From assembly GCF_947623445.1 (NCBI RefSeq), contig NC_135243.1, positions 8,000,501 to 8,064,500 of the forward strand: a DNA stretch of 64,000 nt. Direction: 5' to 3'. Below the pieces are notes generated by a model. It was not told the DNA's origin. It ran no database searches and saw only the letters and a program-made list of their open reading frames with translations. A program made the position numbers and the translations under genes. The DNA is from Clavelina lepadiformis. Lineage: Eukaryota; Chordata; Ascidiacea; Aplousobranchia; Clavelinidae. Positions 1-64,000 of the stretch are shown in pieces; the stretch's first letter is position 1, and each line of letters begins with the position of its first letter.

Positions 1-59
1 TGAAACATAATCATGAACATAAAGCGAAAAGTTCTTGAAAACAAGGAGTCAAACCGCAG

Positions 60-1230
60 TGTAAAACGACCTAACTCCTGTTCAGGTTTTACAAAATTTT
101 ATTTTACCAAATCTACTCCGGTTCAGGTTTGCATCGGGTGCACACATTCATTCTGCTCCGGGTTTAGGTTCAGCAAAGCTTGATAATATACGGTTCGCTC
201 CAAGTTTGAATGACATTATTTTTTTAATATCTTTAACCACACTGCCCAAGTAGCAATCTGTTAGCTCAAAGTCATCATGAGCAGATAGTTTCATCATGAG
301 CAGATATTTCTTAGTTTATGTTATGCAGTAAACAAAGGAAACACGTTTTTACAACTCTTAGATGAAATTATTGTACTGAAAGTGGTTACAATTGAAAAAA
401 GTTCAACCCCGCTTAGGGTTTTTTCTCTTAGTCTTCAATGGTCCAGTTTGGGTTCACACAAATTTAATATATTGGGTTCCGGTTTTAAAAAACATCCACT
501 AAAAACGGTGTGGCATTTTTAATGATATACCAAATTACAAGTTGTACATATTTTTAAGGAAGTTGTACTGTCTTTGGTTAGTTATCTTATTTAAACATTT
601 AATTCTCAAAACGTAAATAGTTTGCTGGATTTCAAACAATAGATGTATGGGTTTTCGGAAGTGCTGGCAAAGTGTTGGGAAGTGCTGGTGGCCTTAGCCG
701 ATTAGCTACGACAAAAGGAATAAATAGAATTGATTTTGGTTTAATCATCTTTCTTATAAAAACTTCCCATTTGGAAGCTCCTTGGTAAAAAGGCTCTCTC
801 TGAAAAGCATGTTTTGGAAATGAGACATGCATAATTTCTTCTGATGTAATAACGACTTCAAATTTTTGGAATATAAGAATTCGGATTTAAAATTGCTAAG
901 GTTCAGGTTCACTTCGACACCCTGCTGGAAAATGTATTTTTTATTAATACCAACTATCTATTTATTTTCGAATTTAGAAAACCTAAACCAAGAAATATCT
1001 AATCGCTGAAAGCTAACGAAGTGTTACTTGGCCAGGGTAGGTGAAAAAATGGTTTGGCTGGATAACCTGATTTGAACCCAGAGCGAAACGTATATTATCA
1101 AGTTTGCTGAACTTGAAATCTGAAAAAACTAAATGTGTGCATTGAATGCAAATCCAAACTGGCGTAGAAAAGGTAAAATAAAATTTTGTAAAACTTAAAC
1201 TAGAGTTAAACCCTTTTCAACTACAGTTCA
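60..1230. repeat. Fold-back element: long diverged inverted repeat
   Basis: About 130 bp at roughly 80-215 reappears in reverse complement at roughly 1080-1215. Shared blocks include ACAAAATTTTATTTTACC, TGCACACATT and CAGCAAA.CTTGATAATATACG. Identity is around three quarters by eye. The arms are ~0.87 kb apart with no coding potential between them. It lies in the collagen-like gene's intron downstream of exon 2. No clear target duplication was found, so the transposon class is open. Confidence 0.55.
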
Positions 1231-1315
1231 AAACCTTGATAATAACACTAGTCCTACTTAACAAATAATCGTCATAAACTTTTATTTTAATTGTTTCATC
1301 ACAACACTAACTTAC

Positions 1316-3007
1316 CAGAGGACCCCGTTTACCAGGCTGGCCCTGTTGAAAGCCGGAACTATGTGCTGAAGTCTGGAAAATAAACCTTGTTTATCTTGTT
1401 TTGTGTTTACAGCACAAAAATAAAAACTAGAATTCCAATTGAATACAATTTGAATACTAGGCTATCCAAATACAAAAGCTTGTTCTACTAGAGTTAGTTT
1501 ACATCACGCCATTTTGCTACTTCCAAAACTACGTGTAGGCTGTGTCAGGTGTTTAAGATATGCAGATTAAACTGTGTTAGGGTAACTTTTGAAACAACAA
1601 TGCTGGTTTTGTTTTGCAAAAGTTTAGTTTGCTCATTTGTTCTATCGCCATCGATAACAAACAGCTTAAAACGTAGGCTACTGTAAGCCTTGCAAAGAAT
1701 TTTGCTCGAAGTTTATAAAATCTCACCAAAGACCACAAAGAACTTCAACTAGGCTAAAGCAATTGAACCAGTAGCAGAGTATGCAATTCCCGCCATTTAT
1801 GTGACACTACCAAAAGAATCGCTGCCAGAAAATTTCATATTTTTGTGAAAAGAACGGGGAGCTAAGTGCTACTCGATATTGAATATTGTTTTTGATTCAA
1901 ACGTTTGAGGCAAAATTTTTCAGAACCACGACTATTTTTGTCTTAAGATGAAGCTCATTGTTCTAGTAAAATGCGTGACTTAATCCAAGGCAAAAGTTAC
2001 GACATTAATTTAATCTTCTGTCATAGGCTATAAACAAGCCACTTAACCGGTTTTTGAAGAACAGTCTTTTTCGGCTTCGAAATACGTTTCCGTTCTGCAA
2101 AGACCTCATGAGTTAAAATGGCAGGAAGTTCTATTTTATTATATGGAAGCCGTTTATTCCTGCGGTGGATCTACCCGATTTTCCGACATTGTACGCTTGA
2201 ACGCTAAAACGGAAAATGATCACGCTTGAATGCTCAATTGGAACGTTTCTGTCTCATTCAAATAAACCAGGACGATATAGCCTAATTATATCGGAAGAAT
2301 TGATTTTAAATCAGGACGACAACCGATATAACTAAATCAGTTTCATTTAATGTGAATCACCTTGATTTGACAAACGTTGGTTTAAGAGAGCGTGTTGTGG
2401 CAAAAAAAGTTTTTTTACAAACTGCGCCACATATTATAATTATTGCGACTGATAGCACGAATTGTCTGCTTGGCGGCCAGCTGCTAATTGCGCGGTAATT
2501 AAATAAACGTGTAGGGCTGTAGGCTAATTCAAACCATAACATAAGTTTGTTTGGTTTAAACCCAAAACGCAATATTAGACGATTTTTATATTAATGAAAA
2601 CACTGGTTACTGTCATTGTCAATGTTGCCGTTATTGTCTACTAAGTTATTACAGCCATTGGCCAATCTACCGCCATTTTCAGGGTTGTTGTAAAACTTAT
2701 CAAGCTGATAAAAAGGACTTATCGAGCTGATAAAAATGTAAATTTACTGAAGAGCATAGTTTTGAAAAATATGGTTATCACAGCAACAATAACGGTTTTA
2801 AGGTAAAAAAAAAAACTTATAATAAAGCTTATGAAATTATTAGACACAAAATTTTCAAATATAGGTTTTTTCTATTTCATAACTTACCTGGACGTCGGCA
2901 CTGCTGCACGAACACGAACAGCCTCCGTCATTTTCGACTTGCTGATGTGAATATTCCAGAACACAGAGTAAAACAAGAGTGAAGAGTAAGACATAGAGAA
3001 CAGACAT
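1316..3007 (-). CDS. Collagen-like secreted or membrane chain, 5' part only (two exons)
   Basis: Exon 1 (3007 down to 2888, 40 codons) begins MSVLYVLLFTLVLL, a hydrophobic signal peptide or signal anchor, then an acidic stretch and a cysteine cluster, GGCSCSCSS. It ends at a GTAAGT donor in phase 0. Exon 2 (1372 down to 1316, 57 nt) follows a TTCCAG acceptor, carries a serine/glutamine-rich linker and then starts Gly-X-Y triplets (GQP GKR GPL), ending in phase 0 before another GTAAGT. Phase-0 exons cut in front of Gly are typical of collagen genes. The rest of the gene lies left of position 1. An upstream in-frame ATG at 3046 would add 13 residues; 3007 is preferred because it places the hydrophobic segment at the N-terminus. 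The collagen subtype cannot be named from two exons. Confidence 0.6.
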
Positions 3008-5278
3008 GTTGCCAAGGTATGCAGTGATCTTACTATTCTTAATCAAATAATAATTTCCAGGTTATAAGTAGTTCTGTTTGCTGAAAAATTAAAGAAGCAT
3101 AGCATAAAAATTGAACATATAACAATTGAAGTTAAGTGGGTTTGTGAAAAGTTTGTTTCGTAAAAGTTCGTTAATTATAATGTCACAAGGCTGAGCTATA
3201 CAGCATTTTGAATAATGGAACATCGTACAAAAATAGTACTGATATATATATCTCGTATATCTACATAGAGTTTATAGATTACATCCCAAATCCATAAATA
3301 GGTCTATCAATGATTAAATGTTTAAATTAAAAGTTTGATAATGACGCATTTTTGCAGCTCAGGGCTAGGTCTCATGGAAACATATGTTAAAGCAAGACAT
3401 ATACTGAAAATGCCTCAAATAAAAAATATCTAGCTTACGCTGGCTCTATAAAATATCTCTAGGCGACTTGATAATGCTAACATTTTATTTTACTATGTTG
3501 AAATTTCACTATTTTATCCAAGTTAAACCTCAACCTTAATTTCTAACAGCAAGTTAATAAAATAACATTCTCTCAAATTCAAAATGAAAATAACTTTAAA
3601 TTCACAATTTTTTTAAAGATACATCCCTTCACGTAGTGTAATTTTATGAGTGAATACCTACACAACTGTTCTAAATGATCAAAACTTTTATTCCCTGATG
3701 TAATCAAAAAGCACCCAACAGCGACCAGGGTACCTCATGTATAAGCACTTTCGCTATTTATCCTTTGCTGAACATGAGTGGACTTGAAAAACTTTCAGCA
3801 GCTTATCTGGAAATTTGTAAACGGAAATGATTAATCGAACAAATTGACACCGACGAAAGAGGAATTGAAATTTTTGCAGATGAGTTAGGTCAAAGCAATA
3901 ACTCAGTACATTGGAATGAGACGGTTGCTTTCTTGCAGCAATGTACAAATCAAACTTTTGTTATTGTTCCATGAAAACAGGGTTAATCTGCTTACAGTGC
4001 TGCAAAATCAGGGGTCCTTAAACTGGGGGGCGTGTAAGATTCTTAAGGGGCGCGCGAGAGATGACAAAATGTCTATTCTATTCTATGTATATATATTTGG
4101 GCATGTCCCAAAAAGTTTAAGAACCCCTGTGCTAAACGATTGAAACATTAAAAATTGCTTACGCATTGATTTGTTATTATAACTTCTAGGTTACTATAAA
4201 AAGTACCGCGTATATTCTTATAACGACAAATGCTTTTAGCTGACGTTAAAGAATTTAGATGACCTTTTGAATGAAAACGTTTGACATTAATTCAAAAAGA
4301 ATATTACTTTTACAACTTGTTTTTGTTTGTTTTTTGATTAGGTACCTCTTGTTCTGATAAACACAGGAATGGTGGCATTAATTAAACGATCAAAAGTCGA
4401 ATGAATTTCCATCATTTTTATATAAATAACTAATTTTAAATCGCTGAAAGTGTTTTAAAAGTTCTTCTCTGAATAATTTATTGCTTTAACAACTTCAAAA
4501 CAGGAAATTGTACGCTTGGGAATTGCTCTATTGGTGGGTCACATTCCTACAATTGAGTTTCTATTGCTGATTAGGACAAGAATTCCCGACAAAACAACGC
4601 GGTCAACAACATACTTCCTAAGTGGAATTATTTAATTTCCCAGCGCACTGACAGCAAAACATTTTATATGAATATACCCCAGGAGACTTAACCACTGTAC
4701 AAAGGGCTTAATGGTTTACATTTACAAACAACAAAAATGCACACCGCAATCGATGATGAATTTTATTTGCGATTACTACACGCTGTTGGCTACACAATGC
4801 CGACTCAATTGTATGATGGGCACAACGTTAACATGTCAATTTTTTGGACGGAATTTCAATGAAACGCCCTGTCCATATGCTGAAGTTTTCAGAAAAATTT
4901 TCAAACAGTAGTGAGTAATTTTCAAGTAACGTATAGCAAGCAGTAGTTCAAACTTTTACAGGCGCTGACATGAACAACAGGATTAGCAATACATTTTGCA
5001 TAAAGCATATACAATCATGTGATAAAAAAATCAAACAAAAATGTACAGATACTTTGTTGTAGAAATAAACATGGGGCTGCTCCAAAAAAATCACAAAATA
5101 CGAAATGCAGACAAAACGTCACTCGACAATTTATTGCACAAAATATACATAAAATCGTTCGTTCAAATCAATTTGGTGACGAAACAATTTCTCAAACAAT
5201 GACCAAAATATTGTTCCAGCTCCATTCAAAGAATGAAATTGTAAAAAGTATAATTGAAATCGCATGATTTGAAAAACT
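3008..5278. other. Intergenic, no gene recognised
   Basis: This lies between the 5' end of the collagen-like gene and the 3' end of PEPD. Short ORFs here show no family motifs or splice context. The only structure recognised is a 121-bp hAT-like element at 4009-4129. Confidence 0.5.
4009..4129. mobile_element. Short non-autonomous hAT-like element (121 bp)
   Basis: It starts CAGGGGTCCTTAAACTGGGG and ends AAGTTTAAGAACCCCTG, an imperfect TIR pair of about 16 bp. The flanking 8-mers tgcaaaat (4001-4008) and tgctaaac (4130-4137) match at 6 of 8 positions, as an aged target duplication would. There is no coding capacity. Confidence 0.6.
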
Positions 5279-8200
5279 TCAATCTTTTACGATAGGGAGC
5301 AAGCTTCCAGCAACATCCGAAGGTTCTCCTTGGCTTCTACCTTCAGCCATGAGAGCTTCGATCTCCTCTACCTCGCGTGGAACACACGTGAGCATCTCCA
5401 TCCCGTCAGCAGTGATGGCAACATCGTCTTCAATGCGGACCTACGTGATGATATCAAGATAAAAGCTTGTCAGTGTATGAATATAGAGTAGATATTACAG
5501 CGCTTCACCGTTTTTAAGCAAAGAACGAAGGAAACCAGATGTTTGCTATCTCGCTGGAAGTTCCTTAAATATCGAAGCAATACCAGCAAATTTTGATCAC
5601 TTTCAAAAATTCCATGTGAGCTATAGGATTGCTGCGGTAGAGCCTTTTACGCACCATCCAGAATATGAGAGAGGATCTCTTCCTCCATATTGTGGAAAAA
5701 AGCTCCAACAAGCTTGCCGTAATATATGTTCAAAATGTCTCGAGCATAACCATTTTCTCTTCCCCTGAAATGGTGAGTAAAAGGCTCTACAGGATTTCTG
5801 AGGTAGCAGAATATCTGCCGGGCCCATGCACGCTTAAACATTGGAGTAATTTTATTTTTACAGGTTCTTTCAATGTTTTCTTCAGTGCCACTTAGTACAA
5901 TGCATGGACAAATCGTAAAAAGGTTTGACTTACACCACCAAAATGACGAAATCTTTGTATCGCGTCAGCATCAATAAATCTTGCCAAATCCGGATTGTTC
6001 AATGCCTCCTCGATAACCTAAAGTACACATGCATTGCTTTAAGTGCGGCATGACCTGGCGATAACATTCTATGCAGAATAAGCAAAAAAATATCAGTTTT
6101 TCCCAAGCTTTTCGTTTTTCTCATTTCCTAGAAATTAACTTCGTTTTAAACAAGTAAACTGCCAAATTCGATTTTTCTCGTGGTTGCATGTTTTGGAAAC
6201 TAACACAAGTCACATTCTCAACGTGGTCTTGTCACGTACGATCTAATCACGACTGGTGCTCATGGGTTACATGAAAATCGTCAAACGCACAATTAATGTC
6301 TAGTCTATTTTAGGTAGTCACACCGTCTGAAACTAATTACAAGAATCGCAGAACGAAGTACTTCCTGGCCAGTATTTTTGAACACCAGCCAGCGCACAGC
6401 ATGATCGCTTGGTCTGAAGTTCAGACTCTGAACCAGTGGGCCTAACTTGGTCCTATGCTTCCAAAAATGAAGCGGTCGTTACAGACGCGCATTTCGCACA
6501 TCGTAAAACAAAACTTACCGTCCATATAAAAACCAGACCTCAGGCCCTAATCAAGTTCTGTACTGTCGTTGCATGAAGATGATATTTCCTAGCTACCTTG
6601 TTGATGCGTGATGAAAATACGTCATAGTTTGCCTATATATAACTTATATGCTTTATTCAAGCTAATGATCAAATGATTACAAACCCTTCATAAAGAATAG
6701 TTATGTTTTACAGGACTACTTAATATCTTTGTTGGGTCGAATCGATTAATTAACTTTTCCACCGTATGTATTTTTTAATCATTAAACAACAACCGCCACG
6801 TACGCCATAGTTGACTTGACTATCTTACATTAGACATCCTTATATTGCAGCAAGAATACAAAGGTTGATTTTTCTCGTTTCTGCTGTTCTAGGAACAAGC
6901 CACACCTTTGTTACCCGGGTGTTTTGACATCTATACTATTGAGGTAACTATTCTGAGTAAATGTCGTTAAATTGCCTTTGGCAGCCAAAGTTCTGGCATG
7001 TGATACGGATTAGGTTTGTTTTTAAATGGCAAGTCCAGAAAAGTTCATTCATGTTTATGCACACCACAAGTAAACATTTAGTTTTAGAATATTCAGTAAA
7101 GAACATACAAGGTATGCAACTATGCATACAACTAAAAACAAAGCAACAAAGTCATGAAGTACTCACTGGCCAGTTGAAGTAGATTCCTGGCTCTATTGTC
7201 AGCACCATGCCTTCTTGCATCGTTCGTGCAGTTCGAAGGCTACGTAGGCCTGGTTCAGTTGATCTTGGAGGTCCATCCTTAGTGACGTAAGATAGTATTT
7301 AGATAGTTCAATTGAAAATTTATAAGTTATTATTATTAGATTACTACTTAGCTTTCAGCAAATTAGTACAATTTCAATTCAACTAATACTAACTTAATAG
7401 GCCAGGCGTTAGTATTTGCATTTACATAACTTCACTGGGAGTAGCCTACTCTACAGGAAAATCATTCTTGCAGCAAGTATTTTACATTGGTAATAAAGTT
7501 TTACAATCAAGAAAATAACATTGAAAGTTACAAAATTCACAAGATTGTGCACACTTTAAAGTAAAGTATAGTATATTGGCAAGTAATCAAATCTGAACAT
7601 GATGAATATAAAGATCTGAAGATGAAGATCCAAAATACCTCAGGATATCCACCAACATCGTGGACATCATGTCCCATAAAGTGACCAAGGCCATGAGGAA
7701 AGAAAAGAGCTCCCAAATGAACTTTTAGCATATCATCTATGTCACCTGTAATGATGCCAATCCTCTTCAGTTCTTCAAGTTGAACACGGTTGGCAAGACG
7801 GTGCATGTCAGCCCATGATACACCTGGAAAAAAATTCGAGAGCATAACTAAATACATTTATGAAAATAAGCAGAACTTTGGTGCTTTCCTATCTCCATTA
7901 TTGACATTTTCCCAAAAGATATCCCAACAACATTTCCAAATTTATGCTTACAATTGAAATATGTAAAGCATCAAGGCCATGTTTTGTTTAGGATTGTGTA
8001 TCGCAGGAAAGACAAAAATGACCAAAAAATGTGATGTCAATTTTAACCTGGCTTCAGAGCTTTTTGGACAGCGCGATTTGATTTTAAGACGGCGTTGTAT
8101 ATTGCCTTCTGATCTGCAGTAAATTTCCCGTTCACTGGGTATGAGCACGTGATGTCGCTAGCATAGCAGTAATACTCTCCACCCATATCGAACAAACTGG

Positions 8201-11200
8201 AATCGAACATAAAAGTATTAAGAATAGAAGTTACAGTTCTTCATAAAACATTTTGTTCAATTTTAATTGCAATGATTTTACTGAATAGCCAACAACAAGA
8301 TTTGGGAAAATACATTGTTGTTGAAAGTTTATAGGTGGCCGTACCTCATAAAAAACATAGTAAAACCGTACAGGGACTCAATGGCAGTAGAAATAGCATC
8401 ATAATATAATCATAGTAATTACCCACCACATATCACCATCTTTTATTTGTCGATCATTTGGTGCTCCAGCATGGCCATAATGCAAGATGGCACAATGCTC
8501 TCCTGTGGCACCAATGCAGGTGTATGACAGGTGACGACAGCCACCGTGAGTATGGCAGTGATGTTGAAATAAACTGTGAGTGAAAATATATTTAAACTTC
8601 AAGCATGACAGTAGATGTTGGTGAAAACTTGCAAGCAGAGTATCACAATCACCCTGTCAAGCTTCATTTCCATTTTTCACACCAAAATGAAACTTCTTTG
8701 TTGCTATGTGATCTTTCCAAAATCTTAACTTTGGTGGTCCTGCTAAATTTTAAAAATTTATCAGGACCACCAAAGAGAAGCAAGCTTCGCCACTACCATG
8801 CCTAGGTGTATTACAAAAGTAGCAGTAGCATCAAGGGCGGGGATGAAACATAAATTTTCACCATTGTGAACCTGGTGCTCAAACCACTTCACTACCAAAT
8901 CGACATCATTAAATTGTTATGAGTTAGCAACACGATCAGTAAAAAATTGACTCGGTTTTAATGGTGGTTAAAGTTACTAAAGTTATAAAATGATTATTCA
9001 GTGCTACTATCATCTATTGATGAGTTGCCAGTTGGACTGTGGGACGCTAAACACAATCAACTGTTAAGTTTTTGCACATTTAAGGTACACTTAGTATAAT
9101 TATCAATTACAATGTTAATAAAATTAATGGTTGATTTTACAAAACTTGCATTTCTGATTTTTATAAAAATGCTTTTATGTGATACGTAGCAAGTGCGAAG
9201 GGCATTTGAGTGACAAGGCATGATGTGATCACTATCTGTGTATTTATTTAACAAAGTTTGCAAAATTATTGATGAAGCAAGCCAGGCTACAATTGCTGAC
9301 ACAACAGTTATTGATACAAACTGGTCAATGATTGAAAGGTAAAAGCAAAGCTATTTGCTGTAAACAGGTGCTATAAATCTGATAACCTTGTTATTCAGCT
9401 GCAGACCATATTGAACAAACAAAGGTTTATTGGCTCTTGCTACAATTTTTACTTAAACTAAATGCTTTGGTAGTGGTTGACTTGTTTTTGTGAACTCAGA
9501 CGGAAGAAAAATACTACCTGCAAAAATGCAGACACAAATGATTGCCTTTCTAAGGCCACCACAAAATAGCAAAATAGGATGATGAAGTATGAAGATTAAC
9601 AACCCAACTGGCAGAACAATATTACCAATGCGGAAATGTGCTAGTAAAGTTCATGGATAAAAGAGAAGTAATTATAAGCAACACACAAAATGGAATTTAA
9701 AACTAAAATTTAAACTTCTGTAGACAAAAAAATAAATAAAACTTGCAAACTGATTGTATTAAAAATGTGCAAGGCTAAATTTAAGCTTCCTCAATGACCC
9801 TTTGCCTTACCATAAGTATAGCACAAAAGATTGTGTGAAACTCTTAACAAAACAGACAATTCTTAACAAACCCACAATTAACAGACACACATAAGGTACC
9901 TCTCTGCTTGATATTCCATCCATCCAGGCCTTATTCTTTTCATCACTTCTTTGTGAGCTTCACTACTGACACGATTGACATAACGCAAAACTTGCAGTTC
10001 CTGTTCAGTTTTTATAACCCGGCATTCGGAGATCAAAGGGTGAAGAATGGTGTTGTTTACATTGAAGCTGAATGTGGAATACAATTTTGAAATTATTACA
10101 ATATGACTAAAATGAAACACTTGAATACAACATCAGTGTAACAAAATTTACTGAGAATTTACTCAGACTAACTGCTGGCTCACAAGCCACTTTTGGCCCA
10201 TCTAGCAATTCCGTTTGACAAAGGATCATTTATATATTGTATGGTTTGCAACAAAACAAAAGGTTACAATATAAATACATTGATAACAACAAGTGTAAAC
10301 ATGATCTGACTTCAAAATGAGTTTCATACACTGCTAGACAAGTTAGGTAAAAAGACTGACAAGATAAAAACAGATTTTAGCAAATTTATATTTGCTATCA
10401 TTAGTTGCTAGCTCAGATAGGAGCATTGTTTATTTATAACGAAAAATTGCAACACAGGTCGCACGTTGAAATTAATTATTATTGTAGATTCAAAATAGGT
10501 AATTGTTGCTTCATTAGCAAAACGCTAGCAAGTGTTTATCAAACCGCTTCACAAAAATGCATTTCGACCTGAGTTGACTTTTAATAGGTGGCTAGACTTA
10601 TTGTCACGTGTAGCAAATGATATATGCTTTACTGTGCTTTGACTCACTAGACCAGCGGTTCCCAAACTTTTCTAAAAATTTTGCCTGGTGGACCCTTCGC
10701 AATTATTTTGATATTTCGCGGCCCTATAAAAATCAAAGAATGCTATGGGAAAAATGCAAAAAAACCACACCAATAAAAGAAAAAGCAAAAAATAACAAAT
10801 ACGTTAAGCATTTAATGGGATGGGTGCACTTGTTTTGCTGCAATTAACTCATCAGTGTTTGGTTTGATTTTGGATAGCGCAGCTCTCATGTTGTGTACTA
10901 CATCCACCCTCTGAAACTGCTAAGCTTTAAAGACTAATTCTCATTGCGGACCCTCTAAAACTGCTTTACGGACCCCAGTTGGTCCGCGGATCCCAGTTTG
11001 GGAACCGCTGCACTAGACACTCATAATTAATGCAACACAAAAGCAAAATAAAACAGTTTAGAATAACACCAAGAAAATACTTAATTAAGTTTGGAAAAAA
11101 TACAAGATCTTTTGTTTTGATGGAATTATTTAGGTAATTTTCAACTTATTGCGGAAATTTGACATGAAGTGTGACCTTGAGCCTTTAATATTAAAAGACA

Positions 11201-14200
11201 TGCAAAGGTTTGTTGAGTTCGCAGCATAAAGTTGGCTTACATAAACAAGAAAGCAGTTACTTTACAGATTTCACAAACCACAATAGCCTAATCGTCAAAG
11301 CAAAGGTCTCTTGTAGTAGTCACTAACACTTAGTTAATAAGTTACTAAAGTTGAAGAACATGTGAATAGATGATAAACAAAAAATTAATACAAAGAGTTA
11401 TTTTCAAACTACTCTTTTATTGACGACTTTATTGCGATTTTCTCTGAATGCTCTTTTTAAGTAAAATTTGTTTCCTGCTGGGTTTTTGTAAAGCTGTTAG
11501 CTGACAAAAAAATGTTTACCAAAAGTATCATAGACAGAGGGCAAAAAGCATATTTTAACAAATCGCTGTCAAGCACTGACACCAATTTTAGACAAAAAAA
11601 TTTACCATACCTAATTAAAAGTTATTCAAGATTTCACATTTTTCACCACTAGAGAGCAAAATGATTTCTAACTTACCGTAATCCTTCCACGTGGTAAAGG
11701 ATTTTGAAAAGAACGAAAAAGCGGTCTAAGCCTATCGGTATGCAATATCGTCCGGACAAAAACTCAAGTGTGCACCTGCCACACTGACTACATGCCTGGA
11801 GCTTTTCCTAGTTTTTTCTTACAAATTTGGAGTATCTTCAACCACAGCCGCAGTTGTTAATGCTTTCCAAAGTCAAGTCATATTGGCAATTTTACCACAA
11901 GTAATTAGACAGTAATATAACAGATGAAGAAAATATAACAGAAGACAACAATATAACAGATAAAAGCAGTGTGCAAAAGTAAGTATGCAGAAAAGATTAT
12001 TTAGTTCATGACTTACGCGCTAATGCCATCAAAAGCGGCTTCTCTAGTATAATGTCCACTATCAGTGTTGAGGCCTCTCTGCAAAATTAAGGCATTATTA
12101 ATAAGACTTGAAGCTAATCAGTATAGAGCAGGGTTTTAAACGAGAGCGGTGAAGTTGGAGTTTATGAAATCGTATTTGCTCTGATTCCAACGAACTTTAG
12201 ATTGCTACAGGCAGGGTTGTAACCCAGCCATTTTTTCTGACTTGAGTCAAGTCGAGTCATTTTAAATTGTGACTCGAGTCAAGTCAAATCAATTTAAGTT
12301 GTGACTCGAGTCAATACCATACAACGTAAAAACTATTTTGACGTCAAATTATGCGTTGCGTTAAATTGGTTGCTATAAGGCAGTGCTCTTCAACCGGGTA
12401 TACTGTATACCCAAGGGCATGTATATGTTTAGTTTGTTTTACTTTCTGTGCACAACTAAACATTGCTATTTTTGAGGTATACAAAGTTCTTGTAAATAGT
12501 AAAGGAGTACCACAAAAAAAAGATTGAAGAGCACTGCAATAAGATCATAACTGTCTACAAATTAGTCAAGTCAATGACTCGAGTCACTACAACACTGGCT
12601 ATAGGCCATTGCTATAATTCTAGGAAGTAAATTTCTTATTGTCAATACCACCAACTCACCAAAGTTAAAAGGGTTCCTGCTTTCATCTTTTTTAAAATTT
12701 CATCAATCTAAATAAAACCGTTACAAAATTAAATTTCTATTTACGATGCTTGGCTACATTGCAATTTTAAGATCAACAACAATAAACTCCAAATTCAATT
12801 TAAATGTGATATAACTAATATATATCTTCTGTAAACTGCATTATACATTATAATTATGTTTATTCGGTATATCTGTTATACAACGTTTACTAAATATAAT
12901 GTTTATACAAATCATCTAAACATATAAGTATATATTATATGCATATTACATGGGATGTCATCAAAACCTATTCAAGTAGCTAGTAAAATCAACCTGATAA
13001 CATAATTCCAACATTTGTATCTAAAACTTGCCAAATACACATGCCATGTTCATACTATTTAAAACAGAAACAAAATTCAAACATTTACAAAACACGAACT
13101 TGGTTTTATCACTTACGTCTTCAGTGAATTGCACATCATCAACAGCATACTTTTCTTTAAAATGACTAGGTGGAAAGATAGTTCCCATCCAAACTTGATA
13201 TGACTTTGGTAATTTAGGAATAAACAGTGTTGCCTTTCCTGACTCCACTTCTATGGCAGCATAGCAATCACCTTCCGTGACACCGAAACACCATTGGAAA
13301 TATGATTCCTGTAAGATATAGGAAAATACATGATGCGCAGAATCAATTATAACTACAAGGTAGCATTTCAATGGATTTATCAAACAACTAGTTGTAAGCA
13401 ATTGTTAAATGTTCATTCTGCTAATAACATTTTGCACAGCTACAGTATATTAACTTCAAACTAAAGAGTTGCAAATTAATTCATTTTACTAAACAATTGT
13501 ACACTGGTATACAGTACAATATAACTTATCTCAATATCATACAATATTATGCTGCACATATTTATGTCCAAATAGTCTAACTACCAAATTTAGTGCAGAA
13601 GTGTACAACCATATCATAACATAAGTAATTAAGTGATATCACAACTAGGTACAGTATTTACTTGAAGAAAAATACATGACTTCTGTTACTTTTCCTAAAG
13701 CATTTTGTGTGGCATCTAGTTTTTCTTTCCATAATAAACAAGTTCAAATAGTACGATATACACTATAGGTACAATTACTATGCTGTGCATCAGTAGTTTT
13801 GCAAGTACAGTAGTACACTCATTTCTTTGTAGTTTCTAATTTTTAACATCATTATATGCTCCTTTTAATAAAGAGTGTCTTTTAATCAAGTAAATACAGT
13901 AAGATTTTTCTAGTTCATTTTTCACTTGACCCCAACTCTTAACAAAATCTTTATTTACAAAACATCGACAAGCTTTAAAAAGTATTTCATATTTTCTCAT
14001 TTTCATCATGTTATACTGTTATAACCTGTCTAAACAAAATATCACGATCCGAAGAATGCTGCTGCTCCTGTTCACCTCCCTGGAGCAAGATAATTGCATT
14101 TTTAGGAAGATCTTTTTCTTTGCGAAGTACCTCACACAATCGTTCTCGATTGTTTGCAAATAAGCTCATAGGAACAGGATAAGTGTTTCCCAAACAGAAG

Positions 14201-15338
14201 GTGGGCCTAAGAACAGGAAATTTACACCATATAACAAGTACAGAATTTATTTTGGGAGCACAACAGAAAACATTATGCAGTGCTCGCTATAACAACACAT
14301 TTTTTATACTTTCTACCATTTAAAAAAGCACTAGATTAGATAGGCTGACAGATTAATAATGGAAGTACCCCAAAGTTAAATACAACATATTTTGCTTCAG
14401 AGGCTAGTTATATTATACTATAGATTAAATAAATTCAAACTGATACCCAAACAACTAATGATAGTAATGTTAAAAGTAGATGCTGGGAAATGGGAGTCAT
14501 AATCAATTTATACTTGGTGGAAAAACAAGGTATCAGTTGTATTAGAAACTCCAATTCAGTATTCAAATAAAACCGGGTTTATGATTTACTATATGACTAT
14601 ACAATGGATCAATAAGTCACTCAATTAATGTAGATATATCTAGCAACGATTCTCCTTTGAAGTTAATCTCCCCAATTTGTACATTGATGAAATTTGCCCC
14701 CAATTTATATGCTTCCATTGTGTATGTAGGCTATGTTACGATGCCAGTGTATATAACTGAGACAATATGGTTAGCAATGCACATAACAGTACTAGATGTA
14801 TCTGAAGAATCATAAAAACAAATAAAAATGTGTGATAATAGAACCCTATACAAAAGCTAGCTTGGCCATACTGGAAAGTACGGCAGTTTGACAAGAAATC
14901 GTGCCATAGTGGAAAGTGTGGCAGCTGCATACTTGAGATTTATCAAAGCGCATGCCAATTTTTTTTGTCTTCACGTCGTTTGTTCCAAAATCGAAGACCG
15001 CCTAATTTCCAATTGTGCATGCAAAGACACAAATTTTGGCATGATGGCATATACCAAAACCTTAATTTTTTGTTTGTTTATTAGCCTATAAATTGACGTA
15101 AAGAGAAGAAAATTCGCTGTGTACATTGATGAATTTCGTGCATGCAGTTTCCACTATGGTAGCTTGGTAACCAGGGCTTAAGGCCTATATTATGTGTGTT
15201 GCATGTACAATACACATGTAGCCTACAACACTGGCAAAACGAGGTACCAGTAAACATTAAAACCGTCAATACAAGTACGGTAACAAATTATTAATGAACG
15301 CTTATAAAACAAACTTACTCTGCTTTTTTGAATTCCAT
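5279..15338 (-). CDS. PEPD: Xaa-Pro dipeptidase (prolidase)
   Basis: Metal-dependent cytosolic peptidase that cleaves X-Pro dipeptides, the last step of collagen breakdown. Twelve exons on the minus strand: 15338-15319, 14206-14026, 13308-13117, 12707-12660, 12078-12017, 10067-9900, 8573-8427, 8196-8048, 7823-7639, 7277-7167, 6017-5934 and 5440-5279. They total 1509 nt, so 502 residues (human prolidase has 493). All junctions are GT-AG and keep phase. The N-terminal aminopeptidase-P-like domain is followed by the pita-bread catalytic fold. The five metal ligands are present: Asp276 (LFDMGG), Asp287 (ASDIT), His370 (HGLGHFMG), Glu413 (TIEPGIYF) and Glu453 (VRIEDD). Exon 1 codes only MEFKKA plus part of a Glu codon, and was placed because it joins exon 2 in frame to give EPTFCLGN. 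An active enzyme is expected. Confidence 0.95.
8729..8775. repeat. 47-bp near-perfect hairpin
   Basis: A 14-bp perfect stem, CTTTGGTGGTCCTG (8729-8742) and CAGGACCACCAAAG (8762-8775), encloses a 19-nt A/T-only loop that is itself nearly palindromic. It lies in a PEPD intron, about 155 bp upstream of the exon at 8573-8427. Confidence 0.8.
10653..11010. mobile_element. Non-autonomous hAT element with perfect 8-bp target duplication (358 bp)
   Basis: The TIRs are CAGCGGTTCCCAAACTT at the left and AGTTTGGGAACCGCTG at the right. The element is flanked by identical 8-mers cactagac at 10645-10652 and 11011-11018. CAG-start TIRs with 8-bp duplications define hAT elements. No transposase ORF is present. 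It sits in a PEPD intron. Confidence 0.9.
12212..12597. mobile_element. Non-autonomous hAT-like element rich in GACTCGAGTCAAGTC (386 bp, interrupted)
   Basis: The ends are CAGGGTTGTAACCCAG and, read inward from the right, CAGTGTTGTAGTGACTCG. The flanking 8-mers gctacagg (12204-12211) and gctatagg (12598-12605) match at 7 of 8. Sub-terminal copies of GACTCGAGTCAAGTC lie near both ends. It is in a PEPD intron and is itself split by the element at 12381-12536. It belongs to the same family as 50796-51344. Confidence 0.75.
12381..12536. mobile_element. Second hAT-like element nested in the first (156 bp)
   Basis: It starts CAGTGCTCTTCAACC and ends TTGAAGAGCACTG, a 12-13 bp TIR. The flanks ctataagg (12373-12380) and caataaga (12537-12544) match at 6 of 8, compatible with an old 8-bp duplication. 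Removing it joins the two halves of the surrounding element. Confidence 0.65.
14866..15159. mobile_element. TIR element with perfect 8-bp duplication (294 bp)
   Basis: The ends are CCATACTGGAAAGTACGGCA and, in reverse complement at the right, CCATAGTGGAAACTGCATGC. The flanks are identical: tagcttgg at 14858-14865 and 15160-15167. A sub-terminal copy CCATAGTGGAAAGTG occurs at about 14903. It lies in PEPD intron 1. A lone similar end (gcatgcagg..actttccactata) is seen near 21701-21727. Confidence 0.75.
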
Positions 15339-18300
15339 GTCTGTTTCAAGCAAACTATACTAGGTCTATACTTCTAAACAAGGAAAAGATAGCCTTCCGA
15401 ACCAACGATGTCTAACAACGGATAATCTCCCAATCCAAAGATCTCAACACAATGTGAATATAGAGCAACCTTAATTAAATGCTTCAGGTCTACTTCCTGC
15501 GTCTTCACAATTCCCAGCAATACCAACGATAAGATATTTACACATGCGTTTACACGTTTGTTTACACTATTTATTAGCCTATTCAACGTGTTCTACATTT
15601 GGGCAACACTAAATTACGGAATAAGGAAAGCTAAGTTTTGAAAATGAGGGACCACAAAAGATTAATTTGGCTTATATTTGCAGTCCCTATAACAATGGTT
15701 CTCAACCTTAGAACCATAATCCCCTGGGGGCCATTGACCAAAATTTTTTGGGCCATAAACTGAGGTTAAGTGCACTAAAACCCTTAAGAAATAGTCTTCT
15801 CTAAATAATCTTCTACCACGCACCTTCATTTTTTCTAGGGGTTTTGGGAAAGTACCATGATAGCAATTGTTTCGCCATCTTTGCTTTCAATAGTAACGTA
15901 AAAATTGCAATTATTATTATGCAGCCTTGGTTAGCATCAAAACCATTTCACAACAACGTGATATCAAACAAGCTTAGCTGATGCTCAACGATAGGCAAAG
16001 TTTGAGAATTTACTGTTACCGGCTGAGCTTATCAAATACACGACGCCATTGGTGAAGTACAGAAATTTATTTCTGCTAGAGTTTAGTTAACCCTTTCAAG
16101 TTAGCTTCATCAGGTTAATAGGGACTGTATTTAATTTTTTTTGCAAAAATAAAGATTAAAAATTTGTAGGGTACAACTTACAACATAGCTAGGCTACTGT
16201 CTACAAAGTTGATGGGTGCTGAACCGTGGTAAACCAGTGTATTGTGGAGGTCGTGATAATAAATTTAAATAAGTTCTATAATTGGCATTTTAAAAGCGAT
16301 TGTGTGTTCTCCGGTTAGATGCAATTGAATATTTAAACAGGTGTATTTAACTTGCTTAAGCTATTAATTATTCAAACACTGTAGCGCCAAACCGACCTAT
16401 AGTTGAAGTGTTTCAAGTAGCATTGTATTTCACGGCGTAGAGTTGGATGGTACTTCGGTGAAAAGCTCGGTGACGTAAAATGACATATTTATACGTAGTA
16501 ATGAAATAACGTGTATTTTGCTGATTGGCTGGTATGTTTCGATATAAAAGCTTAGGTTTGGTTCAAACTCTCTCTCTTCGCTCGAGTTTGTCTGTTTTGC
16601 CCTTCTGGCTTGTTCAATTGAAGTGAATGCTCTATTCGAATGTGAAATGGTGATGAAATTTTTTCTGATGTGACTACGACTATATTTCGGACAATGTAAC
16701 AATTTAGACTTTATGAATGTTGTGCAGGCTGAAAGAAACAATTAGACTATTAGAGAAAGCATACGCAACGGAGTCAAAGATAAAATAGTCTAGGAGTTCT
16801 AAAAGAAAGACTAGACGCCTTTGGCTTTAGGCCAACCTTAAAACAATACACATCGCCATCCCCACAGTATAGTAAAATATAAAAAGAGGATATAAGATGG
16901 CGCTCTGTAGGGTTAAATTTTATTTTTATTTCTTCTGCACAAGCTTTCGCAAGCATAAACTTGCTTCATGAGGTATATTAAGAAATAGCAAACATTATTT
17001 CACAATTTCCAGGTTCAGGTCTCCTTGGAAACAACAAACGCAATAGTGATGTTATGCCTAGCCTAGATGGCTTTGGGCAGAGGTGAGCGAGCATTCGGTA
17101 GTTTGAAAGTACGTCGGTAACGGTAGCGGTACTTGGCAACAAACGTACCGACGGTTCCGGTATTCGGTATTATTTTAAAAAGTATTTCGGTAGATTGTCG
17201 GTACTCGGTACCGGTACTTTTAGTGTGAAAGATGTTGCTGTAAATACAATGTTTGCCGTTATTATGCCCTCGATAAAAGTTACCCCAGGTTAAAACACGT
17301 GTGACGTTGCTCGCTTGCAATTTTACTGGACATTCTTAGATTTAAAAAGATCAACAGATGTTAAAATTAGTAGTAAGGATTAATTAACATGTATTTTTGA
17401 AAACATAGTAGTTAAAAGTTTGAAATAATCACGTGAAAAGTAGCGAGTACCGGGACCGAATGAAATTTCTTGAAAAAGGTAATTCGGTTTTTTTTTCAAA
17501 AGTGCCGAAGGTACCGGTATCAATACTAAAAAAGTATAGTGGTACCGTAATTCGGTACTATAGTACCGCGGTACTGCCCACCTATAGCTTTAGATTCGGG
17601 GTGGCTTGAGTCACATATGATGCGACTTGAGTTTATGGACTCCAAAAGTACAGCAGATGTAACAATCTATCGTAGGGGATCCGGGTGCATGTTCCCTGGA
17701 AAAAAATTGAATTTACATTTACATCTAAATTGCATAAAATTTTGCTTTTCTTTCTACAAACAAACTGCCTGAAATTTTTTGTGCATTTCGTTTTAGTTTT
17801 TCGCTCCCAAAATTTTGCTCTATGGCCGCCAAGATCTTACACTATTCATTTCTTTGTTGCTATAGAGCGCTTAATACCTCAGAGGTTTGCTAACAGAGAA
17901 AATAACTTTTATTTTGGTTTTGGCGTAAAATCATGTAAAGGTTCATCGTGATCAAGCTATATGAAAGTAATCTCAAAGCTGGAGGTGACCCATGAATTCA
18001 CACGGACGTTCGATTTATACAACTTCCCCTTTTCTAAATACAGTTCATAGTTCATACAACTAATCAATATTAACCAATGAATGACTTTCGTCCCGGGCTG
18101 CAAACTGTGAATTGTTAACAATAATATTCGTATCCAATGTTTGTTCTTTTAGAGCGCGGAAACACAAACAGGGGAAGAGGTCCAAGGCGACCGCTTCGCT
18201 CGCCTCACCCTAAAGCCACTACTGCCAACATGCAACCAAGCAATCACAAAGTACTTAATGACGGAACATGGTGTAAACAGAACGCTTAAAAAATTTACTG

Positions 18301-18699
18301 CAGCAAAATATAACCATTTAGTAAATTGAAAAAAAAACGGAAATAAAGTTATAGTAGGCGTATACTATATTAGAATTAAAAAATGAGTACTTATTTAAAA
18401 AATCCCATAAAACCGGCATCACTGTTAAGGCCTTCATTAATGCAATTAAAGAAGTGAAAAGTGCGTTGTTCCACAATTCTGCCGACAAGGCGGTTGTTTG
18501 AAATTTATTTACGTAACAGTGATGCGTTAGCCTTTCATGTTGTGGCCTGGTTAGATGAAACGTTCAGCTACAGGTTTATAGTTAGGTTCATGACGTTATC
18601 GTTTTTGTGACCCGCGAATCATTTCCTCAAGGTTGATCCTTTTTCTCCAGAATAAATTGCCTTGGCGCAGCGTTGACAGCATATGGCACACAGTATAGA
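15339..18699. other. Intergenic region upstream of PEPD
   Basis: No gene was recognised between the PEPD start and the duplicated sulfotransferase exon. A hAT-like left end, CAATGGTTCTCAACCTTAG, stands near 15690 without a matching right end, and a 509-bp TIR element lies at 17078-17586. Small ORFs here, the largest 103 codons at 16430-16741, lack recognisable domains. Confidence 0.45.
17078..17586. mobile_element. Palindromic GGTACC-rich hAT-like element (509 bp)
   Basis: The left end CAGAGGTGAGCGAGCATTCG pairs with a right end that reads TATAGGTGGGCAGTACCGCG in reverse complement. Many CGGTAC/GTACCG motifs make the sub-terminal regions self-complementary. The flanks gctttggg (17070-17077) and gctttaga (17587-17594) match at 6 of 8. 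No coding capacity. Confidence 0.6.
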
Positions 18700-18702
18700 T
18701 AA

Positions 18703-19197
18703 CGTCACCCATTTGACCGAATGGTGTCTGCCTATGTGAACAGGCTGAAATATGGTGCCCCGGGTTTCCGCGCTAGCTTTAAAACATTATCGTATAAGTT
18801 GAATGCAGAATATAGACACTTACGTCATAATGTTGAAGATCGGAACAAAGCTGACGACGGTACGGCAACTTTTGAAGATTTTGTCAACTATCTGGTTGAC
18901 TCCGATGGAGGAAAAGATCCACATTTCTCTTTCTACCACACGCGCTGCAGCGTTTGTACGGTCCACTATGATTACATCATCAAATTTGAAACCGTGCGAG
19001 AGGATATCGAGTATTTACAAAACTATCTTAAAGTTTCACAGCAACATAGGAGAGTATTGTTTCCTGAGGTTAAGCAATTGACACAGCCTCAAAGGGTGAA
19101 AGAATATTTTCAGCAAATCTCCAAAGACTTGATTTTGAAAGAGCACGATGTGTATAAAAAAGATTTTGTTTTATTTGGTTATGATCGTCCGGTTTAG
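18703..19197 (+). pseudogene. Duplicated last exon of a carbohydrate sulfotransferase, 5'-truncated
   Basis: The reading frame CGT CAC CCA TTT GAC CGA ATG GTG... gives RHPFDRMVSAYV and stays open for 158 codons after ATG 18721, ending FGYDRPV-stop. It is about 84% identical (133 of 158 residues by hand count) to the last exon of the minus-strand gene at 19501. An in-frame TAA stands at 18700-18702, immediately before RHPF, where the other copy has an open codon, and no upstream exon with the PKCGSTSW motif was found on this strand. The sulfate-donor 5'-phosphosulfate loop is therefore missing. I read it as a truncated inverted duplicate, although the lack of internal stops suggests recent origin, conversion or residual selection. 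Confidence 0.7.
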
Positions 19198-20000
19198 CTA
19201 AATCGAAAACGTAACTTGGATTAAAACGAATCTTGTTTAGGCACATAATTATACATTGATACAGTATATAGATAATTATGTATATAGTAATACTTTGTAA
19301 ATTTATATTACATTTATATTATTATATTATATTACTTTATATTTACACTACAAGTTTATCACTTATACTTGCTCATCTATACTTTTGGCCTATGTATAGG
19401 CTACACAGTATTACACAATAAATACATAAATTTTGATATCAATGTATAATTATGTGCCTGAACAAGATTCGTTTTAATCCAACTTATGTTTTCGATTTAG
19501 CTAAACCGGACGATCATAACCAAATAGAACAAAATCATTTTTATATACATCGTACACCTTTAACATTAACTCTTTGGGGATTTGCTGAAAATATTCTTTC
19601 ATCCTTTCAGGCTGTGTCAATTGCTTAGCTTCAGGGAATAATACTCTCCTATGTTGCTGTGAAATATTAAGATAGTTTTGTAGATACTCGATATCCTCTC
19701 GCATTGTTTCAAATTTGATGATGTAATCATAGTGGACCGTACAAACGCTGCAGCGCGTGTGGTAGAAAGAGAAGTGTGGACGATTCGTACCATTTGTATC
19801 TACCAGATAGTTGACAAAATCTTCAAAAGTTGCCGTACCGTCGTCAGTTTTGTTCCGGTCTTCAACATTATGGCGTAAGTGCCTATATTTGGCATTCAAC
19901 TCATACGATAACGTTTTAAAGCCAGCGCCAAAACCCGGTGCACCATATATCAGTTTATCCACATAGGCAGACACCATTCGGTCAAATGGATGACGGACCA
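18703..20000. repeat. Inverted duplication (palindromic arms, ~177-bp spacer)
   Basis: The left arm at about 18703-19261 and the right arm at about 19439-20000 are reverse complements. Homology covers the last sulfotransferase exon and continues through at least 65 bp of 3' flank: TCCGGTTTAGCTAAATCGAA and GGCACATAATTATACATTGAT occur on both sides. The spacer 19262-19438 is very A/T-rich. The outer limit of the duplication coincides with the 5' edge of the exon. Confidence 0.85.
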
Positions 20001-21117
20001 TAATAACCTGAAAATGAATTTGTCGTAAATGCGTTAAAATTTATGACTTTTCACTTTACGCACATTTCATTTACACCAGAACGTGAAATTATACAACAAC
20101 GTTTGGCTATTTTGCTCTATCAATCATATTTGTCGGTGTTATTTGGCCTTAAATTCGTTAAACTTAGAATTATTTTGTGGGTTTGGTGAACATGCTAACC
20201 TATACCATCTTAAAGCACAACTCTATTATTGCTATAGTGCATATTTTAAGCGCTTGGGCTTTGCAACTTTTTCCTGCTCGTTAATTGTTCGTGAGCATGT
20301 GTTGTATTGTGCTATATCTGCAACGGTTAGCAGCCTAGCTTTCGCTCCGCATAGTTTATGGCATAAAAAAAACACTAAAATACAATTATAGTCGATGCCA
20401 AATCAAAGTGCATGCAGTTACTGCGCTAACGGAATCACGCATTGTCTTTCGTTATTTTTTCGAAATATAAACAATAATGGTCAAGCGTGTGATTTACCTT
20501 AAAAGCTTTCTTCCAGGTTTTCAATTGCTCAGTTTTATTTTTCATGTGCCACAAATTCATCTCCACCCAACCAATGTGGAAAATTTTTGGACTTTCACTT
20601 TGGAATTTTCCTTCAATAAAATAATCTTCGACTGTGTAATGGCCTTCCATGATGAGCAGCGCCTTCAGCCAGCTGGTGCTGCCACATTTTGGTATTTCAC
20701 AAACTAAAAACTGTAAAATGTGAATTTGTGAGTGAAACGTAAAGCAGTAAAATTTTATTCGACATATGTTTTTTATTATTATATTTGAATACAATCACAA
20801 GCAATTAAGCGTGTGTAAGTTACGTCTTTTACTTTATATGTCTCTGAATACATGTTTGTTGGGTTCACGAAAGACTTGTTGAACACGTTTTCTACACTGT
20901 CTGTGCTTTGGCAAGCAGTCTTTATTGTCATTCGACGTAGTTCTTGAACCGAGTAAGAAGTGACGGGCTTCATTCTTTTCCTTTCTTCATGCGCATGTTG
21001 GGGAGACGTTGTGCTTCCGTTTATGTTTGTACAAGCAGGAAAGATAGTGGAGTAAAACAAACTCGAAAAGCCAATTAAAAGTATTACGATAAACAAAACG
21101 CTTTGCTTGGTCATCAT
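19501..21117 (-). CDS. Golgi carbohydrate sulfotransferase, HNK-1/chondroitin type (Sulfotransfer_2)
   Basis: Three exons: 21117-20824, 20710-20498 and 20007-19501, 1014 nt, 337 residues. Residues ~5-27 (SVLFIVILLIGFSSLFYSTI) form a type II signal anchor. Exon 2 carries the 5'-phosphosulfate-binding loop EIPKCGSTSW (about 103-112). Exon 3 carries the 3'-phosphate-binding motif VRHPFDRMVSAY (173-184). Known members transfer sulfate from PAPS to sugars of glycoproteins or proteoglycans in the Golgi lumen. The acceptor sugar cannot be told from sequence. The exon 1 donor (GAC|GTAACT) is the least certain junction. A TATA-like box lies about 70 bp upstream. The ATG codons at 21117 and 21114 are tandem. 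The last exon is duplicated in inverted orientation at 18703-19197. Confidence 0.85.
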
Positions 21118-21185
21118 ATTGTATGCTTGTATTTAGTATTCTGTAAGCCTGAGGAATTGGTATAGTCATGGTTAAGCAATTTAAA

Positions 21186-21194
21186 CTTTATATA
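21186..21194 (-). promoter_or_regulatory. TATA-box candidate for the sulfotransferase gene
   Basis: On the minus strand the sequence reads GTATATAAAGTT, about 70 nt upstream of the start codon at 21117. This would place transcription start near 21160 with a short 5' leader. Position and match only; no other promoter evidence. Confidence 0.35.
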
Positions 21195-23125
21195 CTTTTG
21201 TTCTAACTGTTTAGTCACAGTTGTCTTTCCAGTAATGATAATGCAGAATTTCTACCTGCTTCAATATAGGCTTACTTTCTTTTGCTGTAATCTATTCTTA
21301 GGCTTAATCTTTATTAGGCCTATATAGGCTATATCCTTCCAGCAACAAAGACATTTTTGGTTGACCGCAGTAACGTAGGTCATCCAGATAATGAGAATAA
21401 CTAAAGAGCTATATTCAGCGTCTATTATAGCAAGGTCCGGGAACCTATGAAAGGCAATTTAGGTTTTCTTCATCGATTTCCCTGTTCGCCTATAACCGAA
21501 TATTTATGTTGTAAGTAATTTTACTTAAAAAAGTTTTAAAAACGTCGATTAAGCTTTTTGTTGCACTTAAATTGAATCTATAAGTTTATCATTTTACAAG
21601 CACACCGCACTGAAATTCATCATCCAGTCAAAGTGAACGGAAACATCACGCAGTCTGTAACGGTAAAAAAGGTCGGCGTGAGCATTTATGATTCTCGTGC
21701 ATGCAGGTGATAGACTTTCCACTATAGATTATACATCGGATTATAGTTACAAGCTAGCCTCAAGCCTAATGCAACTTGAAGTATAGGCTATATACATTGC
21801 AGCCGCCAGCCTATGCCGACCAAAACGTTTCCGCTTACTTTTACCAGCAACGATCCCAACACGGGTTTCTTATATTCTTTTCTTTAATAACGAATAATCT
21901 CGGGCGAGTAGAGCCAACCTCTTTTTTGTCCCATTTGGGTAACCCAATACCGTACACGCAACGGTTTTCATATAAAGTGAAAATACAATGGGCCAAGTAA
22001 GACAAAAAGCGGGTATTTCATCACGTTTATGCGTGAACAAAGAAAGAAGTAAGGGATGGTATCGTTGTTGACCAAATTAAACGTTAAATGTAAACATCGG
22101 GTACAGAACAGGCTACTACTTCTGGTAAGCCATACTGGGCAAAAGTGAAAACCGTTAGCCTACGTGTAAGGTATTTTGGTTGCCCAAGTGGGACAAACAC
22201 GTTTTATATCGCCGGCGACATAACCAATTTTGACAGAGTTTATTTAATGCAAACGGCGTTAAGTAATTTTGATTACGATTCTATTTCATATTGGCTCCAC
22301 CATGTTGCATTTCATTCTCCCTTGTGACATCTTAATTAGTTTTTTAACACCCATCCCGTTTTGACTGTAAGGGAACTGCTTTTTTAATCGTCTTTTGTGA
22401 CTCGCAGTGCTTGAAATTGGCGGACTAAATAGAAATAACCGGGTTGGTTTGTTTGACTTCAAGTGATTTTTCTAGCGTTGTTGATTAAGTGGTGTTCCTA
22501 TCACAACATTGGCCGTAGAATGTGTTTTTATTTATACGCAAATAATTTTTCTTTTTAGAATGTTATTATCTCTTTCTATGGGAAGATCACATTCCACGTG
22601 CATACACACACTTCGTTTTGGCTTTGGATCACGTGGTTTAACAAGATTGCAGACATCTATCTGCCTTAATATTTAGAATAATAAATAAAATACTGTAGTT
22701 TATTACAGTATGTGTAAATTTGCACGTCAGTGCAGTTTCACAGGTTTTCAATTTTTTGAAACATACAAATATTTCTTTATGACCTCAAAGTTGTTGTATT
22801 CGGTGTTTTATAATTACACGCCATAAATTACCAGCTGTACTTTATGCGAAAATATATAAAAACACATTTCATTGTGAAACGTTTTTTGAGGCGTACAACG
22901 GTAAATTTTGATATATCCTGGCATTTTGGTAGGAATGAGCAAACGCAAGAATTCTTCTCCTGGAACAAATCCTAAGTAGGCTACTCCAGTGTATGATATC
23001 ATACACAATATTATTGGCGGAAAAAGTCCGTTATCTAAGGCTACAACTCGCAAGATTGGTTCCTTGAATCAAATAAATACAAAGGCAACGTCAAACGCAG
23101 AGCTTCGTTGGTGTCGTATAATGAT

Positions 23126-23260
23126 TAATCTTTATCTCCGGATTGAGGAAAGTCTTTGCACGACTCAAACTCTGCAATGATTCCTCATCGTTTGAGCCAC
23201 GCTTAACAAGCTAGCTTCGTACAAGTTCCGATTGTTAAAACTTTTTTTGAATGTTTTTAT
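23126..23260. repeat. Dispersed repeat, partial copy (family of 24885 and 43256)
   Basis: The order of blocks is the same as in the other copies: GGAAAGTCTTTGCA, ATGATTCCTCA, GAGCCACG and CAAGTTCCGATTGTTA. Similarity fades after about 135 bp. Confidence 0.6.
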
Positions 23261-24884
23261 ATAAGCTTAGATTTATTGGCGCATAGGCCTATATCTGGCG
23301 CAATGAAATCAAACTTGGGTGTAGTATAAATAAAAGCACACAACCTCCTACCTCAAAAACCTGTGAAATATAAATATGATCCAAAGTGGAAAACATAGCA
23401 ACTGGACCCTCGACTTTTTTGAAAATTGTGCTCACTGCTTTCAAATATCAACTTTAGGGAAAGGCGATCTCGAAAAAAAAAAGATTCAATCTTATTCAAT
23501 CATATTAGTTTTACTATCATAAAATATTTATTAGTATTCTCACTTTCCGTAAATTACTGTCACGTTCCTCAGTCCCTTAATTCTGTAAAAACTACAATAA
23601 ATAAATCACTACACCGACACAAATTTTGTCTAAAGCATATAGAAAATTCAAAACACATTGTAACAGAAACAGTTTTTATTGTTAACAAGTTAAGCTAAAT
23701 AATACCGCATATATTTTGCAATTGTATGACTGCAAACATTGAAAAAAATGTTCTGTAAATTCTCACTTTCCGTAAAGTAGTGTTGACATTAAACTAGTGT
23801 CGCGTAACTCGCGTTCCTCACTCCTCAGTTTCCTCATTCTGTAAATTAGAGTTGTCCCCTTGGCCTTTAGGCTTTAGGCCAGTATGGTTGAATGTAAGTT
23901 TTTTGTGTACCATAGAGTGTAATTTTCAAAGACTTTTGGAATTACTTAGCTTAAAAGATTTCTGACCCATTTTGAGCACCAGATAGCTAGGCCTATACTT
24001 TGTGCACCGGACATGTCCGGTGCAAAACGCTTTCTTTCCATGGGCCTATAGGTTAGGCTACCTGTGATGTTGGAACAAAGTCAAATCGGTACGCTTTATG
24101 GGTTTAGTAGCCTATATACAATTGTACAACCAGATGACGTCACGATTTGAGTATAGCTGAGGTCTAGTATGCAAAGGTATCCTGTGGTTGTTTATGCACT
24201 TGTATACTAGACCCAAAATGGTGCCTTTAACAGAGACAGGCGTCAGCTGCCAGCCTGTACCAAAACCACTATTGAAAAAGCGTACCAATAGGGTTTGGTA
24301 GCCAGCCTACGAAAGTTCCCATCAGTGTACAAATTTTACCGAAACATTGCTATTTTAATATTAATTTTGCTCCAATTTGGAGTTTTTCTTGGTAGTACGC
24401 AAGATTCCTCTTCTAACTGTATACCAAGTTTCAAGTCTCTACGTATGATAGTTTTTCAATTCCATTATGTCAAACTCAAGCACCTCAAAAAATCTGATAT
24501 TCATGCTTAAATAAAATTTCGACCTCCAGCGTAAAAACTGTTATATCTCAAGAAAGAAACTAGTTAGGGAGCCCTTTTTACGCACACTTGCACATTAATT
24601 CTTCCTCTATGTTTCTTCAAATTTTCGTGGAGCTAGGCCTATCTTCTCTGTAAGTTTCTTTTTTGACTAATTTTCTCAGCTTGGGTTTGAATTTTGTGTC
24701 GGAGCCAGTGTACGGAAAAGATTGACTATGGCAAAATACATTGTTATCAATAGCAAATTATGTTACTCGATGTCCATGGAAAAGTAGGTAACCATACCAG
24801 ATACGTCAAAAAAGATAATTACATACTGATTTAAATCACATATATATTGATAATAATAATTATTTGATATTTAATGTTTATCTT

Positions 24885-25165
24885 CGGACTGAGAAAACTC
24901 TTTGCACAACTTAAACCCAACAATGATCTGCATCGCTCGAGCCCCGGTTACCGAGCTAGCTTTTGTGCAAGTTCCAATTACCACACTTTTTTATTTTTTA
25001 TAGTATTACCTGAATTTAGAACTGTCCACTAGAACCATTGAACAGGACCAAGTGTCGTTAATGCCTTGCTCAAGTGCATTACAACGACATGGCACCACTG
25101 GGTATGGAACACAAAACCTGAGCCGCATGTATTGCGAGGCCACTCGGCTACCGAGCCGACTTTAT
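24885..25165. repeat. Dispersed repeat, long copy
   Basis: It shares with 43256-43490, in the same order and orientation, blocks such as CTCGAGCCC.GGTTACCGA, GTGCAAGTTCC, TTTAGAACTGTCCAC, TTAATGCCTTGC and GGCTACCGAG. No TIRs or target duplications were identified. The class is unknown, possibly a SINE-like or decayed element. Confidence 0.65.
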
Positions 25166-25539
25166 CTCTATTTATAAAAATAAAATATTACCAAACACAT
25201 TCACTTCTTTGCTCTTATGTACCTTTGACAATGGGTGTTATGGTGCCAAGTACCGGTGTGTTTTAATGTAGTAGAAAAGTAGCGAAATGGCTTTTTTAAT
25301 GTTAAAAGTTGACGACACTTGTTCTTGATTAAGTCAACTTTTTATCTCAGAGCCATTATTAACAAAATTTAACTGCTTTCGTTCTTTTCTCTTTTAATCA
25401 AATTTTCTATCTCAAACAATGTAATCTGCCGGTGAAATACTTCAATAACAATTTTATTGGCCAAACTTTGGGTATATCTATATATGTATGTAATCTAAAG
25501 ACTAACTGATAAAAACCTTATTTTGCAGGTGCTTGCAAA

Positions 25540-26409
25540 ATGAACAGATCAAATTTGTGTATGAAAGACAATGATGAAGCCATTAGTTTTGCACTTGAAA
25601 AACATTTGTGTTCACTTCCGATCGTCCTTCTACATAGATTGGATATTCGTTCAGTTTCAATGAAGTTGTTGCCTTTAAAGCCAAAGAAACCTCGAAAACC
25701 TGGGAAACCTGCCCAATGTTCAATTTGTGACAAATGGCTTACGACGAAGAGCAATTTAAGAATTCATATGCGAAGTCATACAGGAGAACGGCCATATTCT
25801 TGCAAGATTTGTGACAAGAGGTTTCATCAACACGCACATCTATATAATCATAGGAAATTACACTTCGATAAACGTCATATTCCATGCCTACAGTGTGATA
25901 AAAATTTTCGAAGGCATGTAGATTTAAAAAATCATATGAGAACACATTCAGATGAACGACCGTTTGTTTGTGAATTCTGTGAAAAGTCATTTCGACAGGC
26001 ACCTCACCTAAATCGCCATAAAAGGACACATACCTTTGAAAAGCCATACAGATGCAAGCTTTGTCCTAAGGCATTTAATGATTCTGGTGGTTTAACACAT
26101 CACATGCATGTTCACAGTGGAATATGCCCTTTTATATGTAAATACTGCGAAAAGACCTTCAATGATCAGAGTAATTTTCAGCAGCATTTAAGAATTCACA
26201 CCGGTGAACGGCCATTTAAATGTCACTACTGCCCTAGGGTCTTCATCGGTTCTGGATCTCGCAAGGTGCACATGCGCTTGCACACTGGGGAACGACCGTA
26301 CACTTGTCCTGTATGCAAAGAAACTTTTGTGTATGCAAATATATTTAAAAAACACAAATTGAGCCATGGGGATGCAAATTCAACAGTAATCAACAATTCG
26401 GATACCTGA
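25540..26409 (+). CDS. C2H2 zinc-finger protein, eight fingers
   Basis: The 289-residue reading frame is a single coding exon. A TTTTGCAG acceptor ends at 25528, eleven bases before the ATG, so at least one untranslated exon lies upstream. After a short leader ending in a basic, proline-rich stretch (KPKKPRKPGKP), eight C-X2-C-X12-H-X3-H fingers run from about residue 60 to 276 at 28-residue spacing. Three of the seven linkers are the classic HTGERP; the others (HFDKRH, HSDERP, HTFEKP, HSGICP) diverge. No KRAB, SCAN, BTB or ZAD domain is visible. A nuclear sequence-specific DNA-binding role is expected from the fold. The target and orthology are not recognisable. Confidence 0.9.
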   Translation: MNRSNLCMKDNDEAISFALEKHLCSLPIVLLHRLDIRSVSMKLLPLKPKKPRKPGKPAQCSICDKWLTTKSNLRIHMRSHTGERPYSCKICDKRFHQHAHLYNHRKLHFDKRHIPCLQCDKNFRRHVDLKNHMRTHSDERPFVCEFCEKSFRQAPHLNRHKRTHTFEKPYRCKLCPKAFNDSGGLTHHMHVHSGICPFICKYCEKTFNDQSNFQQHLRIHTGERPFKCHYCPRVFIGSGSRKVHMRLHTGERPYTCPVCKETFVYANIFKKHKLSHGDANSTVINNSDT

Positions 26410-27295
26410 TGTCCAGTCCCACTACTTTATTCATCATTAAGACAATGTGTCACATGTTTCAATGAATTTATGTGATATTTGCTCCATGACAGTATTATCA
26501 TGGACATGTTTTTAAGAAATCTTTATCCCTCTACTTATTTTGCAACACTTTCAAATATTATAAGATGTGTCGGGTGATTCTATGCTTCAGTACATTTACT
26601 TTTCAAACATGTTAGGTTTCTACTTTATTATGATACTTTGCATTTGTGTGTTATTTTTGCAACATATTTCTGAATATATTTTGGTGCAATACTAATATTT
26701 AAAACAATAGTGTTATTTATACTTATGCTAAGAACATGTTTTTTTTAAATCTTGGTATATCGCAATTCTTCTTTGCACAAGTATCAAGTATGTTATGTTG
26801 TGTAAATTTGATTTGTTTTAGATTTACCTTATTTTTGTATAGTTTATATGGTAGGCTATATTTAGTAGAATATGCCTAAATCAGAAAACTGGCGATTTAG
26901 GCAAACAACACATTGATATGAACCGGCGGCAAGTCTATAAAAATTTAAGAACCTTCTTTCTGTGAAAGCTAAACATTTAAAAAATGAAAAACGCGAGAAG
27001 GAAGCAGTTTTGGGGCTGCTGTACAATATCGTAGTGTTCATTTAAATACTCAAGATGCCATATTGTCCAAAAGTAAGGCAATTTGTTGGTTGTGTTTTTG
27101 CACCGCACTGGTAAAAGCAGTAATATTACTATTTACATCGCTGAGACGGATTGATGCTCAAGTCGGCTTGAAATGATGTCATGCAATCAATCCGACAAAG
27201 TGTCTAATTTCCATGGTCGGTTTTGAATCAGATTGAAATTATGTGGGGCAAGGAACTGCTTTTTTTGCGTCGGTTTAGGTTTAGAACCTAATTAT

Positions 27296-27920
27296 TAGGG
27301 CAACCAAAAGTCAATATGGTCAATTTTTTTTAACCTGCTCAGAATGCTATCAAACAAGCACAAAACAAATTTCAGCTTTGTACGACGTGTGGTATAGAAG
27401 TTATTAGGTCAAATAAAGTCAAAATGTTACGTTAGGTCAAAATATGGTCAAATTGTTTCTTTAGGTCTTCTTTTTAGGTCAAAATCTATTAAACTTGTAA
27501 TTTTGTAACCATTTTGTAATATTATTCTTCCGTTTTTCTCTTTTCTTGTACCGCAAACAATTCCAGTGCCCCAAATTATACTTAGAACCAAAGCCACAAA
27601 GAGAGGGAAGGCCTTTCAGCGCGTCTGGTGACGTCACGATGTGAAGGCATTGCATTTGAAACTGCAAGTTGTCAATCTTAATACGCAGAAACGAAAAAAA
27701 TTCAACACTAGAAACGCGTTTTGTCAATTTTAATTGCAGCTTTAGATTAGAAAGTTGCTGTAGACAGTGTAGAGACTATCAGTATAGCGTTTTTCAAAAT
27801 AAGGTCAAAATTTAAACTTTTTAGGTCAAAATTTAAACTTTTTAGGTCAAAATAAGGTCAACATTTGTAAATTTTAAGGTCAAAATTTAAACTTTTTAGG
27901 TCAAAAAACTGGTTGCCCTA
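27296..27920. mobile_element. TIR element with internal 21-bp tandem repeats and perfect 8-bp duplication (625 bp)
   Basis: The ends are TAGGGCAACCA and TGGTTGCCCTA. The flanks are identical 8-mers ctaattat at 27288-27295 and 27921-27928, as in hAT elements. The interior holds many AGGTCAAAAT words, including three near-identical units AAAATTTAAACTTTTTAGGTC between about 27805 and 27905. No transposase ORF. Confidence 0.85.
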
Positions 27921-28459
27921 CTAATTATATTTCTCTAAATAAGGCTTTATTGTACATAGATTTTTGTCAATGCACGTGAAAGATAAGCTTTTGTTGTAAT
28001 GTTCACCATAAACTATCTAATATACAAGTGAGACGAAATTAATAGAATGACTTGCCATTACGCAGATGTGAAGTTCTCATTTTACATTAAACAAAGGTCA
28101 GTCTATTTTTGTAGGCCCACCAATGGTTATTAGCGACACTTTTTTTCACGCATTGCAGGACATGATTTTTTTCTGTTTTTATACAGTGTACTAGTAATGG
28201 CTTTTAGAAGAAAATATTGAGTAACCTATTTGGGTGGTGGGGATGACAGGTTTAGCGTACCTACCAGTATAGCCACTAGACTAGTACTTGCTTATAGATT
28301 CAACCTAACTCACAAAACGACACATTTTTTCTGATTGAAGCAATTACGTTTTAAATCCGACATGCTTTTGTCTCTTCGCCGAAAACTAAAGAGTCAGATT
28401 TGAATCCATCTTAAATTCTCATGTAAATGGGCTTTGTTTAAAGTGACAAAATAGTTCTT

Positions 28460-28520
28460 CATATATACATATATATTTATACTGCATAATGAGTGCATAT
28501 CATATATATATATATATAAC
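28460..28520. repeat. TA-rich simple repeat
   Basis: Runs of alternating T and A (tatatacatatatattta, then catatatatatatatata) with short interruptions. Confidence 0.8.
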
Positions 28521-29279
28521 ATTTTAAGTACTATATGTACAATTTTATATTTCTTATTTGAAATTGTTATTGGAAATGCACAAGTTGCTGATAAGATTTT
28601 GGCCATAATTGTTGTAGTAATGTAAATAACTTATGAGAAGATCTGCAAACTGCAATTGACAATTATTTTATTTATTAAAGCTATGTGCTAGAGTGTTACT
28701 ATTAGGGTTCAGAATGAAATTTGTGTATTATATATATTAGTAACCAAATGATACTTTTATTTGGTTGGAGTAATTTCGTTAAAATAATAAGTTCTTGTAT
28801 CTTTTCCATGCTTGACTAATTATGCTGCTAGTTTTATTCTCATATTTTTGTCTTCATGTTGATTTTAATTTTTTTATGAAATTAATATTGACATGGTGTA
28901 GTATTTAATTTAGGTTATTTTTAAAGTTTTAATTAAACACTTTACTTTCATTCAACATGGTGCATGATATAAATGTCGGTTTGTTAAAGTTGTACAAATA
29001 AACCAAAACAGCTATATATTAATTCGCAGATAGGGCATATCTATTTCATGCTTGTTGACTGCACTTCTGTTTTACTAATATATATTTGTCTATTGCTTTT
29101 TGTTGTAGAACATTGAAATTTGTTCCCACTATCACCTCATTTAAACAAGCACCTGTCAATGTAGGCAGCTGTTAAGCCATGCACTGACACTTAGAAAAGG
29201 AAAATGTTACATTTTTTTACATACATTATGGAAAATTGACAAGTCTGTCATTATTGTCAACATCTGTCATCTAACGAAA

Positions 29280-32200
29280 ATGAGTAGCGACTGTAATGAA
29301 GTGAATGAAATTGATGGCAGCTCAAAACGTGAGCTGATTGGAAAGAGGAACGAAATTGTTGCTGCGATATCGAGGTAAAGTTCATTTTTTGGTTGGTAGT
29401 ATATGCATTGCAGTGGAAGCTTGTTACTTTCAAGTAACAGATTAAAATATTTATCTGTGGTTGGTAAAATTGGCAAAAATACCCACGCCAATGTAAGTGA
29501 GAATAGTAGACGCATTTTAGCAATTAATTGAACGCATTTCTTTTCGATAAAAAGATTAAATTTTAAAGGTCCAAAAGTAGTAGCTATATAGTAAACCGTA
29601 TACAGTAGTGTGATAATGGCGTTAACATAGTGCTGGTAATGTTCAACTGTTGTAGTTGTTTAGATGGTTTACCGACAGTTAATCGTGCGACTGTTAATCA
29701 CGGACATTTAATCACGCCGACAATTAAGGATGCAGTCACTTCAACCCTTGGACATTTAATCACCAGACAACATGATTAACAGTCGTGTGATTAACTGTCT
29801 CGTGATAAAATGTCTGTACACTGTTTAGATTAAGTATCATTATTCATTAGCCTCGCCTTGCTAACCTTATTGGGTGATCATGAAGTATTGTCAAGTTACT
29901 ATTACTAAGGTTATCACTAATTGGTAACATGCACTTCCATAGCAATTCGTAGTAACCACTGAAGTTTTCTCGAGTTGTCTGAAATTTTAAACTAACCGAA
30001 GTTGAGTAAATGAGCTTACTCTATATTTTGTCTGTCCTTAATGAAAGGATTCTGATTATGTTTACAGGTTTTACAACAATGAAAACATGAGTGACATAGT
30101 GCTGAAACTTGGTGCTCAACAGTTCCATGCACATAGATTTGTGCTCGTGCTAATGAGTGATGTCTTTCAAACAATGTGCTCTAAACGGTGTGAAATTTTG
30201 TTTCTGCACTCCAAAGCGTTTTAACACGATACATATTTGTTGCCAAATGTGCATAATTGTATACTGTATATGATTGATTTGTTATTGTTTGCATATAAGT
30301 TTTTATGGGAAATTTTGGTATCGTTGCTCATAATATCAAGTTCTGTGCAGTTCAGCAATACTGATTATTTAGTCGAAGTTGATTATAATATCTACATCAT
30401 TAACTTCAGATGGGATCCTTCAAAGGTAAATGAAATAGAGCTGAATGAATCAGAACAATGTATTCCAGTATTTCCCAGTTTTCTACAGTTCCTTTATCAA
30501 GGTCAAATACTTGTTGACACTACAACAGCCCTTCCTTTACTCATGCTGGCTGACAAGTACAATGTGCAGCCATTAAAAACAAGCTGTGAAGAATATGTGC
30601 AAAGACAGGTTACTTACTCTTTATAGACTTTGTACATGTTTGTTTTGGAGTGATTTCACTGTAGAACTTATATGGCACTCCTTTGCATTGTAAATATGCT
30701 TCTAATTGGGTTATCCTTTTCCTTTTTAAGTTATGTACAGGAAGTGTGAAAATGGTCATGAATTTAATTAAACTTTGCAAACAGTCAAAAAGCATTTGTC
30801 TTCAAATTAATGATATCTTGTTTTATGTATACACATATTTACATTTGATGAAAGATTACCAGTAGTAAAACACACATAATTATAAAGTTTGCAATATTTT
30901 CTGTTTAACAAGTTTTTATAGCCTAATTAATTTCGTCCATCGTAAAGGCATATCCATGCAGGTTAAACAAGGCAACGTGGTTGGGGCAATTCGATGGCTA
31001 CCCTACTTGCAGTTATGTGGACATTTTGACTTGGAAAAGTCTTGCGTCGAAGTAATAGTAATTGAAATGGATTACATACTCGGCTGTGACGATTTTTTGC
31101 TCCTGAATATAGACCTTCTTGTCCTTTTACTGGACCGTAACGATTTAGTTGTGTCATGTGAATACGCTCTTTATGAGGTAAAGAGTTTGGCTAGAGTTGA
31201 CCAGCAATAATCTCCATGTTGTTTTAAGATTGTATTTAATTATCTGAAGCAATTTCAAAATCTATTTGTCTGTTGTTAAAAAAACATTGTTTTCATGTTT
31301 ATTTTATTGTCTATGCCTATAGGGGATTCTTCGGTGGCTTAGCCAGTTGGATGACAGTGACCCCAATTACGAGAGTTGCATCAAAACCCTGATACCACTC
31401 ATACGATTTTCTATGATGTTTCCTGCACAATTACTTGAGATAGAACTTTCTGATTTTTACCAAAAGCGACACACATTTATTGGCCCGTACCTGTCATTGG
31501 CTCATCGATTTAGATCATTAGCTCCAGAGGTAATACATGCTTGCGCATGATGCTCTTATTGGTAGATTGTAAGAAGTAAATTGTGTGTTTTCTGCCTTGC
31601 TAGGTTTCAGATGACACCTTTACCGGAAATATTTACCGACCTCGAAACTACACGAACCCAGTGTGGTGCCATCTATTGCACCTTGATGCTGACAATGTGT
31701 CATTCCATAACAAATGCACTAATCTTCAGTCTATCCATGACTTGGTAATAAGTTCATCAATGCCCCGTGAAACGACTTGGCAGGTGAATGCCTTACGATC
31801 AAGTAACATAGGTACTGTTATTAAAACAAGATATGCTACATGAATGGCATTTGTTGCAATATACCAGGTATATGTATGTTTTATAGTAACAATACATTTA
31901 ACCTTCCTGCTTGCATTTGTATCAATACTAGTTGTTCAATAGTTAGAAATGAGCGCCAAATTTTTGTTAAAGCATGTAAATGTCTAAGCTTAAACCTTGT
32001 GAATATATCAAGTGATGTTTATGTGATGCCAGTAACATTCATTCATGATATTGCCTAGATTCAAATTGTTCGTGGTGATAAGAAAGACGATTTTCTTCCC
32101 GGTGGCATGCTAGCTGGTAAAGTGCTTTCATCACCGGGTAAGTTGATGTTTATGAAGAAACACGTTGTGCTCATGTTTAGTGCTTCAATGTGCAAAGTAT

Positions 32201-34265
32201 CAGGATCAGCTACCCGACTTATAATGGGAGAAGCATTTATAAAAGTAGATTGAAGTATAAATTCTTGTTCATTGACAAAGAACTCATACTTGTAGCTGAA
32301 GTCATGATGGGTTTCAGTTTGAGAAGCTTTCGCAGTTTAACTGAAAATAGAGCACATATTTGCAATAATCTAGCTATACTGATGTGAATAAAAGACAAGA
32401 CAGTACTGTTTTGTCTTGTAAAGATCAGCAATAATAAAAAAGTGAAATCAGAAAAAAAAGCTGAAAGAAGTGATAAAAACTAGGCAAAAGAAGCAGCAAT
32501 GCCAACCACGTTTATGGTATAATGTAAGAAAAGTCTTAACAAAAATGAAGTTGTTGCAGTAAATGAGAGAGCCTCAAAGAGGACCCAAAGCATGGAAAAT
32601 ATCTAAATCAGTGGTTTTCAACCTTTTTCGTACCGCGGCCCTTTTAGCAACACAAGATGATCCCCTTCCAAAATAATGCAGTTATGTACACGCAATAATA
32701 AGAACTTTAGAACCGACCGCATAACAACGTTTTACAAGAAAAGCGCTGCTTAAGCAACTGACAATGCCACTTAAGATTGTTGAAAAGCAACCGTCGATTG
32801 GGGCATAGACAACAACTGAACCTGGTGAACTGAAGTTCTGCTTACTCCTAGACTAGCTGAAGTTTTCCTCTCTAAATACCCCTCATCTGCTAAAATATTT
32901 TGATCTGAGTCCTTATTTCAGCTGTATGAGACTTCATTTTGCCCATTTTTTTAAGAAAGAGTAAAAAACAGTAGTAATGTACTTGCAAAATTAAAAAAGA
33001 ACTAGGCTAACAACGCTGAAATGAGGTGGTAACAGTCCTTTACGGCTAATCTATACAATACTATTATGTAACAATCGTCTTTATCCATTTAATAATGAAA
33101 CGCAGTTTTCACTAATAAACCCTCACTATGCAAGTGGTCTTACTTAAAACTGTTGCACAGCACTGTAAAGCAAAAACTAATCAAAGACAAGTCAATTCTT
33201 CGCAAACCAGCTTTTAACCACTTCATTTCCTTCAAAAAATGTTAAAAAAATACACCCACTGACCCCCAGAAAAAAGGCTAGCGACCCCTAGGTTGAAAAC
33301 CACTGATCCAAATAAGCAACTTGCTTGACTGAAGAGTTTTGTTTTCACAGCTGAAGCCCAAGAATGCTGGTTTTACTTAGTGCTAACAGTTAAAATTTGT
33401 AGCAGTCTCTAAGTCTAAGACATTGTGTTGCAGATGGAGGTTTATTTCATGCTCACATGCCTAAACGCAGTGTTTTCCAAACTTCGAGTTCAACTCTCCC
33501 ATTGCGAATGAGCATTTGTCCGCTGAAGCCAATTCAACCAAATATCGCTGTCGACGTGTCACTTTTTCTCGTAAGAAAAAATACAGTCAGCAAGCATTTG
33601 GACACGAAAACTTTACTGTCCTCTGAATCAGGAACCAAAGACGGTATGTGTTGTAATATTGAAGAATCAACCATGACTTTTATTACGTTAAACCCCTTTT
33701 TTCCGTATTACGTTTTTTCTTCAGGATCAGTCAGATCTCCGAAACGTTATTGTGCCTCACTAAATGACAAAATCTTCCAACCTTCACCAATGCATTTCTC
33801 CTTCACACCCCCGCAGGCTGCAAAAGAACCAGAAGTGGTTTTAAAGTATGTAGCGCTTGAAATGTGGTAAACTGACAACTTATATTAAGTCAATTCTGAT
33901 AAAAAGTTCACAATGATTTACTACAAAGGTTAAACACTTCTTGTTGATGTTAAGCCATTGTAGACATTTTATCAGTTGTTGCAATACAAAGTAATCCTTA
34001 ATATCGTAATTTCACCAAATTAACGAAGAAGTGTGAATCTTTCACTTGCTGCAGATACCAGTTTGCGAGAGACGAACTGGACAGTCCACCCGAGGTTCCA
34101 TGTGTAACATTCGGGCCCAACTTTGCTCATCCCCCACGACCGCTACACAGCATTCGCGTTGCGATAATCGTGAAGCCTCGGTTGAAATCTTCGAGCGATT
34201 TAGAGCCCACACACCAAGCGGAAGGTTCTGGAAGTTTGGAGGAGTCTCTTCCTTTACTTGGTTGA
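29280..34265 (+). CDS. BTBD17: BTB/POZ-BACK protein with TRAF-like C-terminus, BTBD17-like
   Basis: Ten exons: 29280-29374, 30068-30187, 30410-30608, 30962-31177, 31323-31529, 31604-31783, 32059-32137, 33434-33643, 33725-33845 and 34055-34265. Total 1638 nt, 545 residues, with all junctions GT-AG and phase-consistent. The BTB fold spans exons 2-3 (NMSDIVLKLG, FHAHRFVL, FLQFLYQGQI), BACK spans exons 4-5 (SLAHRFRSLAPE at the end), and the C-terminal region has FTGNIYRPRNYTNPVW and ends with an IVKP segment, the same order as vertebrate BTBD17. Human BTBD17 has about 478 residues and a signal peptide; this N-terminus (MSSDCNEVNEIDGSSKRE) is hydrophilic, so secretion is not indicated. The family's function is poorly known. 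Intron 7 holds a 697-bp hAT element and intron 1 a 156-bp element. Confidence 0.8.
29666..29821. mobile_element. Small TTAATCAC-rich palindromic element with 9-bp flanking repeat (156 bp)
   Basis: Both flanks are tgtttagat (29657-29665 and 29822-29830). The ends GGTTTACCGACAGTTAATC and, reversed, AGTGTACAGACATTTTATC match in most positions. Sub-terminal CGACTGTTAATCA and its complement reinforce the fold-back. It lies in intron 1 of the BTBD17-like gene. Confidence 0.7.
32609..33305. mobile_element. Non-autonomous hAT element (697 bp)
   Basis: TIRs are CAGTGGTTTTCAACCTTTTT and CTAGGTTGAAAACCACTG. The flanking 8-mers atctaaat (32601-32608) and atccaaat (33306-33313) match at 7 of 8. No intact transposase ORF. 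It occupies about half of BTBD17 intron 7. Confidence 0.85.
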
Positions 34266-37061
34266 GGAAAATTTTCCCGCAAAAAGTTTCCAGCCTTTGT
34301 GAATCTTTGAAAAAGTATTTACATCTCGTAAAAGTTGATGCGAAAATTCCAGGTTATTGCATTGCTCTTTCTTTTCCTGTATTCAGTTCTCTAACACTCT
34401 AGCCCAGGGGTGCCCAAAGTTTTAAGTGAATGGGCCACATTACACTATTTCCCCGCTTTTTGACCATTCAAATGGGGAAACCTGATTGTACAAAGTGCTA
34501 ACCGTTTCACACAATTAAATTAATTTACGATTACTTCAACCCTAATTGCGAGATTGGTCGAGGATCGCGCTTTGGGCAGCCCTGCTCTAGCCCATTCTTC
34601 TTTTAGTTAAGTCTTTCTTGCATTGTATTTATTTCGTAGAGAATTATGGAAACGATTTGGGAAAAATAGTGATATTTGCACTGAAAAACTAATGTATAAA
34701 CCACAATAGTTGGAATGCACGTTTATTCAAAGTTTAGCTGTGGCGCAGCTTTCCCGCTTCATAGCATACTTGAGAAAAAACATAGAAGTACTATAACATT
34801 TCCCTTGCAAACAGTTTCTTTTTCCAAATCGGGAAATTTATTCCCAAGTTCGACACCATTGTTTCGAAAATACTGTTTTCACAAGGGTTAGGAATTTAGC
34901 TGCTTCACCACTACCTTTATACAGAATAAATTTGCTCTTGGGTCAAAAGCGGTGCCGATGTAGGCAAAGGAATTCTGTCGGGGACCAAAGATATTGTTCC
35001 GATGTGAAGGCCCCGTCTATAGTCGTATAGTTATTCACTATATTCCGTCAACACGTTAAATTACTGTACTATGTTCGAAAAGGAATTGTGATCTGACTAA
35101 AATCAGTGTAATTTGTACGCCAAATTGCGTCATACAAGTACGGTAACTACAGTGGATTCATAGTAGGCTACGTTAAATCTTGTTTCGAATATGATTCCTT
35201 TAAAACTTTATCAGGCCATCCGGATGAAAGCTGTCCTTAAATTCGCGCACAGACCGTGGACAGTTACCACAACCGCCTCGTAGCGACTTGAGACGAAATA
35301 ATCCTACGACCGACCTACCTGGTTACCATTTTACGCTTCCAGGGTATTTAATTAATAAGCCAACACAAAATACAGTGCAATTCAGGTAAACCTTCAATTT
35401 AATGCTGAGTTTGCGGAAACAGCATAAAACACTTTCACAGCATCTGGGAAGCTGACTCCACGGAAGTTCTGCCTTTCTTTTAGTGTCCATGCATTAAGTT
35501 TAAAAAATCAGTGTTATTGTTCTTGGTGGTGTGAATAAAATAATACCATTTAAACTTTTGAAAGAAAGTCAAGAAACAACGTCAAGGAAGTATCTCAAAT
35601 TTTCAGAACTGTTGCATGCTAGACTTAAATGAGCGTAACGTTTTTATTATGACATAATAAGGTGGACAGCAGAGGTCTTGAGTATATAATAAATGCCACT
35701 TTCAACCAGTTTGCATAATTTTGTTTAAACTGATAATAACTCATTAATAATAGACCCATATGTCAAACAAATAAAAACTAAACCTTTGAATATTTTTACT
35801 AGAGCTGAATGAGTTTTGTGTAAATGTATCTGTAAGAAAGATTAGAAGAAGGTCATTACAAATATAAACACCACTTACTTACTCGGTGATTAATAATTGG
35901 AAATAAAATGCAGGCACGGTAAACAAACATGATTAGAATATGTAGAATGAACATGTGTGAATGAGTGCACAAAGAAAATGTTAGGTATATTCACTAGAGG
36001 AACGGATTACACGTTCTGTGCAAAGGGAGAAGATATGGGATAAATGACCATCAGGGTACTACAAGTAAGAGCATACTAAAAAAAGCGATTCAAATCGGCT
36101 TTAAACCATGGGGAAAATGATCGCATTTCAAAAACTTATTTTTCAGCCAGGGGAACGCTGATAGTTTTTCTACATAATGTTCTTAGCAGATATAAACATT
36201 TAAAACTGATAGTGCACATGAAACCTACAGACACAGTTACTTAACTAGATTACTATGCAAACCACTAATGACTAATACATTAGTATCACCTAGTTATTTT
36301 TTAAATGAAAACGTTGGCAACAAATGATCTGTAATCACTTCTAATTCAAATGTGACGTTACAACTACAAGCAATGGAACTTTATAGTCAACCTAAGAATG
36401 GGCACAAGCTACTACTGAATTTATTGATTTAAACCAAAATACTTCGCGAAATACGCTTTCAAGTGATGAAATTAACCAGTTGTTTAGGTGTGGAATGAAC
36501 TACCCTCTAAGAAGAAAACTAACTTTTAATTCAGTTTTGGTCAATATCAACGTCCAAACCTTTGAACTTATCCAAAACTGTTAGAATCATTGACTTATCT
36601 TTACACCTGTGCTTCAAATTCTTGTGTAGTGGGGTAATTTCTGTGTAGGGATATTTACATGTTTGCGAACAAACATCAGTAAAAGGTTTACACTCACATA
36701 GCAAAAACTTTTCAGTAGTAAATACATATGTAAAAGTTCAGTATAAAGATCGCCCATTGATCAATTTCGACGAACATTCTATACTACCTTGAAGCACCCA
36801 AAGCAATTATTAGTATAATGTAAAATTTAAAGCATAAACTGTTAGCTTGAACAATTATCTATACGTAACTTAAAAAGAAAAACGCACACAAAAATTACAA
36901 AGTTTACTTGAAATCGAAAAATAATTTATAATCAGATGCTTTCTTGCCTTAAAATATTCAGACAAACAGCAACAACATTAATTCTACAACAGACCATAGA
37001 CCTCAACATGGTACTGCACGATTGAAGCCACAATTGAACTATGTTTGCATGGAAAAAGGGA
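34266..37061. other. Convergent intergenic region between BTBD17-like and FA2H
   Basis: It contains the 3' flanks of both genes and the 180-bp hAT element at 34405-34584. No coding exon or RNA gene was recognised. Confidence 0.45.
34405..34584. mobile_element. Non-autonomous hAT element with perfect 8-bp duplication (180 bp)
   Basis: It starts CAGGGGTGCCCAAAGTTTTA and ends GCTTTGGGCAGCCCTG. Identical flanks ctctagcc lie at 34397-34404 and 34585-34592. It inserted 139 bp past the BTBD17 stop codon, so probably in its 3' UTR. Confidence 0.9.
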
Positions 37062-40000
37062 TCAGTTATCCTTCTTTCTTTTTCTCATTTGAATGCAAGT
37101 GTTGAAGGGGTAATCCCAGAGTTTACTTGAAATTCCAAAACCTTAAAATACATTCGCAAAAATATAAACTTTCTTCGAAAATTGATGCAAAGACAGTTCA
37201 ATCCCTAACATCACACTTTACCTAAATTAGGGCTCTCAAAATGATGACGAACATGATAAGCTCGAAGACGATCAAAATAACCTCCCTTCTTCGGTGAACC
37301 ATAGTGAAGATAATAGTGAGTAAGATCGTAACAGACATAACCAAGTACTAAGCCAGCAACGAAGATATCGACTACAGCACCGACAAAGAATAGTCGAAAC
37401 AGAGAGTAAAATATCACCAGCAAAACAGAGGCTGCAGCAGGAGGAAAAACTAGTCTCCCACTGTCAAATGGAACCTGTAAGCAAGGTTAAAGCACCATCA
37501 CTTTATTATAAAACAAACAATTTTAGACTTTGTATCGGATCCATTGTGTTCCTTATTTGTACCATTTGAAAATTTAATACTTTTTCAGAGTTGTGTACAT
37601 AGCACAGCATATTTAGTACATGAAATGGATAATTTCATTTTTGAGTGCTATTTTGGTATTATCACTGCAAAAGGTATTACTTCTTTCCATCTTCATGGAA
37701 ATTTGCACCATCTAATACATCATTACCTTTTATCACTTATGTTTAAGGTTTTGGAGGAATGCATACAAAATTTGTTTACCTTGTGATGCTGCCCGTGTAG
37801 CAAGAAATGCAAAGTAATGAGAAAATACGAAGTGGTGGGTGGGTCACGATGAAAGAGCCAACGGTGCAATGCATATTCCACGAATGTCCAGCTAAGCATA
37901 CCGAACAAGAACAAGACAGGCATAGCTAGAAATGGCAGCTGGAAAGCTGGAAATCAATTGCAAAGCAAAGGTAATATCTTGTTGAAAGTAATTCAAAGTT
38001 TCAAATACCACCAAGTAACTAGACTGGTCCTGGCACAAGCACAAAACCTATCAGAGTGCATGTGAGCAGTGACCACTTAAAAATTGTAAGCTCAAAACTT
38101 TGGTTATGAAGTGTTTTTAGTCTCAGGGCTTGGACAATACTTGTTGTCTTGAAATTATTAAAGAAAAACATCAGTCATTTCAATACAATGCAATTTGCCA
38201 CTATATCAACACTAATTGTGAGCTTCCTATGAAGGTATTTCCTCATCATTGGGCTCTGTGCACCCATAATCATGACTTTATCGATGTTTAAGATTTAGCC
38301 TCTTGCAAATGCAGTTTGAAACCTGTATTACGATACGATATCACCGTAGAAATTTGGAGACGGTTAAACCTTGCGCATTATATTTTGGACTTATATACAG
38401 TATAAATCTAATATTCCTGAATTTCTTTGTATTGATTACACGCAGGTCAACATTTAACATTTTTCCTTGTTTGAAAAGTCATTTATTTGCTTATTATGTA
38501 TCATGTCACAAAGAACAAAAGAATTTGACAGAGCACTGGATGTGATAAAGGTTAGTAAAAATATAGCATCTAGAGATTGTTGCATATATTTAATTATTAT
38601 ATATCATACCTACAATTTTCTACATCTGCCATTGTAAGGTTTTGGTGTTTAATTGGTGGAATGTTGCCTACAAGATAATATGAATAAAAGACATTTATAA
38701 TAATCGTCCAGTCTCATTTTAACTATCTTTGCTGCCACCTTGACAACTTCAAATATGGGGTGAGCGAAGGGGTCTCTTCAACTGTGAGTTAATGAGTTAG
38801 CACAGTATGCCAAATTGCTTTGATGAATACTAAAGTTCTTACCCATTATGAATATAGAACTTCCTGACACTGTATTGAGTTACTTAAATGTCAGTGTAAA
38901 AACTATGTTATATGAAACTGTCCTCAAATAAATTCTATTTAGACATATTTGTCAAATCCTTAAATATTTTATGATGGAAGGAAACTAAAAAAAATGTTAA
39001 AAATCACGTCAGTAAACAATGATGGCTTACCTCTAAACATAGAAAAAAGAAAAATTTCACTGCTGCTGAAGGACGAATAACTTTTTAAGACGAACATGAC
39101 GATGATAGGTAGCCAAAACATTGGAATTACATACCTGTATAACATCAAATTATACACCATTAAACACAGATTTTGTTGGAATGCCATACCAGATGCCAAA
39201 AACAAAATCATAGCCAATCATATATTTTAAACATGTTTTGCTGGAATAGCTTCTAGTTATATTCAATACTGATTGGGCTCAAAAATCATTGGATAATATT
39301 ATAACGATGCTATGTTGATGACAGTAAGTGCAATACGTCTTACATTGATTTCAGAGTACCAAGCTATATCTTGTTTTTATTTTATTGATATCATTGCAAT
39401 CTTGGTTTTACAGTGCTTGCCTGTTTTGTAATTTTGTTGTTGTAAAATTATTTTTGCCGTGGCAATAGTCAGTCAGAATTTACACATAATTCAAAAATCA
39501 TGCAATAAGTACAAGTCACAAAGCACTTGAAGTGAAAGATAAAGCAATGCATTTCAACAGACCGGGTCATAAGAGACCCAGATAGGTAATAATGGCTGGT
39601 GAAACAACTGGGCGTTTAAGGGTTAATAAAGAAAGAGATTCAACTCAAGGGCAGTGCAAATTGCAGAATTATACAGCAGAAACTTTACCAGATACAAATT
39701 GCAACAAAACACACTTACCATGGTGTATTTGAAAAAAATTCAACAAAATTATTCTTAAAAAGGCGCAGAGGTCGATCAACGGGATCATCGACCCAGTCGT
39801 GATATTTTGCCCCCATGTGACCAACCTGCCATAGCACTGGTTCATCCCAATTAATAAGATCGGCCTGAAAATATTTAAAAGCAATAAGCCAGTTAATTGA
39901 TAACTTAACTTGACAGTAACATACCAACATTTGAACCATTTTAATACATTTATAGCAACATAATTATGACTAATTTGGAATGTTCAACAGTAAAAGTGAA

Positions 40001-42977
40001 TGTGTAATTACATCAGACTTCAAGACATATTAATGCTTTAGAATCAGTCTGTTTACCATGATTATGAGTTTGAACTTATCTGACACATATATTAGCAAAG
40101 AAGATTTCTAATACAAATTAAATTAACTATTACACCAAAGTGTTGGCCGTATAAAATTTATGATCATGTTTGGTAAAAAAAACGTTTCAGGACTTTATAT
40201 CCTGTACCATTTTACAACTTCTTAACACGTGGTGTTTATTTGGACAACTAAAGATGTCACTTATGTAAACATTACCACCATCCATTAAAATTGCCTACGT
40301 GACTTCCACCACTCACTCCTACTGTAAGGTCATTCCTATAAGAAATTCACAACAAATCAACTATGCTTCCAAGAAGGTATAAGTGTCTTGTAAGTCACAA
40401 GGTGTTATATTGCCTAGGTTACTTAAACCTGGTTTGACATCGTTCACTTCAATACAGCTAAACCGAAAATTTACGTAACCAATTCACACATGACTTCCAG
40501 TATACAGTACAGTGAGATTTCCTGAGGCAGTTTATTTTATACTTGGGAATAAACAACTAGAAAGTTAAGTGTCATATACACATAATTATAACATATTGCA
40601 AGGATTCGATAAAAAGTGCGACAAATTCTATTGATGGTAAAAGTCACTTTGGTCTTGATTTAATACAATTTAGCACTGTGGGAAAACTTCCTTCATGCCC
40701 AGCAACCACAAGGCATTGTGATCGCCCACTGGGAATAAATTGCATGGTACACTCTAACCACACAGTAATCTATTGCACTTTGCTCTTTAGGTCAATTATA
40801 TGAACAAATAAATACTTAAGTAGATACAAACAAGGATTCAATAAAAGCGTTGCGTAAGACCACCACCAGACAGCCGTAACATGAGATCTACATCTGACCT
40901 AATATGCGTGTTTGATAGTAGTGTATATAAGCATTTATCAATGAACAGGATTCTGATTTAAACGGTATGTTCTTAAAAACTAAATACAAACTATTAAACA
41001 AAGGAAAAAAATGCAAGCTGTTGTACTTTTTTGTTTGCGGTATACTTTTCCTCTTCATGTAGGATATGTCCAATTCTAGTAACGCCCACACCATCTGATA
41101 TATTTGTCTGAAAAAAGATTTAACATATGATATGTAAGCTTATCTAACTATGTCAATAACATCTTAGTAAGTTTGTTCCAGTCGCGTATACTCACCCGTA
41201 AGTTGCTTCAAACAATATAAGCTAGCTTACTAGCTACATTATATTCATATGCATATGCAAATAGTACACACCATTATTTCTATATATACATATAGGTTTG
41301 CATATGTTCGCGAGTACAATCACATCTAAAGATAACCCACTGGGCACTAAATATCTTATTTTTATCAACACAAACGCACACCTCAACTATGTAAGGCAGG
41401 TTTTACTCAAAATAAGAATATATATAAAAACAGTAGCGCCTGAGAACTCAAAAAATCGGCCAATGACAAACATGAAAATGACTTCATATTTTTTTGTACG
41501 TGCAATACACAAAATTAGAAAAACAGAAAAGCAAATTTTTCTATCCATGAAAACATAACCAAATCACTTTAGGACCATGAAGTGTAGTATAGTATAACAA
41601 GAAAAGAGCTGTGTTTCAGTCTTTAAAGCATAAGACAAAATTTTCATTTTTACTCCACGAAGTAAAACATGTTATCATCCGGCATTCAATGTTAGCTTAT
41701 TCTGTGTAGTATTGTACCAGCACAATTAAAATAAATAATTTTTTTCAAAAATCAAGTAAAACGAAGTTTACAAACAAGGCTAGGGCATTAAGAAAAAGTA
41801 CAAAATCAAACACACAAACACAACTGGGTTGCTAATAAGACAAGGCAAAGGTGTTGTTCGTATGAACCCTTGCTCATGCCACTGTACATCACACAAGGAA
41901 GAGGAAACACTTATGATATTATGTTAAGTTTCCTTCATTGATTTTCGGAAACTGTTGGTTATGATTGCTCTGTAAGCATTTAAGCAAAACTTAGGAAGCA
42001 ATACCTACCACCTACAAGCCTTCAATCTAAATTCATCATGCAAATGGAATCTAACATTTAACTTTTTTCTAAATATGATATATATCCATAATACCTGTTT
42101 TGAAAATTTTACCGGTAGCTTAATTATTATATATCATACTGTATTTTTAATTGGCTACATATTAAAAAACATAAATAGTCTTGTTTTATAGCTTCATACT
42201 TGAAGCTTTTAAAATAACTGGACTGGAAAACACCATTTACTGATAATAATAATTCAATGTATTGTTTAAGCAAGAAATGTTTGAGAGCAACTAAACATGA
42301 AACAATTACCTACACCATTTGGATACAGAAATACAACATTACCAAAAAAAAGAGCATACAGTCTCCAGCTGCATAAACTTTTAATATAACATGAAGGTTC
42401 GAAAACACTTACAGAAATATCATGAGTGTCGTTCTGATAATCAGCAACGTAATACTGCTCAAGCCAGCGGTAAGCATTTCTGCTATGTTCATGTGGACCA
42501 TTTTGCATAATGTTGGTAATATCCTTGCCATGTCGTAACTTCAGTATTTTTTGACCGCCTGTATTGAACATTAACATATGACATGACATTGCAAGGAATT
42601 TAAAACAAATAACAAACCTCTTACCGCATCACATTTTTATTATTTTCATATACATTCGATATGGTTTACAAATAAACACAACAATAAAAAAGATATTCAT
42701 AAATAAAACTATAGTAAGGTATATAACACACAGCAAATACCCTGTGCATAGCACACATACATATAAAATAAATAAAACACATTATATATACTATAAACAG
42801 AATCGAACTGCATAAGAGATTTCACAGGCTTTTAATTGAAGTTACTTTTTTCCATAAATATTTACCTGGATGCACATTGACAAACTTAGACACATCATAC
42901 ACTTTCTTTTTATGTATTACCAAAGTCCTTTCATCCGGTGACACTTTTGCAATATCCTGGTCCCTTAACGAAGGCAT
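37062..42977 (-). CDS. FA2H: Fatty acid 2-hydroxylase
   Basis: ER membrane di-iron enzyme that 2-hydroxylates fatty acids for sphingolipids. Eight exons: 42977-42866, 42558-42413, 41107-41027, 39864-39719, 39134-39031, 37946-37780, 37474-37222 and 37141-37062; 1089 nt, 362 residues (human 372). The N-terminal cytochrome b5 domain has the heme motif HPGG (36-39). The hydroxylase domain has the histidine boxes EYALHRWLFH, LHGQHHK, DLTHYYLHYG and HVRHHF. Hydrophobic segments flank the boxes. The last exon encodes FGISSKLWDYPF and ends KRKKDN-stop, a KKXX-type dilysine signal for ER retrieval. The 81-nt exon at 41107-41027 is the least certain: it fits in phase and in the expected linker between the b5 and hydroxylase domains, but sequence conservation there is weak. 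Confidence 0.9.
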
Positions 42978-43255
42978 TTTCTTTACATTTAAATAACCTT
43001 ATAAAAACACAAGTTTCTCGACTGCTTCCTGCATTTCATAAACAAAACTTTATGTATAAATAGAACCATAGCATTACAGTGGCCAAAAATAGTAATAGCT
43101 GCACTGCGTGTGGGGAATTTTCACTTAAAAACAAAAACCTTTGATATCTGGTCCACATCCCGTTTTCTTGTTAACTGTGTGCAATTGTTAAATGGTAAGC
43201 TAGTCTAACTTTCTTCAATTGTTTTGGTGTTGAAGTGTCATGGGCGTAAAGCAAA

Positions 43256-43490
43256 CTCTGATAGAGGAAAGTCTTTGCATGACTTAAACCCGGTGATGAT
43301 TCCTCAACACTCGAGCCCTGGTTACCGAACTAGCCTTGTGCAAGTTCCGATTATCACACGTTTTTATTTTTTAGGCTATTGCCTAAATTTAGAACTGTCC
43401 ACCAGATCTACTCAACAGGAGCAAATGTATTTAATGCCTTGCCCAAGGGCAATGCAACTGTATAGCGCCACTGGGCTACCGAGACGATTA
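43256..43490. repeat. Dispersed repeat, third copy
   Basis: Same block order as 24885-25165: GGAAAGTCTTTGCATGACTT, CTCGAGCCCTGGTTACCGAA, GTGCAAGTTCCGATTATCAC, TTTAGAACTGTCCACCAGA, TTTAATGCCTTGCCCAAGG and CACTGGGCTACCGAGACG. The 92-codon ORF overlapping it (43224-43502) is judged fortuitous. Confidence 0.65.
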
Positions 43491-44541
43491 TTTCTAGCCT
43501 AGCCTACTTATCCGTAAAGCCGAGGCCTGCTTCACTTTTGCGGTCACATAGCTTAGGCTAGTACCGTAACATATCGAGATTAAAACCAGCCTAGCTTATT
43601 AGCCCATATAGTAATACGTTATGTAATACCGCTAACTTTTGTTCTTGTATAGCGCAACGAAAGGCGGATTGGCCGGCGAACGCTGCAATTTCATTGTATA
43701 ATCTCTTGAATAACTCTCCAATTACATAAGATATTCACGTGGGAGTGCAAAAGCACAAGAAGCCCGCCCACTCTTCTACATTGTTCACTCATCCATCCAT
43801 AACCTTATTAAGGAAAGCTAGGCTATTTTTAGCTTACAAGCTCCGAGATAAATTTCTATAACATTTCAAATTTATAACTACGAAGTATATTGCTTTACGT
43901 AATGCAGTAAGCATGGAAACACGTATAACCACACCTATCTCCACTCTATAGGCTAAACGCCCTAAACAGGAGAGACGGGGTCGTAACCAAACAATAAGAG
44001 AGTTAACCACTATATGCCAGCTACTGCTGGCTGGTATACCAGCGAAGAAGGGGCAATAAACCCGTCACAAACAACCTGCCTTGAGGCATGTGTTTCCGAT
44101 AGCATCTTTCATTTTGCGTGATAAAATGGCAAGATTGATAGTTCAATACTGCAATATAGACATGCTGCTAGTTTTTATAGTTATGAGAAGTTTTCCTGGA
44201 GTTACATAGCTGATCATAGCAAAGCATATCTTAGCTTGTACAAACTAACCACAACGAAGTAAGCAGAATTATAGCCCACAGAATCCCTCTCCCTGTCATA
44301 GGAAATGTTATTCATTTATTTTCAAAATAATAAATTGACTGGAGACAGGCGACTTATACTATTCTCAAAATGTTCAATCTCCTGCTTCAAACTTTTTTGC
44401 GGGCAGTCGTCATTCTCATCAAAAAACAGTTCCTTTTAAGGTGTGACTTTTAATCGACGTGTAGGCTTTATTTATACTAAGCAGGCCTACTAGTTACAAC
44501 ACGATACATAAACTTGTTCTCATTTCAACAAAGGATGTGTA

Positions 44542-44700
44542 TTGGTATAGTGGTAAAAGCGGCATCCGCGCCCGATAACGAACTGTGTATACCTTTTAGA
44601 AAACGGGTTGAATCGTCCATGGGTTGAATGGTACTGGGTTGAATGGTCCTGAGTTGAATCGCCCGCGGGTAGAGTCGTCCGTGGGTTGACTCGATCTAGA
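44542..44700. repeat. Degenerate ~15-bp tandem array next to a tRNA-like A box
   Basis: About six units of the type GGGTTGAATCGTCCAT follow one another at 44604-44700 (variants TTGAATGGTACT, TTGAATGGTCCT, TTGAATCGCCCGC, TAGAGTCGTCCGT and TTGACTCGATCT). The unit resembles a pol III B box. Upstream at 44542, TTGGTATAGTGGTAAAAGCG resembles the 5' end and A box of a tRNA. A folded tRNA could not be drawn. Confidence 0.5.
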
Positions 44701-45033
44701 ACTGTCCAATTCTTAAACTCCAAAATGTAGTTGCAATAATTACACATTACAAGAATTTCACTCCAACTTATTTGCAGATATTTTCCAAAACCAACAGCAA
44801 ATCACGAACCTCTGCCAAAACCAAAAGACGATACAACGCACATACTTTATATGTGTCACAAACAATTACAAATCGACACGATTGCAACTCGCCGTATAAA
44901 GTTATTTTGTTTCTGACCAATGGACTTTTGACAACAAGCTTGCGTTAGCAGAGCAAAGTAAATATTTTCTACTAAAACCACAAAGAATTGAAATGTAGCT
45001 TACTTTACCACACGGACACGCATCATATACTGT

Positions 45034-47229
45034 GTTTTCATGGCCGATTTTCAGGCCTAGTATTGCGCCTGAACACGTCAAGACGGATGTGATGTCACGC
45101 TTTGTAGGCCTGAAGTCGAGAGAATTGAGGCTTACAAATAGAGGTTACCTGATGGCTTCGGGCATACGCTTGATGGTCGAAAGCTGATGGGAGTCTTGAG
45201 GTACGGTATGGTTTGCGTGCAAAGGTAAAGTTTTCATTGGTTGTGCATTATGCAACATGCTCCTATGATTGTAGATGATGTGTGAACGTTGACACCGTCT
45301 GGCGTTTTAAAATCCTCCAACTAGCTTTAAGCCTTCCAAAGGCATTTTTTACAACAATTCTTACAGAACTGTGATGATAGTTGAAACTTTCCTCTTTGCT
45401 GTAAGGTTAGCACCAGCATATGGCCGCATCAGCCATGACAGCATCCCCCACAATCATCAGAGGTACGTCGGTATCATTAATTCTGATGGTGCCCCAGCAA
45501 CAACAAATCATAAAATGCAACCAAAGTCTAAATTGTCGGTACAACATTAACTAGCATAATTTACATGCCGCACATGAGAAAGATATATGCCAACTCACAT
45601 TTGTAAATTTGGAGGGATGCTCAAACAAACTTGATGCACGCGACACTGAAGTATCATGAGCACTTCCAGGCATTTTAATACTGACGTCCCGGAATCTGCA
45701 TTTAAATTTAGTTGGCCTTGCTTATATCAACCTAAGATGAAAGCAGGAAAATATTTCATAGGTTCTTTTCTATCTTGCTGATACAGATTATTAGCCTATC
45801 TACAACTGCTTGCAAAACCAAACATGGAAGTCTTTTTCTGTTGATGTAGTATTGTAGTCTCTCATTCTATCCTTAGGAGGTTTAACGTGGATGTGACACC
45901 CATCAATGGCTCCATAGACTGGTGGAAAAGCACATTTTTGAAAGTTTTGGCTGGAAATAGTTTGAGCTTCTTCTAAGTTTGGCATAAGTATAAATTGGTG
46001 GAACCCTTTGCACAGTGACGTTTACGTCACGAGTATTGAGTTGTTTTGGAAATGCTGAAATTTTATTTTGGGATCTTGCAATTCAGTTGTTGACCGGACT
46101 TAAATTCTCCTTAATGACGTTCAGATAAATTACCTCGCTTGAACTGATGTGCCATATATATACCGATGTAATGTTTGCAATCCTTCCTTTTTACGTGATG
46201 GATTTCACTGGTTACCGGTACTACTGCGCAATGTAACGTTCAGTAAGTTTGCCCGAAGGTAGAAGCCTTTGTGTCTGATAATAAATGAAATGGGAACTTT
46301 AAAATTTAGTAATGTGTATAGAAATAATTAAGCAACTAGCAGCATAGTCACGCCGTTTGAGAAATGAGAACTCATACCATCGATGTAGAAGTAAAATAAG
46401 TTATCAATAATTAATTAATCAATCGTTCTCGCTCTTATTGTAACAATAGCCGCCAGTGAAGCCGGTCTTTATGACAGATATGTTTGTTGTGTAATACTGC
46501 ACACGAGTAATACACAAACGAACTAAAATTTGTCATAGCACAAAGCTTGACAGAAGCTGCAAACACAATGATTTGGTTTAAATGTTTTTGCATATATGTA
46601 TATAGCCCATCCTTAATACAATGTAGTCTTATAAAATAACTCTAGCTGTGTAAACAGCGATGTACAGAAGGTTTGTGTATACCAAATGTAACACCAACAA
46701 CTCTAAATTCTATTACCGATGCAAAGTTATAAATAGCGACAGCGGTTCGCTTTTCAACAGGTATTGGTTGCCGTACACATTGATTATCTAAAAGGCTATT
46801 AGCAATTTACAGAAAAAGCAATAATAATTAACATTTAGGTCATGTCTCAGTCTACTCTAGGCCTACCTGGTTTCATGTCTTCATTGATTCAAACATTGTA
46901 CTGTAGTGAAGTGGGTCAAACTGTCAAGTTCAACTACCATATACCCACATTCCATTACAAGTTCATATTGGCATTAAGACTTTTCGTTAAACACTTCTAT
47001 ACATTCTTAGTTGTTAACATTGTCATACTAACGTTAAATGAGTGTCCATTGTGCAAAACCATTGCCAACGCACGAAACGAAATACTTGTTGTTGCAAAAT
47101 AAACTGCAATCTGCGCTTACGAGCACATTTCAGGCGTCATTACGGACATGGAAACGCGACCCCTTGTGCGCCTGGATTTTCAGGCCTAGTCTGGAGTTGA
47201 GGCTAAGCCTGAAAGTTGGCAATGGAAAC
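45034..47229. mobile_element. PIF/Harbinger-type DNA transposon, degenerate (~2.2 kb)
   Basis: The 27-bp termini 45034-45060 and 47203-47229 are inverted repeats with 22 of 27 matches (GTTTTCATGGCC.. and GTTTCCATTGCC.., both followed by TTTCAGGC.TAG). Between them lies a decayed DDE transposase at 45290-45985. The 3-bp target duplication expected for this superfamily could not be identified with certainty. Confidence 0.65.
45290..45985 (-). pseudogene. Harbinger (HARBI1-like, DDE_Tnp_4) transposase remnant
   Basis: Fragments in the right order on the minus strand: FPPVYGAIDGCHIHVKPP with the first catalytic Asp (around 45895), RFRDVSIKMPGSAHDTSV with the second (around 45660), VPLMIVGDAV and, in another frame, MLSWLMRPYAGANLTAKR (around 45430), then FNYHHSSVRIVVKNAFGRLK (around 45355). 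The usual catalytic Glu of VENAFG is Lys here. At least two frame changes and the missing flanks show that it no longer makes a transposase. Confidence 0.75.
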
Positions 47230-48147
47230 GTAGTAATAGTTAGATTGGACCACTATCTATAGCCAAGTAATACGACAAGCGCATACTGTAACTGACGCAT
47301 TTTTTTCCTAGTCAGAGAACACACTATCGCTTACTAAAAACGCCAAATTTTATCTAAATTATTACAATTTACTGTTAAAATCGCCATAATGGAAAGCTTG
47401 CATTTTAACACAGGAAGATTTACGCCGAATTTAAATAAGGTCTATTTTTTACCCCACGGCAGTATTAAAACTGTAAATATTTTCTTTGACAAATTTATCC
47501 TTATTTTAATAAATGGGGCCAATTCGAACGCCGTTGTCGTTGTCTTACTTTTCCGTGCCGCTGTCAAGTTACAAAGTCTCTTAAGAGATGAAACTTACGG
47601 GAATTTCTTGAATTTTTTAAGGAAACTGGCTTGATTTTTCGTTCTCACCGCGATTTTGACGAAAAATAAAATGATTGATGGATTGATTCATTCATTCATT
47701 GCGTTTGCAATCTTTACATGCCTGTTTCTTGTTACATCTTGCAACGCCACGTCAGAATTACTGAAGCTGATATTTACACCATTGGCGCAACAATGTTTGC
47801 TCTTTCCCCTCCAACGTATCTTACAATAAAGCAAAGATGTGAAACTTTTTTGAATTTTTTGTTTTAGATTTAAAAAAGAGAGACAGTAGCCTAGATAAAA
47901 CCGATGTTACAAGCAACATTACACTCACAATGTTTTCCCCAATTGTTATCCAACGAAGAAAGTATGACACCTACGCGCACGAGGTTCATCAACCTACACG
48001 CTAAACTCCTTTATTTTTATACACTAATGCATGAAAAACAAACACGGTTACGGGAGTTAGCGTGTTTTACTACCAAGTTATCATCTATCAGCAAAGAATT
48101 AACTACAGTATTTGAATAATTCTGTTATCATTTTTATTGATTTGCAG
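47230..48147. other. Upstream region of the kelch-like gene
   Basis: Two ORFs of 81 and 71 codons (47389-47634, 47904-48119) have no recognisable motif. An untranslated exon of the kelch-like gene may lie here. Confidence 0.35.
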
Positions 48148-48208
48148 GTAAATGTCAAATAAACAATTTTGAATCAACTCTGATTTGTGACTGTATTTAA
48201 ACACAAAC

Positions 48209-49906
48209 ATGCTTGATTCTGAAGATCATCTTTACGTTGGTACAGTCTTTAGTGGCTTGTGCATTGCTCAGCCTGCTGAATCATCAAGTAGCAAGCCGAG
48301 TGTTTTTTACAGTAATCATGCCACAGATATGCTGAAAAAGCTCAATGAAGATCGGAAATGCAGTGATTCTCTATGTGATATTACAATTCACACTTCTACA
48401 AAGGATTTTGAAGTTCACAAGTGTGTTCTCGGGGTTGCTTCAGATTTTTTTCGCAAAATGTTTACATCCAATATGAGAGAACGCAATGAGGCAGCAGCCA
48501 ATATTACTGACGTTAGTGCAACAATAATGGAAATTGTAATTGAGTACATGTACACGTGCCGGGTTAAAATTACTGATGAAAATGTTTATGAATTACTGGA
48601 AGCAGCTGATTATTTTCAACTGGATGAGATAAAGAATTTTTGCAGTTGCCATTTGCAGGAAAATATTTCTGAAATCAACTGCATTATGAAATGGAGTTTT
48701 GCTCGCAGATACAACATAATGAGTTTGGTAAAGTTGGGAGAGTTATTTATAAAACAGAATTTTCTTGACATCCTTAAATCTGATGAAGTGAACAATCTCT
48801 CAGCAGATGACTTTGCTGCATTCTTAGAGCTCAAACAGCAAAGTGTGCGTGAGTTTATCATTTATAATGCTGTTATTTCATGGATGAAATACGATGAGGA
48901 AAACCGAAAGGAAATCTTTTCCAAAGTTTTTAAGTGCATTGATTTTCGAAAGCTTCAGAAAGATTTTCTACAGAAAGTGGTTTGTGAGGAGAAAGTAGTG
49001 ATGAGCTCTTTGGACTGCACAAATATGTTGATAAAGGCGATGTGTAATCGTGTCCAAGATGTGTGTGACAATGAGGAGATTGTAATTCTTGGAGGAGTTC
49101 CATGGGAAAGAAACGCCATTAAGTACAATGCTACTGATTTCCAAGCAGAGGAACTTCCGCAGATGAGCATTGAACGGTCTGGAGCATGTGTGGCTTGTGT
49201 TGATCGCTGTTTATACATTTTTGGCGGCCATTCAAAACCTGTGTCAAAGTCTTACAATTCGGCTGCAATGTTGAAACTTGATGAAATTCCGAATTCATGG
49301 GTTGACATACCTGCGATGTCACAGCATCGGAGAACAGCTGGCTGTGCTGTTTTAGGTGATTACATCTATGTCTGTGGGGGTAAAGCACATGACTCCATGT
49401 GGTTGTCATCATGTGAGCGGTTTAACATTCAGCAGAAGAGATGGTACAATATTCCTGACATGGTGTTCAAGCGCTCAGAATGTGCCTTAGTGGCCCTCAA
49501 TGGTAGAATATATGCGATTGGTGGCTGCAACAGACCCGATTCCTTTCTCGAAACAGTAGAATGTTACGATCCGAAACTTGGAATCTGGGGTCTCATATCG
49601 CCTCTGAATACAGCAAGAGCTAAATTTGCAGCTGTCGTGCTTCATGGGAAAATTTATGCCATCGGTGGGGAAGGCCAACACTCCTACTTATCCTCAGTTG
49701 AAATATACAATCCTCTCAATGACACTTGGGTTGAAGTAGGCTCCCTAAAATTAGCGAGGTTCAATCATGGAGCCTGTGTTGTTAATGAAGAGATCTATGC
49801 TCTTGGAGGAATTAACACTGTTGAAGTATACAATGAGTCTGATGATGAATGGATACCCAAGTTCAGCATCACTCGGAAACTGGGTGCTGCTATAACTGCA
49901 GTGTAA
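48209..49906 (+). CDS. Kelch-like BTB-BACK-kelch protein (Cul3 substrate adaptor type)
   Basis: The 565 codons lie in one exon. A TTTGCAG acceptor ends at 48147, so the leader is spliced. Order of domains: a 45-residue N-terminal extension, BTB at about 45-155 (CDITIHTSTKDFEVHKCVLG, IEYMYTCRV), BACK at about 160-265 (ADDFAAFLELKQ, ISWMKYDEENRKE), and a kelch propeller from about 290 to the end with repeated GG-X(n)-Y-X6-W units (IFGGHS, VCGGKA, AIGGCN, AIGGEG, ALGGIN). KLHL proteins with this layout recruit substrates to Cullin-3 ubiquitin ligases; the BTB binds Cul3 and the propeller the substrate. Length matches the family (550-650). The exact KLHL orthologue is not assigned. Confidence 0.92.
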   Translation: MLDSEDHLYVGTVFSGLCIAQPAESSSSKPSVFYSNHATDMLKKLNEDRKCSDSLCDITIHTSTKDFEVHKCVLGVASDFFRKMFTSNMRERNEAAANITDVSATIMEIVIEYMYTCRVKITDENVYELLEAADYFQLDEIKNFCSCHLQENISEINCIMKWSFARRYNIMSLVKLGELFIKQNFLDILKSDEVNNLSADDFAAFLELKQQSVREFIIYNAVISWMKYDEENRKEIFSKVFKCIDFRKLQKDFLQKVVCEEKVVMSSLDCTNMLIKAMCNRVQDVCDNEEIVILGGVPWERNAIKYNATDFQAEELPQMSIERSGACVACVDRCLYIFGGHSKPVSKSYNSAAMLKLDEIPNSWVDIPAMSQHRRTAGCAVLGDYIYVCGGKAHDSMWLSSCERFNIQQKRWYNIPDMVFKRSECALVALNGRIYAIGGCNRPDSFLETVECYDPKLGIWGLISPLNTARAKFAAVVLHGKIYAIGGEGQHSYLSSVEIYNPLNDTWVEVGSLKLARFNHGACVVNEEIYALGGINTVEVYNESDDEWIPKFSITRKLGAAITAV

Positions 49907-50795
49907 TCATATATGCTTTTATTTAGTCAAAACATCTCCTCAGAGTTGATCTCATTTAAAACATTTTCTGTAGTGCAATGCCACCCGGTGTGTTATTATC
50001 TCAGTTGCAGATGTTGCTAATGATGATGATACTCTAATGTTGCTACATGTCATTTTACATACTGTTTGCTTTCATAGCACTCACACATGCCATTGCTCAT
50101 GAGTACTGCTTTTTCTTCATGCAAGTATTGCCTGTCGAGTGGATCTTTACCAGGCACACTTTTCACCCATATGAGATTATACATCACACTTTGTATAATA
50201 ACATTGCTGTCGTTATTTAGTTCAGGTTTAAATTGCTGGTACCATTATTGAAAGGTCCATAGAGCAAAACTTAAGAAAAAAAAAGCTGTAGATCTAAAAA
50301 TTAAAATTTATTACTACTGTATATGGTAATACTTTAAAATCACATTGTCAAAAAAATGGTAATAATTTGTTAATCCAAGTAACTATTGTCAACACCACCA
50401 ATTTTTTGATGATATGGACAGAAAATGTATGAGCTGCCCATGTTGTTTCAGCTGTAATAAGATGTTTGGGAAAAATTTTAAAGCATATTTAATATTTTGC
50501 ATTTTTAATGTTGTTTGTTTAATTTCTAATGAGTTGCTTTTTAAAAAGTGATAAAACAATTTTCAAAACTGCTTTTAGAAGGTTGCTATTTTAGAATGTT
50601 GACCATGTTTTTTAAAAGTTGCATATAATTATGTGTTCTTCTACCAATGCTTTAGACTCTTAGAGCATTTTAAACTTTGACTAGGATGATTTAACATCGC
50701 ATAGTCTATTGTAGTATTACTGTTGTCTTGCATGCCAGTTTACATTTGTTTTTATCACTTTTCCAATTGTGACCACACTTTTCATGCATCACTGG

Positions 50796-51344
50796 CAGTG
50801 TTGTAATGACCAGGGTTGAAACCAAGTTCTTTTTTCTGACTCGGGTCAAAGTCAGTCAACGCTTCAAACTTCAAAACATTTCTAACGTCGCACTACACGT
50901 TGCATTAACTTGGTTATGATAACATCGTGGCGGTCTCCAAACCAATGATGATGATTAATAATTTCTTTCAGAAAAGTGGAATTTTTTACAAAAATATGTG
51001 ATCAAAAGCTTTTTGGTATCCCAACTGTCATCACATGACTCAATTCATTTTGGACATTGAATGGGGTCAAATCGAGTCATTTAGGATATATGACTCGAGT
51101 CAAGTCACGGAAAAATGCCAACTGGATTATTTTAGACACAACCATGAAGTTATGGAAACCAATTTAACGTAACGCATTGTGTGACATCAGGAAAAATATC
51201 AAGTTAAATGCTTTGACTTACCTTGAGTCACATTTTAATTGAATTGGCTTAAACCATAACTTAAATTAATTCGACTTCTCGTGTCACACTTCAGCTTAAC
51301 TCAACGTAACTTGAGTCAGAAAAATTGACTTGGTTGCAATGCTG
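50796..51344. mobile_element. hAT-like element of the GACTCGAGTCAAGTC family (549 bp)
   Basis: Left end CAGTGTTGTAATGACCAGGG; right end, reversed, CAGCATTGCAACCAAGTC. The flanking 8-mers atcactgg (50788-50795) and atcattgg (51345-51352) match at 7 of 8. The interior contains TGACTCGAGTCAAGTCA as in 12212-12597, so they are two copies of one family. Confidence 0.7.
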
Positions 51345-51879
51345 ATCATTGGGTTGTTGTTTAATTCATTTTTCATCAAAGTCAATGTTTTTGTATTAAG
51401 CTTTTATTAGCATGCTTTCTCATTCAAATACAAATAATAAAGCTTTAAACTTGATTGTTTTCTTTTTTCAATGAATGTTTTCTTGTATTGTTGCTCCAAC
51501 ACATCAGGAAATTGAGTAATTTAACTTTTATTCAAGGAAAGATTCCAATGTGACACTATGCCGCTTAGATTGCAGAATGTGCAGGCCATGGTCGAGTACT
51601 TGGCACTTGAATTTTATCTACTCACAGAGTAAAATTAAAATGATGCTAATCGAGTAATCGCCATATTTCATGTGAGGGCCATTGATCACACAGAGTTCTT
51701 AACACAGGGCCAACCATCAATCAGAACATTTACATACCAACACGTAAAATGGAAGCATGGGGCGCAATATACTTTCTCCTGTTGGCCATTTCCCATTGTA
51801 TCTTTGGTTTATGTTAGGGGAATTTCCCTGTACTGTTCTCGCTTATTCATAGGATGGTTGAAAAACTAGCATAGGCCTG

Positions 51880-51985
51880 TGAGCTATGCTGGCTATAGGT
51901 GAGGTTGCAGCGGACAGGTGCATATAGGCCTAGTACGAGTAAAACGCGTTGGTTCGAATCTGCCGGCGGTAGTTAAAGTTAGCTT
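51880..51985 (+). ncRNA. tRNA-like fragment (B box), probably pseudogene or SINE head
   Basis: GCGTTGGTTCGAATCTGCC at about 51948-51966 is a good match to a pol III B box and tRNA T-arm, and is followed by GGCGGTAG. No matching acceptor stem and anticodon arm could be assembled upstream, so a functional tRNA is not claimed. Confidence 0.3.
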
Positions 51986-52623
51986 AGCTTTATTTACTTT
52001 CGAAAGTCAAAGCAATGGACTGATTGATGTTGGCAATAAAAATTCATGTAAATTTACGATATGTAGCCTAGCCTAGTACTATAGGCCTATATCCTGTATA
52101 TTAAATCTCCAACATCCGAATCCGAGCGGCAAAGGACGAAGGTAAAGTAGACCGAAAGTACATGAGGGCAACAAGCACAAATACTTAGTCCAGCGAACCT
52201 TTAAATTTTGTTCTTTTACTTTTCTTTAACCTGGGATATGCACTGACCTTGTGTTCCGTTAGGCCTAGGCCTATTATTTGAAGAAAAGCTGGACATGCTT
52301 AGTTAAAACGTGTTTTGCCTATATCTAATTTCACCTCCGGCTCTTAAGAAATACCTTTTACCATTGCAGCATCACTATATGCTGGGCAGACCTAACCTAC
52401 TGCCCCAACTAGCTTAGAAGGAAACACCTTTTTCTTTTTAACAGCATAAAACCATCTCAGAATTAAGTCAAAGTGACCTGAATAATCCCATTTTTGTTGG
52501 TTTGATACTGAGTAGTTATAGTGCTTGTTTCACATATTAGCCTACTCAAATAATAATAAATCAATCAATATCATTGGTTGATTAAATTATAAATCTCTTT
52601 CCTCTAGGTTATGTAGAATTGAA

Positions 52624-55600
52624 ATGAAATTATTTTCATTTACTACCCTGTTGGTTGTTCTTCTTGTGGCTTATCTGATCAATGCGATTTGGACAATTTA
52701 CCACTTATGGAATCCGGAGTCTTGCCAACCCAACGATAAAAACTGCCTGTGGTCACACATTCACAAAAGAAAAGATATAGCATGGAATGTAGGTAGACTG
52801 CAGGCTTATACTCTGGTTGCTTTGTAGCCTAGGGGTGAGATAAACTGAAAGGGAAAAAACTGCAACCTAGGGAAAAATTTCTCACCCTACGCAGTTGATA
52901 CTTGCTCATAATTCCTTTAAAAACAATTATGAACTCTTGTCGCTCTCTGCAAACTTCCCCATGCTGACTTGGACTGTAAGGCCAGACTGAATAGTTTGTC
53001 ATAGTATGTATTTTTATCTGGTTCATTATTTGTTTGTACTATATTCAACCATACACCCACATTTTGGACAAAGTTTGCGTTTTCCTCACATTCACACGCA
53101 GGTTGAACACTGTATTGTATACTGGGTTTAGTGGAGAAGTGCACATCCACATGTTGTACTAAACTAGACTAAGCCCATCTGTCCAAATTCTGACATTACT
53201 GTTACTTTCATATTGTTGTGCAACTCTGCACTAGACCCTGTAGACCTAGGTTTGTTTTTGGGTTTTTTGTGGATCTCTCTTTGCACAATTTAATAGCAGC
53301 AATTTACACAATTTGTTCATCATCTGTTCATAATGAGAACCTTCGGGTGTTTCAGTTGTTTGTAGTTGGCGCCTTATGCTTTAGCTCGCCCACGGCAAAA
53401 GTAAATGATACAAAATGCCACGCAAGTGTTTTGCAACTACACCTAAAGTTAATGATTTTTACATTGTGTTTCAAATTGCAACAAATTTGTTAAATTTTTT
53501 GATTTTTTGAAAAACCTTTTTCTTCAATAATAATTGCTTCAATACTAACTGCTATGAATAAGTTAATTGTAGTTTCTGTTTTTAATATCAGATGAAGGCG
53601 TATGTCACTCCTAAGAAGGAGTTTTCCCCCAGTTCAAGTACGTTGATATGGACATGGAAAAATATCAATTTTGAGGAGGACAAAACAAAGTATAAATTAT
53701 GTTTGCTACCAGCAGTTCATTGCAATTTGTACACCAATATAATATCTACAACAGGTTTTTCATAATGCATAATGCATATAACTATTACAATTTAAATGTA
53801 CTGTATCTTTGTAGCTTTTATGCATGTCTTAATTATTATATTAGGTTGCTGAACGTGACATTGCCACCAGAAACTGCAAACAATGGTTCATTGTTTCTTT
53901 ACATGTTTCTGTATCCAAAAGGAGATTCTGCATTTTCTGGCCAAAATAGTTTTCGCATAACCACTGCTATTACTGAATACCAAATACCTGTTTCATTCTT
54001 CAAACTGATGAACAACGATACTTCGGTAAAGTTATGCAAACATCTATTTAATGATTATAGTTGTGAACTTTATGGAACTGCCTACTAACTGTCTAGAATA
54101 CAGAATTGGTTTGCCCAAAACAGGTGACATAAAATCTGTTGCTATTTTGATGGTAGTCTGTCGTTTAATGTTTTCAGCAAGAAACACGCAAAGCAGAGAA
54201 AGTTCCAACCACCCACTGGAGACCCAGCATATTGCTCTATGTCATGACTGAAAATTTTTTGTTCAGTGCGAGAAGTGTACCGAGTGAATTTATGCACTTA
54301 CTTAGGTATATATTTATGTGACACATGCTGACGATGCTGTGTCCCACATATCAATATATATCCCATGTATTTCTTTTTTTTGATTGTGTTTTATTTATGT
54401 AGTGTACTAGTGTTTCACGTTGCTATGGCGCTATTTATCTCTGCCATAATATTTCTATAAGCATTGCAATTGTAACTAATTAATAGTTACTGTAAAATTA
54501 TAAGGGTAACTCCCCAACACGAATATTTACCAATCTTCTGCGTCGATGAAATGTCCCACAAAAAGAGCGATTTAAAGGTGATTTGAATTATCCATTTAGC
54601 ATGTGAAGTTTTTCATACTTCAAAATAAAGTACTTTTGCTGTGGTTTTACATAAATAGGCTTATTTCTTTTATTTAGCATATCACTAAGGGCACAAAAGA
54701 AATTGAACTTGAAATAGTTTACTCTCCAATCGGGGTGGGAAAATTGAGATTCTGGTTAACCATGACGGCGTCAATGCAAGCAATGAAAAATTTAGGTGCT
54801 TTCTCATTAAGAGATAATCAAATTTCCTATAACATACATACTACTTTCATTTCATGTCAGTGGATAATAATTAATGTTAAAATTGTTTTAGTAATTGTTT
54901 TTAGTTAGTTCCAAACTTATTGGTCTGCATTTAAGGACAGTCGAGTACTTGAAACAGTTACTAACTCCTTTATTACAGGTTATCACAATGAAAATTGTTT
55001 TAATTGATTAAGAGTTGTGTGCTTTCTTCACAGGTTTTTCTGATAGTGACTTGGATGACATTAAAGGTATCTTCACTGACACCAATCTGATTTTTCTTGG
55101 TCTTACTATAGTAGTCTCTGTCTTTCATGTAAGTTACACTCAACAATATTTCTACAATATTATATGTATTTGTTAGTTCTTATTGGTTTTGTTTATCTAG
55201 AAACACGTTTGTGAAGTAGAAATAATGCAAAGCAATTTTTGTGCCCTTGAAATTGCATAGATGTGAAATTTACATTCTTAAACTTTTACTTTTGATAGTA
55301 AATCATAATCAGCCTTATATGAAAAAATTTTCAACTAGTCCTGCTAAAAAGAATAACCCTACCACAAATTATACCTATCAGTGCAATATCGTGGTTACTT
55401 CAAGTTTCAGAAACATTTTTGCTAACAATTTCAGCTAATGCAGTTTGTTTTCATTATCAAAAGTTTAAAAGGTTAGGTTTAGACATTTTTACTTTTGGAG
55501 TTTTTTTTAACTGTAATGCTGATATTTAGCTTCTTTTTGACTTCCTTGCTTTCAAAAATGACATTAATTATTGGAAGAAGCGTAAGACAATGGCTGGTCT

Positions 55601-57855
55601 TTCTTTCCACACTGTTGTTTATAGGTAAGCATATAAGTCAAGTAAGAATGATTTGGTTTTATGGTTATCAGTTTTGAGTGTTTGTGAAAACCATTACACA
55701 ATTTCTTGTTTGCCAAATACTTAACCATTGTAGTAACTTTTTAGTTATAACTTACTTTATTGAACAACAAATAATACATATATATATATATATGCCTTGT
55801 ATTTATTTTCAGATGTGTTAGCACAATTATCATCTTCTTTTACCTTTTTGATCAAAAGACAAGCTTTCTTGTGCTTATTCCTGCCGGAGTAGGTTCTGTT
55901 ATTGAAATATGGAAGGTAACAAAAGCTTTGAAGGTCACTGTAGAATGGTCAGGCTGGAAACCAAACGTTAGTTTCGGAACAAGTTCAGATATGGAAAAAA
56001 CAACTAAAGATTTTGATCAGCAGGTATGATAATTTTCGATGGTCAATTTCTTTAAAGCTGTTCTTAAAATTGCCGGCGTTAATTTTTTACAGCATAAATT
56101 GGTGCAAAACCTATCAAGAATGATACATAGGGGTTTGTTGTTTCGGACATCGTTATTGGAGCAACAAATTTGATAATAAAAGTTCTTAACTAGAATTCCA
56201 TTTCATACATCATCCGCAAGACTGCGACCTATGAGCACAGTTTGGTTTTATCTACAGTGATAAAAATAACGGAAGCTACAGTCAAGACACCAGTTACATA
56301 TATAGTTATCAGACACCATTTTCTCTTTTACTATGAGTGCTGTGCAGTTTATGTGTTGTGCATATGAGCCATATATACCAACAAAGGAACCGTAAGCAAC
56401 TTGGAATAATTTATCTTGAAATGGCATTACAAAAATGTTAATTTGAACTTTTTTTAAATTAAATAATCACAATATATCGCGTTGTGGCAAAAGGGACACG
56501 GAAAACATGGATGATCATGTGGGAATGCAAACTCCCCAGTTTAAAAGAAAATATGATAGATACAAAATGCAAGTTGGATTTCTTGCACGCTGCCGCAAAT
56601 TTTCACAGCTTTGCCTATTTTCCGTTGATCAGTTTCAGACATAAAGTCATTCGCTTCAACCACCAGCAAATTCTGAATAAGAACAAAAATGTATCTGTTG
56701 TAACAATAATTTAATAAATGTCATTTTTGTTTCTGCAATTGCGATGTCCATTGCTTCATCAGGTGGCATATCGCTCAGTCTCAATTGTGTGGTGTGCTGA
56801 AGCATATAAGCTCTTGTTTTTCTGTTTTGCTAAGAAATTTTATATTTGGAGAAATTTTAAAAAGATTTTATTCAATTGAAAACTTATGTTTCAGGCAATC
56901 AAATACTTGTCATATGTGCTATATCCACTGTGCATTGGTGCCGCTGTGTATTCCCTCTTTTATGTTCCACATAAAAGGTAAAACCACTTTGACTGGCCTT
57001 TTATAAACATCATAATAATCTTCTGTGTTACTATATATGGCAGATTGGTGGTAACATACAGTATAGTAACTTTCTGCAAGTGTTGTAAAAGTTTTTTTTT
57101 TCTTTCCAGCTGGTATTCTTGGATCGTTCAAAGTCTCGTTAATGGTAAGTCTTTAAAATCACTATAAATGGCCATTTATATACAACAATACTTTTTTACC
57201 TGTCAAGGTGTCTATGCATTCGGGTTTCTTTTTATGCTGCCTCAACTCTTCATCAATTACAAGTTAAAGTCGGTTGCCCATTTACCATGGAGGGCTTTTA
57301 TGTATAAGGTATTTTTATGGGTATTTTGCATGGGTCGTGATGAAATTTTTATCGAATCATAAAAATATAGACCTACTATTAGTTACTTCATTACTAAATC
57401 TCACTGACATTTGTAGGCTTTCAATACTTTTATCGATGACATTTTTGCCTTTATTATAAAAATGCCAACAAGTCATCGACTAGCTTGTTTTCGAGACGAC
57501 ATTGTGTTTTTCTGTTATCTCTACCAACTGTGGTGAGTGTTTAAGATTAACACTTCATCATACGTTGTGGAAATCAATGCAAAATGATGTTGTTTATTTT
57601 ACAATACCAAATTTATAACTTTTTATTGCCATATTTGCAAAATATAGCAGCGATAAATTGTTTTTTGTAAGCTAAAATTTTTTTCTGTTAAACATATAAA
57701 TATTTTTGTAGAAAATTTGTAATTGAGCTTAATAATGAATTTCTTTTTTTGTATTAAAAAAATTGTTAACAATTTTTAGGTTATATCCTGTGGACAAAAC
57801 TCGACCAAATGAGTACGGAATAAGTTATGAAGATGAACACGAGAAAAAGGATTAA
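52624..57855 (+). CDS. CLPTM1L: CLPTM1-like protein (CLPTM1L, lipid scramblase family)
   Basis: Multi-pass ER membrane protein; the vertebrate orthologue is reported to scramble glucosaminyl-PI in GPI-anchor synthesis. Fourteen exons: 52624-52788, 53592-53689, 53845-54025, 54178-54305, 54505-54577, 54678-54795, 55034-55128, 55530-55624, 55813-56023, 56895-56977, 57110-57144, 57208-57308, 57417-57532 and 57780-57855; 1575 nt, 524 residues (human 538). The N-terminus carries a membrane segment (residues ~5-25), followed by a luminal domain (THWRPSILLYVMTENFLF, RFWLTMTASMQAM). The conserved core includes LLFDFLAFKNDINYWKK, LIPAGVGSVIEIWK, VYAFGFLFMLPQLFINYKLK, HLPWRAF and MPTSHRLACFRDDIVF. It ends YPVDKTRPNEYGISYEDE then a charged tail. 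All splice phases agree. Confidence 0.94.
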
Positions 57856-59127
57856 CTAGCGTTTATTGAGTAATACTGAAAGAAGATTCAGCAGCGTTTT
57901 TCATGCACTCTTTGGTTTGGTACAGCTCAGCTGCTAAATTGACCGAAAGTCCGAATATAATTTAAATAGTAGCTCATTAACTATTTCGTGCAATACGCAG
58001 TTTTACTATACTGCAAAATTTTGCCTTACGCTGTAACTATAAAGAAATACATATTACCAGTAGCTTTAAACCTAGTGATTTTTTTTTGCTTTAAAAGAAT
58101 TAGTCTTGTATTGACGGTTGTAGAATGACTGTAATAGAAGGACAGTCTCACAACTAATGACACATGTTATTGAAGATATCAAAGCATACTAAATCAAATG
58201 GCAGTCTTTTAGCCGCATTGTTTATCACATCACATAATCTGTGTCCAGTTCCAGCCCTGGATGGTCTTATTTCAGTACTTATAAAGTTAATACAGGCAAT
58301 CTTCTAGCTAGCTGCCACTGATTGTGTAATTTCATTGTTTTTGCAATTTGCAGAATGACTCCTTTTCATTTAGAGATGTTAACTTTAAACTGAAAGACGA
58401 ATCGAAATAAAAAAATTCCATACATATTTGTGGAATTTAAGGATTCTTTTCTATATGATATTATCAAGACATTGTGGTATGATCAGTAATTTTTTTCATT
58501 GTGAGAATAAATGTGGATAGCTGGAAAGCTACTATTGGGAATTGGGATGAGAATGTGAAGTGAAGTATTTTATGGTAGACCGTCAAGTACCAGAGCAACG
58601 TCTTGGTGGGTCAATTCTGTTTGCACAAATTGCACCCAATCCTTTTCTAAATACATGTTTTCGGCTAATGGCTAGGCAACCTTTAGCTGATTGAGGCTGT
58701 TAGCAGGAAAAGTTTTCTTAACTATTATTATTGCCAGCTGACATGACAACACACTCAATTTTCCATAGATCTTTTTGTAACACCCGTCTGCGCATAGTTC
58801 ATATCAAAACTCATAGACAGCATATAACCCAACAGGTAACTACTTGATTCATTAAACTGCATTAAATTCATTTAATATTGATTGAATGCATATGGAACCA
58901 ATGCAAATTAAATATGGCAAATGGATGAAGTGCAGCTTCTCTTGGCACAAATAATTTCCTACATGAAGGCAACACAAAAAAATCTGTGCTTGTTGAGTAG
59001 GAAGCACTTAAACGGGGTTCGAAAATGCTTCACAGGTACCAATAACAACTGTTCACAATAGAAGGCGGAAGAAACTATTCACAAATAGGCTGGAGATGCT
59101 GTGTTCAAAGTTGTGCTCTGGAAGCGC
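57856..59127. other. Convergent intergenic region, CLPTM1L and PDI 3' flanks
   Basis: The two genes end tail to tail here. No further coding exon, RNA or repeat was recognised. Confidence 0.45.
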
Positions 59128-62100
59128 TTATAACTCATCTTTGCCTGCCATCTCTGCTTCAACTTCTTCTGGTAATTCATCGCCGAACTCACCATCAAGC
59201 ATATCCTAAAAACAAGGCTTTTTTAGTTGTAGAGTAGAAAGGGGTGCATGCACAATATGTCTTTAGTTACTGTATACCAGTTGTGTTACTTACCACACAG
59301 AAATGACTCAAATACCTAAATGACTCAATATAGTAACTGCAATTGTGAGAGGACGAAGGCAAATTTAGTTGGCCCAAATGTATTTTCCCATTTGATGGTA
59401 AAATGCACAAATTCACAAGCACCACATACGCTATTATAGAACGGTAATATTGTAAACGCCAGCATCAAAACTTCAGGTTCAACAACGTTTAAAAAGCAAT
59501 TATAAAGAACCCTTTAAGACACTTAAAGCTACAACCATGACAAATTTTCTACAGTTCAGATTTAAGCTTTTTCACGAATTCTTCTGGGTCACCATGTGGT
59601 AATTCGCCAAGATCTTCTAATCTCCCTGACAATTTTCCCTACGAAAATGTGACATTTTTGTGATGACCACAAACAAATTAACAATCCTGCGAAACAGCTT
59701 TCAGCTATAACCTAGCTCACCATATCGTCTTCCAATTTTTTTAGGTGTTCTCTACTCTCGTCATCCATACCAGGTTCAATAATGGGAGTTGTCTAGGGAC
59801 GTGTTTAATTTATAATTCACACGTTAAAATCTAACGCAATTAATCGCAAATTTATAACTAACTTTACCTCAGTTGGTGGCGGCCCACGAATGTCAATTTT
59901 CACCTAACAATAATTAATATAATTAAAACGGTGGCCAATGAAGCCCGACCCCTGACCTCTAACCTCTAACCTGGAAGACAGCATGCCTAACTCCACTAAC
60001 CATGCAAGACAAACATTACCAACTTCATATTAAGCAAGTTTAAACACTCTGACCAACATTACTGACTTAAAAGATCTATTACTTTTAGCTGACAACCATA
60101 TTCATAACCAATAAAACCATAATATAAAAAAACTCTACCAATAAACCACGTGCCACTTTGCCCCAAAACCTGCAAGACTCTAACAACGACTCCACCAATA
60201 AACCCAAGACCCATTGTGACAGGAACTACGACTAACAACGCACCAGTTTGGCAGTTGCTGGGATACTTTTTTCCAATGAGAGGAACAAAAGAAAACTTTA
60301 GACTTACGACAGTGATTTCACATCTTTGTCTTATGGATAATGGTAAGATAGAAAATGTAAACATCCACAATTTGTTTGAGGAGAATTTCTAAAGAAATCA
60401 ACCAACTACGTCTACCACCATCTACCTCCTCTATCTCTTCCTCATCACCAACGTCTTCACTCACTTTAACGCCGTTAGATTCGACATACTCGACCATAGC
60501 GTCCAAGGATCTTTCGCCGTTGTAGTCAAGGGCCTGAAAACGAAATTTTGTGTGAACTTTGAATTAAAAAATACTTGCATTCAGTTCTTGAAAGCAATTT
60601 TCTTGATGGATAACAAGATTACATTGATGTGAATACTGCCCTACCCACACACCAAGTGCTACCTACCCGTTAATTATATGCTAATGAGTAAATTGGGAAA
60701 CTAGTTGCATTAATCTCTCACTTGCTCATGTTCACCAGAGGGGAAGAATTTAAGAGTGGGGAATCCCTGGACTTCGATACCTTCAACCTCGTTAGCAGTG
60801 GAATCCATCATAGCAATGACGATATCATCATTATCCTTGAATTTTTCACCGAGTTTTTCCCAGGTTGGCTTTAGAGCCTTGCAGTGGCCACACCAAGGGG
60901 CATCTAGGATTAATGCAAGATTTTAGGAACAAGCTACAAATTATTTTTGTGCTAACTATGACTTGCAAAGATTTTGATGAAATCTTTGCAGTGCTACAAA
61001 TTTGAATACAATATCTGTGCTGATGAATAGCTTCTCATGTGCCTTTTCATGTGAATGAACATTTAATTTCATTGCACAATAATTCTGCTGCTCTACAGAT
61101 TAAAATCTATGCTAATGGCAAACTACCCTAACTTGCTTGTTCTTTCTTCTACGACATACTTTGAAATCGGGCCCAGACGGCATAAAATATAGGGTGGGAA
61201 AGGCGAGCAAATTTATGCCGGGAACATCATTTTTCGTGCCATCTATCTTTGCAATGATCACCCCTGGGTCGGTTTCAAACTTTCGACCCAACTTTTCCCA
61301 AACTGGATTTAATTTCTGACTGTATTTACACCATGGAGCATCTATAAAATGTTATCCTAAGTAATTACATGTTCACGAACGGTAGTACAGAGCTTGGGCG
61401 AAAACAGCCTGTTTTGCAATCTGTAACTTTTGTTTTCTTGGCAAAAACTTAACTTGTATTTATGTGAAATTGAAGTGTAACTTACAGAATTCAACAAAAA
61501 CTTTTTTGGATTTGTCTAGGGCAACTTCGTTGAAGTTTTTGCCAACAAGTACAGTGACTGGATTTTTGTTCCAGTCTTCAGGAATGTCTTGACTCATCAA
61601 ATGACGCTGGAAATTCATGTGATTAGATTTTTTTTTCACCAAAAAGCGAAGGATATTAAACAACAATAACTTACCTTAGCGTCACCGCTTTCAACTTCAT
61701 TAGTGAACTTGACAATGGCTTCAGTGCCCAAATCTTTGGTCTCGGGTTTAAACTTAGCCATGTTTTCAGACATCTTGATAATTCTGTAGTCGGGGATATC
61801 GGCATCAGTGAGACCAAAAAATTCCATGACACGTTTGTTGTCTTCTTGGTCAGTATCAATGTAAATGAAAAGAACCTAAAAAAAATTTCATTATCGTACG
61901 TATTAGTTATTACCCTGCAATGTTACTGCACCTGATGGAAACCACAAAGCTGTGAGAAGAATGGCTGAAGTTGATGTTATGGTTACAACTTACTTTTCCT
62001 TTAAACTGTTTGGCAGCTTCTTTGAAAGCAGTGTAGTGAGCGTTGAATTCTGTGCTTGCTTTGGAGACAAAGAGAAGATTGTGGACTTGGATTTCCCCAC

Positions 62101-64000
62101 CAAAGATTTTGGGTGCAGTCTTTTGAAAAAATACTTGTAAGCAAGGTATTATTGGAATAAGATGGTAACCGAAGACAAAATTTCATGCTAGATTTACAAC
62201 TTTTGCTATAGTCGACTACTTCTTCTAACTACTGGAAACAATAAACCCAAGTGTATGTAATAAATTTTTAACTACCGCTGACAACCATAATCAAACTATA
62301 AAAGGTTCTTTCAGGAACATTTAATGGGTTGTCAAACATTACCTCAGCAGTGAATTCAGAAACCAGACGGAGTTGATTTTCTTTAATAAACTTTGTCATG
62401 TCGGCGTCAGCCGTAATGTCACCATCGTAGTCCATGCGCCCTTCATCAAACTAACACCAAAATATCTCTAAGTATACGCTACATCAACATGCATTCCCAT
62501 AACCAAATCACAAAAAATGAGCCGTTAAGTACACAGAGATTTGCCAATCAAACCATAGTTCTAAGACCCTCCTACACTAGCACATGCTTCGCGGAGCATA
62601 TGCTTACCGACTCCTTCATTTCTTGAACTAATGGGGACGTTTCTCTAATTACCCAAGCAACAAGTTTTGGAGTATCGAGGGTGGTCTCTAATTTTTGTAA
62701 CTTACCAGCTTCATCCTTTAATTGTAGTAACAAGCCTTACAGTTTGTTCCAATTTCAACCAAAGCCGCAACGTTATAGGTTGCAAGTGATTGGCGATTGT
62801 TCACATATATATATACCTGTTTGAAGATGACAACTTTGTTCATTTCAACTTCAGCACTAGCGGCAACTTCGGGATTGTAAATAACACCGAACGGGACGTC
62901 ATCGATGGCACCAGCGACATTCTCGTAATTCTTGAAGTTAGCATGATCTGGACCCTGAAAAATATTTGCCATATTACAAGTCACACTATTAGATGCCAAA
63001 AGCGTGCCAAAGCCACTGTTTATAATATACTAACACCTAAATAATTACGCCAAAAAATGGTACAAAACAAGAGTAAGAAACTGGACGGAAATGTTAATGG
63101 AATATGCAAAATGAACTTACTTCATAATGAGCAATAACGACCACGTCGCTGCCTTCTTTCAATGATTTAACCTCTTCTGCAGAAGCCAGTACTTTGCATG
63201 GAGGACCTGTTTTCTTTTTCAACCAGCTTACAATATCAGGAGCTTGTCTTCCTCCTGTTATAAATGACAGGTTTGAAGACGAAAGTATTTTGCAAACAGC
63301 AAATGTTCTACAACATGCAACGAACATGCCATATCAACAGAAAGCTATATACAGAGCCTACACCATATTTAGCAACTAAATAACCTGTCTAAAAATACAC
63401 CAAAATCTACTCCCACAGGAACTTCTGTATCCCACGCCCTATTTGGAAAACTAAACCTAAACCCTAAATGCTATAGGGTCATGCATATCTTGCCAGTGTA
63501 AGTGAAAGTGGCAGATCCCTTCTGTCTCGAGTAAATTATGGACGGATAGCCATTGATTTGCATGGCTTTTACAAGTTTCTCTTCCTGACTCCCATCAACT
63601 TTAGCCAGCCTAACATTGGGCAACTGTTGCTTTAGCATTTCAGCAGCCTTGACCCATTCTTTTGCTAATTGCAAACACGGGAGACACCAAGGGGCATCTA
63701 GACAAATAAGAAGGAAAAGTTATTTACCTTGATATTCTAATGCGTTTCCATTTTTCATAAACTTAAGCGTGGGATAACCACGGACTTCGTATTTTTTAGC
63801 AAGGTCGGCTTCAACAGTTGCGTCAACTTTGGCCAGTTTGATGGGTGACCCTTCCTCGTTCAACTGGGTTGCAGCTTTTGCAAATTCAGGAGCAAGGGAT
63901 TTACAATGCCCACACCATGGTGCGTCTTAAACAAAGGCTACAAATATTAGCATAAACTAGCCAACACATTAATATAACTATGTACCAAATACTTGCTGAT
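59128..64000 (-). CDS. P4HB: Protein disulfide isomerase (P4HB/PDIA1-like), canonical splice form, 5' end outside the window
   Basis: ER-luminal oxidoreductase and chaperone, in animals also the beta subunit of collagen prolyl 4-hydroxylase. Canonical exons on the minus strand: 63925-63728 (a domain, [10 protein letters not shown], cis-Pro GYPT), 63254-63121, 62954-62817, 62450-62343, 62119-61994, 61875-61675, 61606-61486, 60903-60722 (a' domain, [10 protein letters not shown], cis-Pro GFPT), 60533-60426 and 59205-59128, which ends MAGKDEL-stop. This gives 463 complete codons after the split one, close to the same part of human P4HB. Domain order a-b-b'-a'-acidic tail is intact, including [10 protein letters not shown] in b' and [10 protein letters not shown] before a'. 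The signal peptide and first exon lie beyond 64000. Extra exons interleaved with these are listed separately. PDIA1 is preferred over PDIA3 or PDIA4 because of the b' motifs and the KDEL tail. Confidence 0.92.
59549..59903 (-). CDS. PDI alternative C-terminal exons ending in KSEL
   Basis: Three small exons, all phase 0: 59903-59868 ([12 protein letters not shown]), 59792-59721 ([20 protein letters not shown]..) and 59638-59549, which encodes [20 protein letters not shown] and ends [13 protein letters not shown]. Together they add 65 residues, against 61 for the canonical tail (exons 60533-60426 plus 59205-59128). The terminal KSEL resembles the KDEL-type ER-retrieval tetrapeptide. They lie between the two canonical tail exons, so they must be skipped in the KDEL form. 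Which upstream exon they join is inferred; either the CKYS exon or 60533-60426 fits in phase. Confidence 0.7.
61160..61341 (-). CDS. PDI alternative a'-domain exon, active site CKYS
   Basis: 182 nt, identical in length and phase to the canonical a' exon at 60903-60722. It encodes [18 protein letters not shown], ..IIAKIDGT.., [11 protein letters not shown]. About half of the residues match the canonical exon. The second active-site cysteine is serine (CKYS in place of CGHC), so only the attacking Cys remains, as in ERp44 (CRFS). The acceptor is TTTTATAG and the donor AAA|GTATGT. Using both this exon and the canonical one would shift the frame. Confidence 0.82.
62608..62715 (-). CDS. PDI alternative exon at the b/b' junction
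   Basis: A 108-nt open exon starting [20 protein letters not shown] and ending VQEMKES, flanked by an AAAG acceptor and a GTAAGC donor, phase 0 on both sides. The canonical exon just downstream (62450-62343) is also exactly 108 nt and phase 0, starting [10 protein letters not shown]. The second halves align ([14 protein letters not shown] with [14 protein letters not shown]). Similarity is low but the length, phase and position agree. The acceptor has a weak pyrimidine tract. Confidence 0.65.
63494..63697 (-). CDS. PDI alternative a-domain exon, active site CLPC
   Basis: This 204-nt exon has the same split phases as the canonical a exon (2 nt in, 1 nt out) and no stop. It encodes [18 protein letters not shown], then RLAKVDGS, then NGYPS, so the thioredoxin fold landmarks (WCxxC, cis-Pro) are kept while CGHC is replaced by CLPC. 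Identity to the canonical exon is roughly one third. The acceptor is TTTGTCTAG. The only donor in phase is a GC site (ACTG|GCAAGA), which joins to the next common exon to give [10 protein letters not shown]. Only 30 nt lie between the canonical exon's donor and this acceptor. Confidence 0.8.

Follow-up and report, generated by a model that had tools for sequence, protein, structure and literature searches.

The locus described here raises the question of whether the active sites of a PDI can be exchanged by splicing. To our knowledge, active sites in the PDI family are taken as fixed, and gene duplication is regarded as the source of the family's functional diversity. Within the window (the whole 64,000-nt stretch of DNA that was analyzed), we found that the PDIA1/P4HB gene of Clavelina lepadiformis, on the minus strand of chromosome 4, contains adjacent homologous exons with matching phases at the a-domain active site (pair 2), the b/b′ junction (pair 5), and the a′ active site (pair 9) (Table 1). 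We put at roughly 0.72 the probability, judged from the DNA sequence, that this is a PDIA1 carrying alternative exons for the two active sites and the b/b′ junction, whose choice would convert a dithiol isomerase into a protein with CxPC at one site and a single cysteine at the other. A first-pass annotation of the same DNA had proposed exon switching in one PDI gene, with extra exons reaching into the tail. Anatomy, homology, and codon-level conservation speak well for such switching, and the gene model and translation bore out the three pairs as open and matched in phase; the tail, however, is not an exon pair. The exons had been placed at 59128..63925; the gene itself starts farther upstream, with an exon 1 outside the window.

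Table 1. Exons and related features of the Clavelina PDIA1 gene, in order along the gene (positions numbered from the first letter of the window)
Feature	Position	Strand	Basis or remark
Exon 1, start codon	65146-64987	(-)	beyond the 64,000-nt window; gene model
Exon 2A, canonical a site YAPWCGHCK, 198 nt, phase 1 to 1	63728..63925	(-)	gene model, profile, within P0122
2A-2B gap, 30 nt	63698..63727	(-)	2A donor GTAAAT, TAAC, pyrimidine tract, 2B acceptor
Exon 2B, alternative a site YAPWCLPC, 204 nt, phase 1 to 1, GC donor 63493-63492	63494..63697	(-)	gene model, profile, codon positions
Exon 3, common (end of a, start of b)	63121..63254	(-)	gene model
Exon 4, common (b domain)	62817..62954	(-)	gene model
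Exon 5B, alternative b/b′ junction, 108 nt, phase 0 to 0	62608..62715	(-)	gene model, in-context profile
Exon 5A, canonical b/b′ junction, 108 nt, phase 0 to 0	62343..62450	(-)	gene model, profile
Exon 6, common (b′)	61994..62119	(-)	gene model
Exon 7, common (b′)	61675..61875	(-)	gene model
Exon 8, common (linker, start of a′)	61486..61606	(-)	gene model
Exon 9B, alternative a′ site YAPWCKYSQ, single cysteine, 182 nt	61160..61341	(-)	gene model, profile, tree, codon positions
Exon 9A, canonical a′ site YAPWCGHCK, 182 nt	60722..60903	(-)	gene model, profile
Exon 10, common (end of a′, acidic tail start)	60426..60533	(-)	gene model; 10/11A join inside P0122 match
Exon 11B1, candidate alternative tail, 36 nt	59868..59903	(-)	weak codon statistics, matched by 0.09 of null windows
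Exon 11B2, candidate alternative tail, 72 nt	59721..59792	(-)	codon statistics matched by 0.0014 of null windows
Exon 11B3, candidate alternative terminal exon, KSEL-stop, 90 nt	59549..59638	(-)	codon statistics matched by 0.0038 of null windows
Exon 11A, canonical terminal exon, KDEL-stop, 78 nt	59128..59205	(-)	gene model, P0122

The predicted canonical isoform is 99.4% identical over 517 amino acids to an annotated Clavelina protein (P0122), and this agreement supports the canonical exon joins; P0122 includes one copy per pair, the canonical one, with CGHC at both sites and a KDEL end. On TIGR01130, the profile of the ER PDI family (cut-off, 344.25 bits), the canonical isoform scored 511.4 bits, and a predicted isoform carrying all B exons and the KSEL tail also exceeded the cut-off, at 416.6 bits. 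The two CGHC sites that mark PDIA1/P4HB occur in the canonical isoform only, the B exons having CLPC and CKYS; the KDEL of exon 11A is a C-terminal ER retrieval signal, a role that is putative for KSEL. Canonical introns in the gene range from 68 to 1220 nt. Among the genome matches found, each B exon occurs once: apart from themselves, 2B and 9B matched best the canonical exon in PDIA1 itself, and 5B and the tail exons matched only themselves. As a background control, we listed same-strand ORF pairs with an E value of <1e-3 within 6 kb, a comparison blind to divergence at the 5A/5B level. The window held eight such pairs (six of PDI exons, one an antisense shadow of these, and one of 19 amino acids elsewhere), and five other stretches, a small control of 46.1 kb, held two, one of which resembles a CCP-domain repeat by eye and the other of which spans 17 amino acids.

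On the a-site profile 2B scored 70.2 bits and on the a′-site profile 9B scored 74.7 bits, where the top controls (36-mers, shorter than either exon) reached 9.9 and 8.4 bits, respectively. The two exons are open through 67 and 60 codons, and in the tree 2B falls within the a group (support, 86/72) and 9B inside the PDI a′ clade (98/99). By alignment, 9B retains the YAPWC frame with its nucleophilic cysteine, as well as the FPTL proline loop. Identity at the three codon positions was 0.55/0.58/0.31 for 2A/2B and 0.57/0.75/0.34 for 9A/9B; because positions 1 and 2 are conserved and position 3 is near random, we conclude that 2B and 9B were long kept as protein. Neutral decay (3000 simulations, six distances) matched the codon pattern of these pairs in ≤0.0017 of simulations at every distance. 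A recent loss of their function, under about 0.1 substitution per site ago, may have occurred; at approximately that distance, 0.42 and 0.32 of simulated neutral copies were still open. Estimates of dS were saturated or failed and thus give neither an age nor an exact constraint value, and the tree, in which 2B and 9B form long branches over 67 columns, likewise provides no date for the duplications. Codon usage amounted to 0.073 (2B) and 0.098 (9B) bits per codon, against 0.117 to 0.793 for the canonical exons, and was matched by 0.022 (2B) and 0.017 (9B) of null windows.

The homology of 5A and 5B was doubtful at first. The two share 4 of 36 residues, and 5B scored alone gave 7.0 bits, against maxima of 6.8 bits for null sequences (n = 1571) and 7.3 bits for shuffles (n = 2000). 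Placed between exons 4 and 6, however, it gave 172.3 bits, compared with 137.4 bits without any exon 5, and because this in-context score beats all control inserts at the same position (maximum, 163.5 bits; n = 2900, comprising 1500 shuffles and 1400 genomic sequences), we consider the homology upheld. Exon 5B is open through its 36 codons; identity by codon position (0.36/0.39/0.22) gives no sign of constraint. The exons are separated by 157 nt, and including both, either, or neither keeps the frame, so that neither gap length nor frame poses an obvious barrier to joint inclusion.

The 2A-2B gap, in turn, is below the splicing minimum for an intron, and, as splicing is generally understood, exons so spaced should not be joinable to one another. 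The pair should therefore be mutually exclusive, which the spacing makes highly probable. The gap contains a branch-site-like TAAC at +6 to +9, and its retention would bring in an in-frame stop. In a study of human mutually exclusive exons (MXEs), a donor-to-branch-point distance of <50 nt is described as causing steric interference, and some of the human pairs are blocked by a too-short spacer, as pair 2 would be (PMC5740500). The spacing of 2A and 2B had not been remarked upon in the first-pass annotation. Doubling of exon 2 keeps the frame, and skipping it leads to a stop at codon 54. For 2B, neither the final 96 nt nor the stretch up to the downstream stop contains a GT in the required phase, and use of its last in-phase GT (exon nt 108) would remove the second half of the domain; 2B therefore requires the GC donor, whose consensus is imperfect. 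In pair 9, the frame is shifted both when the two exons are included together (stop at codon 467) and when neither is (stop at codon 398).

A second PDI gene of the same genome, PDIA3/ERp57, was found to contain three same-phase copies of one a-domain exon, with 26 nt between two of the three. The exchangeable exons lie outside the CGHC motif and would alter the second half of the domain. No branch-point overlap was found in the 26-nt gap, TAAC being present only in the PDIA1 gap. That ERp57 repeats the pattern points to selection acting on the folding machinery, not to chance. This parallel, too, is new relative to the earlier annotation.

We propose that the exons of each pair would be spliced in a mutually exclusive manner, and the B exons are very probably translated in some cell or stage. 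The canonical form would be an ordinary CGHC/CGHC isomerase. In the B form, the a domain would present CLPC, a CxPC site predicted to be more reducing, and the a′ domain (CKYS) would keep the nucleophilic cysteine and lack the resolving one, so that mixed disulfides might be slow to resolve and thiol clients retained or held. That the CKYS form is a covalent trap or retention chaperone is a tentative reading, at somewhat below even odds; CxxS is the one feature that suggests an ERp44-like trapping role. It is doubtful that the exon choices are linked across pairs. More speculative still is an ER-folding splicing program, in which, in a particular cell type or state, linked PDIA1 choices and parallel PDIA3/ERp57 choices would yield a reductase/covalent-trap form and alter client binding; one gene would then do the work of separate genes in other chordates. 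If the B exons are used, splicing would let an animal swap the catalytic cysteines of the disulfide isomerase on which it chiefly relies, and the resulting natural CGHC, CLPC, and CKYS forms of an otherwise similar protein would offer a ready-made experiment on the residues that decide among oxidation, reduction, and trapping.

We searched protein databases with the 2B region, with the 9B-to-tail region, and, for short fragments, with a joint 2B/9B profile, the match lists covering 120 of 479, 53 of 53, and 120 of 127 matches, respectively. Among the matches listed, no protein carried 2B or 9B, and only other PDI or thioredoxin-like proteins appeared. A pattern search found a CxxS/A/T site in 0 of the 293 listed matches and a CxPC site (CGPC) in one, P0121. 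This protein, the top match of one search, was considered as a B-exon carrier and rejected; it is a multidomain PDI with one CGPC, several CGHC sites, and no B exon. Identity among the eight best matches per exon was ≤52% (2B) and ≤54% (9B), and the joint search reached 63% over only about half of the query. Among the listed protein matches, none was recognized as a tunicate relative of the B exons. Two tunicate proteins are named there, P0122 and P0123, each with a CGHC/CGHC pair of sites; the P0122 cluster consists of two sequences at 90% identity and could conceal a single-exon variant.

Several other accounts of these exons deserve consideration. One, which we hold to be unlikely, is that the B exons are used but mainly alter binding partners (candidates being prolyl 4-hydroxylase alpha subunits, ERO1, and other clients, contacted via the b/b′ junction and the a′ surface), with CKYS merely inactive and no trap. 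Exchange of the b/b′ exon, which has no active-site cysteine, and the location of the PDIA3 exchange outside CGHC would both fit such a role, as would the beta-subunit role described for PDI in collagen prolyl 4-hydroxylase (PMC9676403); an inactive domain, however, need not keep the catalytic features that 9B retains. It is improbable that the B exons are decaying duplicates whose splicing has been lost. The absence of a B-exon protein among the listed database matches, the GC donor of 2B, and the weak codon usage of 2B and 9B point in that direction, but 67, 36, and 60 codons remain without stops, phases are kept, pairs 2 and 9 are constrained at codon positions 1 and 2 with position 3 near random, and PDIA3 provides a parallel. 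Slightly less probable again is a regulatory function, in which 2B and 9B would occur mostly in unproductive transcripts and the PDI level would be tuned by RNA decay. The frameshifts from both or neither exon 9 and the stop upon skipping exon 2 are what one would expect of it, yet a poison exon has no need of conserved codon positions 1 and 2, a thioredoxin core, openness, or equal length, and every combination of exon 5 is in frame.

Inclusion of both copies in one longer protein, with extra half-domains, would keep the frame at exon 2 or exon 5, but the 2A-2B gap is below ordinary intron size and contributes a stop if retained, doubling of exon 9 shifts the frame, and P0122 shows single inclusion; we regard this outcome as very improbable. 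Equally remote is a separate overlapping gene as the source of the B exons, a notion for which we found nothing in support. The first-pass annotation had named such a gene as grounds for abandoning its proposal, and a six-frame profile scan of 58.5 to 74.5 kb gave no convincing second exons 1, 3, 4, 6, 7, 8, or 10, although the scan scored 5B at only 4.0 bits and would miss equally diverged copies.

As a set of alternative exons, the PDIA1 pairs resemble the mutually exclusive, tandemly duplicated exons of Dscam (PMC1397879), muscle myosin heavy chain (Mhc; PMC2257972), and the human MXE set (PMC5740500), which likewise are adjacent, homologous, matched in phase, and chosen within one gene. 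Unlike in these systems, the Clavelina choice would swap the catalytic motifs of a disulfide isomerase, and the main text of the human MXE paper does not mention disulfide, P4HB, PDIA, or thioredoxin (PMC5740500). In Conus regularis, Cr07_i1 and Cr07_i2 are reported as transcript isoforms of one PDI with CKYC versus CGHC as the a′ motif; unlike in Clavelina, both have two cysteines and the a site is unchanged, and the words splicing and exon are absent from that paper's main text (PMC4747531). Alternative splicing of the same gene is described for human P4HB, in a main text from which "mutually exclusive" and "exon skipping" are absent and in passages that report no duplicated active-site exons (PMC7640458). 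Among the open-licence titles and abstract openings listed, we found no published PDI with duplicated active-site exons.

ERdj5 carries CxPC sites, and a Clavelina locus that we take to be ERdj5 (L025) shows CPPC and CGPC. This ER reductase (ERdj5/DNAJC10) is described as having active sites that, in general, are more reducing than those elsewhere in the PDI family (PMC3906653). It combines a J domain with four active sites, whereas 2B would supply a single a domain, putatively more reducing, of an a-b-b′-a′ PDI. The CKYS of 9B is a CxxS site of the ERp44 type, like the CRFS of ERp44 and TMX5/TXNDC15, which are natural trapping members of the PDI family; such trapping is described for TMX5 (PMC11443168). 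Those proteins are the products of separate genes (in Clavelina, ERp44 is locus L032, with the site C-R-F-S-Q), whereas 9B clusters with PDI a′ domains. An origin of 9B from ERp44, considered in view of the shared C-[KR]-[FY]-S-Q likeness, was rejected on the basis of that clustering and of the helix identity. Across the active-site helix, 9B is identical to ERp44 at 10/19 positions, which is not special, since 2A reaches 9/19 (9A, 7/19).

At the C terminus, a duplicated tail exon ending in KDEL or KSEL had been claimed. Both endings are present, but three exons of the KSEL series stand against one KDEL exon, and no homology between the former (36, 72, and 90 nt) and the latter (78 nt) was demonstrated. 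PDIA1 probably has an alternative C-terminal tail. Neither AATAAA nor ATTAAA occurs between the KSEL stop and the KDEL exon. A review reports that changing the KTEL of AGR2 to KSEL or KDEL abolished function (PMC10183570), and for that reason KSEL need not be equivalent to other retrieval signals. KSEL tails also end the Conus PDIs Cx03 and Cm04_i1 (PMC4747531).

The predicted canonical product agrees with the annotated Clavelina protein P0122, a canonical PDI, at 99.4% across 517 residues, which makes both the species and the identity of the gene as PDIA1/P4HB firm. The gene lies on the minus strand, flanked downstream by a gene for CLPTM1 and upstream by sequence with an SPT16 C-terminal domain. 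Its first exon falls in flanking DNA that was added past the window end and whose overlap with the window was exact. When joined in the order 1-2A-3-4-5A-6-7-8-9A-10-11A, the canonical (A) exons give a product of 517 amino acids with CGHC, CGHC, and KDEL, and splice phases are consistent for all of these and for all alternative (B) exons. The last 96 nt of exon 2B contain no GT in the required phase; splicing at any of the earlier in-phase GTs (nt 12, 21, and 108 of the exon) would truncate the domain, so that 2B must use a GC donor at 63493-63492. Three residues differ between P0122 and the canonical product of the window (A/G close to the signal peptide, V/I within exon 5A, and E/D where exons 10 and 11A join), pointing to another haplotype or individual. 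Exon 9A (60722-60903) reads AMMDS, as does P0122, several listed relatives having AKMDS or AKMDA; exon 9B retains the lysine (AKIDG).

Positions of PDIA1 exons (window numbering) and of the triplicated PDIA3 exon
Feature	Position	Strand	Remarks
Exon 1	65146-64987, outside window	minus	start codon and signal peptide (by eye)
Exon 2B	63697-63494	minus	alternative a site
Exon 5B	62715-62608	minus	alternative b/b' exon
Exon 9B	61341-61160	minus	alternative a' site
Exon 11B1	59903-59868	minus	alternative tail group
Exon 11B2	59792-59721	minus	alternative tail group
Exon 11B3	59638-59549	minus	alternative tail group, KSEL end
PDIA3 triple exon	L021:2637-3371 (C6:20,073,136-20,073,870)		second half of a domain; copies 3x (115 nt), 3y (118 nt), 3z (118 nt)

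The first-pass annotation had proposed phase-matched exon pairs at the a-domain active site (pair 2), the b/b' junction (pair 5), the a' active site (pair 9), and the tail. This held for the first three, which are homologous and agree in phase, but not for the tail. When scored on profiles of 79 PDI relatives, from which the Clavelina sequences were excluded, 2B reached 70.2 bits at the a site and 9B reached 74.7 bits at the a' site. In the controls, the top scores among 1571 stop-free pieces of the window, each 36 residues long, were 5.2 (a site) and 6.8 (a' site) bits, and 2000 shuffles of 5B reached at most 9.9 and 8.4 bits; both kinds of control are shorter than 2B and 9B. By itself, 5B gave 7.0 bits against control values of 6.8 and 7.3, with no clear excess. 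Scored in context, after exon 4 and before exons 6-7, it gave 172.3 bits, compared with 195.7 for 5A and 137.4 for an empty position; the in-context controls did not exceed 163.5 bits (1500 shuffles) or 162.4 bits (1400 genomic inserts). Since the profile scores of 2B and 9B and the in-context score of 5B exceed these controls, all three are, by sequence, homologues of their adjoining exons. In a tree, 9B falls inside the a' clade (support of 98/99) and 2B inside the a group (86/72), a placement that leaves the duplications undatable. For the candidate KSEL tail exons, no homologous partner exon was found, and codon usage is the sole evidence; the fraction of null windows with usage as good was 0.0014 for 11B2, 0.0038 for 11B3, and 0.09 for 11B1.

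Residues agree at 27/67 positions between 2A and 2B and at 30/61 between 9A and 9B. Identity at codon positions 1, 2, and 3 is 0.55, 0.58, and 0.31 in pair 2 and 0.57, 0.75, and 0.34 in pair 9; at synonymous sites, both pairs have diverged to saturation. The values for pair 5 (0.36, 0.39, and 0.22) are uninformative on constraint. A simple neutral-drift simulation of the B copy, without indels (3000 runs, six distances), reproduced the observed pattern in no more than 0.0010 (pair 2) and 0.0017 (pair 9) of runs at any distance. By this measure, 2B and 9B, as old duplicates, must have been translated through most of their history; a recent loss of function would escape the test. Among the genome matches found, the B exons are single copy; apart from their own loci, 2B and 9B are each matched best by their canonical counterpart in the same gene (40% and 51% identity). 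A profile scan of 58.5-74.5 kb, which very diverged copies would escape (5B itself scored 4.0 bits), revealed no convincing second copies of the shared exons; on this evidence, the B exons would be able to make a PDI only by way of those shared exons.

The gap between 2A and 2B measures 30 nt, compared with 68-1220 nt for the canonical introns of PDIA1. Besides the donor of 2A and the acceptor of 2B, it contains a TAAC motif (+6 to +9) and a pyrimidine tract. The TAAC motif could be the 2B branch site; because it would overlap the footprint of the 2A donor, the two may compete directly. In human mutually exclusive exons, a donor-to-branch-point distance of <50 nt has been counted as steric interference (PMC5740500). 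Retention of the 30-nt gap leads to a stop, and inclusion of both or neither of pair 9 shifts the frame, with stops at codons 467 and 398. Inclusion of both exons of pair 5 keeps the frame, and no barrier to it was seen. If exon choice were free, 16 PDIA1 forms would be possible.

Searches of the protein collection with B-exon queries returned no B-type protein among the matches listed, which we regard as slight counterevidence. The two named tunicate proteins among these matches are canonical at both active sites. The GC donor, together with the weaker codon usage, could point to low exon use. For the KSEL group, no strong poly(A) signal was found ahead of the KDEL exon, and, according to a review, AGR2 function is abolished when KSEL replaces KTEL (PMC10183570).

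The predicted B form would have CLPC at the a site and CKYS at the a' site, in which the attacking cysteine is kept and the resolving cysteine is absent. CxPC sites are found in thioredoxin and ERdj5; the gene that we take to be Clavelina ERdj5 (L025) has CPPC and CGPC. The active sites of ERdj5 have been described as more reducing than those of other PDI members (PMC3906653). TMX5 (CRFS) has been named a natural trapping protein, which binds clients via its active-site cysteine, and the action of ERp44 on TMX5 goes through ERp44 catalytic cysteine 29 (PMC11443168). By analogy with these single-cysteine proteins, thiol clients would be expected to be retained covalently by the B form. Among 293 listed database relatives, a pattern search found no CxxS/A/T site and one CxPC site (CGPC, in the multi-domain PDI P0121). 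The b/b' exon includes the edge of the substrate-binding domain, and its exchange may therefore shift client preference. The likeness between ERp44 and 9B is confined to the CxxSQ motif, and because Clavelina has its own ERp44 gene (L032, C8:3,334,500-3,338,000, with CRFSQ), the CKYSQ exon is no substitute for a missing ERp44.

Mutually exclusive exons have long been known, as have single-cysteine PDIs encoded by genes of their own. The first-pass annotation knew of no described PDI with exon-switched active sites, and we likewise encountered no precedent: in the open-licence literature, as represented by the listed titles and abstract openings, no PDI with duplicated active-site exons was found. 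The nearest report is that of a pair of transcript isoforms of Conus regularis PDI that differ in the a' motif (CKYC against CGHC), and the main text of that paper leaves splicing unmentioned (PMC4747531).

The 39 thioredoxin-domain matches listed in the genome fall within PDIA1 and 19 other stretches; all 19 were retrieved, and 15 of them matched the two PDI active-site profiles. One of the stretches, L021, is PDIA3/ERp57 (5.9e-69 to PDIA3 across 260 residues; tail KTEL) and holds an exon in three copies, all beginning AG/GTTGA, ending GCAG/GT, and in one phase. Of the three, 3z matches PDIA3 best when each is combined with the exons beside it (161.2 bits, versus 131.9 for 3x and 128.4 for 3y) and is thus the canonical copy. 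The copies agree pairwise at 16-18 of 38-39 residues, all contain the cysteine pair VDC-x6-C, and show codon-position identities of 0.63/0.58/0.45 (x-y), 0.53/0.68/0.21 (x-z), and 0.59/0.69/0.36 (y-z). The 3x-3y spacer is 26 nt, and two copies together would shift the frame, since the length of each is a multiple of 3 plus 1. Exon duplication with a too-short spacer is, as read from the genome, present in at least two Clavelina PDI genes. Self-comparison of the PDIA4-like L018, TXNDC5-like L019, and PDIA6-like L020 (labeled from motif and domain count) revealed no extra exon copies of the kind that it can detect, which would miss pairs diverged like 5A/5B; the repeats in these three fit the expected domains. 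L029 (C7:12,262,000-12,271,500, minus strand) contains many thioredoxin-like repeats, with active sites including GCGHC, GCGYC, GCSHC, GCGAC, and VCTVC, and may be a PDIA5-like gene carrying additional domains or duplicated exons. At L033:1870-2741, two similar ORFs that by eye resemble glutaredoxin lie in tandem, with 58% identity over 71 residues.
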